From contig JAQWNP010000006.1 in assembly GCA_029268515.1 (NCBI GenBank), positions 124,001 to 188,000 of the forward strand: a DNA stretch of 64,000 bases. The letters run 5' to 3'. This DNA comes from Phycisphaerales bacterium (GTDB lineage Bacteria; Planctomycetota; Phycisphaerae; Phycisphaerales; SM1A02). The notes below the pieces were generated by a model. The model made no database searches, had not been told where the DNA came from, and was given only the letters and a program-made list of their open reading frames with translations. The translations under genes were made by a program, and so were the position numbers. Every line of letters begins with the position of its first letter. Positions within the stretch are counted from its first letter, which is position 1. Positions 1-64,000 of this stretch are shown piece after piece.

Positions 1-431
1 ATGACGTTTCCATCCTTTTGTTTGCGTGTCCCCTTTGCTGGACCCAGATATTTAATATCAGCAGCACGCAAACGTGTCAGAATCGTGATAATTGATTGAC
101 CAGACACTGCAAAATCAACCAACCCTGGTTCTTTGAGACCAAGTTTTATGAAATGCTGCTCAAATGGATTCCACTCTTTGATTGCACGTTTCAGCAAACC
201 CAACTTCTGCATGAGTTTCAGCCGCATTCTCCGCGACCTTGAGAGAATCTGAATTAACTCGATATAGGTGCCGTCATGCAAAACAATCAGTGCATTTCGA
301 GAACCAATACGATGTTGCCCACCAGCACGGACCCTGAAACCAGCTGCTTGCCATTTCACAGCAGCTGCCTTCAGATTTGAAACAAGAACCACCAGATGGT
401 CCATGGTCACTGGTTGAGCTTCGGTTGGCAT
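1..431 (-). CDS. Glyoxalase-like (VOC superfamily) protein, 3' end cut by window edge
   Basis: I translated this gene directly from the reverse strand. It starts at ATG 429-431 (MPTEAQPVTMDHLVVLV) and stays open for 143 codons to the window edge, so the C-terminus is missing. The opening MDHLVVLVSNLKAAAVKW, followed by AGFRV and a later DGTYIELIQ, matches the first beta-alpha-beta-beta-beta module of glyoxalase-like VOC proteins (Glyoxalase_3-like). In that family a His near the first strand and a Glu in the ELI strand are commonly metal ligands; the His of MDH and the Glu of YIELIQ are present. The substrate cannot be predicted. It lies upstream of purU on the same strand, about 130 bases from it, and may or may not be co-transcribed. 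Confidence 0.75.
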   Translation of the reverse strand, partial: MPTEAQPVTMDHLVVLVSNLKAAAVKWQAAGFRVRAGGQHRIGSRNALIVLHDGTYIELIQILSRSRRMRLKLMQKLGLLKRAIKEWNPFEQHFIKLGLKEPGLVDFAVSGQSIITILTRLRAADIKYLGPAKGTRKQKDGNV

Positions 432-563
432 AACGCTATCCCCATCAGTCCTAGACTGACATCGAATTACATCATCGGTTGCTAATGCCGCTAAGAGAAG
501 CGCCAAACCTCAGAATCTGCATGATCCAAACCTGTTAACCAGCTCAACCTGATCTTATCCAGC

Positions 564-1433
564 TTATCCAAGCACCAAGGCCCGATTCCGGTACACCAAA
601 ATTCGGTCGTCTAGGTGGTATCGCAGTGCCTGTGCCAGCGCCGCACGCTCTACATCGCGACCCTTCCTGGTGAGATCTTCAACCGAATCGCGGTGAGAAC
701 ACTGAACAACATCTTGTGCAATGATTGGCCCCGCGTCTAACTCACTGGTCGCGTAATGAGCCGTTGCTCCAATTAACTTTACACCACGATCGTGCGCTTG
801 GTGGTATGGACGCCCCCCACTAAACGCTGGCAAGAACGAGTGATGAATGTTTATAACTCGGTGAAGATAACGATCAATCAATGCCGGCGAGAGTACCTGC
901 ATATAACGCGCTAATACAACCACATCTATCTGGTGCTGTTCTAGTAGCGTAAGCAGTTCTTTCTCTTGCTTAGGTTTATTGTTTTCTTGAATTGGCAAAT
1001 GAAAGAATGGAATCCCAAACTGCTCCGCAACTTGATGCAAGTCTGAGTGATTACTTGCAACAAATGCAATATCACCATTTAGTTCACCTGCACGATGCCG
1101 AAGCATCAAGTCAAAAAGGCAGTGATCATATTTGGACACGAGAATCGCCATCCGCTTAACGTCACTTGAAAGAGAGAGCTTCCAAGTCATATCAAAAGTG
1201 ACCGCAAGCTCTTTAATGGCCGACTCAAGTTTCTTTTTATGGTCGCTCAGTCCGGGCATCTCAAAGAAAATGCGCTGGAAGAACTGACCAGAATCTGTAT
1301 CACTATGCTGATCAGCATCAAGGATATTGCCATCATGACCCTGCAGGAATACTGCTAAAGCGGCCACAATCCCACGTTGATCTGGGCAAGAGACCAGAAG
1401 CGAAGCTGTGTTTTCGGATTTATTTGGTGCCAT
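564..1433 (-). CDS. purU: Formyltetrahydrofolate deformylase
   Basis: PurU hydrolyses 10-formyl-THF to formate and THF, balancing the one-carbon pool and feeding formate to purine synthesis. The 289 residues have the family's length and order. An N-terminal ACT domain (about residues 11-85, SCPDQRGIVAALAVFLQ) senses ligands. A formyltransferase-like catalytic domain follows from about residue 93, with the INIHHSFLPAF motif at 194-204. The expected catalytic triad is visible as Asn195, His197 and Asp233 (LDAGPII). The start is ATG at 1433, and no closer Met fits the ACT domain. Another one-carbon-type gene, the cyclodeaminase-like ORF, lies about 14 kb away but is not linked. Confidence 0.95.
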   Translation of the reverse strand: MAPNKSENTASLLVSCPDQRGIVAALAVFLQGHDGNILDADQHSDTDSGQFFQRIFFEMPGLSDHKKKLESAIKELAVTFDMTWKLSLSSDVKRMAILVSKYDHCLFDLMLRHRAGELNGDIAFVASNHSDLHQVAEQFGIPFFHLPIQENNKPKQEKELLTLLEQHQIDVVVLARYMQVLSPALIDRYLHRVINIHHSFLPAFSGGRPYHQAHDRGVKLIGATAHYATSELDAGPIIAQDVVQCSHRDSVEDLTRKGRDVERAALAQALRYHLDDRILVYRNRALVLG

Positions 1434-1552
1434 ACTGTTTAGAAGTGTAGGTCACCTTGCTACGCTGGTGAAGGGCTCATCGAGCCACCATTGCTCGCAG
1501 TCTCTTCCACAGTGACTTACACTCTCCTTGAGAGCTGTACTGGAGGCACATC

Positions 1553-1837
1553 ATGGACAACTATTCGCTGGCCCAGTCATTTGCCCACCTTTTTTCGCAT
1601 GTCTGGAAGAACCCGTCTCTTAAGAATCGCCTTGAGGAAAATCCTCGAGAAACATTGCTTGAGTACGGTATTACGGTGCCAAAAGACGTTGAGGTCGAGA
1701 TCGTAGAAAACACTGCAAAGAAGCTCTATGTCGTTTTGCCCGCACCTGGCGAGCAACCGATACGAGCATCTCGGCGTCAGCCAATCCCTGAAGAAGATGA
1801 TTCCCACGGACAGCCGTCGGTTCACCTGCTTGAGTAG
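1553..1837 (+). CDS. NHLP-leader-like small protein (nitrile hydratase alpha-like fold), orphan
   Basis: This 94-residue protein starts at ATG 1553 behind a clear ribosome site (GGAGG about ten bases upstream). Residues 10-65 follow the pattern of the NHLP leader family, which derives from the nitrile hydratase alpha subunit: FAHLFSHVWKNPSLKNRLEE, then NPRETLLEYGI, VPKDVEVEIVENT and YVVLPAPG. In RiPP clusters such leaders end in a GG or AG cleavage site before a Cys/Ser/Thr-rich core. Here the tail after LPAPGE is short, acidic and basic, has no Cys, and shows no clear double-glycine site. No cyclodehydratase, lanthionine synthase, peptidase-transporter or nitrile hydratase gene is visible nearby. 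It stands alone between divergent purU and convergent sdhB. The function is unknown; it may be a stand-alone relative rather than a true precursor. Confidence 0.75.
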   Translation: MDNYSLAQSFAHLFSHVWKNPSLKNRLEENPRETLLEYGITVPKDVEVEIVENTAKKLYVVLPAPGEQPIRASRRQPIPEEDDSHGQPSVHLLE

Positions 1838-1846
1838 GCGAGCCTG

Positions 1847-2602
1847 TTAGCTCTTCTTCTTCGGCTTAAACATCTTAAAGAGCTTTTTGATTGGGTCGTA
1901 GTATTCATCCACCACTCTTTCTTTGAGTGGAATGATTGCGTTGTCGGTAATCGTGATGTGCTCCGGACATACCTTTGTACAACACTTCGTGATGTTGCAG
2001 TAACCAACCCCTTGCGTCTCCTTGAGATCTTCTAGGCGGTTTTCAACATCAAGTGGATGCATTTCTAATGCTGCCGTATAGATCAGGAATCGCGGACCAA
2101 TAAACTCATCATGCTTATGGTGATCTCGAAGGACGTGACAGACATCCTGACAAAGAAAACACTCTATGCACTTTCGGAATTCCTGAGGTCGCTCGACATC
2201 GATTTGGTCCATACGCCAAGTTCCATCTGCATGGTCTGGCTTGCGTGGCTTGAAAGGCTTGATCTTCTTTTTGACCCGGTAATTCCAAGAGACATCGGTC
2301 ACTAAATCGCGTATGAGTGGGAACGCTTGCATCGGCTCAATGACGACGTCTTTATCGAGGTCCAAATCACCAACACGCGTCATGCACATTAGTTTCGGTT
2401 TACCATTCACTTCTGCAGAGCACGAACCACATTTACCTGCCTTGCAATTCCAGCGGCAAGCAAGATCCGGTGCCTGCTCGGCTTGAATGTCATGCACCAC
2501 ATCCAACACCACCATGCCGTCTTCAACATCGACTTGATAATCGACAAAGGCACCTTTGCTGTTGTCTCCTCGCCAGATCTTGAATGTTGCCTTGGTGGCC
2601 AT
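1847..2602 (-). CDS. sdhB: Succinate dehydrogenase/fumarate reductase iron-sulfur subunit
   Basis: This is the iron-sulfur subunit of respiratory complex II, passing electrons from the flavoprotein to the membrane anchor. All three cluster sites are visible in 251 residues. The [2Fe-2S] site uses Cys53, 58, 61 and 73, with the same spacing as E. coli SdhB. The [4Fe-4S] site is CIECFLCQDVC at 145-155. The [3Fe-4S]-type site uses Cys202, Cys208 and Cys212 (CNITKCCTKVCP), with an extra Cys207 adjacent. The C-terminus is lysine-rich. Its ATG shares one base with the sdhA stop codon (TAATG), which indicates translational coupling. It is the last gene of the sdhC-sdhA-sdhB operon. Confidence 0.97.
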   Translation of the reverse strand: MATKATFKIWRGDNSKGAFVDYQVDVEDGMVVLDVVHDIQAEQAPDLACRWNCKAGKCGSCSAEVNGKPKLMCMTRVGDLDLDKDVVIEPMQAFPLIRDLVTDVSWNYRVKKKIKPFKPRKPDHADGTWRMDQIDVERPQEFRKCIECFLCQDVCHVLRDHHKHDEFIGPRFLIYTAALEMHPLDVENRLEDLKETQGVGYCNITKCCTKVCPEHITITDNAIIPLKERVVDEYYDPIKKLFKMFKPKKKS

Positions 2603-4410
2603 TAGCCCATCTCCTTGACCAGTTGTCCAAGTTCATCTGTCTTGCCAACAACGGCTCTTTGCTCAACTGACATACTGCCGTCACCACTTCGAGAGATAAT
2701 CGTGTTGACGTTGCCTAGTTGCTCATCTTTATCTGGATGATCGAGCCTTGAATGGGCCCCGCGACTTTCTCTTCGACCATGTGCTGATCGTGCGACCATT
2801 TCTGAGACCGTTAGCAGATTTTCTAAATCAAGAGCCGTATGCCAGCCGGGGTTGTATTCACGGTTTCCAGGTGCTGCGACTGTTTCCGCTTGTTTGGTCA
2901 GTTGAGCAATCTTTTCAACCGCCTCAGTCATCTCTTGATCCTGGCGTGCAATACCAACGAGATCCTGCATGACATCCTGAAGAGCATGTTGTATTGCATA
3001 AGGGTTTTCCCCAGACTGCCGCTCAATAGGCGCTAATGCATGCTTCTCAATATCGGCGCCCTGCTCTTCTCCAACGGTCACTGGCGTTTGAGTTTTTGCA
3101 AAATCAGCTGCATGCTGACCGGCAATCTGTCCAAACACCAATAAATCTGAAAGCGAATTGCCTCCCAGACGATTGGCGCCATGCAATCCACCGCCACACT
3201 CGCCGCAAGCAAAGAGTCCCGGTACCCGTGACATCTGTGTATCGGCTTCAACTTTAATACCACCCATGACATAGTGCGTCGTTGGCCCAACTTCCATGGG
3301 CTCTTTGGTGATATCAACGCCAGCAAGCTCTTTGAACTGATGGTACATGCTGGGCAGTTTCTTTTTGATGTGCTGCTCAGCATTTTTGATGTTCTCTTTG
3401 ATCCAGGCAATATCAAGGAACGCGCCACCGTGAGGACTACCACGGCCTTCTTTGACTTCCTTGACGATCTTGCGAGCCACATGGTCGCGAGTCAAAAGTT
3501 CGGGTGGGCGATGAGCCTCTCTATCACCAATGACAAACCGCCACCCCTCTTCAGCCGTACTTGCTGTTTGTTTGACATAGAGATCAGGAATGTCATCAAA
3601 CATGAAGCGATGACCTTCACTGTTCTTGAGTACGCCGCCTTCACCACGCACTCCCTCGGTCACAAGAATGCCACGTACGCTTGGCGGCCAGACCATGCCC
3701 GTGGGATGAAACTGCACAAACTCCATATCAACAAGTTCAGCGCCTGCTCGATATGCCAAAGCGTGTCCATCACCTGTGTATTCCCAACTGTTACTTGTCA
3801 CACGATAGGCTCGGCCAATACCGCCTGTTGCCAGTATGACTGCGTTGGCTTTCACCAGATGGAAGCGGCCTCGCTCACGATCGTAAGCAAAAGCACCCGC
3901 AATGCGATCACCGTCTTTGAGCAAATCGATCACGGTGGTCTCCATCAAGAAATCAATGCCCTGATGAATGCCGTGGTCTTGGAGTGTGCGAATCATTTCG
4001 AGCCCGGTTCGATCTCCAACATGAGCCAGGCGTGGATAGCGATGGCCACCAAAGTTTCGCTGAAGAATGCGACCGTCTTTGGTGCGATCAAACAAGGCGC
4101 CCCAAGACTCCAGTTCACGCACACAGTTTGGTGCGTTCTGAGCATGCAGTTGGGCCATTCTCCAGTTATTGAGGTACTGCCCACCGCGCATCGTGTCGGT
4201 GAAGTGAACTTTCCAGTTATCTCGCTCATCAACATGGCCCATCGAAGCGGCCATGCCACCTTCAGCCATCACGGTGTGTGCCTTACCGAGTAGTGATTTA
4301 CTCAGTACCGTCACACGACAGCCACTACCAGATGCTTCGATCGCTGCTCGGAGTCCAGCGCCACCCGCACCGATGACTAGAACGTCACATTCATGTGTCT
4401 TCCAGCCCAC
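2602..4410 (-). CDS. sdhA: Succinate dehydrogenase/fumarate reductase flavoprotein subunit
   Basis: This is the catalytic FAD subunit of complex II, oxidising succinate to fumarate or running in reverse. The 602 residues show the GAGGAG dinucleotide motif at 14-19, the His45 expected to bind FAD covalently (KAHTVMAEGG), the FHPTGM active-site segment, TEGVRGEGG, and HGANRLGGNSLSDLL near the second FAD-contact region. The start is GTG at 4410, and its G overlaps the final base of the upstream anchor gene's TAG stop (TAGTG), so the operon is tightly coupled. A long open frame on the opposite strand here (3274-4293) is a coding shadow. Confidence 0.97.
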   Translation of the reverse strand: MGWKTHECDVLVIGAGGAGLRAAIEASGSGCRVTVLSKSLLGKAHTVMAEGGMAASMGHVDERDNWKVHFTDTMRGGQYLNNWRMAQLHAQNAPNCVRELESWGALFDRTKDGRILQRNFGGHRYPRLAHVGDRTGLEMIRTLQDHGIHQGIDFLMETTVIDLLKDGDRIAGAFAYDRERGRFHLVKANAVILATGGIGRAYRVTSNSWEYTGDGHALAYRAGAELVDMEFVQFHPTGMVWPPSVRGILVTEGVRGEGGVLKNSEGHRFMFDDIPDLYVKQTASTAEEGWRFVIGDREAHRPPELLTRDHVARKIVKEVKEGRGSPHGGAFLDIAWIKENIKNAEQHIKKKLPSMYHQFKELAGVDITKEPMEVGPTTHYVMGGIKVEADTQMSRVPGLFACGECGGGLHGANRLGGNSLSDLLVFGQIAGQHAADFAKTQTPVTVGEEQGADIEKHALAPIERQSGENPYAIQHALQDVMQDLVGIARQDQEMTEAVEKIAQLTKQAETVAAPGNREYNPGWHTALDLENLLTVSEMVARSAHGRRESRGAHSRLDHPDKDEQLGNVNTIISRSGDGSMSVEQRAVVGKTDELGQLVKEMG

Positions 4411-5228
4411 TAGAGAATCCTCCAGTCAGTCCAGTAGCCGCTTGCGCACATTCGGACATAAAAATCCGTAAAGCCAACCCAGAACAAACTCATCCATGCC
4501 CAGAGCATGTGTTTACGATTGAGACAACTCACGCAATCCCACGCCTTACGACGAATTGGCTTGCGAGACAGACGATCAAGGCACCCACCAACGATATGAC
4601 GCAGTGAGTGGCAACCCAAGGTGTAGCCACCTAAAAAGATCACATTGGCGGTCAGGATCAACGAGCCAAGGCCAATACCAAATTGATTACCACCCGTTTC
4701 TGGATTGGTAAACATAAACGCCCATACCGCGTCATAGGCCAGCACCAAAATGAACAGCAGTGCAAAGAACAGAAAGTACCTATGAATATTCTGCAGGATC
4801 AGCGGCATCGAGTGTTCACCGCGATAGCACTTGCGCGGCTCACCAACACCACAGTTCAGTGGATCAGCCCAGAAGGATTTGTAATAGGCACCGCGGTAGT
4901 AGTAACACGTTAGTCGGAATCCACCTGGTGCCCAGAGAATGAAAAACGCTGGTGACCATGGCAACCACTCGGGATACCAACCCGGCTTGGGTCCAAACCA
5001 GGCATGACCCGAGTCGCCGTAAATTTCCGGACTGTAGAAGGGGCTCAGATAGTGAGCGCCTCCACCACCATAGAAGTAGTTAATTCCCTGGAAGGCCGCC
5101 CAAGTCGAGTAAACAACAAATGCGCCCAGTCCAAGAAAAACCACCAGTGGTTGCAACCACCACCAATCGGGGCGACTGGTTTGGCCGAAGCGGCGCTGTT
5201 GAGGTAGAGACAAGTCCTGGCGGGACAT
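4410..5228 (-). CDS. sdhC: Succinate dehydrogenase membrane anchor subunit, Sdh1-like
   Basis: This first gene of the sdh operon encodes a polytopic membrane protein of 272 residues from ATG 5228. The frame can be extended to a TTG at 5294, but the extra 22 residues look non-coding and lack a ribosome site. About five hydrophobic segments are visible, near residues 25-45, 92-106, 148-175, 185-205 and 240-258. It does not resemble the small E. coli SdhC/SdhD pair. It resembles the single large anchor of mycobacterial Sdh1-type enzymes, which as I recall carries a membrane-embedded Rieske-type cluster. Candidate ligands are Cys108, Cys126, Cys134, Cys206-His207, His211, Cys216, Cys232 and Cys235. 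It should hold the quinone site. This is strong by operon context and moderate by sequence. Confidence 0.8.
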   Translation of the reverse strand: MSRQDLSLPQQRRFGQTSRPDWWWLQPLVVFLGLGAFVVYSTWAAFQGINYFYGGGGAHYLSPFYSPEIYGDSGHAWFGPKPGWYPEWLPWSPAFFILWAPGGFRLTCYYYRGAYYKSFWADPLNCGVGEPRKCYRGEHSMPLILQNIHRYFLFFALLFILVLAYDAVWAFMFTNPETGGNQFGIGLGSLILTANVIFLGGYTLGCHSLRHIVGGCLDRLSRKPIRRKAWDCVSCLNRKHMLWAWMSLFWVGFTDFYVRMCASGYWTDWRIL

Positions 5229-5625
5229 AAGAGGCTTTCTATGACTAAATGGGTCCTCCCAGGATAGCGAACGGCGGGAATCGTGGCTATACAAGTTTTG
5301 ATCATCAGCAACGTCCAGTCAGTCTTATTTTTCGAGTTTGCCCTGTGACGCGCATCTTGGGCCTGTTCTGGAACACCCAAGCACAATGAGACCCATTCTC
5401 AACAGCCAATTACGGCGATACCTCGTGATCTTGGGCCATGGCACTTTCCAATCTACGCCAAGGCTGCACACCCCTATTTCACCGCCCATCACCACCAGTG
5501 ATGCTGAGGGCTAGACTCAAGAAGCTGTGCAACCGTTGTATGAGGCACTGAACCAATAGAGCGAAACAGCATGATCGACTGATCGGTAGAATGCTGACCA
5601 TTGTGGTGCGGCCATCGCACCCACA
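5229..5625. other. Non-coding stretch between sdhC and tRNA-Arg
   Basis: About 400 bases hold no convincing gene. The region should contain the sdh operon promoter on the reverse strand and the tRNA-Arg promoter on the forward strand. A TAGAAT hexamer at 5587-5592 resembles a -10 box. A similar TAGAAT lies just before the other tRNA, but I find no good -35 partner for either. No strong terminator hairpin is visible. Confidence 0.4.
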
Positions 5626-5699
5626 GCCCCGGTAGCTCAGCTGGATAGAGCAGCGGTCTTCTAAACCGCAGGTCGCACGTTCGAGTCGTGCTCGGGGCG
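5626..5699 (+). tRNA. tRNA-Arg (anticodon TCT)
   Basis: All four arms fold. The acceptor stem is GCCCCGG with TCGGGGC (one G-T pair). The D arm is GCTC/GAGC. The anticodon stem GCGGT/ACCGC holds loop CTTCTAA, giving anticodon TCT, which reads AGA/AGG. The T arm is GCACG-TTCGAGT-CGTGC. The discriminator base is G, and the 3' CCA is not encoded. A TAGAAT hexamer lies 33 bases upstream. Confidence 0.96.
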
Positions 5700-5765
5700 C
5701 TTTCCAGTGGCCAATCAGAGACGGTTTAACATCAATGCTAGGCGCTACTGCTTAGAAAGCCATTC

Positions 5766-6719
5766 TTACTTTCGCCATTGGCGGTGGCAGTTGATGCACG
5801 ACTGTTCAACACGGAGCAGGTGTTGATTGAGATCCATGATCTTTCGATTCTTGTCATTCAGCGCCGTTTCTAAAGTCGAAGCACTTTGCAACGCCTCACG
5901 TACTTGGTTCATGAACGACTCTTCTTTTTGAAAAGACGCGTCTTGATCGAACTGCATTGCACGAAATGTTTCTGCAATCATGCCCGCATCAGCGGCAGGC
6001 GCGAGGTCGGGATGTGTGTCAGGAACCTCCCAGTTCGATTCCTGAATAAGCAAGAGCCGATCAAGGGCTTCATCAATCTGAACCATCTGAGCGGTCATCC
6101 CTTCTGGCCGGACGACTGAAGGAAGGTCTCTGCTTTGGGCCATCAAGGCACTCTGATCAAGTGCCTGTTGCTGCTCAACTGCATCCCACAAACCTGTGTA
6201 CTGCCGTGACGTCTCAGACACCTGCATTCTTTGTTGCATTGCATCTGCTTCTGATAAGTTCAGTGCAATCAACGCCAGTGCTGCTGCGGCTGCTGAACGA
6301 TGTCGACCGTGATGACAGTGAATGTAGACATTGCCTCGCTCTCTGTTGATCGCCACTGCGGCTGCAAGATCTGCAATCTGCGCCTGACTTGGCGCGTGAT
6401 ACTTCAGTGGTATGTGAATAGTCTCAATACCAAGTTTGCGTGCTTGTTCGACATCTGGTGCCACACCGTCAACACAGACAATCGTGGTAACCTCTAATTG
6501 TGCCAAGGAACGCATTCCTGCGACTCCTTGAGGCCGGGCGCCTGACAGAACACCATCTTGAAAAGCCACAATCTGTTCAAGCCCTGGCAAGCAAACTGGG
6601 CTTGTCGATTCTGTCGAAACCACCACGGTGCTATTGCCTTGAACCAAAGCGGAGTGCTCCCTGGCGTGACAACCAGCGATCAAAGACCCCAAGACAAGAA
6701 GTGTGCAAAATCGAATCAC
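5766..6719 (-). CDS. Lipoprotein with tyrosine-phosphatase-like domain and C-terminal heme c motif
   Basis: The 317-residue protein begins with a lipoprotein signal (LIAGC, lipid-attachment Cys17), so it should be anchored outside the cytoplasmic membrane. Residues about 45-185 resemble dual-specificity or PTP-like phosphatases: VYIHCHHGRHRS contains the CX5R signature with nucleophile Cys135 and Arg141. After a linker, residues about 205-317 are helical and end in CINCH (308-312), a CXXCH heme c attachment site placed close to the C-terminus, as in cytochrome c'-type four-helix proteins. The combination of phosphatase and heme domains in one exported lipoprotein is unusual. I know no established function for it; redox-controlled phosphatase activity is only a guess. 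It sits downstream of the cupin gene on the same strand. Confidence 0.8.
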   Translation of the reverse strand: MIRFCTLLVLGSLIAGCHAREHSALVQGNSTVVVSTESTSPVCLPGLEQIVAFQDGVLSGARPQGVAGMRSLAQLEVTTIVCVDGVAPDVEQARKLGIETIHIPLKYHAPSQAQIADLAAAVAINRERGNVYIHCHHGRHRSAAAAALALIALNLSEADAMQQRMQVSETSRQYTGLWDAVEQQQALDQSALMAQSRDLPSVVRPEGMTAQMVQIDEALDRLLLIQESNWEVPDTHPDLAPAADAGMIAETFRAMQFDQDASFQKEESFMNQVREALQSASTLETALNDKNRKIMDLNQHLLRVEQSCINCHRQWRK

Positions 6720-6737
6720 AGTGGTTCTATTCTATTT

Positions 6738-7115
6738 TTACGGCTCTTGATTCTCACCGATCCAAGTTCCCGTCGTACTTCGTTCGGTCTTCTCACCGTC
6801 ACCGGTATTGACGACACCGGCTGGCTCAAACAAAAGCACAGAGCACTCCTGTTCGGCGACTGGTCGATGCTCAACACCGCGCGGCACCACGATCATTTGC
6901 CCTTCGTTGAGTTCGACGCTGCGATCACGGAACTCCATCGTAAAAGACCCGCTCAACACCAAGAACATTTCATCTTCATCTGCGTGCTGATGCCACTGAA
7001 AGGCGCCAATGAACTTGGCTAGCTTCACTTCTTGCCCATTGAGCTGGGCCACAATCCGCGGTGACCAGTGATCACTGAACAAGGCTAATTTTTCTTGGAG
7101 ATCAATCTTGTCCAT
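6738..7115 (-). CDS. Single-domain cupin protein
   Basis: This is a small cupin-fold protein of 125 residues from ATG 7115; an in-frame GTG at 7127 would add four residues. The conserved cupin motifs are visible. WHQHADEDEMFLVLSG fits motif 1 (HxHxxxxEx6G), supplying two His and one Glu metal ligands. Motif 2 is PRGVEHRP, with the third His. Such proteins can be sugar isomerases, dioxygenases or binding proteins, and nothing here picks one. The ATG region and the 21 bases upstream of it are duplicated at 8697-8743, where the ancestral start would have overlapped the end of the YD-repeat gene by 14 bases. The 1.6 kb insertion has therefore separated it from its former upstream partner. Confidence 0.85.
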   Translation of the reverse strand: MDKIDLQEKLALFSDHWSPRIVAQLNGQEVKLAKFIGAFQWHQHADEDEMFLVLSGSFTMEFRDRSVELNEGQMIVVPRGVEHRPVAEQECSVLLFEPAGVVNTGDGEKTERSTTGTWIGENQEP

Positions 7116-7136
7116 ACTCAAACTCACGGAAGGTGA
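7090..7136. repeat. 47-bp perfect direct repeat, left copy
   Basis: This copy is identical base for base to 8697-8743 (offset 1607). It spans the first codons of the cupin gene and 21 bases upstream of its ATG. Beyond both ends the similarity stops abruptly, apart from chance A/T runs. It is far longer than normal transposon target duplications. Confidence 0.93.
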
Positions 7137-7185
7137 AAAAATGCGGTTTTCAGGCTAACCTCGCGATCGACGGTTATGCTGCTGA

Positions 7186-7212
7186 CTAACAGGCACTTAT
7201 TATGCCTGTTAG
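7186..7212 (+). promoter_or_regulatory. 10-bp perfect hairpin upstream of the HNH gene
   Basis: CTAACAGGCA at 7186-7195 is exactly complementary to TGCCTGTTAG at 7203-7212, with the 7-base loop CTTATTA. It lies 44 bases before the HNH gene's ATG. It could be an operator, an RNA leader hairpin or an element end. It lacks the T-run of an intrinsic terminator. Confidence 0.5.
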
Positions 7213-7256
7213 ATGAGGCATGGCAACTTACTGTACCAAGAGTAAGGAATAGTCTG

Positions 7257-8657
7257 ATGAAACAGAAGAAACCTGGAGTACTCAAAAACCTAAAACAAAC
7301 ATTTAATAGTCTCGTTGACCTCAAGAGTGATCCGGGAATCAATGCAGGGGCATCAACTATTGAATCTTTTATTCGACAGCAACAACATTCCTTTGACTGG
7401 AATGCCGCATGCAAACAGTTAGGGGCCCGCAAGGCAGAACACACCGTACTTGCACATATTGTCTACGAGCGTGCAGTCGATCGAGTTTGGAAAGATGGCG
7501 TATTAGCCTCAAATGAAAGAGACTACCTATCATGGCTAGAGTCGCGCATACCAATACCTGCCGAAGATTGTCGATTGATTAGGGAAGAAAAACTAACAAG
7601 TTTATTTACATTTGTACTGCGTAAAACACTTGAAGATGGTCAAGTCAGCCTCAAAGAAAGAAACCTTTTAGCTGGCATTTCTTCCGCTATGAATCAAGAT
7701 CTTGGCGCACTGGTCAAAAAACATCTACAAACAAATGGAGCTGATGTTTTTGAGCACCCACTTGACAAACTAATTCAACAATCATCAAATCGCATTGTTG
7801 ACTTAGAACAAAGTTGGCGAGAAATAGAGAACACCGCAATCTCGCTCGGAATTGATTCTGCTTCTCTTAGGTCTATTGCAGAGCCTTATGGCGAAAAGTT
7901 ACTAGAACACATCATTATTGATGCGAAAGCCGACGATAAACTTTCGATGCATGAAGAAGATTGCATCAATTGGGTTCTTGATACATTTTCACTTAGCTCC
8001 ACCATGCGCGGTTATGCGACTACAGCTATCGATGAGCTAACGACTATATCTCAGATAGTAGATGGAATACTGCCCTCAATACCGCGGGAAGATATAACTG
8101 AAGATGAGGATATTGAATTCAATCCTTCGGAAGTCGTTCATGCCCACTTTGAGTGCACGATGCATCACCATAGAAAGCTTAAGTCCGGACCTCGAACCAA
8201 TGAATACAACGGCTCAGCGTTTGTCACCGACAGGCGTTTGATCTTTTACTCTTGGGAGGACGACATCCAAAAAGTTATTTCGTTGAGAAGCGTTCTGCGA
8301 TTCTCTAAGCACCAAAATGGTTTCACATTTGGAGAGAATCATGGCTCTAGAAGGTTCTATATTCACGAGCAAATCGAGATATTAAAGCAAGTAGTTCAAA
8401 TGGCCATCCATCTAGCTAAAGGCCGAGTACCTCAGGCTATTCAAGATGATCTAGTAACGAGACCCACACGCCACATCTCCAATGATGTAAGGCAACGTAT
8501 ATGGACAGACTATGGTGGAAAGTGTGCCGATTGCTCCTCTACACACTACCTGGAATTTGATCACATCATTCCTTTTTCCAAAGGGGGCAGCAGTGAATTG
8601 CAGAATATTCAGTTGTTATGCAGAGGATGCAACCTAAAAAAATCTAACAACATCTAA
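7257..8657 (+). CDS. HNH endonuclease with TerB-like and PH-like domains
   Basis: The chosen start is ATG 7257 because AAGGA lies eight to twelve bases before it; the frame is open further upstream. The product has 466 residues. Residues 412-466 form an HNH nuclease with CxxC at 423/426, catalytic Asp435-His436, Asn450 and CxxC at 455/458. Before it, near residues 290-385, a segment (AFVTDRRLIFYSW) resembles bacterial PH-like membrane or protein-binding domains. The N-terminal half is helical, with acidic short repeats such as WKDGVLASNERDYL, LEDGQVSLKERNLL and KADDKLSMHEEDCI, like TerB-type domains. There is no signal peptide or membrane span. The domain mix and its lone insertion suggest a defence or homing cargo. 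That is inference. Confidence 0.8.
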   Translation: MKQKKPGVLKNLKQTFNSLVDLKSDPGINAGASTIESFIRQQQHSFDWNAACKQLGARKAEHTVLAHIVYERAVDRVWKDGVLASNERDYLSWLESRIPIPAEDCRLIREEKLTSLFTFVLRKTLEDGQVSLKERNLLAGISSAMNQDLGALVKKHLQTNGADVFEHPLDKLIQQSSNRIVDLEQSWREIENTAISLGIDSASLRSIAEPYGEKLLEHIIIDAKADDKLSMHEEDCINWVLDTFSLSSTMRGYATTAIDELTTISQIVDGILPSIPREDITEDEDIEFNPSEVVHAHFECTMHHHRKLKSGPRTNEYNGSAFVTDRRLIFYSWEDDIQKVISLRSVLRFSKHQNGFTFGENHGSRRFYIHEQIEILKQVVQMAIHLAKGRVPQAIQDDLVTRPTRHISNDVRQRIWTDYGGKCADCSSTHYLEFDHIIPFSKGGSSELQNIQLLCRGCNLKKSNNI

Positions 8658-8696
8658 TACTTACACTGATATTCTTACCGCCTGCTCTCGGAAAAA

Positions 8697-8743
8697 TTTT
8701 CTTGGAGATCAATCTTGTCCATACTCAAACTCACGGAAGGTGA
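8697..8743. repeat. 47-bp perfect direct repeat, right copy
   Basis: This copy contains the last codons and stop of the YD-repeat gene (EYGQD, TGA at 8709-8711). It also contains a second, now headless copy of the cupin start (ATG read from 8722). It is probably the ancestral junction. Confidence 0.93.
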
Positions 8744-9671
8744 TGACCTCTTCCTGCCCAATCTGATTTGAAACATCACTTTTGTCTGTGATCTGTGTCA
8801 GTGCTGTTCGCTTGACCCAGTTACCTGCTTCATCCAGTTCGTAGGTATAGGCCGTGTGCGTCGCTTTCTCACCTTCATCTCGATGATACGTCTGAGGTCG
8901 CCCCAGCTGATCGTAGGTCCACGTTTCCGAACGGAGCAATTTGTCTGAACCGTCAAGCACCTTAAGCATCAGCATACGTCCATCATCGTCGTACATTGCT
9001 TGTGAACGGCCCGTCACTTCTTGCGCCGCGTCATACCAAATTGATGCCAGAGCTTGGCCATCTTGATTCATTCGCTCGACTTTAATCAACACCGGTTCAT
9101 CTGCATCACTTACAAAAGACATGACCCGCCAGCCACCGTCTTCCTCTGGCATCATTCGTTTTGCGATCGCAACCTCTTCATCACGATTACGCATCAACAC
9201 CATTTCTGTATCACCGCTTGAGCTGTATTGTGTGCGACGTGTCTGGCGCTGCCCTTCAATATTCGTATAGACCTGACGGACAAGTCGGCCTTCTTTGTCA
9301 TATTGAAATTCGGCTCTTTGTGGAGGCGTGTCTTCCTGCTCAAAAGACAGGTATTCAATCATTCGTCCTTCATCGTCATAGCCATAGACGTACGAATCAT
9401 TAACTTTGTTAAAGGTATACGTGGTCACCATTGCAAGCCGCCCCTGATCATCGAAGCGCAAGATGCGCTCCACATGTGGCCTTGCGAATCGAGCAGGCAA
9501 CGGCAGCGATGAACTGGAGATCGCAACACTCTCACGCATCGTTAAGACTGGGCCCAAAATGTGCAACGCCTCTCTTGTTTGAGCCGTTGGTGACAAATCG
9601 AATACAGGAGACACCTGCGCCAAAAGCGGTGCGATGCTGAGGGTCATAATGGCGGCTGTGAGTTGAATCAT
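8709..9671 (-). CDS. Secreted YD/RHS-repeat-like protein
   Basis: This 320-residue protein has an N-terminal hydrophobic signal (ending near LLAQ, residue 19). The rest is built of short beta-hairpin repeats typical of YD or RHS repeat proteins: RFDDQGRLAMVT, YGYDDEGRMIEY, FQYDKEGRLVRQ, MYDDDGRMLML, TWTYDQLGRPQTY and YELDEAGNWVKR. Full RHS toxins are much larger and carry a toxin tail; this one ends cleanly after the repeats, so it is more likely a small exported or periplasmic beta-structured protein. Its stop codon lies inside the right-hand 47-bp repeat. No function can be assigned. Confidence 0.8.
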   Translation of the reverse strand: MIQLTAAIMTLSIAPLLAQVSPVFDLSPTAQTREALHILGPVLTMRESVAISSSSLPLPARFARPHVERILRFDDQGRLAMVTTYTFNKVNDSYVYGYDDEGRMIEYLSFEQEDTPPQRAEFQYDKEGRLVRQVYTNIEGQRQTRRTQYSSSGDTEMVLMRNRDEEVAIAKRMMPEEDGGWRVMSFVSDADEPVLIKVERMNQDGQALASIWYDAAQEVTGRSQAMYDDDGRMLMLKVLDGSDKLLRSETWTYDQLGRPQTYHRDEGEKATHTAYTYELDEAGNWVKRTALTQITDKSDVSNQIGQEEVITFREFEYGQD

Positions 9672-9763
9672 ATTTTGTTCAATCCAAAGTCAATGGTGGC
9701 GGTTGGCTAACGCGACAAATCACGAATGCTTGCATCAAACTAAAAAACATGCTGAACAGGTTA

Positions 9764-10603
9764 TCAAAGCACTTCGTCCGTTTTTTCTCTGGCAACCGCT
9801 GCTTCAAAGGCCACCTGACAGTGGCGTGTGGGGCCGCGAATCAGACTGATACAACCCAGGAGCCAAATTGCAGCCCACCCCAAACCCAGCAAGAGAGGCG
9901 CCCATGTACGGACCTCTCCCTTGACTTTGTATTTGGTAATGCGACCGGGCCAGTCCGCTGTCTGTTCTTTGCCGGCAAGATCCAGATCGATCTGCTTAAT
10001 AAGTAACTTTATTTCAACAGTGACACCCTTGGTTTTTAGATCGACCCCATGCCCTGACATCCACTTCGAAAGCAAAGCATCAGTTATCTGACCAGTGTGC
10101 TTGGTTATTTTTCCATCTGCAGCAAAGGTCTCGTACATCTTATTGTCAGGTCGAATATCCAGGTGCTGTGAAATGCCCTGCTTATTGACCAGCGTCAGAC
10201 GTACTTTCATTTCACCGTCGTCACGTGAGACAACTGGGTTCAATGTAATTGACTCAAAGGCGCCAGAGTTCGGTACGAACTGCGTTGCAGTCACTTCTAG
10301 CTCATCGATGATCCGAACCAAAATTTCCGAGGCCACCGCTGCTGGTAAAGGAAGCAAGCAGGTCCACAACACCACTTTCGACCAAATCGGAAATGGCTTA
10401 GGAGATCTCTTATGGATAACAAAATGACGCTCAAGCGTCTTGCCGCATAAAGGGCACTTTTCTGCGAGGTGATCGGGGATGGGACCATTGCAGTGTCGGC
10501 ACCAATGCCCAGTCGTCCCATCACGTACGATCACTGTGATCATGACCACAATGAGGCCGATCAAGAATAGACCAAGGCAGATGGCAAATATGGTGGGTAC
10601 CAC
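9764..10603 (-). CDS. Membrane protein with zinc ribbon, function unknown
   Basis: The start is uncertain. GTG 10603 puts the protein directly into its first membrane helix (VVPTIFAICLGLFLIGLIV). The frame stays open to a GTG at 10720, but the extra residues look non-coding and run into the promoter region of tRNA-Met. After the first helix comes a zinc ribbon (WCRHCNGPIPDH and CPLCGK), a second helix, a roughly 150-residue domain predicted outside the membrane and rich in beta strands, and a final helix pair near the C-terminus. I do not recognise the family. Confidence 0.65.
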   Translation of the reverse strand: MVPTIFAICLGLFLIGLIVVMITVIVRDGTTGHWCRHCNGPIPDHLAEKCPLCGKTLERHFVIHKRSPKPFPIWSKVVLWTCLLPLPAAVASEILVRIIDELEVTATQFVPNSGAFESITLNPVVSRDDGEMKVRLTLVNKQGISQHLDIRPDNKMYETFAADGKITKHTGQITDALLSKWMSGHGVDLKTKGVTVEIKLLIKQIDLDLAGKEQTADWPGRITKYKVKGEVRTWAPLLLGLGWAAIWLLGCISLIRGPTRHCQVAFEAAVAREKTDEVL

Positions 10604-10746
10604 GCGCGGTTGGCTCGATAAAGACAGCTTTAGGAGTCGGGAATACGACAGGAACACCGGACAATCGGCAGTGTACGTCAGATTCTGCTCCCGCTCCCGC
10701 CGGGGCCGCTCGGTACGCACGCAGTCGCTGCTAGAATACTGACACC

Positions 10747-10819
10747 GGGCTGGTAGCTCAGCGGTTAGAGCTAACGACTCATAATCGTTCGGTCCTCGGT
10801 TCGAATCCGAGCCAGCCCA
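10747..10819 (+). tRNA. tRNA with CAT anticodon (elongator Met, or Ile2)
   Basis: Acceptor GGGCTGG pairs fully with CCAGCCC. The D arm is GCTC/GAGC, the anticodon stem AACGA/TCGTT with loop CTCATAA, and the T arm CTCGG-TTCGAAT-CCGAG. The discriminator is A and CCA is not encoded. The paired first base argues against initiator tRNA. Sequence alone does not separate elongator Met from the lysidine-modified Ile tRNA. A TAGAAT hexamer at 10732-10737 is a plausible -10 box. Confidence 0.94.
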
Positions 10820-10882
10820 TTGCTAGATGTCCAGAAATGCAGCCAAATAGACCTTTTTACGATGCGGCGCGAAAAGCGCTCG

Positions 10883-11728
10883 CTAGTCGTGCTGAATCTC
10901 TAGGTCGTCCTCAGAGATTGACTTGGTGAAGGTCAAAATTGCATCCCCGCCATAGATGCCTTCTTCCATCGCATAGATATTGTCGCTACCCGGCCCGTTC
11001 ATGCCTGAATAGCCAACACTGGGCGGCGAGAAACTGGAGATGTGTTGAATTGAGCCATCGGCCATCACCACCCAACCAGCCCAAGTGCCATCAGCGCCAT
11101 ACGTATAACTGTCTGGATTAGGCCGACCATCAAGTGGGCCTCGTGTGCCAAACAATGGAAAACGCTGCGCCCGTTTGTTATTCCATCGCTGATCAAATCG
11201 ATCACCAATCAAAGGCATGTGGGCGTAGGACGTATTTGACTCCCGCGAAAGATCTGCCTTGAAAGCAGTGCTCCAAGGTACGTTTGAGTCACCTCGTTGA
11301 GGATTACTGTATTCAGCCATACCGTTATAAAGCTCGACATTTCCGTAGTCATTTGGTGATATGAGATGCTCAGCTGCAATCCATCGCTGGTGTATCAACA
11401 TTGCGTACAGATTTGCAGTTGTGTTGAGTGACCAATCTCGACTACGAGCAACTTTACTGGGAATCAGATAGTCGCCATCATTACCCAGCGCGGCCATGGT
11501 CATACCTTTATGAATCGTGTTGAGATTCATTTGGTCTTGGAATGAGTTGATGGTCCCCTCGCGCGTGTTCCCTTCACCAGTCACACGCTTGTTGATTGAA
11601 GAAGCAAGAATCACAAAGAGACCAATGATGCAGGCCATCGTTATTAAGAGGCCCAGCATCGTAAAGCCGTGGCGAACCGCTGAAGTCATCTGCCCCGCTG
11701 CTTTTTTATTAACCATGCGCTCTAACAC
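10883..11728 (-). CDS. Type IV pilin-like protein (pseudopilin) with atypical N-terminus
   Basis: This 281-residue protein has a short basic leader, then HGFTMLGLLITMACIIGLFV. This matches the prepilin cleavage site G|F(T) and the hydrophobic helix that anchors pseudopilins. The usual Glu at mature position 5 is replaced by Gly (F-T-M-L-G), which is uncommon for major pilins but known in some minor ones. The long C-terminal part contains WVVMADGSIQHI, similar in style to planctomycete pilin-like proteins that end in a display or header motif. It is the third gene of a tight operon with two lipoproteins (3 and 5 bases between genes). It is likely exported and processed by a prepilin peptidase, which is not encoded in this window. 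Confidence 0.75.
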   Translation of the reverse strand: MLERMVNKKAAGQMTSAVRHGFTMLGLLITMACIIGLFVILASSINKRVTGEGNTREGTINSFQDQMNLNTIHKGMTMAALGNDGDYLIPSKVARSRDWSLNTTANLYAMLIHQRWIAAEHLISPNDYGNVELYNGMAEYSNPQRGDSNVPWSTAFKADLSRESNTSYAHMPLIGDRFDQRWNNKRAQRFPLFGTRGPLDGRPNPDSYTYGADGTWAGWVVMADGSIQHISSFSPPSVGYSGMNGPGSDNIYAMEEGIYGGDAILTFTKSISEDDLEIQHD

Positions 11729-11731
11729 AAT

Positions 11732-12316
11732 CTATGGCTCCGTTTTTGTGGCTCCCTCAGCACCCTGCCGAGCAATCTCTTCCATGTGCTCATCAAGGCT
11801 GGGCTTTGGCAATCGATCAACATAACTATCAAAGCGCTTCCGAGAGACTTGGTCAAGAACAACATACACAGGCCTTACATAGGGGCTGTCACCCGTGATT
11901 GTCCAAGATGCCGTCTGTTTGGGGCTCTCCAAATCGATGGTGTAGACATATTCATCGCTGTCCGGCATGGATGCAGGCTTCACCTCTAACCAACCAACGC
12001 TCTGAATTGTGTCCAACACTTTTCCGATTTCATCATCAGAGAGGTCTCCCGTCCAAGTAACCTGACCGAGGACCATGTCACGACCACCAGAGAAGCTCAG
12101 GACGCCCTCTTCTTGTAGTACGTACTGAGCTCGTTCACCATCGGGCCCACGCACTGTCAATTCAAGATTAAGGCCACCTGTTCGCGTTCCACTTGTAGCA
12201 CCCGACCCTGAACCAGATCCTGCGCAACCAAAAAGTAAGCCAAAAGTTAAAAACAATCCAACCACGGCACCGCTAAGACTACGTCGCTTATCGACTACAA
12301 ACTCTGTCATTCTCAT
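11732..12316 (-). CDS. Lipoprotein of unknown function, paralogue of the next gene upstream
   Basis: This 194-residue protein has a lipoprotein signal (LLFGCAGS) and a glycine-serine linker. The remaining domain starts with LNLELTVRGPDGERAQYVLQ. A later segment pairing a threshold-like GDLSDDEIGKVLDTI with GWLEVKP has the same layout as 12322-12918, so the two look like old tandem duplicates. It starts five bases after the stop of the upstream lipoprotein gene and ends three bases before the pseudopilin. It is probably exported to the outer face of a membrane. Confidence 0.7.
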   Translation of the reverse strand: MRMTEFVVDKRRSLSGAVVGLFLTFGLLFGCAGSGSGSGATSGTRTGGLNLELTVRGPDGERAQYVLQEEGVLSFSGGRDMVLGQVTWTGDLSDDEIGKVLDTIQSVGWLEVKPASMPDSDEYVYTIDLESPKQTASWTITGDSPYVRPVYVVLDQVSRKRFDSYVDRLPKPSLDEHMEEIARQGAEGATKTEP

Positions 12317-12321
12317 TGTTA

Positions 12322-12918
12322 TTACTCGCGATACTGAGCGTAAGGATCAGGTCCGTGATCGTACCGCTTGGGTATGGTGATCAATTCATCTTCTGCCAAA
12401 TCAGAGGCCCAAGAAAGTGCCGCAAGATCTCGCACCAGTTGATAGATCGCAGGATTCAATTCATCAACATTTTTGACTGGCTCAATAAACTGCCACGTTC
12501 TTCCATCGGCATTGATTTCGACCATATACAACCAACCTTTTTTAGGTGGTGTCTGAAGATGCATATTCACCGGGGGCGCGCCATTGTCTGGGTTGCCCAG
12601 TCCCGTGTTCACAAGGTCATTCCAAATCGCCGCCATTTGAACCCTAGAAAGACGACGCACTAATGGAGGCATCCAACGGACCGGGAAGTCATCATGGCCA
12701 CCGTATCGAAGTGATCCATCAGGAAAGACGATAAATCGCCCACGCTGTAGATGGGCCTTGGGACTGACGGGCGCATCAGGGCCAGGCACCACGGCAATAT
12801 TCACTGTGAGATCGCCAGGCACCACGGCAAGTGGGTCATTCGAGATGTCCTGACTTGCGGCGCACCCACAGAGCGTGGCTTTCAGGGTCAGGCAAATCAG
12901 TATCCCAAGTACTCTCAT
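12322..12918 (-). CDS. Lipoprotein of unknown function
   Basis: The start is set at ATG 12918, because it begins a perfect lipoprotein signal (MRVLGILICLTLKATLCGC). The frame runs on upstream to 13110, but that part overlaps the start of pheT and looks non-coding. The 198-residue product has a beta-rich domain (LTVNIAVVPGPDAPVS, then GRFIVFPDGSLRYGG), a helical segment and a C-terminal part ending DPYAQYRE. It resembles the following lipoprotein in layout. It is the first gene of the three-gene operon ending in the pseudopilin, and diverges from pheT. Confidence 0.7.
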   Translation of the reverse strand: MRVLGILICLTLKATLCGCAASQDISNDPLAVVPGDLTVNIAVVPGPDAPVSPKAHLQRGRFIVFPDGSLRYGGHDDFPVRWMPPLVRRLSRVQMAAIWNDLVNTGLGNPDNGAPPVNMHLQTPPKKGWLYMVEINADGRTWQFIEPVKNVDELNPAIYQLVRDLAALSWASDLAEDELITIPKRYDHGPDPYAQYRE

Positions 12919-13097
12919 GGCCTGAGTGTACGGGATTCTCTGAAATCCAGCGGGCCAGAAGATGCTCATCCACATCGTAAAGTGGCCATCATGGCCCCCA
13001 ATGCAGGCACTCTTAATGTCCCAAAGCCTCTTGGGACCACTCCTGATCGGCATAAAATTTTGTCTGCATGCCCACTGGCGGTTAGGCTGCGCAACCC

Positions 13098-15146
13098 ATG
13101 TACGCAACAACCCATTGGCTCAATGACTATCTCGACCCTGCTGCCACCTCCGAGGAGCAGGCTGATCTCATGACACGGGCGGGCTTTCCTCATGAAGGTT
13201 CAGAACCAGTGCTTCATGATGATGTACGCCATGATTTTGAAATGACTTCAAATCGAGGCGACGTGAACTGTCATATTGGTATGGCCCGAGAGATTGCGGC
13301 CTTGTCTCAACGCCAGCTGGTTTTACCAAAAGTAGATTTTCAAACCAAGGGCGGTCCCGTCGCCAAAGCGATCTCTATTCGCAATGATCAGCCAGAAGGC
13401 TGTCCACTGTACACCGCTCGCGTCATCACCGGCGTCAAGGTTGCCCCATCACCCGATTGGCTTGCCAAGCGATTAGAAGCTCGAGGTGATATTCCACGAA
13501 ACAATATTGTTGATGCCACAAACTTCGTGCTCTTTGAGTTAGGTCAGCCTACGCATGTCTTCGATCTAAAAAAACTGACCGATTCGAAGATCATCATCAG
13601 ACAAGCCACTCAGAATGAATCGTTCCTACCAATTGGCGAAGGTGCGATGCCTGTCAAGCTAACGACCGACGATCTTGTCATTGCAGATGCGAAGCGCGCT
13701 GTTGCGATGGCTGGTGTCAAAGGCGGCGCAGAGACGGCTGTCACCGAAACCACTACTGATATTCTGATCGAAGCTGCAACATTCGATCCCATTGCTGTTC
13801 GTAATACCAGCCGACGGCATAACATCGCCAGCGACTCTAGTTATCGCTTTGAACGCGGTGTTCCAGCGGCCACCATTCAGTTCGCAGCTGATCGCCTCAC
13901 ACAACTCATACTTGAAATCGCTGGCGGCACTTTGCTCAAAGGTGTTGTTGCTGAGGGGCTACCAATTACTGATCAGCCAACAGCCACGATGAACTGCGGT
14001 CATTGTCGACATGTTATTGGCGTTGAAATTTCTGATCAGGAGATGTGCGAATCGCTCGATCGCTTAGGTTTCTTGCCCCAACTTCAGGATGGCGTGATCT
14101 CTGTCACTGCTCCAAGCCACCGACTTGATGTGAACTGTGAAATTGACTTGATTGAAGAAGTGGCCCGTATGCACGGTTTCGACAAGATCCCAGTCACCGA
14201 CACCATCGCACTGCGACCAGCGCCACCAGTCAGCCGAGAGTCTGGGCGTACTGCGGTGCATAATGCGCTTGTGGGCATGGACTTTCTCGAAATCATTACG
14301 CATACCTTGTTACCTCGCGATGCTGGCACACCGTTTTTGAGTGCCGGTGCAACGCTTATGGAAGTCGAGGACGAAAGAGCCAAGGCAGCCTCAGCATTAA
14401 GACCATCAATGCTGCCGAGCCTGCTTCGAGTGCGCGCAACGAATCAAGATGCTGGTGTCAGTGAGTTGCGACTCTTTGAGAGTGGCTCTGTATTTTGGCG
14501 TGACAGCGAGCAACACCACGAACGTCAGTGCCTGAGCCTGCTCTTTGACATGACTGATCCCAATCAAAGTCCACGTGAGCTGCGTGGCGTCATTGATCAC
14601 CTTGCTCACACGCTTCTTGGCGCTGCGGGATGCGTAGAGATTCAAGTGCTTGATCAACCGGCTGCTGAAGTCCCCTACTTAAATCCTGCAAGTAAGGTCC
14701 TCATTAATGGACAAGAAATGGGGCACCTCGGCCTCCTTAATCAGCAGTTGACCAAAAGCACGTGGGGTATTGATACACCGCTGCTTGCCGCCGAGTTGGA
14801 ATTACCCCGTCTGTATGACCAGTTTCCACCTGTTGATCAGGTGATACCACTGCCTCATTTTCCTGCCATTGAACGAGATATCTCTGCGATCGTTGCAGAG
14901 AACACACCATGGCTGTCAATTCACAATGCGATCACAAGCCTCGGGCTGGCTGATCTGGAAGTCATTGATTTTGTAGAGGTCTTCCGAGGCAAACCCATTG
15001 ATCAGGGCATGAAGTCGGTCACGATGAGATTGCGTTTCCGCGCCGCCGACCGAACCCTGACGCACAATGAGATAGAACCGCTTGCCCAGCAGGCTACCGA
15101 GACACTCCAATCACAGCTAAACGCTGAGATTAGAGCTGGTTCATAA
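13098..15146 (+). CDS. pheT: Phenylalanine-tRNA ligase beta subunit, short form
   Basis: This is the beta subunit of the tetrameric enzyme that charges tRNA-Phe. The 682 residues start at ATG 13098. The N-terminal part passes directly from TRAGFPHEGSEPVLHD to FEMTSNRGDVNCHIGMAREI. This means the EMAP-II-like OB-fold tRNA-binding domain found in E. coli-type PheT (795 residues) is absent. The B3/B4 editing region, B5 domain (MNCGHCRHVIG), core catalytic-like domain and C-terminal FDX-ACB anticodon-binding domain (LPHFPAIERDISAIV) are all present. pheS is not adjacent, so the two subunits are encoded apart or pheS lies outside the window. Confidence 0.93.
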   Translation: MYATTHWLNDYLDPAATSEEQADLMTRAGFPHEGSEPVLHDDVRHDFEMTSNRGDVNCHIGMAREIAALSQRQLVLPKVDFQTKGGPVAKAISIRNDQPEGCPLYTARVITGVKVAPSPDWLAKRLEARGDIPRNNIVDATNFVLFELGQPTHVFDLKKLTDSKIIIRQATQNESFLPIGEGAMPVKLTTDDLVIADAKRAVAMAGVKGGAETAVTETTTDILIEAATFDPIAVRNTSRRHNIASDSSYRFERGVPAATIQFAADRLTQLILEIAGGTLLKGVVAEGLPITDQPTATMNCGHCRHVIGVEISDQEMCESLDRLGFLPQLQDGVISVTAPSHRLDVNCEIDLIEEVARMHGFDKIPVTDTIALRPAPPVSRESGRTAVHNALVGMDFLEIITHTLLPRDAGTPFLSAGATLMEVEDERAKAASALRPSMLPSLLRVRATNQDAGVSELRLFESGSVFWRDSEQHHERQCLSLLFDMTDPNQSPRELRGVIDHLAHTLLGAAGCVEIQVLDQPAAEVPYLNPASKVLINGQEMGHLGLLNQQLTKSTWGIDTPLLAAELELPRLYDQFPPVDQVIPLPHFPAIERDISAIVAENTPWLSIHNAITSLGLADLEVIDFVEVFRGKPIDQGMKSVTMRLRFRAADRTLTHNEIEPLAQQATETLQSQLNAEIRAGS

Positions 15147-15160
15147 CAAGGCCATTTCCT

Positions 15161-15775
15161 GTGAATGCAGAAACGCAAACGATCGAATCGCTACTTGACT
15201 CCATCGCTGAGCGATCTCCAACACCAGGAGGTGGCGCTGTCGCTGGTTATACCAGTGCGTTGGCGGCCAGCTTGGCATCAATGGTGGTCGCTTATTCAAA
15301 GCCTGCTGACTCACCACATGCATCTGATTCAGAGCTTGAACGCTCTCATCACCGATTTATCAGAGCGCGGCGCCGAAGCCTGGACTTGGCGGAAGAAGAT
15401 CAACGGGCCTACAGCCAGCTCAACGAATTGTGGAAAAAGCCAAAAAATGATCCCAGTCGTATCGAAGGGTGGGACAACGCGGTTGCCGCTGCAATTGAAG
15501 CCCCCTGCCAATTAATTGATCTTACTCTGGAAATACTGGTCTCACTCGAAGCATTGCTTCCAGAAGCGAATAGGCACATGATGAGTGATCTCGCAATTGC
15601 TGCGGCAATGGCAGAGACGGCCATTCGATCGGCCGCATGGAACGTTCGAATCAATTTGCCACTCATGAGTGACCCTAAGCAAGCACAACAACACACAACG
15701 TCGCTCCATTCCAGACTGGAGCAAGCAAGCACACGGTTACTTTTGATCGAAAGCGCCTGTCGAGCGACAAGCTGA
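15161..15775 (+). CDS. Cyclodeaminase/cyclohydrolase family protein (FTCD C-terminal type)
   Basis: The GTG start at 15161 lies 15 bases after the pheT stop. The 204-residue protein matches the formiminotetrahydrofolate cyclodeaminase-like family: SPTPGGGAVAGYTSALAASLASMV is the glycine-rich folate-contact start (read as two adjoining motifs, SPTPGGG and ALAASLASMV). An all-helical body follows, with the conserved late segment DLAIAAAMAETAIRSA. The family includes formimino-THF cyclodeaminase and methenyl-THF cyclohydrolases. The exact reaction is not fixed by sequence, but a one-carbon folate role is likely. Confidence 0.85.
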   Translation: MNAETQTIESLLDSIAERSPTPGGGAVAGYTSALAASLASMVVAYSKPADSPHASDSELERSHHRFIRARRRSLDLAEEDQRAYSQLNELWKKPKNDPSRIEGWDNAVAAAIEAPCQLIDLTLEILVSLEALLPEANRHMMSDLAIAAAMAETAIRSAAWNVRINLPLMSDPKQAQQHTTSLHSRLEQASTRLLLIESACRATS

Positions 15776-15808
15776 AGCTTGTTCTTGGTTTCGTCCGATA
15801 CAGGAACC

Positions 15809-16021
15809 ATGCCTCCGCTGCCAAATCACAAGGTGCCAAAAGCCAATATGGCTCCACGAGCCCATCTGATGATCCACTTTCGATGTTGCCACGCGTACGC
15901 GCGAATCTACCGCAATCATGAACAAAGCGCTTATGTTGGACACTGCCCAAGATGCTGCAGCTCTGTCAGGGTCCCGATTGGCCCCGGTGGCTCTACACAG
16001 CGTATCTTCGAGACCAAATAG
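15809..16021 (+). CDS. Small zinc-ribbon protein
   Basis: From ATG 15809 this encodes 70 residues. The frame also opens at TTG 15779 and at an internal ATG. The useful part reads HFRCCHAYARIY, then YVGHCPRCCSSVRVPIGPGG and QRIFETK. Two CxxC-like pairs (RCC...CPRCC) suggest a zinc or metal knuckle, and the conserved-looking GPGG stretch near the C-terminus argues for a real gene. Similar short proteins with a CPRC...GPGG ending are, as I recall, common among Planctomycetota. It sits between the cyclodeaminase-like gene and mqnC on the same strand. Confidence 0.55.
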   Translation: MPPLPNHKVPKANMAPRAHLMIHFRCCHAYARIYRNHEQSAYVGHCPRCCSSVRVPIGPGGSTQRIFETK

Positions 16022-16054
16022 GTGGCTCGCCGTGGGGTGCTATCATGATACGAC

Positions 16055-17461
16055 ATGACTCCGGGAACCTTACCCCAAGCTGATCCTTTCGACACCGGCT
16101 TCCTCAATGAGGTAGTGGCAGGTCAAGTGCGTCTAACGCCAGAGCAAGGCCTGACGCTGTTTACACAGATGCCATTGGATGAACTAGGCGCTTGGGCAGA
16201 TGCTCGCTGTCGGCACCTCCATGGCCCAACGCTGCGATCTTATGTCATCGATCGGAATATCAATTACACCAATGTTTGTACAGCAAAATGTACCTTCTGC
16301 GCCTTTCGCCGAGACGGAACAGAAGACGACGCATACACACTCGATCAAGAGGCACTCTTTGCGAAAGTCGATGAGCTTGTCGATATCGGTGGCACACAAG
16401 TACTTATGCAAGGTGGGATGAACCCAGATCTGTCACTGAGTTGGTACATCGATCTCTTGCAGCAATTCAAAGAACGCTACCCTCAAGTTCATGTGCACGC
16501 TTTTAGCCCACCAGAATTTATCGAATTCGTACACTTTTTTGATCCGCCTGGTGCCACACTCAAAGACAAATTAATGCACGTCATGTCACAGCTTCGTGAA
16601 GCCGGACTTGACTCTTTGCCTGGTGGTGGCGGTGAGATCTTTGCAGACCCTGTGCGACGTAAAATTGGTTTAGGCAAATGCGATGCCGAAGCTTGGCTCA
16701 CCACGATGCGCGTGGCCCACGAACTGGGCATGAATACCTCAGCCACAATGATGTTTGGGCATATCGAAGGCCATGCGGATCGGATCCACCACATGGAACT
16801 GGTGCGATCCTGGCAAGACGATGCCATCGGTGATCTGGGACTTTCTGGCGGTGGGCGCTATATGGCTTTCATCTCATGGCCATTCCAACGTGAAAATACC
16901 CCACTGGGCCGCTGCAAAGAATGGGGTGATGGTGAGAAAGATGATCTCGATACACCATTTCCCGGCGATATCGTTGCTCGACTCGATGGGAATGGGAATA
17001 AAAAAGATCATCCCGAGTTTGGCCGTCGCGTACGTACGGCAGGTTCAACCGCGTATTTACGAACCCAGGCGATCAGCCGCCTCTACCTCGACAACATCTA
17101 TTCGATCGGCTCCAGCTGGGTCACGATGGGCCCACTGGTTGGTCAAATCGCTCTCAACTTTGGCGCCAACGACATGGGCTCAGTCATGATGGAAGAGAAC
17201 GTTGTCAGTGCTGCGGGCACAACCTACTGCCTCAATGAACCGCTGTTATGCAGGTTGATTCGTGATTCTGGCTTCACGCCAGTGCAACGCAACAATGCCT
17301 ACCAACTACTCAAAGTGCATGACGGGGAAAGCTCACCAGATCTCTCTGTGAAAGACTGGTCGAAGTTCCGCGCTCAGAGCCTACACAAACAGTCTAAAAG
17401 CACAGACATCCCACAAAATGCAGATGTTGATTTGACGATTGAATCTCAGACTGTTTCTTAA
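16055..17461 (+). CDS. mqnC: Cyclic dehypoxanthinyl futalosine synthase (radical SAM)
   Basis: MqnC is a radical-SAM enzyme that cyclises dehypoxanthinyl futalosine in the futalosine route to menaquinone. The 468 residues carry the CTAKCTFC cluster motif (Cys75, 79, 82) after RNINYTNV, plus GGTQVLMQGGMNP and HAFSPPEF, all typical of the MqnC/CofH group. The protein is about 90 residues longer than usual, mainly from an insert around GDGEKDDLDTPFPGDIV and a C-terminal tail. Its relative MqnE shares the fold, so MqnC is preferred but not certain. The stop codon overlaps that of the convergent membrane-protein gene by a few bases. Confidence 0.88.
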   Translation: MTPGTLPQADPFDTGFLNEVVAGQVRLTPEQGLTLFTQMPLDELGAWADARCRHLHGPTLRSYVIDRNINYTNVCTAKCTFCAFRRDGTEDDAYTLDQEALFAKVDELVDIGGTQVLMQGGMNPDLSLSWYIDLLQQFKERYPQVHVHAFSPPEFIEFVHFFDPPGATLKDKLMHVMSQLREAGLDSLPGGGGEIFADPVRRKIGLGKCDAEAWLTTMRVAHELGMNTSATMMFGHIEGHADRIHHMELVRSWQDDAIGDLGLSGGGRYMAFISWPFQRENTPLGRCKEWGDGEKDDLDTPFPGDIVARLDGNGNKKDHPEFGRRVRTAGSTAYLRTQAISRLYLDNIYSIGSSWVTMGPLVGQIALNFGANDMGSVMMEENVVSAAGTTYCLNEPLLCRLIRDSGFTPVQRNNAYQLLKVHDGESSPDLSVKDWSKFRAQSLHKQSKSTDIPQNADVDLTIESQTVS

Positions 17462-18312
17462 GCCTGTATTTGAGGTGCTATATCGGCCAGATCTGGAAAC
17501 CAACGGTCTCCTGGCGGTATTGCTCTACCGCACTCTGGGCAGCGATCACTTGCCAGTCGATAAACCGAGTAGCCGCAGCTACAACGTGGCTCTTCAATTT
17601 CAACACGAATACGAAGTGAGCATTTGGAACACTTGCCGGTTCCTCTTTTGAGTTTGTTGCTCGTATCACAGCGTGGGCAAACAATTTCCACGATGAATCG
17701 TTCTGACATCGTGTCGCGATTTGTTTTCTCCCGAGCCCGAACAACAAATGTCAACACAACCGTCACAATCGTCAGGCCAAATCCCGCAATACCAATAATG
17801 CCTAACACACGACTCAATACTTCAAACCACTCAGAACTAAAGCGAGAAAGGCCCAACACATAGAGAATGATAAGTATGCAAGCGAAACTTGATGCCAAAC
17901 TCAAAGTCACCCTTCGTAATGATCTTAACGATCCAGTGGTGACTGGCAGCCAATACATAAGACCGAAGTAGGTTGACCATGCGGCAAGTGTGTTCACGAT
18001 CCCAACAACCAGGAGATAGTCACCCACTTCACCACGTGAGAACAGTTGCTCCGCAAACCAGATAAAGAACAGCCATAAGAGAGCGGAAAGCCAACAGGCG
18101 CCGATACCGAGCCACATCAAGCTCGACAAAATGCCTCGATCGAGCACTAAAACACAGAGAAAAGCCAGGCTAGCGGCAATGAAGATCGTCACACACGAGC
18201 CTATGAGTTGTAGGCCCGCACTAGACCAATCACCCGCAAGAATACCCACAATGCCAATCGCCGCGCCAGCAATAGCGGATCCAACAACAATCCATAACGT
18301 CACGTTGCGCAT
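17458..18312 (-). CDS. Multi-pass membrane protein with two C-terminal zinc ribbons
   Basis: This 284-residue protein starts with about seven hydrophobic segments (residues 5-195). It ends in two zinc ribbons, CPRCDTSNKL...CSKC and CSCGYSVYRLASDRCPECG. The latter CxCGY-x-CPECG form is a recurring planctomycete motif found at either end of many membrane proteins. Function is unknown; the ribbons should face the cytoplasm. Its end overlaps the mqnC stop codon on the other strand. Confidence 0.75.
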   Translation of the reverse strand: MRNVTLWIVVGSAIAGAAIGIVGILAGDWSSAGLQLIGSCVTIFIAASLAFLCVLVLDRGILSSLMWLGIGACWLSALLWLFFIWFAEQLFSRGEVGDYLLVVGIVNTLAAWSTYFGLMYWLPVTTGSLRSLRRVTLSLASSFACILIILYVLGLSRFSSEWFEVLSRVLGIIGIAGFGLTIVTVVLTFVVRAREKTNRDTMSERFIVEIVCPRCDTSNKLKRGTGKCSKCSLRIRVEIEEPRCSCGYSVYRLASDRCPECGRAIPPGDRWFPDLADIAPQIQA

Positions 18313-18345
18313 CTCAACACCTAATCTTTTAAGAAGTTGACCGAG

Positions 18346-19305
18346 CTAATCTTCAGGGGCGTTATTTTCTACACGCTTACGAAACTCGGCTTCGAGTGAT
18401 TTCGTAATAGGGCCAACTTGACCTGCCCCAATTTCTTGATCATCAAGATGTGTTACCCCAATGATCTCACATGCGGTGCCGGTGAGAAAAACCTCATCGG
18501 CTTCAAGAATGTGTTGTGGGTACATCATCCGTTCTTCCACCTCAAAACCGATTGCTGGTGCAAGTTCTTCCATGACATACTGTCGCGTAATGCCATGAAG
18601 GATTCCCGCTTCAGTGGATGGCGTAAGAATTGCTTTATCTTTTACAATGAAAATATTATCGCCGGTGCCCTCAGAAATATGCCCATCATTATTGAGCATG
18701 ATTGCCTCTAAAACACCTTGATCGATTGCCTCCACCTTGGCCATGATATTGTTCAAGTAGTTGAGGCTCTTAATAGATGGATCTAAGCAATTGATTGGAA
18801 ATCGACGACGCTCCGCCATGACAACTCGCAAGCCGGTCTCATACATCTCAGCTGGATAGAGCTGAATACTGTCAGAAATGATGAAGACGGTCGGCTTATC
18901 ACAAAGAAATGGATTGAGGCCAAGTCCACCAACGCCACGTGTAAAGACCAGTCGGATATAGCCGTTGGCAATTTCGTTCACCACAACCGATTCACGACAG
19001 GCTGCTTCAATTTCATCGATCGTATAAGGCGATTTTAGTCGCAGAAGCTCTGCTGAACGAAACATACGCTCCAGGTGTGTGCGCAGTTTAAAAATTCGAC
19101 CGTTATAAATCCGAATACCCTCGAAGCAGCCATCGCCATACAGCAGTCCATGATCAAAGACAGAAACCACTGCCTTCTCATGGTCTAAAAACTCGCCATC
19201 AAGCCAGATCTTCAAGCTTGACTTTGCGTTGTGCCCTTTTGACAAGGTCGCGGCTGGAGATTCTGAGCCAGCATTGTTCATGGTGTTATCGCTGTGAGAG
19301 GACAT
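18346..19305 (-). CDS. ilvE: Branched-chain amino acid aminotransferase
   Basis: This class IV PLP aminotransferase performs the last step in Leu, Ile and Val synthesis. The start is ATG 19305 (MSSHSDNTMNN); the frame extends upstream inside the preceding gene, but that part is not family-like. The first 24 residues are a low-complexity tail before LKIWLDGEFLDHEKAVVSVF. Also seen are the HGLLYGDGCFEGIR motif, SLNYLNNIMAKVEA with the PLP Lys near SIKSLNYLN, EGTGDNIFIV, and TPSTEAGILHGITR. The start overlaps the end of the upstream epimerase-HAD gene by 20 bases. A D-amino acid aminotransferase relative is possible but less likely. Confidence 0.9.
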   Translation of the reverse strand: MSSHSDNTMNNAGSESPAATLSKGHNAKSSLKIWLDGEFLDHEKAVVSVFDHGLLYGDGCFEGIRIYNGRIFKLRTHLERMFRSAELLRLKSPYTIDEIEAACRESVVVNEIANGYIRLVFTRGVGGLGLNPFLCDKPTVFIISDSIQLYPAEMYETGLRVVMAERRRFPINCLDPSIKSLNYLNNIMAKVEAIDQGVLEAIMLNNDGHISEGTGDNIFIVKDKAILTPSTEAGILHGITRQYVMEELAPAIGFEVEERMMYPQHILEADEVFLTGTACEIIGVTHLDDQEIGAGQVGPITKSLEAEFRKRVENNAPED

Positions 19306-21097
19306 AGTCGTGGATCGCCTTAACAACTCCGTGGTGTGCTCTAGATGGTACCTCAGCATTCGCAAGAACGCGCACCGCATGTATTCCATCAGCCATAGCG
19401 ACGCTGAAACCTGCCCAATCCATCATGCCTTGGTCGTTGGCATGACCGCCAATTGCCATCACCTCATCTCGGTGTAAACCCAGCCTGCCAGCGATACGTT
19501 GGAGTGCAATTCCCTTATCTGCGAGCGGATGAACCATCTGAATCGTTGTGGGATCATCAAGAAACATACCGACCATTCGAGTCTTCCAAAATCGTTCTGA
19601 AATAATCTCTGCTAGATGCTGCATTCGCCCTTCAGCTCCGAGCACCGTGAGCCGTGTAATTGGGCTCTTGAAAATCGTCTCAAAAGAACTGACATGTTCT
19701 GGCAGCACCGCTAAACGGCCGGGTGAAAGCATTTCGGCATCAATAAGATCGGCGTAACTGCGATTAAGCACATCCACGCATGCAATTACACCACGATCTT
19801 CTTTGCGAACATCTTCGAGAATTTGAGCCGCAATGTGGCCATGGAGTGGTTCATGATATTGCGGCTCATCGCGCTTCATGCTCCAGATGACTGCCCCGTT
19901 GCAAGCGATGACAACTGATTGCAGTCCAGCTGACTCAAGCACCCAACGTGCTGCTTGTGGTGATCGCGAGGTGGCTGCTACCACCAGACAACCGGCATAT
20001 TCCGCTTCTCGCAGTGCTGCGATGGTCTCCTTCGACACCGTTCCATCTTCACCAAGTAGACCCACATTGAGCGGTATAGCCAATAACTTAATAGGCCGTG
20101 TGGGCATGGTTGAGCTGGTGGGGTACCCCGAACCATCTGGTGAGGAAACAGAAATTCCTACTCTTTTCTCCTCAGGTAGCTTTCGAGCTGCATTAACCAC
20201 TGCTTCCTTGAGATGAGGAAAAACAAATTGATACCCACTACGCTCCGCACGTGCTGGAAAAACCCGCTGGCTTTCAAAGACATGATTCGCAACCTCACCC
20301 ATCAGAACACGAAGAACAATTCGTGGCATTGGGAAGAGCGCGGGGCGGTGAAGCGCCTTCGCCAAGCACTGGGTAAAATACTTATTGGTCGCAGGATTTG
20401 GCGCGGTTGCATTAATAGCGCCATACAGTGTGCTATCACTGAGCGCCATATCAAAGAGACCGACAAGATCTTTATGATGAATCCATGACATGAACTGCCT
20501 ACCAAGGCCGAGTGTTCCGCCCAGGCCAAGTTTAAACGGCAGTAGCATTTTTCCAAGCACGCCACCCTTGCGATCAAGAACAGGTCCAATTCTCAAGAGA
20601 ACAACACGTGTTGCTGCATCTGTGCGGGTTGCCTCACGCTCCCAACTGGAGGTGAGCTCTGGTAGAAAACCTTTTCCAACAGGCGCACGCTCATCAATAA
20701 TGGCATCGCCCGTTGGTCCGTAATAACCGATCGCAGATGCGCTCACGAGAACACTGGGGCGAGAAGATGCTGATTCAATCGCATCAACAATTGCTGCTGT
20801 GGAATCTATACGCGAACGAAAAAGTTCACTCTTGTATTTCTTTGTCCAACGCCCCGTAATGTTGGCACCAGCAAGATGAATAACGGCATCACAACCTGAA
20901 ACCAACTCTTTCCAGGCACCACTGTTGGTCACAGACCCTTCAATGAGGGTAAGCGCTGAAGCATTATCGACTTGCAGGGCTTTTCGCGCACGACCCTCAT
21001 TACGCGTCAGCGCCAAGATCTGATCGCCTCGTTCAAGACGATCACGAATCACACGCTGCCCAATGAGCCCAGTTCCACCAGTAATGAATATTCGCAT
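19286..21097 (-). CDS. TIGR01777 epimerase fused to an apparently inactive HAD (Cof-type) domain
   Basis: The start is ATG 21097; a GTG one codon earlier is possible. Residues 1-305 form an SDR-type NAD(P)-dependent epimerase of the YfcH/TIGR01777 family, with the GGTGLIG nucleotide motif, ASAIGYYGPTGD with the catalytic-like Tyr, and the C-terminal DUF1731 segment (GEVANHVFESQRV). After a proline-serine linker, residues about 336-603 align with Cof-type HAD phosphatases. The nucleophile motif expected as DLDGT reads PLNVG, and the metal-binding motif expected as GDxxND reads GGHAND. Both key Asp positions of motif I and the first of motif IV are therefore lost. The Lys motif (KGIALQ) is kept. 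The HAD part is probably a pseudoenzyme or binding domain. The translation of the motif I region was checked on the bases. Confidence 0.85.
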   Translation of the reverse strand: MRIFITGGTGLIGQRVIRDRLERGDQILALTRNEGRARKALQVDNASALTLIEGSVTNSGAWKELVSGCDAVIHLAGANITGRWTKKYKSELFRSRIDSTAAIVDAIESASSRPSVLVSASAIGYYGPTGDAIIDERAPVGKGFLPELTSSWEREATRTDAATRVVLLRIGPVLDRKGGVLGKMLLPFKLGLGGTLGLGRQFMSWIHHKDLVGLFDMALSDSTLYGAINATAPNPATNKYFTQCLAKALHRPALFPMPRIVLRVLMGEVANHVFESQRVFPARAERSGYQFVFPHLKEAVVNAARKLPEEKRVGISVSSPDGSGYPTSSTMPTRPIKLLAIPLNVGLLGEDGTVSKETIAALREAEYAGCLVVAATSRSPQAARWVLESAGLQSVVIACNGAVIWSMKRDEPQYHEPLHGHIAAQILEDVRKEDRGVIACVDVLNRSYADLIDAEMLSPGRLAVLPEHVSSFETIFKSPITRLTVLGAEGRMQHLAEIISERFWKTRMVGMFLDDPTTIQMVHPLADKGIALQRIAGRLGLHRDEVMAIGGHANDQGMMDWAGFSVAMADGIHAVRVLANAEVPSRAHHGVVKAIHDYVLSQR

Positions 21098-21140
21098 CAC
21101 GTTGCATCATACTCCTCTAGACGGAGGAGTCACATAATCT

Positions 21141-21839
21141 TTATGCAAAGGCAAGGCTCTTGGCCTGCTCCAAGACCTGATCGAGCATGGCAGGGGTTAG
21201 CCGGCCTGTAAATGTATTCTGCTGACTTACGTGGTAGCACCCCAGGAGCGTGAGATCCCCCACTGAGACCTCAACGCCATGACCGAATTTGGGCGATGGC
21301 TTGGGAACATCAAATTCCTGACTTCGGCACCACCGGAGCATGGTGTTGAATGCAATTCCCCCGAGACAAAGGACCACCCGCGGCGCCAGAATTGAAATCT
21401 CTTCTGATAAATAATCTTGACAAGCAACCAGTTGGTTTTTGGTTGGCTTATTGCCCGGCGGCGCACAGCGAAGAGCAACACCAATGTAAACATCCTTAAG
21501 AATGAGACCATCATCGATATCAACACTGTGGGCTTGATTGGCTAATCCCACCCGGTGTAGGCCGTCAAAAAGAAAGTCTCCTGATCGATCACCTGTAAAG
21601 ACGCGTCCAGTTCGGTTGGCGCCATGCGCACCAGGCGCTAGACCAACGATCAGAAGGTTGGCTCTTGGATCTCCAAAACCAGGAACAGGCCGAGACCAAT
21701 ATGAACAATCAGCATATGCTCGACGCTTCGTGTGACCAATCTCTGTGCAGTAAGACCGGAGCTCAGGGCACCGTTTGCATTCAATGATCACATCATTGAG
21801 TACTTGAAGCCTTTTGTCGGGTGAGATGCCTTTACTCAT
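21141..21839 (-). CDS. Uracil-DNA glycosylase family 5 (UDGb type)
   Basis: This base-excision repair enzyme removes uracil and some other deaminated bases from DNA. The family 5 signature GLAPGAHGANRTGRVFTGD is present, lacking the Asn/Asp of family 1 motif A as expected for UDGb, and the leucine-loop motif HVSQQNTFTGRLT follows. The 4Fe-4S ligands are likely the Cys pairs CKRC near the N-terminus and RC/AC near residues 127 and 142 (numbered from ATG 21845). ATG 21839 and ATG 21845 are both possible starts, and both overlap the 3' end of the next gene upstream (stop at 21832), so the two are co-translated. Confidence 0.88.
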   Translation of the reverse strand: MSKGISPDKRLQVLNDVIIECKRCPELRSYCTEIGHTKRRAYADCSYWSRPVPGFGDPRANLLIVGLAPGAHGANRTGRVFTGDRSGDFLFDGLHRVGLANQAHSVDIDDGLILKDVYIGVALRCAPPGNKPTKNQLVACQDYLSEEISILAPRVVLCLGGIAFNTMLRWCRSQEFDVPKPSPKFGHGVEVSVGDLTLLGCYHVSQQNTFTGRLTPAMLDQVLEQAKSLAFA

Positions 21840-22548
21840 CTGCATGAGTCAGTGCCGGCTCGTCAAGCATTGGCACTAAGTTGATGCCACCATCCGCATC
21901 AACAGACAACTGGTACTCCTGGCCCGCCCGTACGCGCTTATAAGCAGCCTCGCCTTGAGCAACACGTACCCCCATCGCAGCAGCAATACGAGCATCTGTG
22001 GCCAATTGCCAAAAGTGCGACCAAATATCCTGCTGATAGGTGCCCAATTCACTCACTGAATATGCAGGAGGAATACCACCGGGCGTATCAATGCTGAGTC
22101 CCTCAATCGGTGCCATCTGGTCCGAGAAAACACGCCGCAGCAAGATCAGGGTGCGCCCCTGTAGAGGATGGCCGGTTGCAACCGCTTCCTCGGCAAATTT
22201 GACCGTCCATGTATCGATGTAGATCACATCGCTTGGAACAGTAAATTCCTGCCGAGCCAATTCGCTGCCATCTTCATCAAGCTCGATAAAGCGGAATGTG
22301 GTGCTATCGACTTGATCGAACTCGTCATAGGTCTGAGAGAGAATCTGTACCACACCGCACCGCTCATGCCGGCTGAGTCTTTCGATCATTTCGATCCGTA
22401 GATCAAGCTCTCTACTCAGCGATTGGTTCTGTTGGTTGAGTGCCTCGATCTGCTTCATCTGAGCGTCATAACGGAACCACCAGATACCGAATCCAATAAT
22501 GATGCAGGCAATAATAATGGTTGAAGTACATCGAATAAGCGCAGACAT
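21832..22548 (-). CDS. Membrane-anchored coiled-coil protein, function unknown
   Basis: This 238-residue protein has an N-terminal membrane anchor (residues 5-26, CTSTIIIACIIIGFGIWW), then a coiled coil of about 35 residues (QMKQIEALNQQNQSLSREL). A soluble domain with alternating strands follows (TTFRFIELDEDGSEL, VIYIDTWTVKF, GRTLILLRRVF). The bulk should lie outside the cytoplasm. The 3' end overlaps the uracil-DNA glycosylase start, so the two share a transcript. I do not recognise the family. Confidence 0.75.
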   Translation of the reverse strand: MSALIRCTSTIIIACIIIGFGIWWFRYDAQMKQIEALNQQNQSLSRELDLRIEMIERLSRHERCGVVQILSQTYDEFDQVDSTTFRFIELDEDGSELARQEFTVPSDVIYIDTWTVKFAEEAVATGHPLQGRTLILLRRVFSDQMAPIEGLSIDTPGGIPPAYSVSELGTYQQDIWSHFWQLATDARIAAAMGVRVAQGEAAYKRVRAGQEYQLSVDADGGINLVPMLDEPALTHADE

Positions 22549-22676
22549 GAGTCACCTTCCTGATAATGGGCTGTCCATTGCTGGTTCATAACGCGCCAAA
22601 AAGCCAGATTGACTTCTCTGATAGCGTTGCTCCAGCACAGCCCAGCTAAGTCTCATCGGCAAACATGTAGCGAGCT

Positions 22677-25403
22677 GTGCAATCGACCGATAATCATGGT
22701 GTGTATGCCCTTTGCCTCAATTCTCTGCTCGTCGCCCTGGTGGCCACCACAGCCCTGAACCCTGATCTATCAGCCCAGACTGGAATCGGGGTCGATTCAA
22801 CGGCCCAGCCAGCCATCCGCCGCAGCCGAACCTTTGATTTTGAGGAAGCTGCCCAGCGGCCGGTGGCCTTCCCCGATTTCTTCTTCCGCCCTGGTCCAGA
22901 CCAAGGCGCTGGCGCTCAGGGGTTCCCTCTCTTTGGAAGTATTGAGATCACTGAACAGACCAGCCACCTCGGGCACCATGCGCTGGCCTTTAGCCCTGAT
23001 GGTCACTCAATGGCGGCACGACTCATGACTGGTGCCTGCCCGGTATTGCCAGGCACCGACTACCACGTCAGTGCTCACATACGCACAGAAGGTCTCAAAC
23101 GTTCCAGAGCTCGAGTCGTTGCATGGCTACTTGATGAAAAAGGCACCGCCATCCCTGGCACACACCAAGAGAGTGAGCTGATCATCACCAAGGGAAATTG
23201 GGAAATTGCCTCGATCATTGTCCCGACCGATCATCCAGCCGCAATCGACCTGGTTCTAGAATTACAAGTCCTGCAACCTGCTCAATTGCTTCGCGACGAC
23301 TCAGGCTTTGAAGAACCTGTTCTCGCTGACATTGGTGGGCAGGTTTGGTTTGACGATGTGGTTGTTGAACAGAAACCTCGCGTCTCAATATCAACATTAA
23401 CACCCACCGGAATCTCGCTCGCCCCTGAGCAGCCACAACTGGTGATCCAAGTCGAAGATATGTCGGCCACACCACTTCATGGCGTGCTTCGTATCGCTGA
23501 TCATCAAGGCCAGATTTTAGCGGCCATTGAACTAGAGAATCTTGGCAATGCGCCTGCACGCACACTCGCATTGCCGCTCTCTCGGTTTGGGTGGTTTCAG
23601 GCAACGCTTGAGCTCCATGAGCATGGCCGGATTCTCACGCAGAAGACTGTTAACCTGGCATGGTTACCTTCGATAAGTGACCACGAAAAGAACAATCGCC
23701 TCGGCGTGTCATGGTCTTCAACATTTACAGATACTCAAGAACGGTCGTATCTACAGTCAGCTATTTCGCTTATCAATGAGCTACCGGTTAAGACTGTGCA
23801 GATCCCAATTTGGCCATCAATTGCTCCATCTGAACAAGGCTCCATTCTGTTAGTGGACACTTTGATCGAGCGGCAACACACGCTCTTGCTAGTACTCGCT
23901 GAATTACCAGACGCATTAGCGCGCTCCCTTCAATTGAAAACAGATCAAGTTTTTGAAGCAATCACCGAGCGGTTTGCAGCATCTGAACCATTTCTCATCG
24001 ATCTGATGATTAGTGCTGGCATTGAAAGCACTCGTTGGCAGGTCGGGGCATCAGATAGCCCGCGGGCAACAATGGCCTATATCGATAACGGCGCATTGCC
24101 AGATATGCCAACAGGACTGGATCGGTTGATACCCAATGCAACGATGTACTTACCATGGCCGGCAACATTGGCCCTACCTGATTTACCAGAGCAGGTCTCT
24201 TTAACCTTGACGTTAGATTCAAGTGTCAATCCCAATGACATTGGTAAAATTGCCGCACAGTGGAAAGAAAAAGCACCCGATGCGGTGGTTCTTATTGAAA
24301 CAACGACACCCGGCGTGCGAGCAAACAATGGAATTCAGCAGCCCGCACAGATTGCACAACTGACCATGAACCTGTGGAGGTTTGGCCCCGCGACAATTCT
24401 GCTCGATCAGCCTTGGACAAAAGCAGCACCAAATCTGCGTCAAATGTCTCAACCTGATGCCACGTTCTGTGTTTGGCGCACGCTGGCTACTCAACTTACA
24501 AATCGCATCTTCGCCGGTCAGTTAGATCTCGCTGATGGTATTCACGCATGGGTTCTACAGGGACAGACACCAGCCGATGCGTGTTTAGTTTTATGGACAG
24601 ACACGCATGACCCATGGTCCAGACAGACGGTCTCATTGTTATTAGGCATGGGCGATATGACCAGCACCGATCTCTTTGGCAACCGTTTTTCGGTACCGAT
24701 GATCGATGGCGCTCATCTTGTAGAGATTGGACCAGAGCCGATCTTTATCGAAGGTATCGATGCATCGTTGCTGGATTTTGTGGCAACGATGGCTCTTACA
24801 CCGAGTTTTGTGCCGGCAATTCATCGGGCCACTGAGATGGAATTAACCATTCGCAACCCTTGGAAAACAGCACTCATTGCCTCAATTGAATTGGAAGCTC
24901 CTGCAGGATGGCGTATCACTCCGAGAACAAGCTTTGTTAACCTGTCTCCAGCACAAGAAATCACGATTCCGATCGAAGCCGTCATCCCTGTCAATGTCAC
25001 CTCTGGAACACATCTCATAGAGGCGCGTGCCGACCTGACAACCGATCGACATTATGAACTAAAACGATTGCTACCTATCCGAACAGGTCTTCCTGATGTC
25101 AGTGTCGCTGCCGCCACGCATACTGTGATTGGCCAAATGAACGATGTGGCTGTGCAGTTATCACTCGACAACCAATCTTCAAGCCTTAGAACTGTTCGAA
25201 TTTCTACTGCCGGGCCTGGACTAAGACAGATCGCCCCAACGTCTCTCCAACTTGAACCCCACGGCATCACACACCATCGTCTTTTGGTTCCGGGTGGTTT
25301 TACTCCTGCAAACGATGGCACACTCTGGCTTATTCTCGAAGATGCTGATTCCAATGCTCGTCTCACAAAACCATTGGACTTGATCACTGCAGTGCAACCG
25401 TAA
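22677..25403 (+). CDS. Large secreted protein, carbohydrate-active-like architecture
   Basis: The GTG start at 22677 begins a 908-residue protein with a signal peptide (hydrophobic core LLVALVATTAL, likely cleavage near LSAQT). From about residue 50 to 230 there is a jelly-roll-like carbohydrate-binding module pattern (RTFDFEEAAQRPVAF, then GGQVWFDDVVVEQKP). The middle, about 330-680, alternates helices and strands as in TIM-barrel glycosidases (IPIWPSIAPSEQG, then SLTLTLDSS), though I cannot point to catalytic acids. The C-terminal 200 residues look like Ig or NEW3-type domains (APAGWRITPRTSFVNLSPAQ). It is the first gene of the long forward run that leads into the neu genes, 40 bases before the next. 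The role is unassigned. Confidence 0.7.
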   Translation: MQSTDNHGVYALCLNSLLVALVATTALNPDLSAQTGIGVDSTAQPAIRRSRTFDFEEAAQRPVAFPDFFFRPGPDQGAGAQGFPLFGSIEITEQTSHLGHHALAFSPDGHSMAARLMTGACPVLPGTDYHVSAHIRTEGLKRSRARVVAWLLDEKGTAIPGTHQESELIITKGNWEIASIIVPTDHPAAIDLVLELQVLQPAQLLRDDSGFEEPVLADIGGQVWFDDVVVEQKPRVSISTLTPTGISLAPEQPQLVIQVEDMSATPLHGVLRIADHQGQILAAIELENLGNAPARTLALPLSRFGWFQATLELHEHGRILTQKTVNLAWLPSISDHEKNNRLGVSWSSTFTDTQERSYLQSAISLINELPVKTVQIPIWPSIAPSEQGSILLVDTLIERQHTLLLVLAELPDALARSLQLKTDQVFEAITERFAASEPFLIDLMISAGIESTRWQVGASDSPRATMAYIDNGALPDMPTGLDRLIPNATMYLPWPATLALPDLPEQVSLTLTLDSSVNPNDIGKIAAQWKEKAPDAVVLIETTTPGVRANNGIQQPAQIAQLTMNLWRFGPATILLDQPWTKAAPNLRQMSQPDATFCVWRTLATQLTNRIFAGQLDLADGIHAWVLQGQTPADACLVLWTDTHDPWSRQTVSLLLGMGDMTSTDLFGNRFSVPMIDGAHLVEIGPEPIFIEGIDASLLDFVATMALTPSFVPAIHRATEMELTIRNPWKTALIASIELEAPAGWRITPRTSFVNLSPAQEITIPIEAVIPVNVTSGTHLIEARADLTTDRHYELKRLLPIRTGLPDVSVAAATHTVIGQMNDVAVQLSLDNQSSSLRTVRISTAGPGLRQIAPTSLQLEPHGITHHRLLVPGGFTPANDGTLWLILEDADSNARLTKPLDLITAVQP

Positions 25404-25443
25404 CTTATGCGACTCGTTACCTAGACATCAGAAAGTCGTCAAA

Positions 25444-28400
25444 GTGCCCCCGCCTACGATCAATGACACGCTCGCTGCCAACCTTGCTTGTCTTGGTGAC
25501 CGGAATGCCGACATCGCCAAGGCTATTGCACAGTCGCCTCCTTGTGAACACCTCGTCTTTGATGAATCTAAACAAGGCGATTTAACGGCCACGCGACAGG
25601 GACACCTTCTTGCCAGTCAACATCATCCAGTCAAGGAAGGGACCCAGTTCGTTGAAGATGTTGATTTAGCGGAACACGCCGCCTTCGTCATATGTGGTTT
25701 TGGATTGGGATACCATGTCCAAGCGCTCGCAAAACGACTTGGTCGAAAAGGTCTCATTATTGTATTTGAAAATGACCTTTCACTCTTGAGGGATGTCTTC
25801 TCTCGAATTGATCATTCTCAATGGCTTAAAGATTCACTCGTACTATTTGCCAACAATGCAAAAGATCGCGGCGAACTAGGCCGCCTTTTACATGGTGCTG
25901 ATGGCATACTCGGACAAGGCGTGAATTTTATTGAGCACCCCTCAAGTCGTGCCCATCTTGGCACTGACACACTCCACTTCACTTCGATGATGACACAATA
26001 TATTGGCACTGTTCGAACCACCCTTATGACCACGATGGTTAAAAGTGTTGATACAACCAGAAACCTACTTGGCAACATTGCTTGTTATGCCAATGCAAAC
26101 AGTATCGAAGATCTTGCTGATGTAGCCAACGGAACCCTGGGCATTGTCGTATCTGCTGGCCCCAGCCTTCGCAAAAATATTGAGCTCTTACAAAACAAAG
26201 AGGTGCGCAGCCGTTTGGTCATCACAGCAGTCCAAACAGCGCTCAAGCCGTTACTCACTGCTGGTATCCGACCTGATTTTGTCACTGCACTGGATTACCA
26301 TGAAATCTCCCGTCGGTTTTACGAAGATCTGCCTGCAGAGGACCTCGAGGATGTCACGCTCATCATTGATCCAAAAGTGCATCCCGGTGTAGCCGAGGCT
26401 TATCCAGGTCCAATCACATCACTCAAGAGCAACTTCCTTGAAGCAATCCTTCAAGAAGACGCACCAGGGCACCGCTCTTTGCCAGCAAGTGCGACGGTTG
26501 CACATCTGGCTTTTCTTGTAACCAAGTTTCTTGGATGTAATCCAATTGCGATGATTGGGCAGGATTTGGGATTTACGGATGGGCTCTACTACGCACCCGG
26601 TACTGCGATACATGATGTGTGGGCACCTGAGCTCAACACGTTCAACACCATTGAAATGATGGAGTGGGAGCGAATTGCCCGTCATCGCCAACACCTCAGC
26701 CAGATACCAAGTATCGATGGAGGCTCGCTTTACACAGATGGCCAAATGCTGGCCTACTTACATCAATTTGAACGGCTTTTCGAGGATGCAGAGCGCCAAG
26801 GCATTACCGTTATTGATGCAACTGAAGGTGGTGCACTCAAACAACACACAACCATCAAGCCACTGCAACAGGTTTTAGATGAACACGCCAATCTCGATCA
26901 TCCACCACGACCAAAGCCAACGCCTGTATTGCAGCCCATTGACAACGCCAAAATAGTTGACCGACTCAAGTCACTCAGCGTCGATCTTATAACAATACGA
27001 GATACCGCAGATTCAACTCACACACTCGTTGAACAAATGCTTAACGATCAAGATGACTCCGCGCGTATGAAAGTGCATTTCTCACAACTCAACAAACTTC
27101 GCAAGACAATTGAGACACAAAAGCATGCTTTCGATCTACTCAGCCACCTTAATCAGTTAGGTGCGATGCAGCGCATGCGCGCAGATCGAAAAATTTCGCT
27201 TATGGAACAAAGCTCGCCATTACAATGCCAGCGAGCTCAGCTACTACGAGACCAGGCTAACGTCGCGTTGCTTCGTGAAGCTGCCCAGACACTCTGGACA
27301 TTTATACAAAATACAATCGCTTGTATTAAGAGTGATCTGCCCTATACAGACAATGCTTGCCCAGCCATGCAGACCAACAATACCGAGGACACTGACCACA
27401 CTTCTGTGGCAGCGCTAATACCAATCATAGATCAGGCAGATCTTGACCAGGCGATTAACGGCCAACCCGTACTTCAATTGACACTGGAACGCTTGGGACG
27501 TTCAAGCGAGCTTGATAAAATTATTGTGATCTCTAATCCCGGCTTGCCTATTCATGAAACCATTTCAACTCAGAACATTGACGTTCCAGTTGTGGTTGAA
27601 CATGTCACAACCCCAATGCAAATCGATGCGGGCACTAAGTCAGCTCGTGTCTTTGCCAACTGGTGCTGGCGAGGCGGGCTTGGTGGAAATACCATCTACG
27701 ACGAACTATTGCATGTCGATGCGATGTCCATGACACTGAAGAAACATGCTCTTCATGCTGGCGTTTTGGTGAATTACAGTTGGCCACTTGTAGACGTATC
27801 AAAGACATCTGGGATTGATGCTGTCGTGAACCGCTTTCGATCCAATGCTACAGAAAATCCTTTGGTCTTTACACAAGCACCTCCTGGCCTTGGGAATGCG
27901 CTTATCACAACTCATTTGTTAGACCAATATGCCAATCGTACGGGGGTTGGAATTGGCTCACTATTAGCGTATCGGCCAGCTGCTCCTCGACATGATCCAA
28001 TTACTTCAGCAGCAAACGTACAAATAGATCACCGTCTCAGGCGCCCATTGCTTCGCGCTAGTTATGACACGGCACGAGGCAAAGCACTTATTGAACATGC
28101 ACTATCACAACCGATCGATATTGATGATCCACTTCAAGTCGTAACAGCACTCACTGAGGCAGATCAGATGGTCGTTCACTGTCAGCCACAGCATGTCATT
28201 CTTGAGCTCACGACGCGCCGAGCTACTCAGATTCCGCATGATCCTGATACTTCTGCACTTCAACTCCAGCCAGATCTCACACTGGCTCTCGCTGAGCGGA
28301 TTTTTGCTCAATTGGAGTCACCAGCTGATACTCAACTGACACTTGATGGGCGGGGCGACCCTCTCTTATTCGAAGATCTTGAAGCAGTCATTGCCATGGC

Positions 28401-28962
28401 TGTTGCGGCCGGTGTTGGTGGCATTCATATATGCACTGATCTACTCGATCCACCAGGCGCATCCAAGCGGCTACTCGCAGCTGATGTCGATGTCATTTCT
28501 ATCAATCTCAATGCCAACACAAAAGTTGGTTACCGGAAAGCAATGGGTGTTGATCGTTTTGAAGAAGTGCTCGCCAATATTGATGAGCTTCTTTCTGGCC
28601 AAACATCGGTGGGACGGTGGCCAACACCTTGGGTCGTACCACGAATACGCCGCGATTCGTTCACTGTAGATCACATTGACGCTTTTTACGATACATGGAT
28701 GACCCGATGTGGTGCCGCAATCATCGATCCAACCCCAACTCAGGTGAAAGATACTGCTCGAGTTCTTCTCACAACAACCCCCCCGCCATCCGTTCTCACT
28801 CATCGCGCTAAGCGAGAGATGACCATTCTCTGCGATGGGAGTGCTTATAAACGCGATGCAGCTGGCCAACTGCACTGCCTCGGATCAATTTTGACGGACT
28901 CACTGGCTTGGCTGCACCAACTGAATTCCATCAAGACTGATTCTAAACAGACCGTGTGGTAA
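25444..28962 (+). CDS. DUF115 (MAF/6-hydroxymethylpterin pyrophosphokinase-like) protein with two extra degenerate domains
   Basis: The GTG start gives 1172 residues. The N-terminal ~600 residues match the DUF115 / motility-associated factor family, with VICGFGLGYHVQALAKRLG, IVVSAGPSLRKNIELL, DFVTALDYHEI and MIGQDLGFTDGLYY. Members in flagellated bacteria transfer nonulosonic acids onto flagellin. From about residue 654 a segment (VAALIPIIDQADLD, NGQPVLQLTLERLGR, then RGGLGGNTIYDELLH) resembles SpsF/NeuA-type nucleotidyltransferases without their RxxSxRLPxK loop. From about residue 905 the pattern of a radical-SAM/SPASM protein appears (HVILELTTRRATQIPH, LTLDGRGDPLLFEDLE, GGIHICTDL), but no CxxxCxxC remains. 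It directly precedes neuA (9-base gap). Confidence 0.8.
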   Translation: MPPPTINDTLAANLACLGDRNADIAKAIAQSPPCEHLVFDESKQGDLTATRQGHLLASQHHPVKEGTQFVEDVDLAEHAAFVICGFGLGYHVQALAKRLGRKGLIIVFENDLSLLRDVFSRIDHSQWLKDSLVLFANNAKDRGELGRLLHGADGILGQGVNFIEHPSSRAHLGTDTLHFTSMMTQYIGTVRTTLMTTMVKSVDTTRNLLGNIACYANANSIEDLADVANGTLGIVVSAGPSLRKNIELLQNKEVRSRLVITAVQTALKPLLTAGIRPDFVTALDYHEISRRFYEDLPAEDLEDVTLIIDPKVHPGVAEAYPGPITSLKSNFLEAILQEDAPGHRSLPASATVAHLAFLVTKFLGCNPIAMIGQDLGFTDGLYYAPGTAIHDVWAPELNTFNTIEMMEWERIARHRQHLSQIPSIDGGSLYTDGQMLAYLHQFERLFEDAERQGITVIDATEGGALKQHTTIKPLQQVLDEHANLDHPPRPKPTPVLQPIDNAKIVDRLKSLSVDLITIRDTADSTHTLVEQMLNDQDDSARMKVHFSQLNKLRKTIETQKHAFDLLSHLNQLGAMQRMRADRKISLMEQSSPLQCQRAQLLRDQANVALLREAAQTLWTFIQNTIACIKSDLPYTDNACPAMQTNNTEDTDHTSVAALIPIIDQADLDQAINGQPVLQLTLERLGRSSELDKIIVISNPGLPIHETISTQNIDVPVVVEHVTTPMQIDAGTKSARVFANWCWRGGLGGNTIYDELLHVDAMSMTLKKHALHAGVLVNYSWPLVDVSKTSGIDAVVNRFRSNATENPLVFTQAPPGLGNALITTHLLDQYANRTGVGIGSLLAYRPAAPRHDPITSAANVQIDHRLRRPLLRASYDTARGKALIEHALSQPIDIDDPLQVVTALTEADQMVVHCQPQHVILELTTRRATQIPHDPDTSALQLQPDLTLALAERIFAQLESPADTQLTLDGRGDPLLFEDLEAVIAMAVAAGVGGIHICTDLLDPPGASKRLLAADVDVISINLNANTKVGYRKAMGVDRFEEVLANIDELLSGQTSVGRWPTPWVVPRIRRDSFTVDHIDAFYDTWMTRCGAAIIDPTPTQVKDTARVLLTTTPPPSVLTHRAKREMTILCDGSAYKRDAAGQLHCLGSILTDSLAWLHQLNSIKTDSKQTVW

Positions 28963-28971
28963 AATCTGATC

Positions 28972-29703
28972 ATGGATGAGAAAGATAGTGAGATTCTGGC
29001 AGTCATCATCGGGCGATCTGGCAGTAAGGGTGTTGCTTCTAAAAACACTCGCCTTGTCGCCGGCCTCCCCATGATTACACATACCATTGTCGATGCCCAA
29101 CAAGCGCGACATATTGATCGCGTTATTGTCTCTACGGATGGCCCAGACATTGCAAGTGCTGCCAGAGATATGGGGATTGAAGTTATCACTCGACCCGCTG
29201 ACCTCGCCACTGATGTGGCGACCGTCGCTGATACTGTTCGGCATGCCGTACAAGCCTCTGGACAAATGAGCCAGATCATCGTCATTTTGTACGCTAATGT
29301 GCCAGTGCGTCCAGATGATCTTATAGATCGAGCGGTGCACACACTCATTAACAGCGGCGCCGATTCAGTGCAGTCATACTCCGATGTTGGCAAGCATCAT
29401 CCTTGGTGGATGGTTCAGCTAGACAGCGAAGGGCGCGTACAGGTCGAGTCCACAAAACCAATTGATAGACGACAAGACCTTCCACCACGTTTTCTACCTG
29501 ATGGTGGTGTCATCGTTGTTACCAGACACAGCCTAATGACCCCAAAAAACGATCATCCGCATGCCTTTCTTGGGAATGATCGCCGTGGCATTATCTCACC
29601 ACCTTCTTCGGTCTTAGATGTCGATAATGAAATTGATCTCGCTGTTGCAGAGGCGCTCCTTGCTCGCAAGCCACACAAAGACACTACTGAGGCGCTCTCG
29701 TGA
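28972..29703 (+). CDS. neuA: Acylneuraminate cytidylyltransferase-like (CMP-nonulosonate synthetase)
   Basis: This enzyme activates a nine-carbon acid such as sialic, legionaminic or pseudaminic acid with CTP. The 243 residues begin AVIIGRSGSKGVASKNTRLV, the family's P-loop-like site in place of ARGGSKGIPGKN. It then shows VDAQQARHIDRVIVSTDG and a C-terminal DVDNEIDLAVAEALL, which matches the conserved D-x-D-x-x-x-D metal region. It is coupled to neuB: the neuA stop codon overlaps the neuB start. Confidence 0.88.
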   Translation: MDEKDSEILAVIIGRSGSKGVASKNTRLVAGLPMITHTIVDAQQARHIDRVIVSTDGPDIASAARDMGIEVITRPADLATDVATVADTVRHAVQASGQMSQIIVILYANVPVRPDDLIDRAVHTLINSGADSVQSYSDVGKHHPWWMVQLDSEGRVQVESTKPIDRRQDLPPRFLPDGGVIVVTRHSLMTPKNDHPHAFLGNDRRGIISPPSSVLDVDNEIDLAVAEALLARKPHKDTTEALS

Positions 29704-30725
29704 AAATAGCTGATCGCACTATTGATCGTGACAGCAAGCCTTACATCATTGCTGAAATAGGCGTCAATCATGATGGCTGTTTGGAAGTTGCCCAAACACT
29801 CATAGAGAAAGCCGCACTTGCTGGCGCAGATGCCGTTAAGTTCCAAATCTTCGATGCTCAAACATTACTTTCATCAGCCGCGGGGTTAACAGAGGGGCAG
29901 ATTCAAAGTGGAGAGCAAAATGCTCAAGAGATGTTACAACGACTCTCGCTTTCTTTTTCTGATCTTGATAAGGCAATTCAAACCGCACATGATCTCAACG
30001 TACATGCCATTGCCTCAGTTTTTTCAATGCAACTCGTTGATCTTTCTGCGCAACAAAATTGGGATGCCTTCAAGATTGCATCACCAGATCTCATCAACCA
30101 CCCGCTGATCACTTCACTGACTCTCACCGGACGTCCTTTGTTTGTCAGCACTGGCGCATCAACGATGAAAGAGGTCCAAGCAGCTGCAAAGTTGATTGAT
30201 ATGCATCCTTACATTTTCATGCACTGCGTGAGCGCCTATCCCACACCTGACGAGCAAGCGCACTTGGGCGGCATCATCGCACTCGCTGAATACAATGATC
30301 AAGCCATTGGATATTCTGACCACACCACCAGCGTTGATACTGGTGGGTTAGCAATTGCGGCTGGCGCCTCAGTTCTCGAAAAGCACTTGACGCACGACCG
30401 ACTCGCTGATGGACCAGATCATGCGATGAGCCTCGATTCATCCGCGTTACAAACGTACGTCTCTTTAGCACACAGAGCATATGACATGCTCGGCAATCGC
30501 ATTAAAGAACCAGGGACTGTTGAGCTGGAGGTTCGCTCCCTTACTCGGCAATCATTAACATCAACCAGATCACTTTTGCAAGGAACCATCCTTCAAGCCG
30601 ATGATGTCACACTCAAGCGGCCAGGAACTGGATTGCCACCTTCGGCGCTCAATCAAACAATTGGACGCCAACTCGCTGTCGATCTAAAGGCAGATGTCCC
30701 TATACAGGCGAGCGATCTCGCATGA
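29700..30725 (+). CDS. neuB: N-acetylneuraminate synthase-like nonulosonate synthase
   Basis: NeuB condenses phosphoenolpyruvate with a six-carbon amino sugar to form the nine-carbon acid. The 341 residues begin at a GTG overlapping the neuA stop. They contain PYIIAEIGVNHDGCLEVAQT, GADAVKFQIF, ASPDLINHPLIT and IGYSDHTTSVDTGGLAIAAG, followed by EKHLTHDRLADGPDHAMS, all family motifs of the TIM barrel. The last 60 residues form the SAF antifreeze-like substrate domain (SLLQGTILQADDVTLKRPGTG). The exact sugar is not fixed by sequence. Confidence 0.92.
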   Translation: MKIADRTIDRDSKPYIIAEIGVNHDGCLEVAQTLIEKAALAGADAVKFQIFDAQTLLSSAAGLTEGQIQSGEQNAQEMLQRLSLSFSDLDKAIQTAHDLNVHAIASVFSMQLVDLSAQQNWDAFKIASPDLINHPLITSLTLTGRPLFVSTGASTMKEVQAAAKLIDMHPYIFMHCVSAYPTPDEQAHLGGIIALAEYNDQAIGYSDHTTSVDTGGLAIAAGASVLEKHLTHDRLADGPDHAMSLDSSALQTYVSLAHRAYDMLGNRIKEPGTVELEVRSLTRQSLTSTRSLLQGTILQADDVTLKRPGTGLPPSALNQTIGRQLAVDLKADVPIQASDLA

Positions 30726-31834
30726 GTACAAAACGATCGATTGTAGTGGTGACAGGCAGTCGAGCTGACTTTGCATTACTTCGTCCAGTCATGCATGCCA
30801 TCAAAGATCACCAAGACTTATCGCTGCATGTCTTTGTTGTTGGTTCCCATTTGCTTGGGTCAAAACCAACGCTCAAAGAAGTTGAGGCCTGCTTCGATGT
30901 AGAACAGACCATCGAGATGCAAAAACCTGGTCCTGCGAACCGATTTCGAGATGCGGAAGCACTCGGCCGCGGCATCACCCAACTTGCCCGCGCCTTCCAT
31001 CATTCATGCCCAGAGGTCGTCGTGGTGCTTGGCGATCGAATCGAAGCATTCGCAGCTGCCAGCAGTGCGGCCATCGCTGGCATTCGAGTCGCACACCTGC
31101 ATGGTGGCGACCGTGCTGAGGGCGTTGCAGATGAGTCGATGCGTCATGCCATTTCAAAACTCGCTCATATTCACCTGACCGCTACCAAAAAATCTGCTCA
31201 GCGATTACAAGCCATGGGTGAAGATACAGATCGTATTCATGTGATTGGCTCACCGGCTATTGATGATCTACAGCATTTTCCCGCACTTAGTGATGATGAC
31301 TTTGAACGGATAGGTGCACCAGAATTAATTTTTCTTTATCACCCAACGGGCCAGCCAGATTCGACTGAACGTGCCCGCGCCGCCTCAATACTCCAGACTG
31401 CAATGCGACATGGGCGAGTTTTGGCACTAGAGCCAAATTATGATGCCGGCCGTGATGGTGTCATGCAGGCTGCAACAGATTCGGACTGTCGGCTCATTGC
31501 CCATCTGCCTCGCCACGAATTCGTAGGGCTACTCAAGCGTGCACGTTGTCTCATCGGAAACTCGAGCGCCGGACTCATTGAATGCGCGGCCCTGGGTGTT
31601 TCCTGCATTAACGTAGGCCAACGTCAAAGTGGCCGAGAACGATCAACGAATGTAATCGATCTACCGGAAGCCGATGACGCAATGATGGATGCAGCCTTGC
31701 ATTCTGTGAAGCAGGGTCCAACAAACAACCCAGAGCACCCTTTCGGGGCTGGCGAGGCTGGTAAACAGGCGGCTTCCATCTTGGCTTCATTTGATCTCAT
31801 TAAGCACGCAGTCACAAAACGAAACACCTATTGA
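30722..31834 (+). CDS. neuC: UDP-GlcNAc 2-epimerase, hydrolysing, NeuC-like
   Basis: NeuC makes the free six-carbon sugar (ManNAc or a di-N-acetyl analogue) that NeuB uses. The 370 residues start with VVVTGSRADFALLRPVM, as in the hydrolysing branch. They then show VVLGDRIEAFAAASSAAIAG, HLHGGDRAEGVADESMRHAI and RCLIGNSSAGLIECAALGV. It begins inside the neuB stop (ATGA overlap), completing the neuA-neuB-neuC unit. The presence of a NeuC-type rather than a PseB/PseC-type enzyme favours sialic or legionaminic acid over pseudaminic acid. Confidence 0.92.
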   Translation: MSTKRSIVVVTGSRADFALLRPVMHAIKDHQDLSLHVFVVGSHLLGSKPTLKEVEACFDVEQTIEMQKPGPANRFRDAEALGRGITQLARAFHHSCPEVVVVLGDRIEAFAAASSAAIAGIRVAHLHGGDRAEGVADESMRHAISKLAHIHLTATKKSAQRLQAMGEDTDRIHVIGSPAIDDLQHFPALSDDDFERIGAPELIFLYHPTGQPDSTERARAASILQTAMRHGRVLALEPNYDAGRDGVMQAATDSDCRLIAHLPRHEFVGLLKRARCLIGNSSAGLIECAALGVSCINVGQRQSGRERSTNVIDLPEADDAMMDAALHSVKQGPTNNPEHPFGAGEAGKQAASILASFDLIKHAVTKRNTY

Positions 31835-31851
31835 CTCTGCTTTGATGGTTA

Positions 31852-32619
31852 ATGATTGAATTGAAACAATTGCATAAATCAGTGGTTGCCAGGGGCAATA
31901 ACCGGTCTATTATTCTGATAGTGACTAAGTCCATCAACATTAATTTCTCGCAGGGCTTCCCCGTGTTCCCACTCCCGGGCACGATTTTGCTGCCACATGC
32001 GATACAGCATTTGCATGTATCAGAACCCGCCCACTGTGACCTGATTGATTCCTGTTTCGAAACTGATGGGCAACTTGCTATCGCGTGTTTTTCGCCCGAT
32101 CCCATTTCGATGTATGCAGAGACACCCAACATTCGACCAGCAGTCTGTATTGGGCAGATTATTCAACATCAAACAACAGACGAGGGAACGAGAGATGTTT
32201 TGCTTCATGGCATATGTCGCGCTCAGATCAATACCTTAATGGAGCCTAGTGCAAACCGTACCTTCTGCACTGCCGACCTTTCACCACTCGAAGAAATTGA
32301 CAGCTTCCCCTCTCCGATGAGCGACGTGCGAGATCGGCTTCGCGAACTCCTCACAAGACATGGCCTGAGCCAACTAAAAAGTACGCAAGCTATTGTCGAT
32401 TGGTTTGATAAAGAAGAGGTTACAACGCATGCGTTGCTTGAGCTGATTGGTTTTTCAATGATTCGTGACTTGGAAGTGCGATACGAGCTACTCGCAGAGG
32501 CCTCTCCGAAGCGCCGCGCCAATTTGATTTCAACAGAACTGTTACATCTCGATCAGCTCATCGCCGGCGCCCTTAATCAGCCATGGAAACAGTGGCCTAA
32601 GGGAATTTCCTGGAACTAA
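31852..32619 (+). CDS. Lon protease N-terminal-domain protein (LON substrate-binding domain only)
   Basis: This 255-residue protein begins FPVFPLPGTILLPH at about residue 36, the hallmark of the Lon N-terminal substrate-recognition domain. It continues LIDSCFETDGQLAIACF, ...RPAVCIGQIIQHQTT, DVLLHGICRAQI, as in stand-alone proteins of that family. There is no ATPase or protease domain. The first 35 residues precede the domain and may be excess if a downstream start is used. It lies 17 bases after neuC on the same strand, perhaps in the same transcript. A convergent amidase follows; between the stops, GCTTA-CGAA-TAAGC is a weak hairpin. Confidence 0.85.
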   Translation: MIELKQLHKSVVARGNNRSIILIVTKSININFSQGFPVFPLPGTILLPHAIQHLHVSEPAHCDLIDSCFETDGQLAIACFSPDPISMYAETPNIRPAVCIGQIIQHQTTDEGTRDVLLHGICRAQINTLMEPSANRTFCTADLSPLEEIDSFPSPMSDVRDRLRELLTRHGLSQLKSTQAIVDWFDKEEVTTHALLELIGFSMIRDLEVRYELLAEASPKRRANLISTELLHLDQLIAGALNQPWKQWPKGISWN

Positions 32620-32673
32620 GGCGACAATACACGACAACGGAATTTACGATTGGGCTTACGAATAAGCTATTTA

Positions 32674-33399
32674 TCAACTGCGCATCGAACTCATACAAGC
32701 TTGCAAAGAAGTACCGGGGCAACGTGTTGCAGCCCACTCTTGATGTGTCCGAACCTGCACCATCGACATTCGATAGTTTCTCAATATCTCGCCTAAGAAC
32801 TGGCTAAGCCTTGCTCTCTGCGCTGAGTTAACCTGCTGTAAGTCATAGTTACCTAAAACAACAATTCCAATATTCCCAGGATTGTGGTTCTTCACATGCG
32901 CGCCCTGATAAGAAAGTGGGCGACAAGACCAAACACGACCAGCGGGATCAATGGCAAAGTGATATCCAATATCACCCCAGCCACGGCCTCGGTGGGCACG
33001 CCGAATGGTCTCTAGTCTACTTTGTGCACTGGCCGAATCGGAGGCATGAAATGCATCCATGCCATCATGATGAATGGTCACATACCTTGGAGGCGTCATG
33101 TTATTCATAAGACCCGGGACCGGATTCCCTTTGGCCCAATGCCCACGATTGATCATGCCATTAACACGGCCACTTGCCAGATTGGATTTGGCAGGCTGCG
33201 CCGGGCGTGGTTTATTTAATGCCCAGTCTGGCGAAGGTACTGCTTGAGCCAGTGGTTTACTCTTTGCGCAGCCAGCAAGTGTCGCCAAGCCAAGAAGTGC
33301 CACGAATGCGCGTCGAGAGGTCCCTGGTTGGAATCCTGGAAAATGCTCATTTCCCGTCGATGGATCCGAAAGACCCTTTGGCTGATCTGCATGTGGCAT
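32674..33399 (-). CDS. Peptidoglycan-recognition/N-acetylmuramoyl-L-alanine amidase, Tat-type lipoprotein
   Basis: This 241-residue protein begins with a soluble 25-residue lead, then TSRRAFVALLGLATLAGC, combining a twin-arginine Tat motif with a lipobox at Cys44. It is thus exported folded and lipid-anchored. The Amidase_2/PGRP domain from about residue 95 has YVTIHHDGMD (first Zn His pair), GDIGYHFAIDPAGRVW, and near the end VRTHQEWAATRCPG, with the second His and the Cys ligand. It should cleave the amide between muramic acid and the peptide stem during wall turnover. It is divergent from gyrB. Confidence 0.88.
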   Translation of the reverse strand: MPHADQPKGLSDPSTGNEHFPGFQPGTSRRAFVALLGLATLAGCAKSKPLAQAVPSPDWALNKPRPAQPAKSNLASGRVNGMINRGHWAKGNPVPGLMNNMTPPRYVTIHHDGMDAFHASDSASAQSRLETIRRAHRGRGWGDIGYHFAIDPAGRVWSCRPLSYQGAHVKNHNPGNIGIVVLGNYDLQQVNSAQRARLSQFLGEILRNYRMSMVQVRTHQEWAATRCPGTSLQACMSSMRS

Positions 33400-33476
33400 G
33401 TGGTACTCCGTTACGCTCCACTTCCTGGCCTTAAGGGCTCCTTAGGAGCCCTTTGTCAGAATATCCAGGTGATTGA

Positions 33477-36245
<2,769 letters not shown>

Positions 36246-36249
36246 TAAA

Positions 36250-36981
36250 TCATGCATGGAAACGTAGTAGAGCCGGATCATTGATACCGAGCTCTCTAAA
36301 ACCCTGTGCTCTCAAGAGACAAGCATCACAACTTCCGCAAGGCCGACCGTCTTTTTCTGGATCGTAGCAACTGATGGTGATTCCATAATCAACACCATGC
36401 TCAAGCCCCAAAGCGATGATTTCGCTCTTCTTAAGATCAAGTAACGGCGCATGAACTTGAATTGGCTTGCCACCTACGCCAGCTCTCGTTGCCACTGCTG
36501 CAAGTTCATTAAAAGCCTTAACAAAGGCTGGACGGCAATCTGGATAGCCCGAAAAGTCAATCGCATTGACACCTATGAATATATCGCTGGCACCCATTGT
36601 CTCGGCAAAGGCCATCGCAAGGCTCAGTAGCACTGTATTTCGAGCAGGGACATATGTCACTGGAATCGTGTCATCAATTTCATCTGTTGAATTGTGCTTA
36701 GGAACATCGATTGCCGCAGTTAATGCTGAACCACCAAAGCGGTCGAGCTCTACGCCAACACGAACAAGCTCTACAGCGCCCTGCTTATCTACAACGCGTG
36801 CCGCGGCTTCAAGTTCGATTTGATGTCGCTGGCCATATTCCACAGATAGCGCGTGGCATACGAACCCCATTTTCATCGCTATTGCAAGCACTGTTGCAGA
36901 ATCAAGCCCGCCAGAAAGCAGCACAACTGCATGCCGATTATTCGCTATTTCATCTTCACTGCTTGGAATAATATTATTCAT
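36250..36981 (-). CDS. queC: 7-cyano-7-deazaguanine synthase
   Basis: QueC converts 7-carboxy-7-deazaguanine to preQ0 for queuosine, using ATP and ammonia. From ATG 36981 it has 243 residues, with VVLLSGGLDSATVLA (PP-loop) and the C-terminal zinc site Cys205, 215, 218 and 221 (CYDPEKDGRPCGSCDAC). ATG 36981 overlaps the TGA of the upstream glycosyltransferase gene (ATGA), which supports this start over 37023. The 3' end converges on gyrB, four bases from its stop. Confidence 0.94.
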   Translation of the reverse strand: MNNIIPSSEDEIANNRHAVVLLSGGLDSATVLAIAMKMGFVCHALSVEYGQRHQIELEAAARVVDKQGAVELVRVGVELDRFGGSALTAAIDVPKHNSTDEIDDTIPVTYVPARNTVLLSLAMAFAETMGASDIFIGVNAIDFSGYPDCRPAFVKAFNELAAVATRAGVGGKPIQVHAPLLDLKKSEIIALGLEHGVDYGITISCYDPEKDGRPCGSCDACLLRAQGFRELGINDPALLRFHA

Positions 36982-38426
36982 ATCGCATTGGAATTTATGA
37001 AGCCGCGGAAGACGGTCATCCAAAGAATCCGAACATCAAACAGAGGCGTCCAGTTTGCGACGTAGTAGAGGTCATACTGCAGACGTTTACGTAGGCTGGA
37101 GTTACCTCGTAGGCCATTGACTTGTGCCCAGCCGGTCATCCCGCTCTTAACATGGTGACGAAGCATGTAGCCCTGCCAGTCATCACGAAATCCGAGTATT
37201 AACTCAGGGCGCTCAGGCCGGGGGCCAACAAGCGACATATGTCCGCTAAGAACATTGAATAGCTGGGGAAGCTCGTCGAGACTGGTCTTTCGAAGCAACT
37301 TGCCAATCGTCGTAATGCGATCATCATTCGCTCGTGTCCATGCCAATTCTCCGCGCCCAGCATCTCGACTCGACTGACTACTCGCGTCTGTCTCATTCAT
37401 CGTTCTGAATTTGAGAATATTAAATCGCTTCCCATTCATGCTCATTCGCTCTTGGCGGAAGAAGATTGGGCCGCCCGAAAAGCGGATGCATGCTGCGATA
37501 ACCAACATTGGCAAAGCAAATATAGCTAATGCTAAAACGCCGCCAACCAGATCAATCACTCGTTTCGTAATAGCACCCCAGCCAGCCAACGGTGACTCTC
37601 GCACAGACAGAATCGGCATGCCGTCAAGATCACTAATCGACATATTCAAAGGCATATGCTTTGGATTAACGTCCGGCACCACCCGAACGTCGAAGGAATA
37701 GCGGCTCAGGCTGGAAAGCAGCTCAGGAATATCAGCCCCTTGCTTTGCCGGGACCGCGATGAGAATGCCTGAGATTGTGGCATCACCGAGGACCTCATCG
37801 AGTGACTTAATCGAACCCATGACAGGCAAACCCATACATTGTGTTCGCAGATTTTCTTCTTGATGACTAATGAAGAACAGTGGCGTAAGTCCGGTCCAAG
37901 TGTTTTGTCGAAGATTGTAGCACACAGATTGACCCAAACGTCCTGTGCCAATAATCGCCACATGCCGCAGATTCCAACCCCGCCGGCGTAAGTAACGTAG
38001 AGAAACACGAAAGACATAACGCCAGGAAAGCAGTAATAACCAAACAGCCAATCCAAAGATCAACCACTGAACACGGCTGGGATCAATTGACCCAAAGAGC
38101 ACTTTGCTAAAGAAACTGATGAATGCAATAGAAAGAGCAACGCCAATAACACACGCTCTCGTGACGCTCGCCGCTTCTCGGTAGAATGCCTGGTCGCGGC
38201 GTGGGCGGTACAAACCAGCCCAAACCATCGCAATGAACATCATGGGGATAGCGCCTACGACTGGAATCGCGTCGGTGCCGTAGGACCAATTTGCCCCCGT
38301 CGGAGGCACAGCGCTCGCGAGTAAGTCAAAACGAATAAAGTAGGTACTCACAGCTGCAACGGCCACGACACAAAGATCAATAGCCATTAAGACATTCCGG
38401 AATAACGTATTGTGTCGCTGCAGCAT
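36978..38426 (-). CDS. Undecaprenyl-phosphate sugar phosphotransferase (polyprenyl glycosylphosphotransferase)
   Basis: This 482-residue membrane enzyme starts glycan assembly by moving a sugar-phosphate from a nucleotide sugar to the lipid carrier. Five N-terminal hydrophobic segments lie before a CoA-binding-like domain (VAIIGTGRLGQSVCYNL). A large hydrophobic helix (VIDLVGGVLALAIFALPML) leads into the bacterial sugar transferase core: RQERMSMNGKRFNILKFRTM, KLLRKTSLDELPQLFNVLSG, MSLVGPRPERPEL and KSGMTGWAQVNGLRGN. It belongs to the WcaJ/WbaP group; the sugar is unknown. It overlaps queC by four bases. It fits a surface-polysaccharide role, but is about 5 kb from the neu genes and on the other strand. 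Confidence 0.92.
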   Translation of the reverse strand: MLQRHNTLFRNVLMAIDLCVVAVAAVSTYFIRFDLLASAVPPTGANWSYGTDAIPVVGAIPMMFIAMVWAGLYRPRRDQAFYREAASVTRACVIGVALSIAFISFFSKVLFGSIDPSRVQWLIFGLAVWLLLLSWRYVFRVSLRYLRRRGWNLRHVAIIGTGRLGQSVCYNLRQNTWTGLTPLFFISHQEENLRTQCMGLPVMGSIKSLDEVLGDATISGILIAVPAKQGADIPELLSSLSRYSFDVRVVPDVNPKHMPLNMSISDLDGMPILSVRESPLAGWGAITKRVIDLVGGVLALAIFALPMLVIAACIRFSGGPIFFRQERMSMNGKRFNILKFRTMNETDASSQSSRDAGRGELAWTRANDDRITTIGKLLRKTSLDELPQLFNVLSGHMSLVGPRPERPELILGFRDDWQGYMLRHHVKSGMTGWAQVNGLRGNSSLRKRLQYDLYYVANWTPLFDVRILWMTVFRGFINSNAI

Positions 38427-38526
38427 TTTTTATTCGTTGACCAGTTGGTCTTGGCATCCCTGAGGTTTTGGATCACTGCTGAAAAATTGAACAGACTGCC
38501 AAACGCTCATAAAAGAGTGCAGCGAA

Positions 38527-39486
38527 CTAAGCAGATTGCCCCCATAGTGTCGATTCCCGCGGATTTTGCAACTCTTTACCAAGCTGCTCAAGCCCTAGAC
38601 GCGCCTCATCACTAAGTGATTTGGGAGCCACAATCTGTATTACCGCGTAGAAATCCCCTGAAGTACCTTTAGGCGATTTTATGCCTTGTCCCTTCACACG
38701 CAACTTCTGACCGCTTGTAGAGCCTGCTGGAACTTTCAAATCAACCGACCCTTGCAATAGTGGCACTGTTACTGAACATCCCAATGCCGCCTCACTAATG
38801 CTAATCGGTACATCCAAAAGAATGTCCAGCCCATTACGCCGAAAGTAGGGATGAGCACCAATAGTAATTGCTAGGAGCAAATCTCCTGCATCACCACCAG
38901 ATTGACCCGGGTTACCGTGCCCCCGCAATCGAAGTTTCCCATTGGATTCAATACCCGCAGGAATCGTGACCGTAATCGTCTGTCGCTGCCCATCGGCTTG
39001 CTCCAGTGCAATCTCTTCCTTGCCTCCCAGTACCGCTGTCTGAAAACTAATGTTCATTGGCAGTTTAAGATCACTACCTCTTACTGGCCCTTGTTGCGCC
39101 CGGCGACCTTGAGGTGCACCTGCACCAAAACCACCGACACCAGAACCGCCGCCAAACATCTCTGAGAAAATACTCTCTAGATCTTCTGAACTTACATTCG
39201 AGGAAACACCTGCACTGCCTGGCCAACCACCTGGCCCACCTGCCCCACGTGGTCCACCGACTCCAACACCGCTACTTCCGAAGCGGTCATAGGCCTTCCG
39301 TTTTTCCGCATCAGAAAGTACGTCATACGCCTCCTGAATCTCAGAAAACTTCGTGGCCGCATCATCAGCCTTGTTGACGTCAGGGTGGTACTTCCTCGCC
39401 AGCTTGCGATAGGCTTTACGGATCTCATCTGCTGAGGCACCGCTGGTCAGTCCCAGAAGTTGGTAATAGTTGCTTGAATCAGACAT
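38527..39486 (-). CDS. DnaJ/CbpA-type co-chaperone without zinc finger
   Basis: This is a 319-residue J-domain protein from ATG 39486 ([18 protein letters not shown]). HPD at 34-36 stimulates DnaK ATPase. A glycine-rich linker ([20 protein letters not shown]) follows, then the two C-terminal substrate-binding barrels ([36 protein letters not shown]). The zinc-finger domain (four CxxCxGxG repeats) of true DnaJ is absent, as in CbpA. The frame is open upstream to 39540, but that part is not family-like. Confidence 0.92.
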
Positions 39487-39602
39487 GGTTCGTCCCTGTG
39501 CTCCAAAAAAGGCATCGCTATGGTATCGCAGGCGGGCCATTTTCGCCGCTGCTTGGCTGATTCGGTACTATCGCCCAAGTTGGCAGTACCCGATGAGAGC
39601 TC

Positions 39603-40700
39603 ATGAGCAATATGACCACCGATCCACACCATCCTAAAGCAAAAAAGCCACCGAACGGGGCTGTTGCGGCTGATCCGAATGTGATCCGCATGAGCTTTGG
39701 TGATCATCTCGATGAACTTCGTAAACGGTTGCTACTGGCCATAATGGCCCCCATACCCCTGTTCATCATTGTCTTCATTTTCAGCGATGACATCATCGAC
39801 TGGTTCCTCCTTCCACTCTACGCCGCACTTGAGGAAGCAGATTTACCGAAAGCAGTACAGGTACTGACACCACCTGAGTTCCTGCTCACCCAAATGAAAG
39901 TCGGATTCATCGGCGCGCTGATCCTCTCTTGTCCATGGTTATTTTGGCAAGCATGGTTATTCATTCGCCCAGGCTTGTTTCCCCATGAGCGAAGATTTGT
40001 TTACCTTTTGCTCCCAGGGAGTTGCATTCTGAGTATTGGTGGCATCGCCCTGATGTATTTCGCAATGTTGCCACTAATGCTGCGTGTCCTCATTCTATTT
40101 GGAGCTGCGTTAAACCCAAGCCCTGTTTTAGTTAACGAGGCTGTTGAGTCAGTGACCACGAGCGACTTAACAAAACTGGCTGTGGTTGAGCAAATGCCAG
40201 AGGCCGTAACGGTTGGTGATGCATGGGTGAAGATGCCTGAGCGACTTCTTCAGATTGCCCTACCGCAAACTGGGTCAGACGGAAGTACCAACGAGCTATT
40301 GATCGTTTCGGTGCCTCTGCCACAAGGATCGACTGCTATTGAGCAGCAGTTCAGACTCGCGGATTACATTAGTTTCGTTCTTGTCCTGATGCTTGGCATC
40401 TGTATTGCTTTTCAAATGCCTTTGGTCGTGATGCTTTTAGGTTGGCTCAACATCGCCTCGGCCTCCTGGTTTAAGAAACGCCGAAAGTATGCCCTCTTAG
40501 TTTGTGCGATTACCTCTGCAATTCTCACACCAGCAGATGCAATATCAATGTTCCTGATGCTGATACCTCTTTATGGTCTTTATGAATTTGGAATTGTCTT
40601 ACTACAGATACTGCCTGCTCATCGAGTGATCAGTGGCAAGTTCTTTGGAAGCGTAGCCAATACCACTTCAGACGATGAGGATGAGACCGGTGACAAGTAA
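39603..40700 (+). CDS. tatC: Sec-independent protein translocase TatC, with large periplasmic insert
   Basis: TatC is the core receptor of the twin-arginine export system. The family signature is clear: SFGDHLDELRKRLL near residue 31, FLLTQMKVGFIGAL, PWLFWQAWLFIRPGLFPHER, then YISFVLVLMLGICIAFQMPLVV. Family members have about 250 residues and six helices; this one has 365. The extra residues are mainly an insert of about 80 residues (roughly 171-250) between the fourth hydrophobic segment and YISFV, in a loop expected on the periplasmic side, and a roughly 25-residue N-terminal lead. No tatA lies beside it. A Tat-type lipoprotein is encoded at 32674-33399. Confidence 0.93.
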   Translation: MSNMTTDPHHPKAKKPPNGAVAADPNVIRMSFGDHLDELRKRLLLAIMAPIPLFIIVFIFSDDIIDWFLLPLYAALEEADLPKAVQVLTPPEFLLTQMKVGFIGALILSCPWLFWQAWLFIRPGLFPHERRFVYLLLPGSCILSIGGIALMYFAMLPLMLRVLILFGAALNPSPVLVNEAVESVTTSDLTKLAVVEQMPEAVTVGDAWVKMPERLLQIALPQTGSDGSTNELLIVSVPLPQGSTAIEQQFRLADYISFVLVLMLGICIAFQMPLVVMLLGWLNIASASWFKKRRKYALLVCAITSAILTPADAISMFLMLIPLYGLYEFGIVLLQILPAHRVISGKFFGSVANTTSDDEDETGDK

Positions 40701-41163
40701 TGCGGAAAGCATCACGACATTCGATCTAGCCATGATGGAGCGGGCAATTGAACTTGGCCGGCAAGGCAGTCTCAAGGGTGAGATTCCCGTGGGCGCGGTG
40801 GTCTACCGCGACCAAGAGATCATTTCTGAAGCTCACAATCTTCGTGAAACAATGCATGATCCAAGTGCTCATGCTGAACGTCTCGCGATCACTGAAGCTG
40901 GCCAGAAGCTCAAAACCTGGCGACTCACCGACTGTTCGTTGGCGGTCACGCTTGAGCCGTGCCCCATGTGCGCGGGTCTACTGGTGAATGCTCGACTTCA
41001 TCGCCTTGTTTATGGTGCCACCGATCCAAAAGCTGGTGCCTGCGACACGCTCTATAACATACCAAGCGATAAAAGGCTTAATCATGCTGTAGAAGTATAT
41101 GGTGGGATCATGGCTGATCAATGTGCAGATCTTCTGCGTTCTTTTTTCTTGGAGCGCCGGTAA
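40675..41163 (+). CDS. tadA: tRNA-specific adenosine deaminase
   Basis: TadA deaminates A34 of tRNA-Arg(ACG) to inosine and is usually essential. The 162 residues include the HAE zinc/catalytic motif (His66, Glu68) and PCPMC (Cys96, Cys99). The first ATG (40675) lies inside tatC, overlapping it by 26 bases; the third codon is a second ATG. The 3' end overlaps the convergent truD gene by 56 bases, an antisense overlap. Confidence 0.94.
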   Translation: MRMRPVTSNAESITTFDLAMMERAIELGRQGSLKGEIPVGAVVYRDQEIISEAHNLRETMHDPSAHAERLAITEAGQKLKTWRLTDCSLAVTLEPCPMCAGLLVNARLHRLVYGATDPKAGACDTLYNIPSDKRLNHAVEVYGGIMADQCADLLRSFFLERR

Positions 41164-42325
41164 TTGCTCGAAGAACAACCGTTGCATAGCTACCTGGCGG
41201 TAATTCAAATGACAGCCCAATGAGTTTTCCATGTTCATCTTCAGATGCGTCAGCAGTTGCCCGTCCAACAGCAACCCGAAGTGGACGACGGGCACCAGAA
41301 ACCGATCGCCCCAATTTGCTAAATTGCTCTGGAATCAGTGCAAATTCTTTTAGGCACCCTCGTTCAATTTCATCAATGAGTTCGCCGCATCTTGTCATCC
41401 GACTTCCCCACATAGGTCCACTTGGAGAAATTTCAAAATCAGCAAGTCGTTTCGCAATCTGCGGGTCTTGTAAAGTCTCGCCAGTCACAGCAAAGACACT
41501 CCCACCCTCATGCTTCCAAGCGAGATCCCCCTCATAGAGCCTGATAAGCGAATTCTCACAAACACGCCGCTCTAGAACCCGATTAAAAACTGCCGACTGG
41601 AGCGAGCTTATCCAGAATTGGCGTGTCTGCTGACCAAGGCGAGCCACAATCTGACCTGCACTTTTTCCTTTCTCGAGCCAGTTTGCTGCAAGCCTCTCAG
41701 GACTGTGAATCGGCCACTGTTCAATATCTTCAGATTCTGTAAGCAAACGCACTAACTGAGTTGAGTCCTTTGTAATCAAAGCTCTTCCCAACAAGTGGTT
41801 GATTCCACGGGCGCCAAATCGCTGTTCATCAAAATAGTTTGGTAGGCCATTGGCAACCATTGATGCCAAAAGATTTCTTATCTGCGATACGTCTTCAAGT
41901 TCTATCCCACGAAGCCGAATATAAAACCGATTGCCCCTGAGATGACCTAGACGAAGCTTATTGACATGCCGGGTTACTTCAAGAAACGCAATGGCCTCAT
42001 GATGGGGTTCCAGTGTGCTTGGGTCTTTGTGTAGATGAACCGAAACCCACTGTCTCGTAACTGCTTTTTTATCCTTTCGCCCTGCCGTTCCAATTGCCTG
42101 ACGAGGCACATTAAATTGACGCATAAGCGCCCCCACCATCGCCTCATGGCTCAGATTGGTTTTCTCAACTTGAAGATAGAGATGTTCGCCCTCACCTTTG
42201 GCTTCATAGAGCGGCAATTCCTCGACTATAAAGTCACTTGGACGTTGCTTAAAAACACCACCAATAGGCTCACCATCGGACGCAACATCACTTGGCCTAT
42301 GACTCTGCTTTTTTTGTTGTTCCAT
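41108..42325 (-). CDS. truD: tRNA pseudouridine synthase D
   Basis: TruD makes pseudouridine 13 in some tRNAs. ATG 42325 is used because what lies upstream is the bifunctional nuclease gene read in another frame. The 405 residues contain FIVEELPLYEAKGEGEHLYL, the catalytic region GTAGRKDKKAVTRQW with Asp85, and GNRFYIRLRG, all family motifs. The stop lies 56 bases inside the end of tadA on the other strand. It is only 14 bases downstream of the nuclease gene, so the two are co-transcribed. Confidence 0.94.
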   Translation of the reverse strand: MEQQKKQSHRPSDVASDGEPIGGVFKQRPSDFIVEELPLYEAKGEGEHLYLQVEKTNLSHEAMVGALMRQFNVPRQAIGTAGRKDKKAVTRQWVSVHLHKDPSTLEPHHEAIAFLEVTRHVNKLRLGHLRGNRFYIRLRGIELEDVSQIRNLLASMVANGLPNYFDEQRFGARGINHLLGRALITKDSTQLVRLLTESEDIEQWPIHSPERLAANWLEKGKSAGQIVARLGQQTRQFWISSLQSAVFNRVLERRVCENSLIRLYEGDLAWKHEGGSVFAVTGETLQDPQIAKRLADFEISPSGPMWGSRMTRCGELIDEIERGCLKEFALIPEQFSKLGRSVSGARRPLRVAVGRATADASEDEHGKLIGLSFELPPGSYATVVLRAITGAPRKKNAEDLHIDQP

Positions 42326-42338
42326 CACAACGCCTGCG

Positions 42339-42791
42339 CTACCAGTCGCCCTCATCTTCATCGATGTCAATCTCGAAGGGAGGCTCTTCACCCTTTTCCG
42401 CTTCAATCTGGTCAAGGACATGTTCAGCCACATAGATAGGTACGCCTTCCGAAACACCCAATGCGATTGCATCTGAGGGGCGAGAGTCAATCTCGACAAC
42501 CTCTCCTTCGTGTTTCAAGCGAATTTGCGCAAAGAACGTTCCATCATTAAGGTCATTAATGTGGATGTCATGCAGCTGGGCACCAAGGAACTTGATGGTG
42601 GAGGCCAGAAGATCGTGCGTTTGGGGCCTGGGAATTTTAATGCCCTTGAGCCGCCGCTCAATCGCGAACGCCTCTGGGAGCCCAATAACAATAGGGAACG
42701 TACGTTCCCCACCAATCTCACTGAGCTCAATGATCTGTATATCTGCCATCTCACGAATGAGAATGCGAGAAAGTTCCATCTGCACCGGCAT
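42339..42791 (-). CDS. Bifunctional nuclease (BFN/DUF151) domain protein
   Basis: This 150-residue protein is preceded by a GGAG ribosome site nine bases before ATG 42791. It has the DUF151 pattern: ERTFPIVIGLPEAFAIER, RPQTHDLLASTI, and VEIDSRPSDAIALGV with the conserved acidic and Arg residues of the BFN fold. An acidic C-terminus (FEIDIDEDEGDW) follows. Members of the family have been reported to cleave RNA and DNA. It is transcribed with truD. Confidence 0.9.
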   Translation of the reverse strand: MPVQMELSRILIREMADIQIIELSEIGGERTFPIVIGLPEAFAIERRLKGIKIPRPQTHDLLASTIKFLGAQLHDIHINDLNDGTFFAQIRLKHEGEVVEIDSRPSDAIALGVSEGVPIYVAEHVLDQIEAEKGEEPPFEIDIDEDEGDW

Positions 42792-43176
42792 TTCTATAAC
42801 TCCTCACGGGTGAAAGATCATAGTAGCCATGATGCGAGGCGGAAGTGTCTTTCGAGCTAGATTCCTAATAAGACAAAGATCAAAGAGCCGCCCAAGACAG
42901 GTGGCAACGCTTTCTAAGCCCCTAAACCCACTCTGGGCATTCCAAAAAAGAGCTCCCTTTGACATCTTGGAACTCAAACAGGACCTGTCGGATCACCCTA
43001 CAGTTCCGATTCGATAGATTCCTTACGATCCTTGTTCCGTCTAGAATAGAGAGTTACAATTTCGGCTTATCCACTTATCCGGATCATCGCTGGCGAGACG
43101 AGGGGTAAGGGCTCGAAAAAGGCCAAAATGAGCAAGTCTTATGCTCGGCCCTTTAGCACTATTGGAACACAGACCT
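42792..43176. other. Intergenic region with metK promoter and leader
   Basis: About 385 bases between the divergent nuclease gene and metK. No gene is visible in the first ~230 bases. A TAGAAT at 43042-43047 is a reasonable -10 for metK, with a weak TTCCTT-type -35. The leader from about 43054 is separately described. Confidence 0.5.
43066..43150 (+). promoter_or_regulatory. Structured metK leader with tandem competing stems
   Basis: The heptamer CTTATCC occurs twice in a row (43066-43072 and 43074-43080). Each copy can pair with GGGTAAG at 43103-43109 (seven pairs including one G-T), so the two compete. A second stem pairs GAGCA (43130-43134) with TGCTC (43142-43146), flanked by GGCC (43121-43124) and GGCC (43147-43150). 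It does not match the SAM-I, SAM-II or SAH aptamer core sequences that I know. It ends 26 bases before the metK ATG. Confidence 0.45.
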
Positions 43177-44391
43177 ATGGCTACAGACCACACATTTTTC
43201 ACTTCCGAATCGGTTTCACAGGGACACCCCGACAAAATGGCCGACCAGATCTCCGACGCTATTTTGGATGATCTACTTCAACAGGATCCGAATTCACGCG
43301 TCGCCTGCGAGACGTTAGTCACAACTGGGCTTGCAGTGATTGCTGGTGAAATCTCATCACATGGTTACTGCGACATACCAAAGGTCGTCCGTGAAGTCGT
43401 TGACTCTATTGGTTATAACGATCCGGAAATTGGATTCGATGCTGGCAGCTGCGCGGTTTTAGTCTCTATTGATCCACAGTCAGACAATATCAGCCAGGGT
43501 GTCGACTCTGATCGTGGCTTGCACAAAGAACAGGGAGCAGGCGATCAAGGGCTCATGTTTGGATTTGCTTGTAGTGAAACTGAATCACTCATGCCACTGA
43601 CAATTGACTTGTCACACCGCTTAGTGGCTAGACAAGAGCAGGTACGAAACGAAGGCATCATTCCACACCTTCGCCCTGATGCGAAGTCTCAGGTCACCGT
43701 TGAGTATGACGGCCTCAAACCTGTAAAAGTACAAACCGTTGTGCTTTCTACACAGCATGGGCCACACTGGTCTGAAAATCAGGACGAACTACGTAGTCAA
43801 GTCATTGAACACATCATTAAGCCAACACTTGGAGATTGGTGGCACGACGGTATCACGACGCACATCAATCCAACAGGATGCTTTGAAACAGGTGGGCCTC
43901 AGGGTGACTGCGGCCTCACTGGCCGTAAGATCATTGTGGACACCTATGGAGGTCGAGGTCGACATGGTGGCGGCGCTTTTTCTGGCAAAGATCCGTCCAA
44001 AGTAGATCGCAGTGGCGCCTACATGGCTCGTTATATTGCCAAGAACATTGTTGCAGCGGACCTCGCTGAAAGTTGTGAAGTACAACTGAGCTACGCCATC
44101 GGCGTACCTAATCCCACATCGATCAATGTCAATTGCTATGGCACAGGCAAAGTCTCCGACGCCACGCTGGTAAGCTTGATTGAAGACAACTTTGAACTCA
44201 CGCCGTATGGGATTATTGAATCACTCGACTTACTTAAACCAATCTATCGTGTGACATCTCACCATGGCCACTTTGGTAGAACTCCAGGGGAAGGTGTTAA
44301 GCACAGCTTTACCTGGGAACAAACCGACAAAGCTGAGGCCCTTCGAAACGCTGCAGGCACAACAGTAGGTAAGCCTGTTGGCACGTCCTGA
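43177..44391 (+). CDS. metK: S-adenosylmethionine synthetase
   Basis: MetK makes S-adenosylmethionine from methionine and ATP. From ATG 43177 ([20 protein letters not shown]) it has 404 residues. The family motifs are visible: [28 protein letters not shown] near the middle, [13 protein letters not shown] and [16 protein letters not shown], with the ATP- and Mg-binding residues. The frame is open upstream, but the added residues are not family-like. The gene's 3' end lies 13 bases before the start of rsmB. Confidence 0.97.
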
Positions 44392-44404
44392 TGAATCATC
44401 ACAG

Positions 44405-45748
44405 ATGATCGGCAATACGGCTCCAACACAGCGTGGGCAATGCGCAAGATCTGTTGCTCTGGCACATATTGTTGAACGACTACAGCAGTATCCGAACCTG
44501 CACCCGCAAAAATTAGACGCCACTGGACTGAATCCAAAAGAAGCAGGCCTCGCCCGCGCTATTGATGCGGTGGTCGTTCGATACTGGTCTGCCTTAGTGC
44601 GCATCATCGATCAGCACCTGTCTCGCCCATGGGATCAGCTGGATACCAAAGTACAGGGCATTCTATTGTTAGGCGCCGGACAGCTTCTTTACCTCGATCG
44701 CATTCCTCCACACGCTGCCATCTACGAGAGCGTCGAACTGACCCGCCGTGGCAAGACCTCAAAAGCTGCCCCATTAGTGAATGCTGTGCTGAGAAAAGTA
44801 GAGGCTATTCGGGTTGAACTCACCGACACTCCAAGTATCGATTCACCTTTCCACCTTCTTCGGGGGGATGGCAAAGCATGGGTACTCAGTAAAGAACTAT
44901 TCGATCAAGATCCACTGAAGAGGCTCGCTCAACAGACAAGTCACCCTTACGACCTTGTCAAAAAGTGGTCCTCCATTTATGACGACCAGTCCACGCGAAT
45001 GCTGTGTTTACATAGTCTCGTTGAATCACCCACTATTCTTACCGGATTCCATGACGTTCCTCCCAAAATGGTTCCACATCAGATTCCCGGTTTTGCGATC
45101 GTTGGTGAACAGCAAAACGAACTGCATAAATTATTAGCAAAGAATGCACACTGGCGTATACAAGACCCTGGCTCAGCCACAACGGTCATGATGACTGAGC
45201 AACTCAAACCAAAAATTATATTCGATGCTTGTGCAGGCCGCGGCACAAAGACACGGCAGTTAGCAATGACGCATCCAGATGCGCGTATCATTGCAAGTGA
45301 TATTGCACCACATCGACTCGCTCAACTTCGTAGGTCTGTTTCTCATTTACCATCGGTTACGGTCATTGACTACAACGATCGGCTCAAATTTGCGAGTCAG
45401 GTCGATTTATTGATTTTAGATGTTCCATGCTCAAATACAGGCACGCTTGCGAGGCGACTCGAAGCACGACACCGCTATAACCAACATCATCTCAAAGAAC
45501 TTGTTGATTTACAGCGGCAGATTGTTGCAGACACCTTCGCTCTTCTGCACCCAAATGGCCATTTACTCTACGCAACCTGCAGCCTATGCCCAGAAGAGAA
45601 TGAGGACCAGGCTGCCTGGATTTCTAAGCAACACGACCTCAAGGTCCAACAGCACAAATTACATCTTCCCAAGGGCCTCCCTGGCGATCGCCCTTTGGGC
45701 TATCAAGATGGAGCCTTTGCGGCCCTATTGAATTACCACGGCCGCTGA
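44405..45748 (+). CDS. rsmB: 16S rRNA (cytosine-C5)-methyltransferase RsmB
   Basis: RsmB methylates C967 of 16S rRNA. The start ATG 44405 is favoured; a TTG at 44378 lies inside metK. The N-terminal NusB-like domain runs to about residue 140 (VQGILLLGAGQLLYLDRIP, TSKAAPLVNAVLRKVEA), and the C-terminal SAM domain follows (FDACAGRGTKTRQLAM). The two catalytic cysteine motifs are LDVPCSNTGTLARR and YATCSLCPEENEDQ. It is placed directly after metK, the source of its methyl donor. Confidence 0.92.
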   Translation: MIGNTAPTQRGQCARSVALAHIVERLQQYPNLHPQKLDATGLNPKEAGLARAIDAVVVRYWSALVRIIDQHLSRPWDQLDTKVQGILLLGAGQLLYLDRIPPHAAIYESVELTRRGKTSKAAPLVNAVLRKVEAIRVELTDTPSIDSPFHLLRGDGKAWVLSKELFDQDPLKRLAQQTSHPYDLVKKWSSIYDDQSTRMLCLHSLVESPTILTGFHDVPPKMVPHQIPGFAIVGEQQNELHKLLAKNAHWRIQDPGSATTVMMTEQLKPKIIFDACAGRGTKTRQLAMTHPDARIIASDIAPHRLAQLRRSVSHLPSVTVIDYNDRLKFASQVDLLILDVPCSNTGTLARRLEARHRYNQHHLKELVDLQRQIVADTFALLHPNGHLLYATCSLCPEENEDQAAWISKQHDLKVQQHKLHLPKGLPGDRPLGYQDGAFAALLNYHGR

Positions 45749-45840
45749 CTTTCCATAGCGACTCAATTGACTTGCTTTGATATAGTGCTTCGCTTGATCC
45801 TTGATGGCAGCCCCCAACAACCAAACCACACAGATTACTA

Positions 45841-46299
45841 ATGAATATTGCAGATCTCATTTCGGCAGACACCATAAAAGCTCCCTTGGAAGCAGAAGAC
45901 CGACAGGGCGTGATCAATGAACTGGTCGACCTTGTTACGAGCGTGCATGTTTCTTTAGATGGCGAAGCAATTAAGGCTGCTGTCTGGGAACGCGAGCAAC
46001 AGCGCAGCACAGGTATTGGAGAAGGCCTGGCAATTCCACATGGCCGAATCGCCGGAATTGATCGACTCTTTATGGCTATTGGGCGCCCAATCAAACCCGT
46101 TGATTTTGAAGCGCCCGACCAACATCCTGTTGAGTTAGTCATTTTGCTGCTATCTCCACCTGACAACACGCATGATCATATTCAAGCGTTGGGCAAAATC
46201 AGTCGCAAGATGTCTGACTCCGTGTTTCGCAACCGCGCCTATACCGCTCAAGACAGTGACGAGCTACATGCGTTGTTCTCTGAACCAGCCAATTGCTAA
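45841..46299 (+). CDS. PTS EIIA domain protein (fructose/nitrogen type)
   Basis: This is a 152-residue EIIA2 domain, the soluble phospho-carrier of the phosphotransferase system. The phospho-acceptor is His67 in IGEGLAIPHGRI, and VELVILLLSPPDNTHDHI follows, both typical. There are no EIIB, EIIC or HPr genes nearby, so a PtsN-like regulatory role is plausible. It lies 92 bases after rsmB. The start codon is ATG 45841. Confidence 0.88.
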   Translation: MNIADLISADTIKAPLEAEDRQGVINELVDLVTSVHVSLDGEAIKAAVWEREQQRSTGIGEGLAIPHGRIAGIDRLFMAIGRPIKPVDFEAPDQHPVELVILLLSPPDNTHDHIQALGKISRKMSDSVFRNRAYTAQDSDELHALFSEPANC

Positions 46300-46335
46300 T
46301 ACGCTAAACAACGACCGTGTGAGAGGGAGTCGCCA

Positions 46336-47298
46336 ATGAGTTTTAAAAATATACTCAAAGGCCTGCGCAATACAGTGCAAGATAAAATCACTTCGCTTCA
46401 CACAGGAAAAGAAGTCAACACGCTCTACGAGCTACTTTACCAAGCTACCCATGATCTTGATCAAGCAATTGCCATAACAGCAACGCAAACTAAAGATAGT
46501 TTTGCTCACCAATGGGAACATCTTAAAGAAGGCCAATACCTTCTCAGTGACCCGTGGTTCAAGAACAACGTCAGTCGTATTTTGAGTGAAGAAGAAATAC
46601 AAATTGATCCCAAGTGGTTCGCTGGCAAAAATGTTCTTGATGTTGGATGTGGTAATGGGCGATGGTCTTATGGGTTTGCGGAGCTCGGCGCCAACATTAC
46701 CGCCGTCGATGTCAATGAGGTTGCTATAGAAGAAACTCGACAGGCACTGACGCCGTTTGACGTACAAAAATCATTTTACGTCTCAAGCATTGAAGATTTA
46801 TCTCATGTCCTTCCACAGAAAAAATATGATTTGGTCTTTTGTTGGGGCGTGCTCCATCACTGCCGACAGTTCAATAAAGGACTTGATGAACTCGTTCGCA
46901 TGTTGACCTCAAATGGCCTTTTGTACCTCTACCTGTACGGCAGAGAAACCGTGAGCTATCGGGATGACCTTAGGCTTTTTAAACAACGGCTGTATTACAA
47001 TTCTCTTCCTACCGCTGAGTTGAAATACAAATTTCTACTCAAACATGCCAAAAAAGATCCTTCGAAGGTCCACAACTATCACGATATTTACGCGCCATTA
47101 ATCAACCGTAGATTTTTGTTCGATGATGTGGAGTCAATGCTAAAACTACGTGGCTTTGAAGATATCACGCAAACGATCAATCACAGTGAAGTCTTTGTTC
47201 GTGCCATCCGAAGTCACGCAAATGATTACCAACCATGGCAACTGCCCCGCTACCAGCCTCCGTATTGGTTCGAACACCACGACCACAAAAATACTTAA
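46336..47298 (+). CDS. Class I SAM-dependent methyltransferase
   Basis: This 320-residue protein has a clear AdoMet-binding motif I (NVLDVGCGNGRWSYGFAELG, residues 99-118) and a motif II acid (ITAVDVNEVAIEETR). The CWGVLHHC stretch after DLVF is motif IV-like. The N-terminal 90 residues are helical, with KDSFAHQWEHLKEGQYL. The C-terminal part (ETVSYRDDLRLFKQRLYY) may bind the substrate. Relatives modify sugars, lipids or small molecules; the substrate cannot be named. It is separated from the previous gene by 36 bases and faces a convergent gene. Confidence 0.85.
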   Translation: MSFKNILKGLRNTVQDKITSLHTGKEVNTLYELLYQATHDLDQAIAITATQTKDSFAHQWEHLKEGQYLLSDPWFKNNVSRILSEEEIQIDPKWFAGKNVLDVGCGNGRWSYGFAELGANITAVDVNEVAIEETRQALTPFDVQKSFYVSSIEDLSHVLPQKKYDLVFCWGVLHHCRQFNKGLDELVRMLTSNGLLYLYLYGRETVSYRDDLRLFKQRLYYNSLPTAELKYKFLLKHAKKDPSKVHNYHDIYAPLINRRFLFDDVESMLKLRGFEDITQTINHSEVFVRAIRSHANDYQPWQLPRYQPPYWFEHHDHKNT

Positions 47299-47358
47299 AG
47301 ATGAGCCCTGCCGTGTTGGGTGCTTCCATAAGTTGGCAAGCAAAACACGCAATCGGAA

Positions 47359-49554
47359 CTACTGGCCGGCGCGTTCCTGCAAAAACTCGACAACAGCTTT
47401 CTGGAAAGCAATGACTGAGGCAACATAGCGCCCTTCTCGTGCTTGCCACATTGCTATTTCTACTTGATAGGCTGATTTTGATTGATTTACTGAGGGACCA
47501 CTCAAAAGCTTTTCAAGTTGGTCCGCTTTACGAAATGATTCCGCACCTGCTCCTGGTTCCCCAAAGTAAATCTCCATTTGCGCCAGGCGACGAAGCGACT
47601 CAACTGGTGCTGGATGCAATCGAGTCACGCGTCGCATTGCATCCAGTGCGGCAGCACCTTGTTCTTGACGGGCCCGCACAATTGAGAGCTGCTCCCAGAA
47701 GGCTGGATTTGCAGATGAATTCTCTAGTGCGATTTCAAGTCGATCAGCTGCTTCATCCAATTCACCGGAATAGATAAGAAGCTGAATAAGTTGGCCAGTG
47801 ATCTGCGCCTTGTAGGGTGATGCCTCTACGGTATTCCGCAGTGTCTCAATCGCCAGTTCGTTTTGTCCTCGTGAAATCTGATATTGCGCCAACGCGCTAG
47901 CGATTTCAGAAAACTCCGGCCGTTTCTTGAGAATCTGCTCATTGAAGAGCCAAATTTCATCATTCCGACCCTGCTTTGCTAACACGCGGCCATAGAACTT
48001 TATGACTGACTCTGTCGCACGACGTGAGCTTGCCATATCTTCGAGTATTGCTTCCGCTTTATCCCATTGTCCTAACAAACTTGAGACACGAGCTCGACGC
48101 ATTGCAACAACTGGTAATCGAGAATCAATAAAGCCAATACCACCACTGGCCATTCCAGATGACCATGTCAAATATTGATCCGCCGCTTTCAAATGGGCGA
48201 ACTCTTCGTCACTTAGTGTCGGTGGATTGAACTGTAATAGTGCCTCGACAGGCGTGTCTACGAAAGACTCGTGATAAGTAGCTCTCATGTCAAAGAAGCG
48301 AATAAGACCCAACTGTACTGATAAAGCCAACAAGACTACAGACAGCAAGATAAATACCCCGCCCGTAAACTTGAGCTTCCCCTTATACCTAAGCTTGGCG
48401 TGCAAAAAGTTGACGCTTTGATTTCGGAACATTCGCCATGTTTTCCAGAATATAAATATGACTATTGATGCGATACCAACAGCAAGCAACATGGAGACTG
48501 TTCCATAGGAACCTCTAAAAATCCAGAATAAGGCGACCATCAATACTGCGAGGCCGAATTCCTCCGCAAGCGTCAGATCATAGTTGCGTTTTATTTTTTT
48601 GTTCTTGGGCTTACCCTTTGCGAGAGATGGGCGACCCAATCCAAAATAGAGCGCGTCATTTGGGCAAACACTTACACAGTCCAAACACTTCATGCATCCG
48701 GGATCAACAACCATCCCGAATTCTCGCACCTCTTCATGAACACGTACATTTGATGTACATACGGCTGTGCAGTGACCGCACTGCTCACACGAATCTGTAA
48801 CACGAATACGGCCAATGGCGAGTCGATCTAAGGGGGCGAAAGCCCCACCGTAAGGGCATCCATACGTGCAAAAACCTTTCGCTCCCAAAAAGTAGACTGT
48901 TGCAAATCCACACACCACCAGCGTCAGCACACCAATAACAATCCCAGGAAAGGTTTCCCAGAAGTGGCTGGTGGTGAGTTCTATAGAAAATCCAGGCCAC
49001 GGCAACGCTGAATCACCAACCAATGGAATCCATAAGAATCGATAAACCAGTGGCCAGATGTACATGTACAACACCAGCGCGACTGGTGTGTAAATTAAGA
49101 ATCGCGTACGAAATGCTTTCGGACGAACCCCAAATCTCTTCATGATCCAACCACAAAGATCTTGGAGTAAAACAAGGTGGCATCCCCACCCGCAAAACCA
49201 TCGACCTAAGATCAGCGTCGAAAGAAGCGCCCCAATAAAAAAGATTGCCCCAGCGTTGATGATCCCATTACGGGTAAGAGCCATACCTTCGGAAGGCTCA
49301 ACTGGTGAAATCGTCATGCCGCCAAACCAACCGTAGTGCTGACTGAGCAACCACACGCCAATGTGGAGGAATATGAGTAACTGCACAAACGCCAGCACCA
49401 CAGCGCGCCTTCGACCACTCTTTGATTTTTTGATGCTTGTTGCCCGCCGAGGCTGAACGACCGGCAAGCCGAGGTCGGTCTGCTTTGCAGATCCACCTCG
49501 ACCACGCCCTTTGCGGGGCTGAGAATCAGATGCTTCGCTTGAGTGGACCGGCAT
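47359..49554 (-). CDS. Membrane polyferredoxin (NapH/NosR-like) fused to TPR repeats
   Basis: This 731-residue protein has a basic N-terminus, then about four membrane helices (residues 50-220) with FCGWGCHLVLLQDLCGW and FCTYGCPYGGAFAPLDR. Two 4Fe-4S clusters follow, at Cys256/259/262/266 and Cys287/290/293/297. After two more helices, residues about 440-731 are TPR-like repeats (LGQWDKAEAILEDMA, GQNELAIETLRNTVEA, SGELDEAADRLEIALEN). NapH, NosR and CcoG relatives pass electrons or help assemble copper oxidases; TPR repeats are not usual in them. The role here is unassigned. Confidence 0.85.
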   Translation of the reverse strand: MPVHSSEASDSQPRKGRGRGGSAKQTDLGLPVVQPRRATSIKKSKSGRRRAVVLAFVQLLIFLHIGVWLLSQHYGWFGGMTISPVEPSEGMALTRNGIINAGAIFFIGALLSTLILGRWFCGWGCHLVLLQDLCGWIMKRFGVRPKAFRTRFLIYTPVALVLYMYIWPLVYRFLWIPLVGDSALPWPGFSIELTTSHFWETFPGIVIGVLTLVVCGFATVYFLGAKGFCTYGCPYGGAFAPLDRLAIGRIRVTDSCEQCGHCTAVCTSNVRVHEEVREFGMVVDPGCMKCLDCVSVCPNDALYFGLGRPSLAKGKPKNKKIKRNYDLTLAEEFGLAVLMVALFWIFRGSYGTVSMLLAVGIASIVIFIFWKTWRMFRNQSVNFLHAKLRYKGKLKFTGGVFILLSVVLLALSVQLGLIRFFDMRATYHESFVDTPVEALLQFNPPTLSDEEFAHLKAADQYLTWSSGMASGGIGFIDSRLPVVAMRRARVSSLLGQWDKAEAILEDMASSRRATESVIKFYGRVLAKQGRNDEIWLFNEQILKKRPEFSEIASALAQYQISRGQNELAIETLRNTVEASPYKAQITGQLIQLLIYSGELDEAADRLEIALENSSANPAFWEQLSIVRARQEQGAAALDAMRRVTRLHPAPVESLRRLAQMEIYFGEPGAGAESFRKADQLEKLLSGPSVNQSKSAYQVEIAMWQAREGRYVASVIAFQKAVVEFLQERAGQ

Positions 49555-49633
49555 GGTTATGAGTATCGGCCCGGCAGCTAGTCCAGCATTGGCTCTTGAG
49601 GTCCCAAAGGCGGGCTTTCCGTTAATAAAGTCG

Positions 49634-50686
49634 TCAGTTGTTGCCTGGAAGGCTCATTGACTCATCCTCTGCGATCAAGGGGCCCTCAGTACGCTCATGA
49701 AGGATACTCTTGATCTTCTCCAATGCCTTGTTCTGGATCTGCCGAACACGCTCTTTGGTGACACCAATGATCTGACCCACTTGTTCAAGCGTCAGTGGCT
49801 TTTGTAGTTCCTTACTATCTAATCCAAATCGATGTTCAACGACCGTCTGCTCAACGCTAGAAAGCGATGCGGCATTGGATCCAACAATATCCTTCACCTC
49901 TTCCGCAAGTTCCTTCTCACGAACACCACGAGTGATCTCAAGGTGATTCGATTTTTCTAAGGCCGGATCAAAATCGGTTGGAAAACGTTGGCGATACTTA
50001 CTGAGCTTCATACCCTGACGGGAGAATGCCTTCAGAATAGCGCGGCACGCATAGGTACTAAATTTAAATCCACGACCACAATCAAATTTATCGACAGAAC
50101 GAAGCAGTGCCATGTTTCCTTCACTGACAAGATCAGCGAAGTCAACCTCGCTCATTCTCGTGCGCTTCGCCATAGCAAGCACGAGTGCAAGATTGGTCTC
50201 AGCAATTTGCTCACGAAAAGATCTCGCCCTGCAATACCAATGAAGCAGACTCTTGACCTGGTCTTCACTTGGTCGACTCGGACCAATCTCATGTTGCAGT
50301 TGCGCAACACGATGCCTTGCATAGTTGTACTGCAGAAAAATGACGCGTTCTTCGGCTGCCGTAAGCACAACTGATCCACCAGTATTGCGCTTCTTGTTTG
50401 CTGCCGAAAGATCGTCCATTAACGGGCGATACCAGCTTACATCTGGGCGTTCAATGTCAGGTGCATCATCTAAAATTGCCTGTTCAGCACCTTTATCGTA
50501 AAACTCCTGCGAGTCGATGTAATCCATCGGCTGGTCTAGAAGTCTTTTTAAGATGTCCTCATCGTTGAGGGTGAGGCCTGTTCGATAGTCCATCTCGAAC
50601 AATGTCTCAAACTGATCTTGCGACCAACGATCAGAGGCTCGCTGACGCTCCCGAATGCGATCAAATGGTGAAGTGTTGCCTATCAT
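49634..50686 (-). CDS. Sigma-70 family RNA polymerase sigma factor
   Basis: This 350-residue protein holds sigma region 2 (IAETNLALVLAMAKRTRMS, DLVSEGNMALLRSVDKFD, FKFSTYACRAILKAF) and region 4 with its helix-turn-helix (LTLEQVGQIIGVTKERVRQIQNKALEKI). Region 1.1 is absent. The region 3 stretch is short and not clearly like region 3. About 110 acidic residues precede region 2. This fits an alternative or group 2-type factor more than the main sigma. Next on the same strand, 79 bases after its stop, is the polyferredoxin gene. Confidence 0.9.
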   Translation of the reverse strand: MIGNTSPFDRIRERQRASDRWSQDQFETLFEMDYRTGLTLNDEDILKRLLDQPMDYIDSQEFYDKGAEQAILDDAPDIERPDVSWYRPLMDDLSAANKKRNTGGSVVLTAAEERVIFLQYNYARHRVAQLQHEIGPSRPSEDQVKSLLHWYCRARSFREQIAETNLALVLAMAKRTRMSEVDFADLVSEGNMALLRSVDKFDCGRGFKFSTYACRAILKAFSRQGMKLSKYRQRFPTDFDPALEKSNHLEITRGVREKELAEEVKDIVGSNAASLSSVEQTVVEHRFGLDSKELQKPLTLEQVGQIIGVTKERVRQIQNKALEKIKSILHERTEGPLIAEDESMSLPGNN

Positions 50687-51167
50687 CCGTGCCTTTTCAT
50701 TAGCTTGAGACCACGCCAGTGGTCACCTCATTACGGCCCCCGGTGAGAGCCAATTCGCGACGCCTGCCCCTAAGGTGGGGCGCCCCTCACAAGTGAGACT
50801 CGATCATCGAGCCTCAGGTTCCCTAGAACGGTGCATTTGGGCACCAATCCGCAGAAGTTGGACGATCCAGGACGATGCTTCAAAACTAGCGCAGCCATGG
50901 CCCTGTCCGTCTTCTATCCATACGCTCCAGAGGGTTAACGGGTTCAGACCGGGTTTCATTCAAATAATTACGAAAAAGACTCCCAGCAACCCCTAGCACT
51001 CCTATATCCCGAGAATGGATTTGAATGACCAGACACAAGAAAGAGTCACTCCTAGCCCAAAAATAGGCTTTTTGCCAGGCCATAGCGGCATCAGATCCGC
51101 CAATGAGATATAGATCACTTACTGAGTGATCGCGGTAAAAAAAACGTCTTTGAGGACATTTAGTCGA
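50687..51167. other. Non-coding region between the sigma factor gene and ndk
   Basis: About 480 bases with no convincing gene. It contains several small hairpins: GCCCC-TAAGGT-GGGGC near 50768-50783, CTCGATCATCGAG near 50809-50821, and a GATCACT-TACTG-AGTGATC stem near 51114-51132 that is followed by an A-run on the forward strand. None has the T-run of an intrinsic terminator in a sensible place. It may hold an unrecognised small RNA; I do not see 6S, SRP or RNase P cores. Confidence 0.3.
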
Positions 51168-51638
51168 TTATTCTGGGCTACCGCCGGTTAAATCATAGAT
51201 CCAGCCTTCATGAGCACGCTCAAAATCCAGCACTCCCTCAGTACCGAAAAATAGTGAAAGCTCTTTCTTGGCTGCCTCAGGGCTATCTGAGCCGTGGATC
51301 AAATTGAAGCTTCTCGAGAGCCCGAAATCACCACGAATCGTACCTGGATCGGCATCCTGGCCAAATGTGGCACCCATCATTTTGCGGCAAACACCGATCG
51401 CCCCAAGTCCCCTGAGTGCAAGCACGAGCACTGGCGAGCTCGTCATAAACCGAACCAGTCCATCATAAAAAGGCTTCCCCTGGTGGTCTTGATAGTGTTG
51501 AGCTGCCAGTTCTGGTGTGATCAGCATCAGCTTGGCTCCCACCACTTGAAGGCCTTTGTCCTCAAATCGCGAGATGATGCGTCCCATGAGTCCGCGCTGA
51601 ACAGCGTCGGGTTTAAGAATGATGAGCGTGGTTTCCAT
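51168..51638 (-). CDS. ndk: Nucleoside diphosphate kinase
   Basis: Ndk balances nucleoside triphosphate pools. The ATG at 51638 follows an AGAGAGGA ribosome site, and the 156 residues begin METTLIILKPDAVQRGLMGRI. The phosphohistidine is His115 in FNLIHGSDSPEAA. The frame extends upstream, but those residues are not part of the family. It is about 15 residues longer than typical, with a C-terminal YDLTGGSPE tail. Confidence 0.95.
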   Translation of the reverse strand: METTLIILKPDAVQRGLMGRIISRFEDKGLQVVGAKLMLITPELAAQHYQDHQGKPFYDGLVRFMTSSPVLVLALRGLGAIGVCRKMMGATFGQDADPGTIRGDFGLSRSFNLIHGSDSPEAAKKELSLFFGTEGVLDFERAHEGWIYDLTGGSPE

Positions 51639-51869
51639 GGTGGGTTCCTCTCTAACGGATAGGTCGATTGCCTCTGGGCGTCTGACGGGGCGGAGAGCAT
51701 ACCCTCTCAGCGGCTGAGACTCCAGTGGGACCCGCTTCTGAGGCGTGATATCCAACGGACCAGGCAAAGAAGAGCCGATCAAGTATGCTGGCCGTTGTCT
51801 GGAGGCAGGAGCTTCTTATCTCCTCCTCCTTACGCACAGATTTTCGCGGGCAAGCCAGGGACGGCCACC

Positions 51870-53879
51870 ATGACCACGCTAACACCACTATCAAAGTCCT
51901 CTAAATCAATGGCCAAGCAGGAAACTGCCTCAAAGAAAAAGTCATCCTCCCGCTCTAACGCGGAGTCGATGGCTAAACAGCAGCGTGAAATATCTGTCAG
52001 TGAGTTCTTTGCAAAGAACCGTCACCTGCTGGGCTTCGATAACCCTCGCAAGGCATTGCTCACAACAATTAAGGAAGCAGTGGATAACGCGCTGGACGCT
52101 TGTGAGGAAGCAGGATTTCTGCCCGATCTATTCGTTCAGATTCTTCAAGTCAATGATTCACGTTTCAAGGTGACCGTACGTGATAACGGCCCTGGAATCG
52201 TACGATCTCAGATTGATAATGTCTTTGGAAAACTGTTGTACGGATCAAAGTTCCACCGGATGAGAATGTCGCGTGGGCAACAGGGAATCGGTATTTCAGC
52301 TGCCGGCATGTATGGCCTGATGACGACGGGTAAACCTGTCACCATTATCTCAAAGACGGGAAAGAAGAAACCTGCTCACGAAGTGCTTCTCAAGATTGAC
52401 ACAAGCAAGAACCGCCCAGAAATTGTGAGTGATACCGAGCACCCAGAGGATGATCATCTATTCAAGGATGGCCATGGTACACAAGTCACAATCGAGCTCG
52501 ATGGCAAGTACCAAAAGGGCAAACAATCTGTTGATGCGTATCTCGAACAAACTGCCATTGCCAATCCACATGCAAATATCACCTATGTCTCACCTTCCAA
52601 TGAGACTTTTGAATTTCCTCGGGCGGTCAAAGAACTTCCACCTGAACCAAAGGAAATAAAACCCCACCCAAAAGGAATCGAACTCGGCACTCTTATTCAG
52701 ATGTTAGAACGCACCAAGTCAACGCAACTTGGGGCCTTCCTACAAAAAGACTTTTGCCGAGTTGGACCTGGCAAGGCGAAAGAGCTTTGCTCTAAAGCCG
52801 GCATCACGAACCGCACATGGATCAAGCAGGTTGGACATGAGCAGGCGGAATCGTTGTACCAAGCGATTCAGGACACAAAGATCAGTTCGCCACCAGTTGA
52901 CTGCTTGGTACCAATTGGATCACGTGCGCTTTTGTCCGGATTACTCAAAGAAGTAGAAGCAGAATTTTTCACTGCGGCAACAAGGCCACCAAGCGTCTAC
53001 CGCGGCAATCCCTTCCAAATCGAAGTGGCCATGGCTTTTGGCGGCTCCTTACCGACCGAAGAATCGGCTCGGGTTCTTCGATTTGCGAATCGAGTACCAC
53101 TGCTCTATCAGCAAGCCGGCTGCTGCTCGTTTAAGGCGGCCATTGAAACGAGTTGGCGCAACTATGGCATGAGCCAGTCGAAGAACACGCTGCCATCTGG
53201 GCCGATCGTGCTCCTCATTCATATGGCCAGCGTCTGGGTTCCATTTACGAGCGAATCAAAAGAAGCAATTGCAGATTACGACGAAATCCGCAAGGAAATG
53301 CGTTTAGCGATTCAAGAATGTGGACGTAAACTGGGCACGTACTTGCGCCGACGCAAGCGCATGCAACACCAAGCTGAAAGACGTGGCATCTTTGCTCGCT
53401 ACATTGGCGAAATTGCTAAGAGCTGCGAGGCAATAACTGGAACGCCCGCTAAAACCGTTTACGACGCACTTAAGAAGATGGCTGATCATAAAACCGCTGA
53501 GGCTGACTTCCAACTCGATCAAGATGGCAATTTTATTGCAGATGATGATGGCCTCGCCGGTGACGACAATGTCGTTGTCCTTGATGCTGATCAGAAAGTC
53601 ACCGCAGATCAGATTGATACTGATCTCTTCGGAGACCCCGTCAAAGGAAAGTCTCGAGGCGGTAAGAAGTCGGGTAAGAAGTCGGGAAAGAAGACACGAA
53701 AGAAGACAAAGAAGAAAACCACCGCCAAAAGTGGCACTAGAACCTTGAAGAAGAAGGCTCGACGGGTCCGCCAGGATGACAAACAAGGAATCCTACTTGG
53801 CTCCAAAGCAGGCAAGAAGAAGACAAAGAAAAAACGAATTGTGAAGAAGAAAAAGGTGCGGCGTTCTCGTCGCTCATGA
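51870..53879 (+). CDS. top6B: DNA topoisomerase VI subunit B, with lysine-rich C-terminal tail
   Basis: This is the ATPase subunit of a type IIB topoisomerase. From ATG 51870 it has 669 residues. The GHKL domain shows EAVDNALDACEEAG, VTVRDNGPGI and MSRGQQGIGISAAGMYG. A helix-two-turn-helix-like segment follows (FCRVGPGKAKELCSKAG), then the transducer with the switch Lys region SQSKNTLPSGP. Short N-terminal and long C-terminal tails are rich in Lys (for example SGKKSGKKTRKKTKKK), unlike archaeal proteins. Topoisomerase VI is rare in bacteria. Its partner gene lies 27 bases downstream, so the A2B2 enzyme can be formed. Confidence 0.93.
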   Translation: MTTLTPLSKSSKSMAKQETASKKKSSSRSNAESMAKQQREISVSEFFAKNRHLLGFDNPRKALLTTIKEAVDNALDACEEAGFLPDLFVQILQVNDSRFKVTVRDNGPGIVRSQIDNVFGKLLYGSKFHRMRMSRGQQGIGISAAGMYGLMTTGKPVTIISKTGKKKPAHEVLLKIDTSKNRPEIVSDTEHPEDDHLFKDGHGTQVTIELDGKYQKGKQSVDAYLEQTAIANPHANITYVSPSNETFEFPRAVKELPPEPKEIKPHPKGIELGTLIQMLERTKSTQLGAFLQKDFCRVGPGKAKELCSKAGITNRTWIKQVGHEQAESLYQAIQDTKISSPPVDCLVPIGSRALLSGLLKEVEAEFFTAATRPPSVYRGNPFQIEVAMAFGGSLPTEESARVLRFANRVPLLYQQAGCCSFKAAIETSWRNYGMSQSKNTLPSGPIVLLIHMASVWVPFTSESKEAIADYDEIRKEMRLAIQECGRKLGTYLRRRKRMQHQAERRGIFARYIGEIAKSCEAITGTPAKTVYDALKKMADHKTAEADFQLDQDGNFIADDDGLAGDDNVVVLDADQKVTADQIDTDLFGDPVKGKSRGGKKSGKKSGKKTRKKTKKKTTAKSGTRTLKKKARRVRQDDKQGILLGSKAGKKKTKKKRIVKKKKVRRSRRS

Positions 53880-53906
53880 CTGACCGTGGCATAGGAATTT
53901 GATCCG

Positions 53907-55100
53907 ATGGCGAAGAAGGCAACCACAAAAAAACGAGCAGCGAAAAAGTCGGTGACAAAGAAGTCAGTGACGCGCAAAAAGACCGTCAAGCAATCTGCTG
54001 TTACCAAAGACCGTGACGCCAAAACGCTCAAGAGTATTGGATCGATGGCGAATTCGGTGGTCAAAGACAGTCTTTCTCAGACTGATCCATCTGTCGCCAT
54101 CCCAATGCGAACGATCACGAATATGCGATTCAATAAGCGTCGGCGCATTTTAGAAATGGGCGACGCTTCCCAACAGCGAGCACTTTTTAATACGAGCCAG
54201 GCTCGTAAATTTATGCAGACCGTGCTCTTAGCCAAGGGATGCAAGGACCTCATCCAGGCTGACAAAACGCTGAGCCTGCGTGGTATGTACTACATGTCAC
54301 TTCACACTATTGAGGGCAGCAAAGAAAAAACCTTTGATGATCAAGGTGAATCGGATGGCATCCTTGAGGACCTTGAAGTGTCACTTAATGGCTTACGTGA
54401 AGAACTTCATGTCTTTGCAAAAAAACGTGGCACCATGGTTGGCAATATCACTGTTATTGACAATGGCGATGAAATTAACTGCCGTCGCATGGGCACCGGC
54501 GGCTATGCCATTCCAAGTATTTGCGAACCCGACATCATTAAGTTTGATAAATGCGAAGCAGACTTCGTGCTCCATGTTGAGAAGGACACTGTCTGGAGTC
54601 GCTTTAACGAAGATCGTTTCTGGGAAACTCATAACTGCATTCTGACCGAGGGGTCGGGGCAACCACCACGTGGGGTGAGGCGTCTTCTACACCGCCTCAA
54701 TCACGAACTTGGATTACCAATCTATTGCCTTTTGGATTGTGACCCCTGGGGTCACTACATCTACAGTGTCATCAAGCAAGGCTCAATCAACCTCGCTTTT
54801 GAAAGCAAACGAATGGCTGTGCCTGAAGCCAAGTTCATGGGAATTCGTGCATCTGATTTTGAGCGGTATGACCTATCTGATGATGTCAAGATTGCCTTGA
54901 ACGATCGTGATATTACGCGAGCCAAACAAATCGCAAATTACCCGTGGTTTGAAGATCGAAAAGACTGGCAAAAAGAGATTAAGCAGATGCTACGAAACGA
55001 CTTCAAAATGGAAGTCGAATCCTTAATCACGAAAGATATTTCGTATGTCTCTGAGGTCTATGTTCCAGAGCGACTGAAGAAAAAAGACTTCCTAGACTGA
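53907..55100 (+). CDS. top6A: DNA topoisomerase VI subunit A (Spo11-like)
   Basis: Subunit A cuts both DNA strands through an active-site tyrosine. The 397 residues begin with a Lys-rich tail (AKKATTKKRAAKKSVTKK), then the winged-helix DNA-binding part. The catalytic Tyr is one of Tyr128/Tyr129 in LRGMYYMSLHT; by family it is likely Tyr129. The Toprim domain has Glu225 (HVEKDTVW) and the DxD pair Asp277/Asp279 (LLDCDPWGHY). It has the same order with top6B as in archaea. Both tails may help hold the enzyme on DNA. The 3' end is 12 bases before a convergent histidine kinase stop. Confidence 0.94.
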   Translation: MAKKATTKKRAAKKSVTKKSVTRKKTVKQSAVTKDRDAKTLKSIGSMANSVVKDSLSQTDPSVAIPMRTITNMRFNKRRRILEMGDASQQRALFNTSQARKFMQTVLLAKGCKDLIQADKTLSLRGMYYMSLHTIEGSKEKTFDDQGESDGILEDLEVSLNGLREELHVFAKKRGTMVGNITVIDNGDEINCRRMGTGGYAIPSICEPDIIKFDKCEADFVLHVEKDTVWSRFNEDRFWETHNCILTEGSGQPPRGVRRLLHRLNHELGLPIYCLLDCDPWGHYIYSVIKQGSINLAFESKRMAVPEAKFMGIRASDFERYDLSDDVKIALNDRDITRAKQIANYPWFEDRKDWQKEIKQMLRNDFKMEVESLITKDISYVSEVYVPERLKKKDFLD

Positions 55101-55112
55101 AGCAAATGCCAT

Positions 55113-55940
55113 CTAGTTTACGCCTCGACTTGGAAGCGTCACCACGAAGTCTGACCCTCGCCCTTCTTCTGACTTGACTTCCAGTCTGCCGCCATGCTCT
55201 TCAATTAATCGCCGAGCTGTTGACAGCCCGAGACCGGTACCGCCTGACTTGTGGGAAACATAAGGCCGAAAGATTTCACTCTTCTTCGTCTCAGAAATAC
55301 CCGGACCATTATCAATGACGTGTATTTCTAATTCTTTCTCAGCCAAAACAAGTCGCAAAGTAATGGTGCCATCTTGCCGACTTTCATCCGTCGTAATAGC
55401 CTGTGTCGCATTGATCATTAGATTCAGAAGCGCCTGTTTGATATGCCCTACATCAAGCATCACATCAACTGATTTCTCGGGCAGCTCAGTCGTCAACTGA
55501 ATGCCCGCTTGATCACACTGTGGGTGATAAAAATCTTCCAGTTCACGAACGAGCTTCACAAGGTCACACCGCTCTGGCGACAGTCGAATGCGACCAGCAA
55601 ACTGAAGAAAGTCCGTCAAGATACCTCCGAGTCGCTCGACCTCGCTTCCGAGGGCCGCCACCCGACGCAACAGACGTCCACGCGGAACCTCATCCAGATC
55701 TAACTCGGTGATCCCCTCTGAAAGCAACTGGGCATTGAGACCAATTGTGGAAAGTGGATTCTTAATTTCGTGGGCAAGGCCACCTGTCATCGAACCAAGT
55801 TCAGCAAGTCGCTCGCTCGCCAATGCACGACGCTCCGCTTCCCGCGCCCTGATCTCTGCTCGCTGTAGCAAGTAGTAGACCAGGGGCAGGCTGCAAAGCA
55901 GTCCAAAGACAAATCCGATTGCAAGCCAGATGACGCCCAT
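55113..55940 (-). CDS. Sensor histidine kinase
   Basis: This 275-residue kinase starts with a single membrane helix (residues 3-26), a short coiled coil, and the HisKA motif GGLAHEIKNPLS with phospho-His57. The HATPase part carries NLMINATQAI (N box), IHVIDNGPGI (G1), YVSHKSGGTGLGLS and ARRLIEEHGGRL. It has no extracellular sensor domain and no PAS, so the input probably reaches it through other proteins. No response regulator gene is adjacent. Confidence 0.92.
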   Translation of the reverse strand: MGVIWLAIGFVFGLLCSLPLVYYLLQRAEIRAREAERRALASERLAELGSMTGGLAHEIKNPLSTIGLNAQLLSEGITELDLDEVPRGRLLRRVAALGSEVERLGGILTDFLQFAGRIRLSPERCDLVKLVRELEDFYHPQCDQAGIQLTTELPEKSVDVMLDVGHIKQALLNLMINATQAITTDESRQDGTITLRLVLAEKELEIHVIDNGPGISETKKSEIFRPYVSHKSGGTGLGLSTARRLIEEHGGRLEVKSEEGRGSDFVVTLPSRGVN

Positions 55941-56004
55941 CGGAATGAGTGCCTCCGAAGGATTCTTACCAATAAATCCTTAACACATAGTCAATGATTG
56001 TAAC

Positions 56005-58161
56005 TTACTCGGCCGTCGCTTCCTCAAGTGGCGCCATCGCTGCTTTCCGTGAAAGCTTGATGCGACCATTCGAATCAACATCGATAACCTTAACCTTGAC
56101 CATATCTCCAACCTTCACCTCGTCGCTTACTGACTTAACGAATCCATCAGCAAGTTCTGAGATGTGGCACATACCGTCAGTGCCATCAACAATTTCGATG
56201 AATGCACCAAAGTCCTTGGTGGAAACAACTTTGCCCTCATAGATTGTGCCAACCTTAATCTCTGCGGCCAGTGCTTCTACCTCTGCCTTTGCCTGATCGC
56301 CTGCTTCTTTATTTACAGCGGCGATGTGTACGGTGCCATCGTTCTCAATGTCGACAGTCGCGCCAGTTCGCTCCTGAATACTACGGATGGTCTTGCCACC
56401 AGGCCCAATGACCTTGCCGATTTTTTCAGGATCGATCGTCATGCTCACAATGCGAGGTGCATGCTCTGATAGTTCACTTCTTGGCGTAGGAATAACGGCC
56501 TCAATCTGATCGATGAGCTCAATTCGGCCCTTACGTGCCTGGGCAAAGATGACCTCAATCTCATCAACAAGAAGACCACGTGCTTTCAGATCGAGCTGTA
56601 TGCCCGTGATTCCTTCACGTGTACCAGAAACTTTGAAGTCCATCTCGCCGAAGAAATCTTCTTCGCCAATGATGTCAGTAATGTGCTTTACAGTTCCAGA
56701 GCCACTTGTGAATCGACCAACAGAGATTCCTGCACAAGTCGCTTTGATTGGTACACCGGCATCCATGAGCGCTAAGCAACCGCCACAGACAGATGCCATC
56801 GAAGATGAGCCATTGGACTCGGTGATATCACACTTAAGTCGCACGGTGTATGGGAAATCTTCGACATCTGGAAGAATGGCCAGTAGAGATCTCTCCGCCA
56901 ACGAGCCGTGACCGATCTCACGACGACCAGGTCCCATGATACGACCAGCTTCGCCCACACAGAATGGTGGGAACAGGTAATGCAGGTAGAACTTCTTGGC
57001 ATACTCAGGCATCAGGCCATCTACAACCTGTTCATCCCGCCCACTGCCAAGTGCACAGGTCACCAATGCCTGCGTTTCGCCACGCTGGAAGAATGATGAA
57101 CCGTGTGTACGGGGGAAAATACCGACTTCCATCTCGAGGGGTCGAATCTCGTCCATCGCACGACCATCTGCTCGGACGTCTTCTTCAGCAATTAAGCGAT
57201 GGGCTGTCTTCTTTTCTAGTTGACGGAATGCTTCGCCTGCTTGCTGCTTTTGCTTTTCTTTAGCAATGTGCTCAGTGTACAAGAGGCCATCTGGAATGTT
57301 GAAGTGATCATGAAGCATCTGTTTCTTAAGAGTTGAGATTGCTTCCTGGCGATCAGCTTTACCATGAATACGACGAGCTTTTTCCATCGCATCGGCAGCC
57401 GCAGCTTTGACCTTCGCTATGACCTCATCATCTGGCAACATTAACTCACCAGCACGCTTCTCAGTTGTGCCAGCTTTCTCCATCAGCTCAATTTGCATTT
57501 CTAGAATAGGCTTGATCCCATTCTCATAGCCATAGCTGATTGCTGCCAGCACATCAGCCTCGGGTACCTCGGCGGCACCCACTTCAATCATGTTGATCCC
57601 ATCTTTATGACCTGAGAGAACCAGATCTAGATCGGAGTACTCCATTTGGGTAGCGCTAGGGTTGATGATTAAGGTCTCACCATCATCGGTCATTACACGA
57701 CCAACGCGAATCGTAGCGACAGGTCCTTCGAATGGAGCATCAGTCAGACACAGCGCTGCAGATGCAGCTGTACAAGCAAGTACATCAGTATCGTTCTGAC
57801 CATCATGACTCATGACCCAGGCTTGAATTTGAACCTCATCTACAAAGCCATCAGGAAAGAGTGGGCGGATAGGACGGTCAATCATCCGCATCGTGAGGAT
57901 CTCTTTTTCATTTGGAGCGCCCTCACGCTTTCTGAAACCGCCTGGGAACTTTCCAGAAGCAGTGTAGTACTCTCGGTAATCACACTGGAGTGGGAAAAAG
58001 TCTAGCCCAGGTCGTGGATCTGCTCGCATGGCAGTCGCCATCACAGCAGAATCGCCATAAGACGCAATTACAGCGCCACTCGCCAATCTGGCGATCTTTC
58101 CAGTTTCAAATCGCAGCGTTCTGCCGGCGATTTCTCGTTCAATAACAACGTGTTTTTTCAT
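56005..58161 (-). CDS. pnp: Polynucleotide phosphorylase
   Basis: PNPase degrades RNA phosphorolytically from the 3' end. The 718 residues have two RNase PH domains (EREIAGRTLRFETGKIARLA; SSFFQRGETQALVTCALGSG), the GRREIGHGSLAERSL and KCDITESNGSSSMASVCGGC regions, a KH domain (KIGKVIGPGGKTIRSI) and a C-terminal S1 domain (GKVVSTKDFGAFIEI). The start ATG 58161 has a GAGG site 11 bases upstream. rpsO lies upstream on the same strand, as in many bacteria. The leader between them can form a long-range stem. Confidence 0.97.
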   Translation of the reverse strand: MKKHVVIEREIAGRTLRFETGKIARLASGAVIASYGDSAVMATAMRADPRPGLDFFPLQCDYREYYTASGKFPGGFRKREGAPNEKEILTMRMIDRPIRPLFPDGFVDEVQIQAWVMSHDGQNDTDVLACTAASAALCLTDAPFEGPVATIRVGRVMTDDGETLIINPSATQMEYSDLDLVLSGHKDGINMIEVGAAEVPEADVLAAISYGYENGIKPILEMQIELMEKAGTTEKRAGELMLPDDEVIAKVKAAAADAMEKARRIHGKADRQEAISTLKKQMLHDHFNIPDGLLYTEHIAKEKQKQQAGEAFRQLEKKTAHRLIAEEDVRADGRAMDEIRPLEMEVGIFPRTHGSSFFQRGETQALVTCALGSGRDEQVVDGLMPEYAKKFYLHYLFPPFCVGEAGRIMGPGRREIGHGSLAERSLLAILPDVEDFPYTVRLKCDITESNGSSSMASVCGGCLALMDAGVPIKATCAGISVGRFTSGSGTVKHITDIIGEEDFFGEMDFKVSGTREGITGIQLDLKARGLLVDEIEVIFAQARKGRIELIDQIEAVIPTPRSELSEHAPRIVSMTIDPEKIGKVIGPGGKTIRSIQERTGATVDIENDGTVHIAAVNKEAGDQAKAEVEALAAEIKVGTIYEGKVVSTKDFGAFIEIVDGTDGMCHISELADGFVKSVSDEVKVGDMVKVKVIDVDSNGRIKLSRKAAMAPLEEATAE

Positions 58162-58180
58162 CGATCAACCTCTTTAAAAA

Positions 58181-58240
58181 TCATGGCGGCATTAACGCAG
58201 CTTGTGCGCCGAAATGCCTACTTAGGTTAAGTCGCCATGA
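58181..58240 (-). promoter_or_regulatory. Long-range stem in the pnp leader
   Basis: TCATGGCGGC at 58181-58190 pairs with GTCGCCATGA at 58231-58240: ten pairs with one G-T, around a 40-base loop. In the mRNA it lies 20-80 bases before the pnp start. E. coli pnp mRNA has a leader stem cut by RNase III in autocontrol, so a similar role is plausible but untested. Confidence 0.45.
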
Positions 58241-58373
58241 CTACGGAGGCAGAAGACAAACAACAGAATACTGGCGTTTGAAGCTGTGGCTTGTCCACTG
58301 CCGCTAAGTCGTCAAGGTCGACTCGCTGAACTGTGAAGACCCCGCAGTGGGATCTGCTATTTCAAAAGATGCT

Positions 58374-58643
58374 CTACTTTCGTAGTCCAAGTCGCTTGAT
58401 CAGAGCCTGATAGCGAGAACGGTCGGTACGAGCAAGGTAGCGAAGAAGACGATTTCTTTTGCCAACCATGAGCACTAATCCACGCCGCGAGTGGTGATCA
58501 TGTTTATGGGTTCGCACATGATCAGTGAGTTCGAGAATTCGTGCCGTGAGAATCGCGATCTGTACATCTGGCGAACCAGTGTCGCCATCATGAAGTTGAT
58601 AGTCGCGAATCAGCTCTGATTTTTCTTCTGTCGCAATGACCAT
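58374..58643 (-). CDS. rpsO: 30S ribosomal protein S15
   Basis: The 89 residues match S15 throughout ([56 protein letters not shown]). S15 binds the central domain of 16S rRNA early in 30S assembly. The start codon ATG 58643 lies in a small hairpin (GACCA/TGGTC across 58638-58653), which could be the target of S15 autocontrol. The pnp gene follows after 212 bases. Confidence 0.97.
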
Positions 58644-58653
58644 ACTGTTGGTC
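58638..58653 (-). promoter_or_regulatory. Hairpin at the rpsO start codon
   Basis: GACCA at 58638-58642 pairs with TGGTC at 58649-58653 around a 6-base loop, covering part of the AUG. S15 is known to regulate its own translation in other bacteria by binding structured RNA near its start codon. Five base pairs alone could arise by chance. Confidence 0.3.
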
Positions 58654-58854
58654 CATCCTAAAACTGGGCTCTTGCATCTGTTAGACGGGAAAGTGTATCA
58701 ACCCATCCCCAGAAGTCCACTCCTGGGAGGGAGTGGTCGATAAGCAATGCCGTTGAATGATCTGGCGGAGATAGTCATGCTTCACGCCAAAAGACGGCTT
58801 TCTGAGTCATCTAGGGGGACTAGAGCAAGATTTTCCATGGCCTAGCGACACCAA

Positions 58855-60108
58855 TCAGGCAGAACCAATCGCTTTCTGGGAAGGAATCTTGGACAACCAT
58901 TGCTCGACTCTCTGGCAGCCTTCAACAATTTGCTCAAGGGTCGTAGCGAAACTCAGGCGTACATGGCCCCGGGCAATTTCACCAAAGTCCTCACCTGGAA
59001 CCACCGCGACAAGTGTCTCTTCGAGAAGAGCACTCGCAAAATCAACCGCTGATTCAATGGGCTTGCCGGCTGGTGAAACCCGGCCAAAGTAGGCACTGAT
59101 ATCAGGGAAGGCATAGAAAGCGCCTGTTGGCTTGGGGCATTGGACTTCTGGCCATTGACAGATCTGCTCGTAAATCACTTGTGCTCGCTCTGCGAAGGCC
59201 TCTCGCATCATGGCGACATCTGCATCTGCATCTCGCATTGCAGCTTCCACTGCTGCGTAGGTGAAACTGGTAATGCAGGTATTCATCTGACTCTGAAGTC
59301 GAGTCATCGCCTTGGCAAGGCCTCCCTTTTCTCCACCAACAGTGCCAGGAGCACATGTATACCCAATGCGCCATCCAGTCATCGCAAAGCTCTTGCTTAG
59401 ACCATTGATCGTGATCACACGATCCGCAATCTCAGGAATCGATCCAAAGGAGAGGTGATCAAAACCTCCGTAAAGAAGCTTCTCATAGATCTCATCACTG
59501 AGAATAAGTGGTTTCGGATGTGATGCGAGCACCTCAGCAAGGGCTCGAATCTCATCAGGCGTATAGGCTGTGCCACAAGGATTCGATGGCGTATTGAAGA
59601 TCACCATCGTTGTGTTTTCAGTGATCGCCTCATCAAGTTGTTGTGGGGTGATCTTAAAGTCATTTTCAGTCGATCCTGGGACCTCAACGACCGTACCGCC
59701 TGAGAGTTCGATCGAAGGTCTATAACCAACCCATGCTGGTGTCGGCAAAACAACTTCTTGACCACGTCCCATGTCGAGAAGTGCCTGACAAACGAGATAA
59801 ATTGAATGTTTCCCGCCAGCAGAGATGACGATATCCGAGGCCTGACAATTAATACCATTCTCGCTGCGAAGCTTTTCCGCTATCGCTTCACGAGCTGGGT
59901 TGGTGCCTGGCACCGGCTGATATCCAGTAACACCCGCCTGAAGTGACGCAATGGCGGCCTGAGAAATCACCTCTGGTGTTGTAAAGTTAGGTTCCCCTGC
60001 CCCAAAACCAATGACGTCCTTCCCTTCGGCCTTTAGTTCCCGGATACGGGCTGTCACCTGCAGAGTGACCGAAGAGGGAATACTCTTTACTCGATTAGAT
60101 AGATCCAT
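58855..60108 (-). CDS. Aspartate-type aminotransferase (class I, AspC/AAT-like)
   Basis: This PLP enzyme has 417 residues from ATG 60108 (MDLSNRVKSIPSSVTLQV). It matches subgroup I-gamma aspartate aminotransferases, with GAGEPNFTTPE, ISAGGKHSIYLVCQAL, FNTPSNPCGT and the PLP-Lys region NGLSKSFAMTGWRIGY. The AAGGAG ribosome site touches the ATG directly, which is unusually close; the family match still favours this start over ones further upstream. A role in aspartate or prephenate transamination cannot be separated. It diverges from prfB, 140 bases away. Confidence 0.9.
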   Translation of the reverse strand: MDLSNRVKSIPSSVTLQVTARIRELKAEGKDVIGFGAGEPNFTTPEVISQAAIASLQAGVTGYQPVPGTNPAREAIAEKLRSENGINCQASDIVISAGGKHSIYLVCQALLDMGRGQEVVLPTPAWVGYRPSIELSGGTVVEVPGSTENDFKITPQQLDEAITENTTMVIFNTPSNPCGTAYTPDEIRALAEVLASHPKPLILSDEIYEKLLYGGFDHLSFGSIPEIADRVITINGLSKSFAMTGWRIGYTCAPGTVGGEKGGLAKAMTRLQSQMNTCITSFTYAAVEAAMRDADADVAMMREAFAERAQVIYEQICQWPEVQCPKPTGAFYAFPDISAYFGRVSPAGKPIESAVDFASALLEETLVAVVPGEDFGEIARGHVRLSFATTLEQIVEGCQRVEQWLSKIPSQKAIGSA

Positions 60109-60248
60109 CTCCTTAGAATACCCGATTGCGTTCGATCTTGGACCAGCCAAAAAACCGGCATTGTGTCCATATATATGCTTTGGCATAGCGTCCCCACGGC
60201 AGCTCGGGCAGATAGAATAATGGCCAACCCTAATTGGTGAAACAAACA

Positions 60249-61362
60249 ATGCACTTCGAAACCCACCAAACTGTTCTAAATGAGATTGAGGCGCGGATCA
60301 CAACCCTCCGCGACTCTCTTTGACTACGACGAAAAGATAAAACAACAAGGCCTCCTGCAAACAAAGATGGGTGAGGCTGAATTTTGGGACGACCAGGATT
60401 CGGCTCGCTTAGTCATTAATAAGTACAAACTCCTTAAGGCCCAAACAGAAGAGCTCACCGAGGTGCTAAGTACGCTGGATGATGCACAAGTTGGCTTCGA
60501 ATTAAGCCAAGAGGAATCTGATAAAGAACTCCTTGCAGAAGTCGATCAGCAGCTATTTGATCTTGAGAAAAAAATGCATCGCGTTGAACTGCAGTCACTA
60601 CTGTCAGGTAAACACGATCATCGAAACTGTTTCTTATCGATTCAATCTCGCGATGGTGGAAACGAAGCTGACGACTGGGCCGCCATGTTGTCGCGTATGT
60701 ATCTTCATTTCTGGCAGGCCAGAGGCTGGAAAATTGATGAGATCGATAACACACCTGGAAGTGAAGTTGGCATCAGCTCTATTACGTTTCACGTCAAAGT
60801 CCCAATGGCATATGGCTATATGAGTTGCGAACGAGGCACACACCGCCTTGCTCGCGTCAGCCCCTTTAATGCCCAAGGAAAAAGACAAACCAGCTTCGCA
60901 ACCGTAGATGTCATCCCAGAGATGGAGGATGCAGATGTCGACATTGATGAGAATGATCTAGAACTCACCGCGTTTGCACGATCATCAGGCCCTGGCGGCC
61001 AGAACGTCAATAAAGTGGCGAGTGCTGTTCGATTGGTCCACAAACCTACGGGCATTATGGTTGTGAGTTCGACGTTTCGTGACCAGGGCCAGAACCGCAA
61101 GCAGGCAATGAACATTCTGAGAGCCAAGCTAGAACAGCTGGAAGAAGAAAAGCGCGAGGCTGAGCTCAATGCTGCTACAGGTGGCAAAGTCGACCAGGGA
61201 TGGGGAACGCAAATCCGGAGCTATGTGTTTTATGACAATCGTGTAAAGGATCACCGGACCGGATTTGAAAATGGAAACCCACAGAGTGTGCTCGACGGCA
61301 ACCTCGATGGTTTCATTGACGCTGAACTCAAGCGACGGCGCAGCGAAGAAGCCCAGGCGTAG
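60249..61362 (+). CDS. prfB: Peptide chain release factor 2, with programmed +1 frameshift
   Basis: RF2 reads UAA and UGA stop codons. The zero frame starts at ATG 60249 and reads 24 codons ([20 protein letters not shown], then RDSL) to an in-frame TGA at 60321-60323. The site is CTT TGA C, the classic RF2 shift site: slipping on CTT and moving +1 gives GAC TAC GAC and opens the rest of the gene. The joined product has about 370 residues, with SPF at 204-206 and GGQ at 249-251, one residue off the E. coli positions. Unlike E. coli, no purine-rich Shine-Dalgarno-like stretch lies before the shift site. Confidence 0.94.
60318..60324 (+). promoter_or_regulatory. Programmed +1 frameshift site in prfB
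   Basis: CTT TGA C, where the ribosome shifts forward one base on CTT. The context and the codons before and after match RF2 genes. In RF2, slow reading of TGA when RF2 is scarce raises frameshifting and so restores RF2. Confidence 0.9.
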
Positions 61363-61392
61363 TTTTCCATTAACGGTTGAACTGTGCTGGAG

Positions 61393-62367
61393 CTAGAACG
61401 GTAGTTTACCCAAGTCCACATTACCGCCAGTAACAACAGCAATCACCCGCTGCCCCTCAACCTGTGCCTGAAAGACCGGATCAAGTATCGCTGCGATCGA
61501 TACCGCTGAACTTGGCTCGATAATGATCTTGGCTCGTTCCCAGACAAATCGCATTGCAGCGATGATCGCATCGTCTTTCACTGTCACAACACGTTCGACA
61601 TGATCCTGAATAATCGGCCAAGTCAGTGAGCCTAGACTTGTCAGTAATCCATCTGCAATTGTATTGGGGCTCGTCTGCTCAATAAGCTCACCCGCTTGCA
61701 TTGATCTTGCGGCATCATCAGCACCAAGCGGCTCAGCAGCCACCAACTTGGTAGATGGACTTCGTGCTGCTAGTGCCAGAGCAATACCTGACAAAAGGCC
61801 TCCACCACCAACTGGTACGACCACGACATCGATTGGTTTGGGTTCAGATTGCTCGATGATCTCCAAGCCACAAGTACCTTGCCCCGCAATGACGCGGGCA
61901 TCGTTGTAAGGATGGATAAAGGTGCCGCCTGTTTCTTTCAGTACTTGTGCGGCAGTATCTTCACGGGCCTGCAGTGTTGGCTCGCAAAGTGTAATCACCC
62001 CGCCATACGACTCAACCGCCTTCTTCTTGATCTCTTTCGCATTTGCCGGCATCACCACATAAGCAGGTATGCCCCGCCCCTGAGCGGCCAGCGCCAGTGC
62101 CTGGGCATGGTTTCCTGAGCTATGTGTGACGACACCACGCTGAGCTGTTGCTTCATCCAATTGCATCACCGCATTGGTCGCACCACGAAACTTGAATGCG
62201 CCAGCCTTTTGGAAGCACTCCGCTTTGATCAACACATCACGATGAGCAGCATCGCTAATCGCCTGACAAGAAAGAAGGGGTGTGCGATGAGCTCGCCCTT
62301 TCAGGCGTTCAGCAGCAACCTGGATATCTTCGATGTCCACTGCATATTTTTTGTGGGTGGGCATCAT
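61393..62367 (-). CDS. Threonine/serine dehydratase, catabolic type
   Basis: This 324-residue PLP enzyme of the tryptophan-synthase-beta fold has the PLP Lys in KAGAFKFRGATNAV and the glycine loop VGGGGLLSGIALA. SSGNHAQALALAAQG is also typical. The C-terminal regulatory ACT domain of biosynthetic IlvA is missing, so it is more like TdcB or serine racemase. ATG 62367 overlaps the dapL stop (ATGA), so it is translated from the same transcript. Confidence 0.88.
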   Translation of the reverse strand: MMPTHKKYAVDIEDIQVAAERLKGRAHRTPLLSCQAISDAAHRDVLIKAECFQKAGAFKFRGATNAVMQLDEATAQRGVVTHSSGNHAQALALAAQGRGIPAYVVMPANAKEIKKKAVESYGGVITLCEPTLQAREDTAAQVLKETGGTFIHPYNDARVIAGQGTCGLEIIEQSEPKPIDVVVVPVGGGGLLSGIALALAARSPSTKLVAAEPLGADDAARSMQAGELIEQTSPNTIADGLLTSLGSLTWPIIQDHVERVVTVKDDAIIAAMRFVWERAKIIIEPSSAVSIAAILDPVFQAQVEGQRVIAVVTGGNVDLGKLPF

Positions 62368-63611
62368 GCGCTATGACTAGATATCTTGCTCATGCGTTCA
62401 ACCACCTCGGCAACAACTTCAGCTGATGGGAACGCCGATATACGGATATAGCCTTCACCACAAGAGCCAAAACCTGAACCGGGCATCACGATGATTTGAT
62501 GATCTTGCAACATCTGATCGAACATCTCCCAACTTGAAACACCATCTGGGCAAGCAGCCCATACATAGGGAGAGTGTTGAGCACCATAAACGGTCAGCCC
62601 AAGTGACTCACAACCCTTGCGCAACAATGCACCATGTTGTAGATATTTATCAATGATGGCTTTGGACTGTGCCTTACCATCATCGCTATAGAGTGATTCC
62701 GCACCACGCTGAACCACATAGGAGACGCCATTTGACTTCGTACTCCAACGACGGCTCCATAGGTCGTGCAACACAAGTCGAGTTCCGTCGGTTGTCTTGG
62801 CCGTCAGCTCCCGGGGGCAGACTGTAAATCCACACCGCACACCAGTAAAACCACCACTCTTTGAAAAGCTATGAAACTCGATAGCGCAGTTGCGAGCACC
62901 AGGAATCTCATAGATTGACTTTGGAAGCGTGTCGTCTCGAATGAAATCTTTGTATGCAACGTCGTAAAGAATAATGGCATCATTTGCTCGGGCGTACTCA
63001 ACCCACGCTTCAAGCTGCGATCGGGTTATTGTCTCTCCGGTTGGATTGTTGGGATAGCAGAGGTAGATCAGATCTAATGGTGTGCTTGGGATATCTGGCA
63101 CAAAGTTATTTTCTGCCGTAGCTGGCAAATACGTCAGTCCTGCATATTGACCATTGTCTCCCGCAACGCCTGTATGTCCGACCATTACATTGGTGTCGAC
63201 GTAGACCGGATAGACAGGATCGGTAATCGCAATTCGATTCTCACTACCGAGGATGTCGAGAATACTTGCACAATCACCTTTTGATCCATCGGATACAAAT
63301 ATCTCTTCAGCATTGACATCAATTCCATGATCTTGAAACTCACACCGGGCAATGACCTCTCGTAGAAATGGATAGCCCGTTGGTGGGCCATAGCCATGGA
63401 ACGTCTCACTACGCCCCAGATCATCAACAGCCGCATGCATGGCTGCCAGAACTGCTGGCACCAGTGGTTCTGTGACATCTCCAATCCCACATCGCAAGAG
63501 CCGGTCTTTTTTGTCTGGATTCTGCTCACAAAACGAAGTGACACGATGGTCTACTTCTCGAAACAGATAAGCGCCCGCCAACTTTTGATAATTACCATTT
63601 ACATATGCCAT
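62364..63611 (-). CDS. dapL: LL-diaminopimelate aminotransferase
   Basis: DapL makes LL-diaminopimelate directly from tetrahydrodipicolinate, bypassing the acyl-blocked steps. The 415 residues contain YLFREVDHRV, LRCGIGDVTEPLVPAV, FVSDGSKGDCASIL and ITDPVYPVYVDTNVM, all typical, with the PLP Lys in FHSFSKSGGFTGVRCGF. It is found in plants, Chlamydiae, Planctomycetes and other bacteria, and would serve lysine and peptidoglycan synthesis. Its end overlaps the threonine/serine dehydratase start by four bases. Confidence 0.92.
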   Translation of the reverse strand: MAYVNGNYQKLAGAYLFREVDHRVTSFCEQNPDKKDRLLRCGIGDVTEPLVPAVLAAMHAAVDDLGRSETFHGYGPPTGYPFLREVIARCEFQDHGIDVNAEEIFVSDGSKGDCASILDILGSENRIAITDPVYPVYVDTNVMVGHTGVAGDNGQYAGLTYLPATAENNFVPDIPSTPLDLIYLCYPNNPTGETITRSQLEAWVEYARANDAIILYDVAYKDFIRDDTLPKSIYEIPGARNCAIEFHSFSKSGGFTGVRCGFTVCPRELTAKTTDGTRLVLHDLWSRRWSTKSNGVSYVVQRGAESLYSDDGKAQSKAIIDKYLQHGALLRKGCESLGLTVYGAQHSPYVWAACPDGVSSWEMFDQMLQDHQIIVMPGSGFGSCGEGYIRISAFPSAEVVAEVVERMSKISSHSA

Positions 63612-63686
63612 GAATAATTATGTTGCCGCGTGAGTGCTGTTACAAAGCATAGAACAGTACAACGCTGACGAACACTCTCCCATGAG

Positions 63687-64000
63687 TTAACTAAGGCTGG
63701 CTGAATTTGCAGGCAATGCAGAAAGCGAGCAAGCCCAGGCTGGCGGAAGATTCCGAAGCACCATAGAGCGAGTCGCACCACAGTGACTGTGGATTTGATG
63801 CATGAGTTGTCGTCGCTCAAGAAGACTTTGCCGAAGTCGCGGCCGGAATAGGATGAAGGGCCACTTCAGCTTCGTCATTCCCATATAGGCGAAGTAAACA
63901 AGGTGCCCCGAGGGCGACAGCTGCTTCAGCATGCACTCAAACAGATCATCGACATCTTTAACCGGAAAAATATTGAATGGAAGACCGCAGATAATGTCGT
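63687..64000 (-). CDS. Phospholipid N-methyltransferase-like protein, partial
   Basis: Reading the reverse strand from the window edge gives an open frame, DIICGLPFNIFPVKDVDDL, then CMLKQLSPSGHLVYFAY. It ends in MVLRNLPPAWACSLSALPA and a stop at 63687. This pattern (SGLP near motif IV, FxYx in the last strand, and NxPPA at the end) is that of PmtA-type phosphatidylethanolamine N-methyltransferases. Only the C-terminal ~100 residues are seen. The region from 63612 to 63686 separates it from dapL. Confidence 0.65.
   Translation of the reverse strand, partial: DIICGLPFNIFPVKDVDDLFECMLKQLSPSGHLVYFAYMGMTKLKWPFILFRPRLRQSLLERRQLMHQIHSHCGATRSMVLRNLPPAWACSLSALPANSASLS

Follow-up and report, generated by a model that had tools for sequence, protein, structure and literature searches.

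Long target duplication around a foreign HNH-nuclease gene inserted, most probably by a cargo-independent process, in a Phycisphaerales genome

A foreign 1560-bp segment holding one predicted nuclease gene was most probably inserted where two co-directional genes of a Phycisphaerales bacterium overlap, with duplication of 47 bp, by a process that does not depend on the cargo; we place the probability of this reading at about 0.7. It is carried by the repeat itself, an empty site in a related genome, the foreign composition of the segment and a second case in the same genome.

The window analysed is the 64,000-nt stretch from position 124,001 to 188,000 of the forward strand of contig JAQWNP010000006.1 (GCA_029268515.1), and positions below are window-based unless prefixed. 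The source genome (G000) is a draft assembly of 3.2 Mb, 99.5% complete. The sole comparison genome from the same genus (G001) is 89% complete and comprises 540 contigs.

The repeat, the empty site and the inserted segment

The locus comprises the following features.

6738..7127, minus strand: cupin gene, left flank, intact (Cupin_2 7.3e-13; G001 orthologue 97% identical)
7090..7136: left 47-bp copy of the target duplication, containing the cupin gene start; exact match to 8697-8743
7137..8696: inserted foreign segment, 1560 bp, absent from G001; G+C 0.424 vs 0.496 for the window
~7186..7212, plus strand: hairpin with a 10-bp stem upstream of the HNH gene, from fold analysis
7257..8657, plus strand: gene for a 466-aa TerB-like/GRAM(PH)/HNH protein (HNH 1.5e-11, GRAM 1.2e-6, TerB 0.027)
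8697..8743: right 47-bp copy of the target duplication, containing the YD-repeat gene end and a headless cupin start
8709..9671, minus strand: YD/RHS-repeat-like gene, right flank, intact (RHS_repeat 4e-4, under the curated cut-off; G001 orthologue 71% identical)

The two copies, 7090-7136 and 8697-8743, are identical and spaced by 1607, as the sequence-only reading of this DNA had stated, and the match extends to 49 of 50 bases when one mismatch is allowed. Within the 64-kb window this is the only direct repeat of at least 25 bp whose copies lie within 15 kb of each other. No further copy was found in the 3.2-Mb genome with up to three mismatches allowed, so that the concern that the repeat might be a common dispersed one is answered by its uniqueness. 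Both flanking genes are whole because the YD-repeat gene takes its end from the right copy and the cupin gene its start from the left one; the gene coordinates agree with the earlier description of the two copies in this respect. Removal of one unit leaves the YD-repeat and cupin genes overlapping by 26 nt (GTG start at 7127) or 14 nt (ATG start at 7115), and the natural overlap that had been predicted from this operation is the arrangement seen in G001.

A G001 contig aligns to window positions 5763-7136 and again from 8695, with the repeat as the stretch of the contig that both alignments cover. At this site G001 contains one repeat copy (44 of 47 bases alike), no insert, and overlapping YD-repeat and cupin genes. 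The single overlapping copy therefore matches the prediction of insertion with target duplication, and the comparison of this junction in a related genome, proposed to see whether the 1.6-kb segment is carried there as well, found it absent. The exact empty site, the non-dispersed repeat and the foreign composition together support an insertion with target duplication at 7090-8743.

The inserted segment is essentially the most A+T-rich stretch of its length within the window, and its trinucleotide make-up is among the most deviant 0.2% there; a base-composition test against the surroundings, also proposed beforehand, hence gave a foreign make-up. The HNH gene is the only gene between the repeats, and neither a transposase nor an integrase was found there. 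The initial description of the cargo as a single gene with TerB-like, PH-like and HNH domains, accompanied by a 10-bp hairpin, holds, with the TerB match of the window protein itself reaching only 0.027. The stretch upstream of the gene (7137-7256) folds better than shuffled sequence (z -3.35), and an Rfam search returned nothing of note. A promoter-like match on the minus strand at 7199-7226, inside the insert, faces the cupin gene that the insertion has set apart; shuffled sequence gives matches of this kind at least as often.

Two classes of small mobile DNA were considered and rejected. DNA transposons and MITEs have terminal inverted repeats and target duplications of 2-14 bp; here the longest terminal inverted match is 5 bp and the duplication is 47 bp, in keeping with the earlier remark that such a duplication is too long for standard transposition. 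The upstream hairpin resembles an integron attC core by eye, but the 3' end (8640-8720) lacks the stable hairpin of a gene cassette.

The TerB-GRAM-HNH protein and its relatives

The HNH and GRAM matches of the window protein exceed the cut-off, and the HNH domain is C-terminal. TerB is significant in 13 of 18 relatives (best 6.8e-15). TerB-like helices, a GRAM/PH domain and a C-terminal HNH domain are therefore combined in one protein, as is characteristic of the TerB-GRAM-HNH family. A structure model built from 18 relatives (mean pLDDT 81.8) predicts that the first half is helical and that residues 294-369 form a β-rich domain; the C-terminal HNH region is modelled with lower confidence. 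Among solved structures, the middle part comes closest to PH-type domains, for example the Vps36 PH domain with a TM-score of 0.65 by the target's length. Matches of the whole chain to helical-plus-PH proteins yielded poor superpositions.

Full-length relatives are sparse, scattered and mostly planctomycete, and 80 genomes from the same family and order yielded none. The C-terminal part also has relatives, some of them carrying a TerD annotation, in Deinococcus, Nocardia and Acinetobacter. These TerD-TerB-GRAM-HNH proteins share the C-terminal TerB-like, GRAM and HNH portion with the window protein, whereas the latter has no TerD domain by sequence and its N-terminal half is helical and TerB-like. 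The Deinococcus genes are plasmid-borne, and one has further TerD genes next to it. A search against known anti-phage defence families gave no full-length match; the PADLOC matches were weak (best 5.1e-5) and reached no further than the HNH domain or a section of the helical region. Judged from the company that the family keeps, a stress or defence role of the HNH protein is plausible.

As had been suggested as a check, the surroundings of relatives of the HNH gene were examined; around some 20 of them, complete or almost complete in length, no comparable long direct repeat was left unexplained. Two matches were rejected as target duplications: one of 243 bp at locus L064, which reflects a tandem SUMF1-like paralog that the gene splits, and one of 39 bp at locus L061, which is part of a palindromic repeat. 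In the former locus (L064:5663-7753), from another planctomycete, the relative of the HNH gene breaks into the tandem copy of the SUMF1-like gene. The long repeat is not a property of the HNH gene.

Other insertions in the same genome

About 1.78 Mb (56%) of the source genome was scanned, in stretches, for isolated direct repeats spanning whole genes. Paralogous genes, protein repeats and tRNAs were set aside, since their similarity extends further than the repeat or the repeat belongs to a familiar class. Four further cases are listed here by contig (C) or scanned locus (L).

C6:107109-113994 (L148:7109-13994): second insertion, outside the window on the same contig, ~17 kb before the window edge; 73-bp exact duplication
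L194:4990-6272: likely insertion on C17; 65/65 bp repeat, one epimerase gene
L188:12361-14936: likely insertion on C11; 91/97 bp repeat, glycosyltransferase and deacetylase genes, between ligA and a TauE gene
L190:1784-2783: likely insertion on C13; 63/68 bp repeat, two small genes

In the second insertion, an exact 73-bp repeat (C6:107109-107181 and C6:113922-113994) surrounds 6740 bp with four genes. At the corresponding site G001 holds one copy (72 of 73 bases) and no insert. Its target lies where the convergent aminopeptidase P and UvrD-like helicase genes overlap end to end, and both genes are preserved. None of the four inserted genes could be assigned to a Pfam family or a PHROG, and the largest protein has no homolog in 80 relatives and no plasmid or viral relative. 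The left flank of this insertion (L148:5800-7181) is 97.6% identical to G001 and the right flank (L148:13922-15500) only ~76%, a contrast that hints at a recent exchange of the aminopeptidase P region.

The C17, C11 and C13 cases are likely insertions of the same form, an assignment made from their structure. The G001 contigs end before the C17 and C11 junctions, and G001 already has the start of the C13 insert. Each of the five repeats, that of the window included, contains the end of at least one flanking gene. The five targets have no more than 7 bp in common and differ in length, and neither a motif nor inverted repeats common to the insert ends were found among the five. The cargoes of the other inserts are an epimerase, a glycosyltransferase with a deacetylase, or orphan genes, with no nuclease recognised. 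Two more isolated repeat pairs (45/47 bp at L182:2051-5377 and 40/42 bp at L197:9664-12110) each surround a single large gene for an apparently secreted protein.

Control loci totalling 1.05 Mb contained no isolated gene-spanning repeat pair, and 400 kb each of genomes G010 and G058 gave only tRNA or protein-repeat matches. At the rate of five cases in ~1.78 Mb, finding none in the 0.8 Mb of contiguous control has a probability of ~0.1, the control being too small to call the lineage special. Long target duplication is probably, in part, a property of the genome.

Mode of insertion and its implications

Insertion with long target duplication is reportedly the subject of Nobusato et al. 2000 and Furuta et al. 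2010. As portrayed in those portions of the literature that treat it, it emerged from the comparison of two Helicobacter pylori genomes, often involves restriction-modification genes, and comes in review with a figure for the duplications on the order of 100 bp (PMC1643837, PMC3874152, PMC3031569, PMC4978471). On the same accounts, a foreign and often A+T-rich gene lies between long direct repeats of variable length, without a transposase, and the empty site of a related genome holds a single copy. The window case fits this form in the structural features that were compared. Its flanking repeats are exact over 47 bp and unique in the genome, the G001 site is empty with exact boundaries, and the length of the duplication varies within the genome (47 and 73 bp where G001 shows the empty site; 65, 97 and 68 bp in the cases judged from structure). 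A restriction-modification cargo, which is frequent and not strictly defining, is absent, the gene being nuclease-like without a methyltransferase. Whereas the cases described in these sources concern mainly restriction-modification genes of Helicobacter pylori, the recipient here is a planctomycete, the cargo is a TerB-GRAM-HNH gene, and genes unrelated to restriction appear to have entered the same genome.

The process is read as independent of the cargo because in the same genome unrelated genes occupy one more site that is demonstrably empty in G001 (73 bp) and three likely insertions (65-97 bp). The window case and the second case suggest that no nuclease is needed; a general cell process, and not the nuclease, probably did the inserting, and the nuclease gene is most likely its passenger. 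The route we infer from its product. Tentatively favoured is template switching at the replication fork, in which a nascent strand would exit the chromosome, copy incoming DNA and re-enter 47-97 bp behind the exit point. Somewhat less likely, opposite-strand nicks 47-97 bp apart would allow a fragment to be captured and the gaps then filled in. Such events probably persist at gene junctions because the duplication there repairs the damage. No Ku gene was found in the source genome (99.5% complete) or in G001, and Ku-dependent end joining is therefore unlikely.

The gene content of the insert invites an explanation by the nuclease itself, and the sequence-only reading had entertained a minimal homing or mobile unit spreading by means of its nuclease or the repeat. 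In such a unit the HNH protein would nick the target and move its own gene, leaving a long duplication. The cargo is indeed a single predicted nuclease, and restriction-modification genes are linked with such insertions in the parts of the literature that deal with them (PMC1643837, PMC3874152). However, no nuclease was recognised in the other inserts of this form in the genome, and some 20 relatives of the HNH gene have no comparable repeat. Homing endonuclease genes, moreover, occupy homologous sites, introns or inteins without target duplication; here G001 is empty, the relatives lie at unrelated places and a duplication is present. We consider this explanation quite improbable; of the earlier proposal, the insertion with target duplication stands and the self-spreading unit does not, given the unflanked relatives and the other cargoes elsewhere. 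Scarcely more probable is a small integrative element, with the 47 bp as its attachment core, where a 1.6-kb circle would have been integrated by a tyrosine or serine recombinase acting in trans. Attachment sites typically show identical repeats that complete a gene end, also in genomic islands integrated by a tyrosine recombinase at gene ends, and the repeat and the empty site are exact. Yet the insert has no recombinase gene, no attachment core is common to the five cases, the repeat length is specific to each site and the insert ends share nothing. The small overlap between targets (at most 7 bp), their different lengths and insert ends without motif or inverted repeats speak against either a transposase or one site-specific recombinase.

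Two further explanations concern the comparison itself. The filled state could be the older one, with G001 having lost the insert through recombination between the repeats; a 47-bp repeat is able to mediate precise deletion, and the comparison involves a single genome. The insert still stands out in composition, however, and its two repeat copies have stayed identical, against 3 differences in 47 positions in G001, which makes a loss improbable. Since a loss would need an earlier insertion to create the repeat, it would change only the date. Very improbable is an assembly artefact, in which the chromosome would have been fused with a small circle or strain variant that has the same 47 bp. The assembly is a metagenome-type draft of many contigs, but a single k-mer effect does not explain the 73-bp case and the diverged ones (91/97, 63/68), the left junction of the C13 insert is also present in the independent G001 assembly, and the repeat coincides with functional gene ends. 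Insertion with target duplication by a cargo-independent process accordingly remains the preferred reading.

It is possible, though doubtful at present, that single genes and small operons, whatever their kind, enter this lineage through an undescribed process, free of integrase and Ku, that duplicates ~50-100 bp of target and has left several cases per megabase. Closed genomes can readily be searched for the signature, and the process is made testable by empty sites that are exact. Long target duplication has so far been discussed as a trait of restriction-modification genes; should one genome acquire unrelated genes in this way, the cause would lie in the DNA repair or replication of the recipient and not in the cargo.
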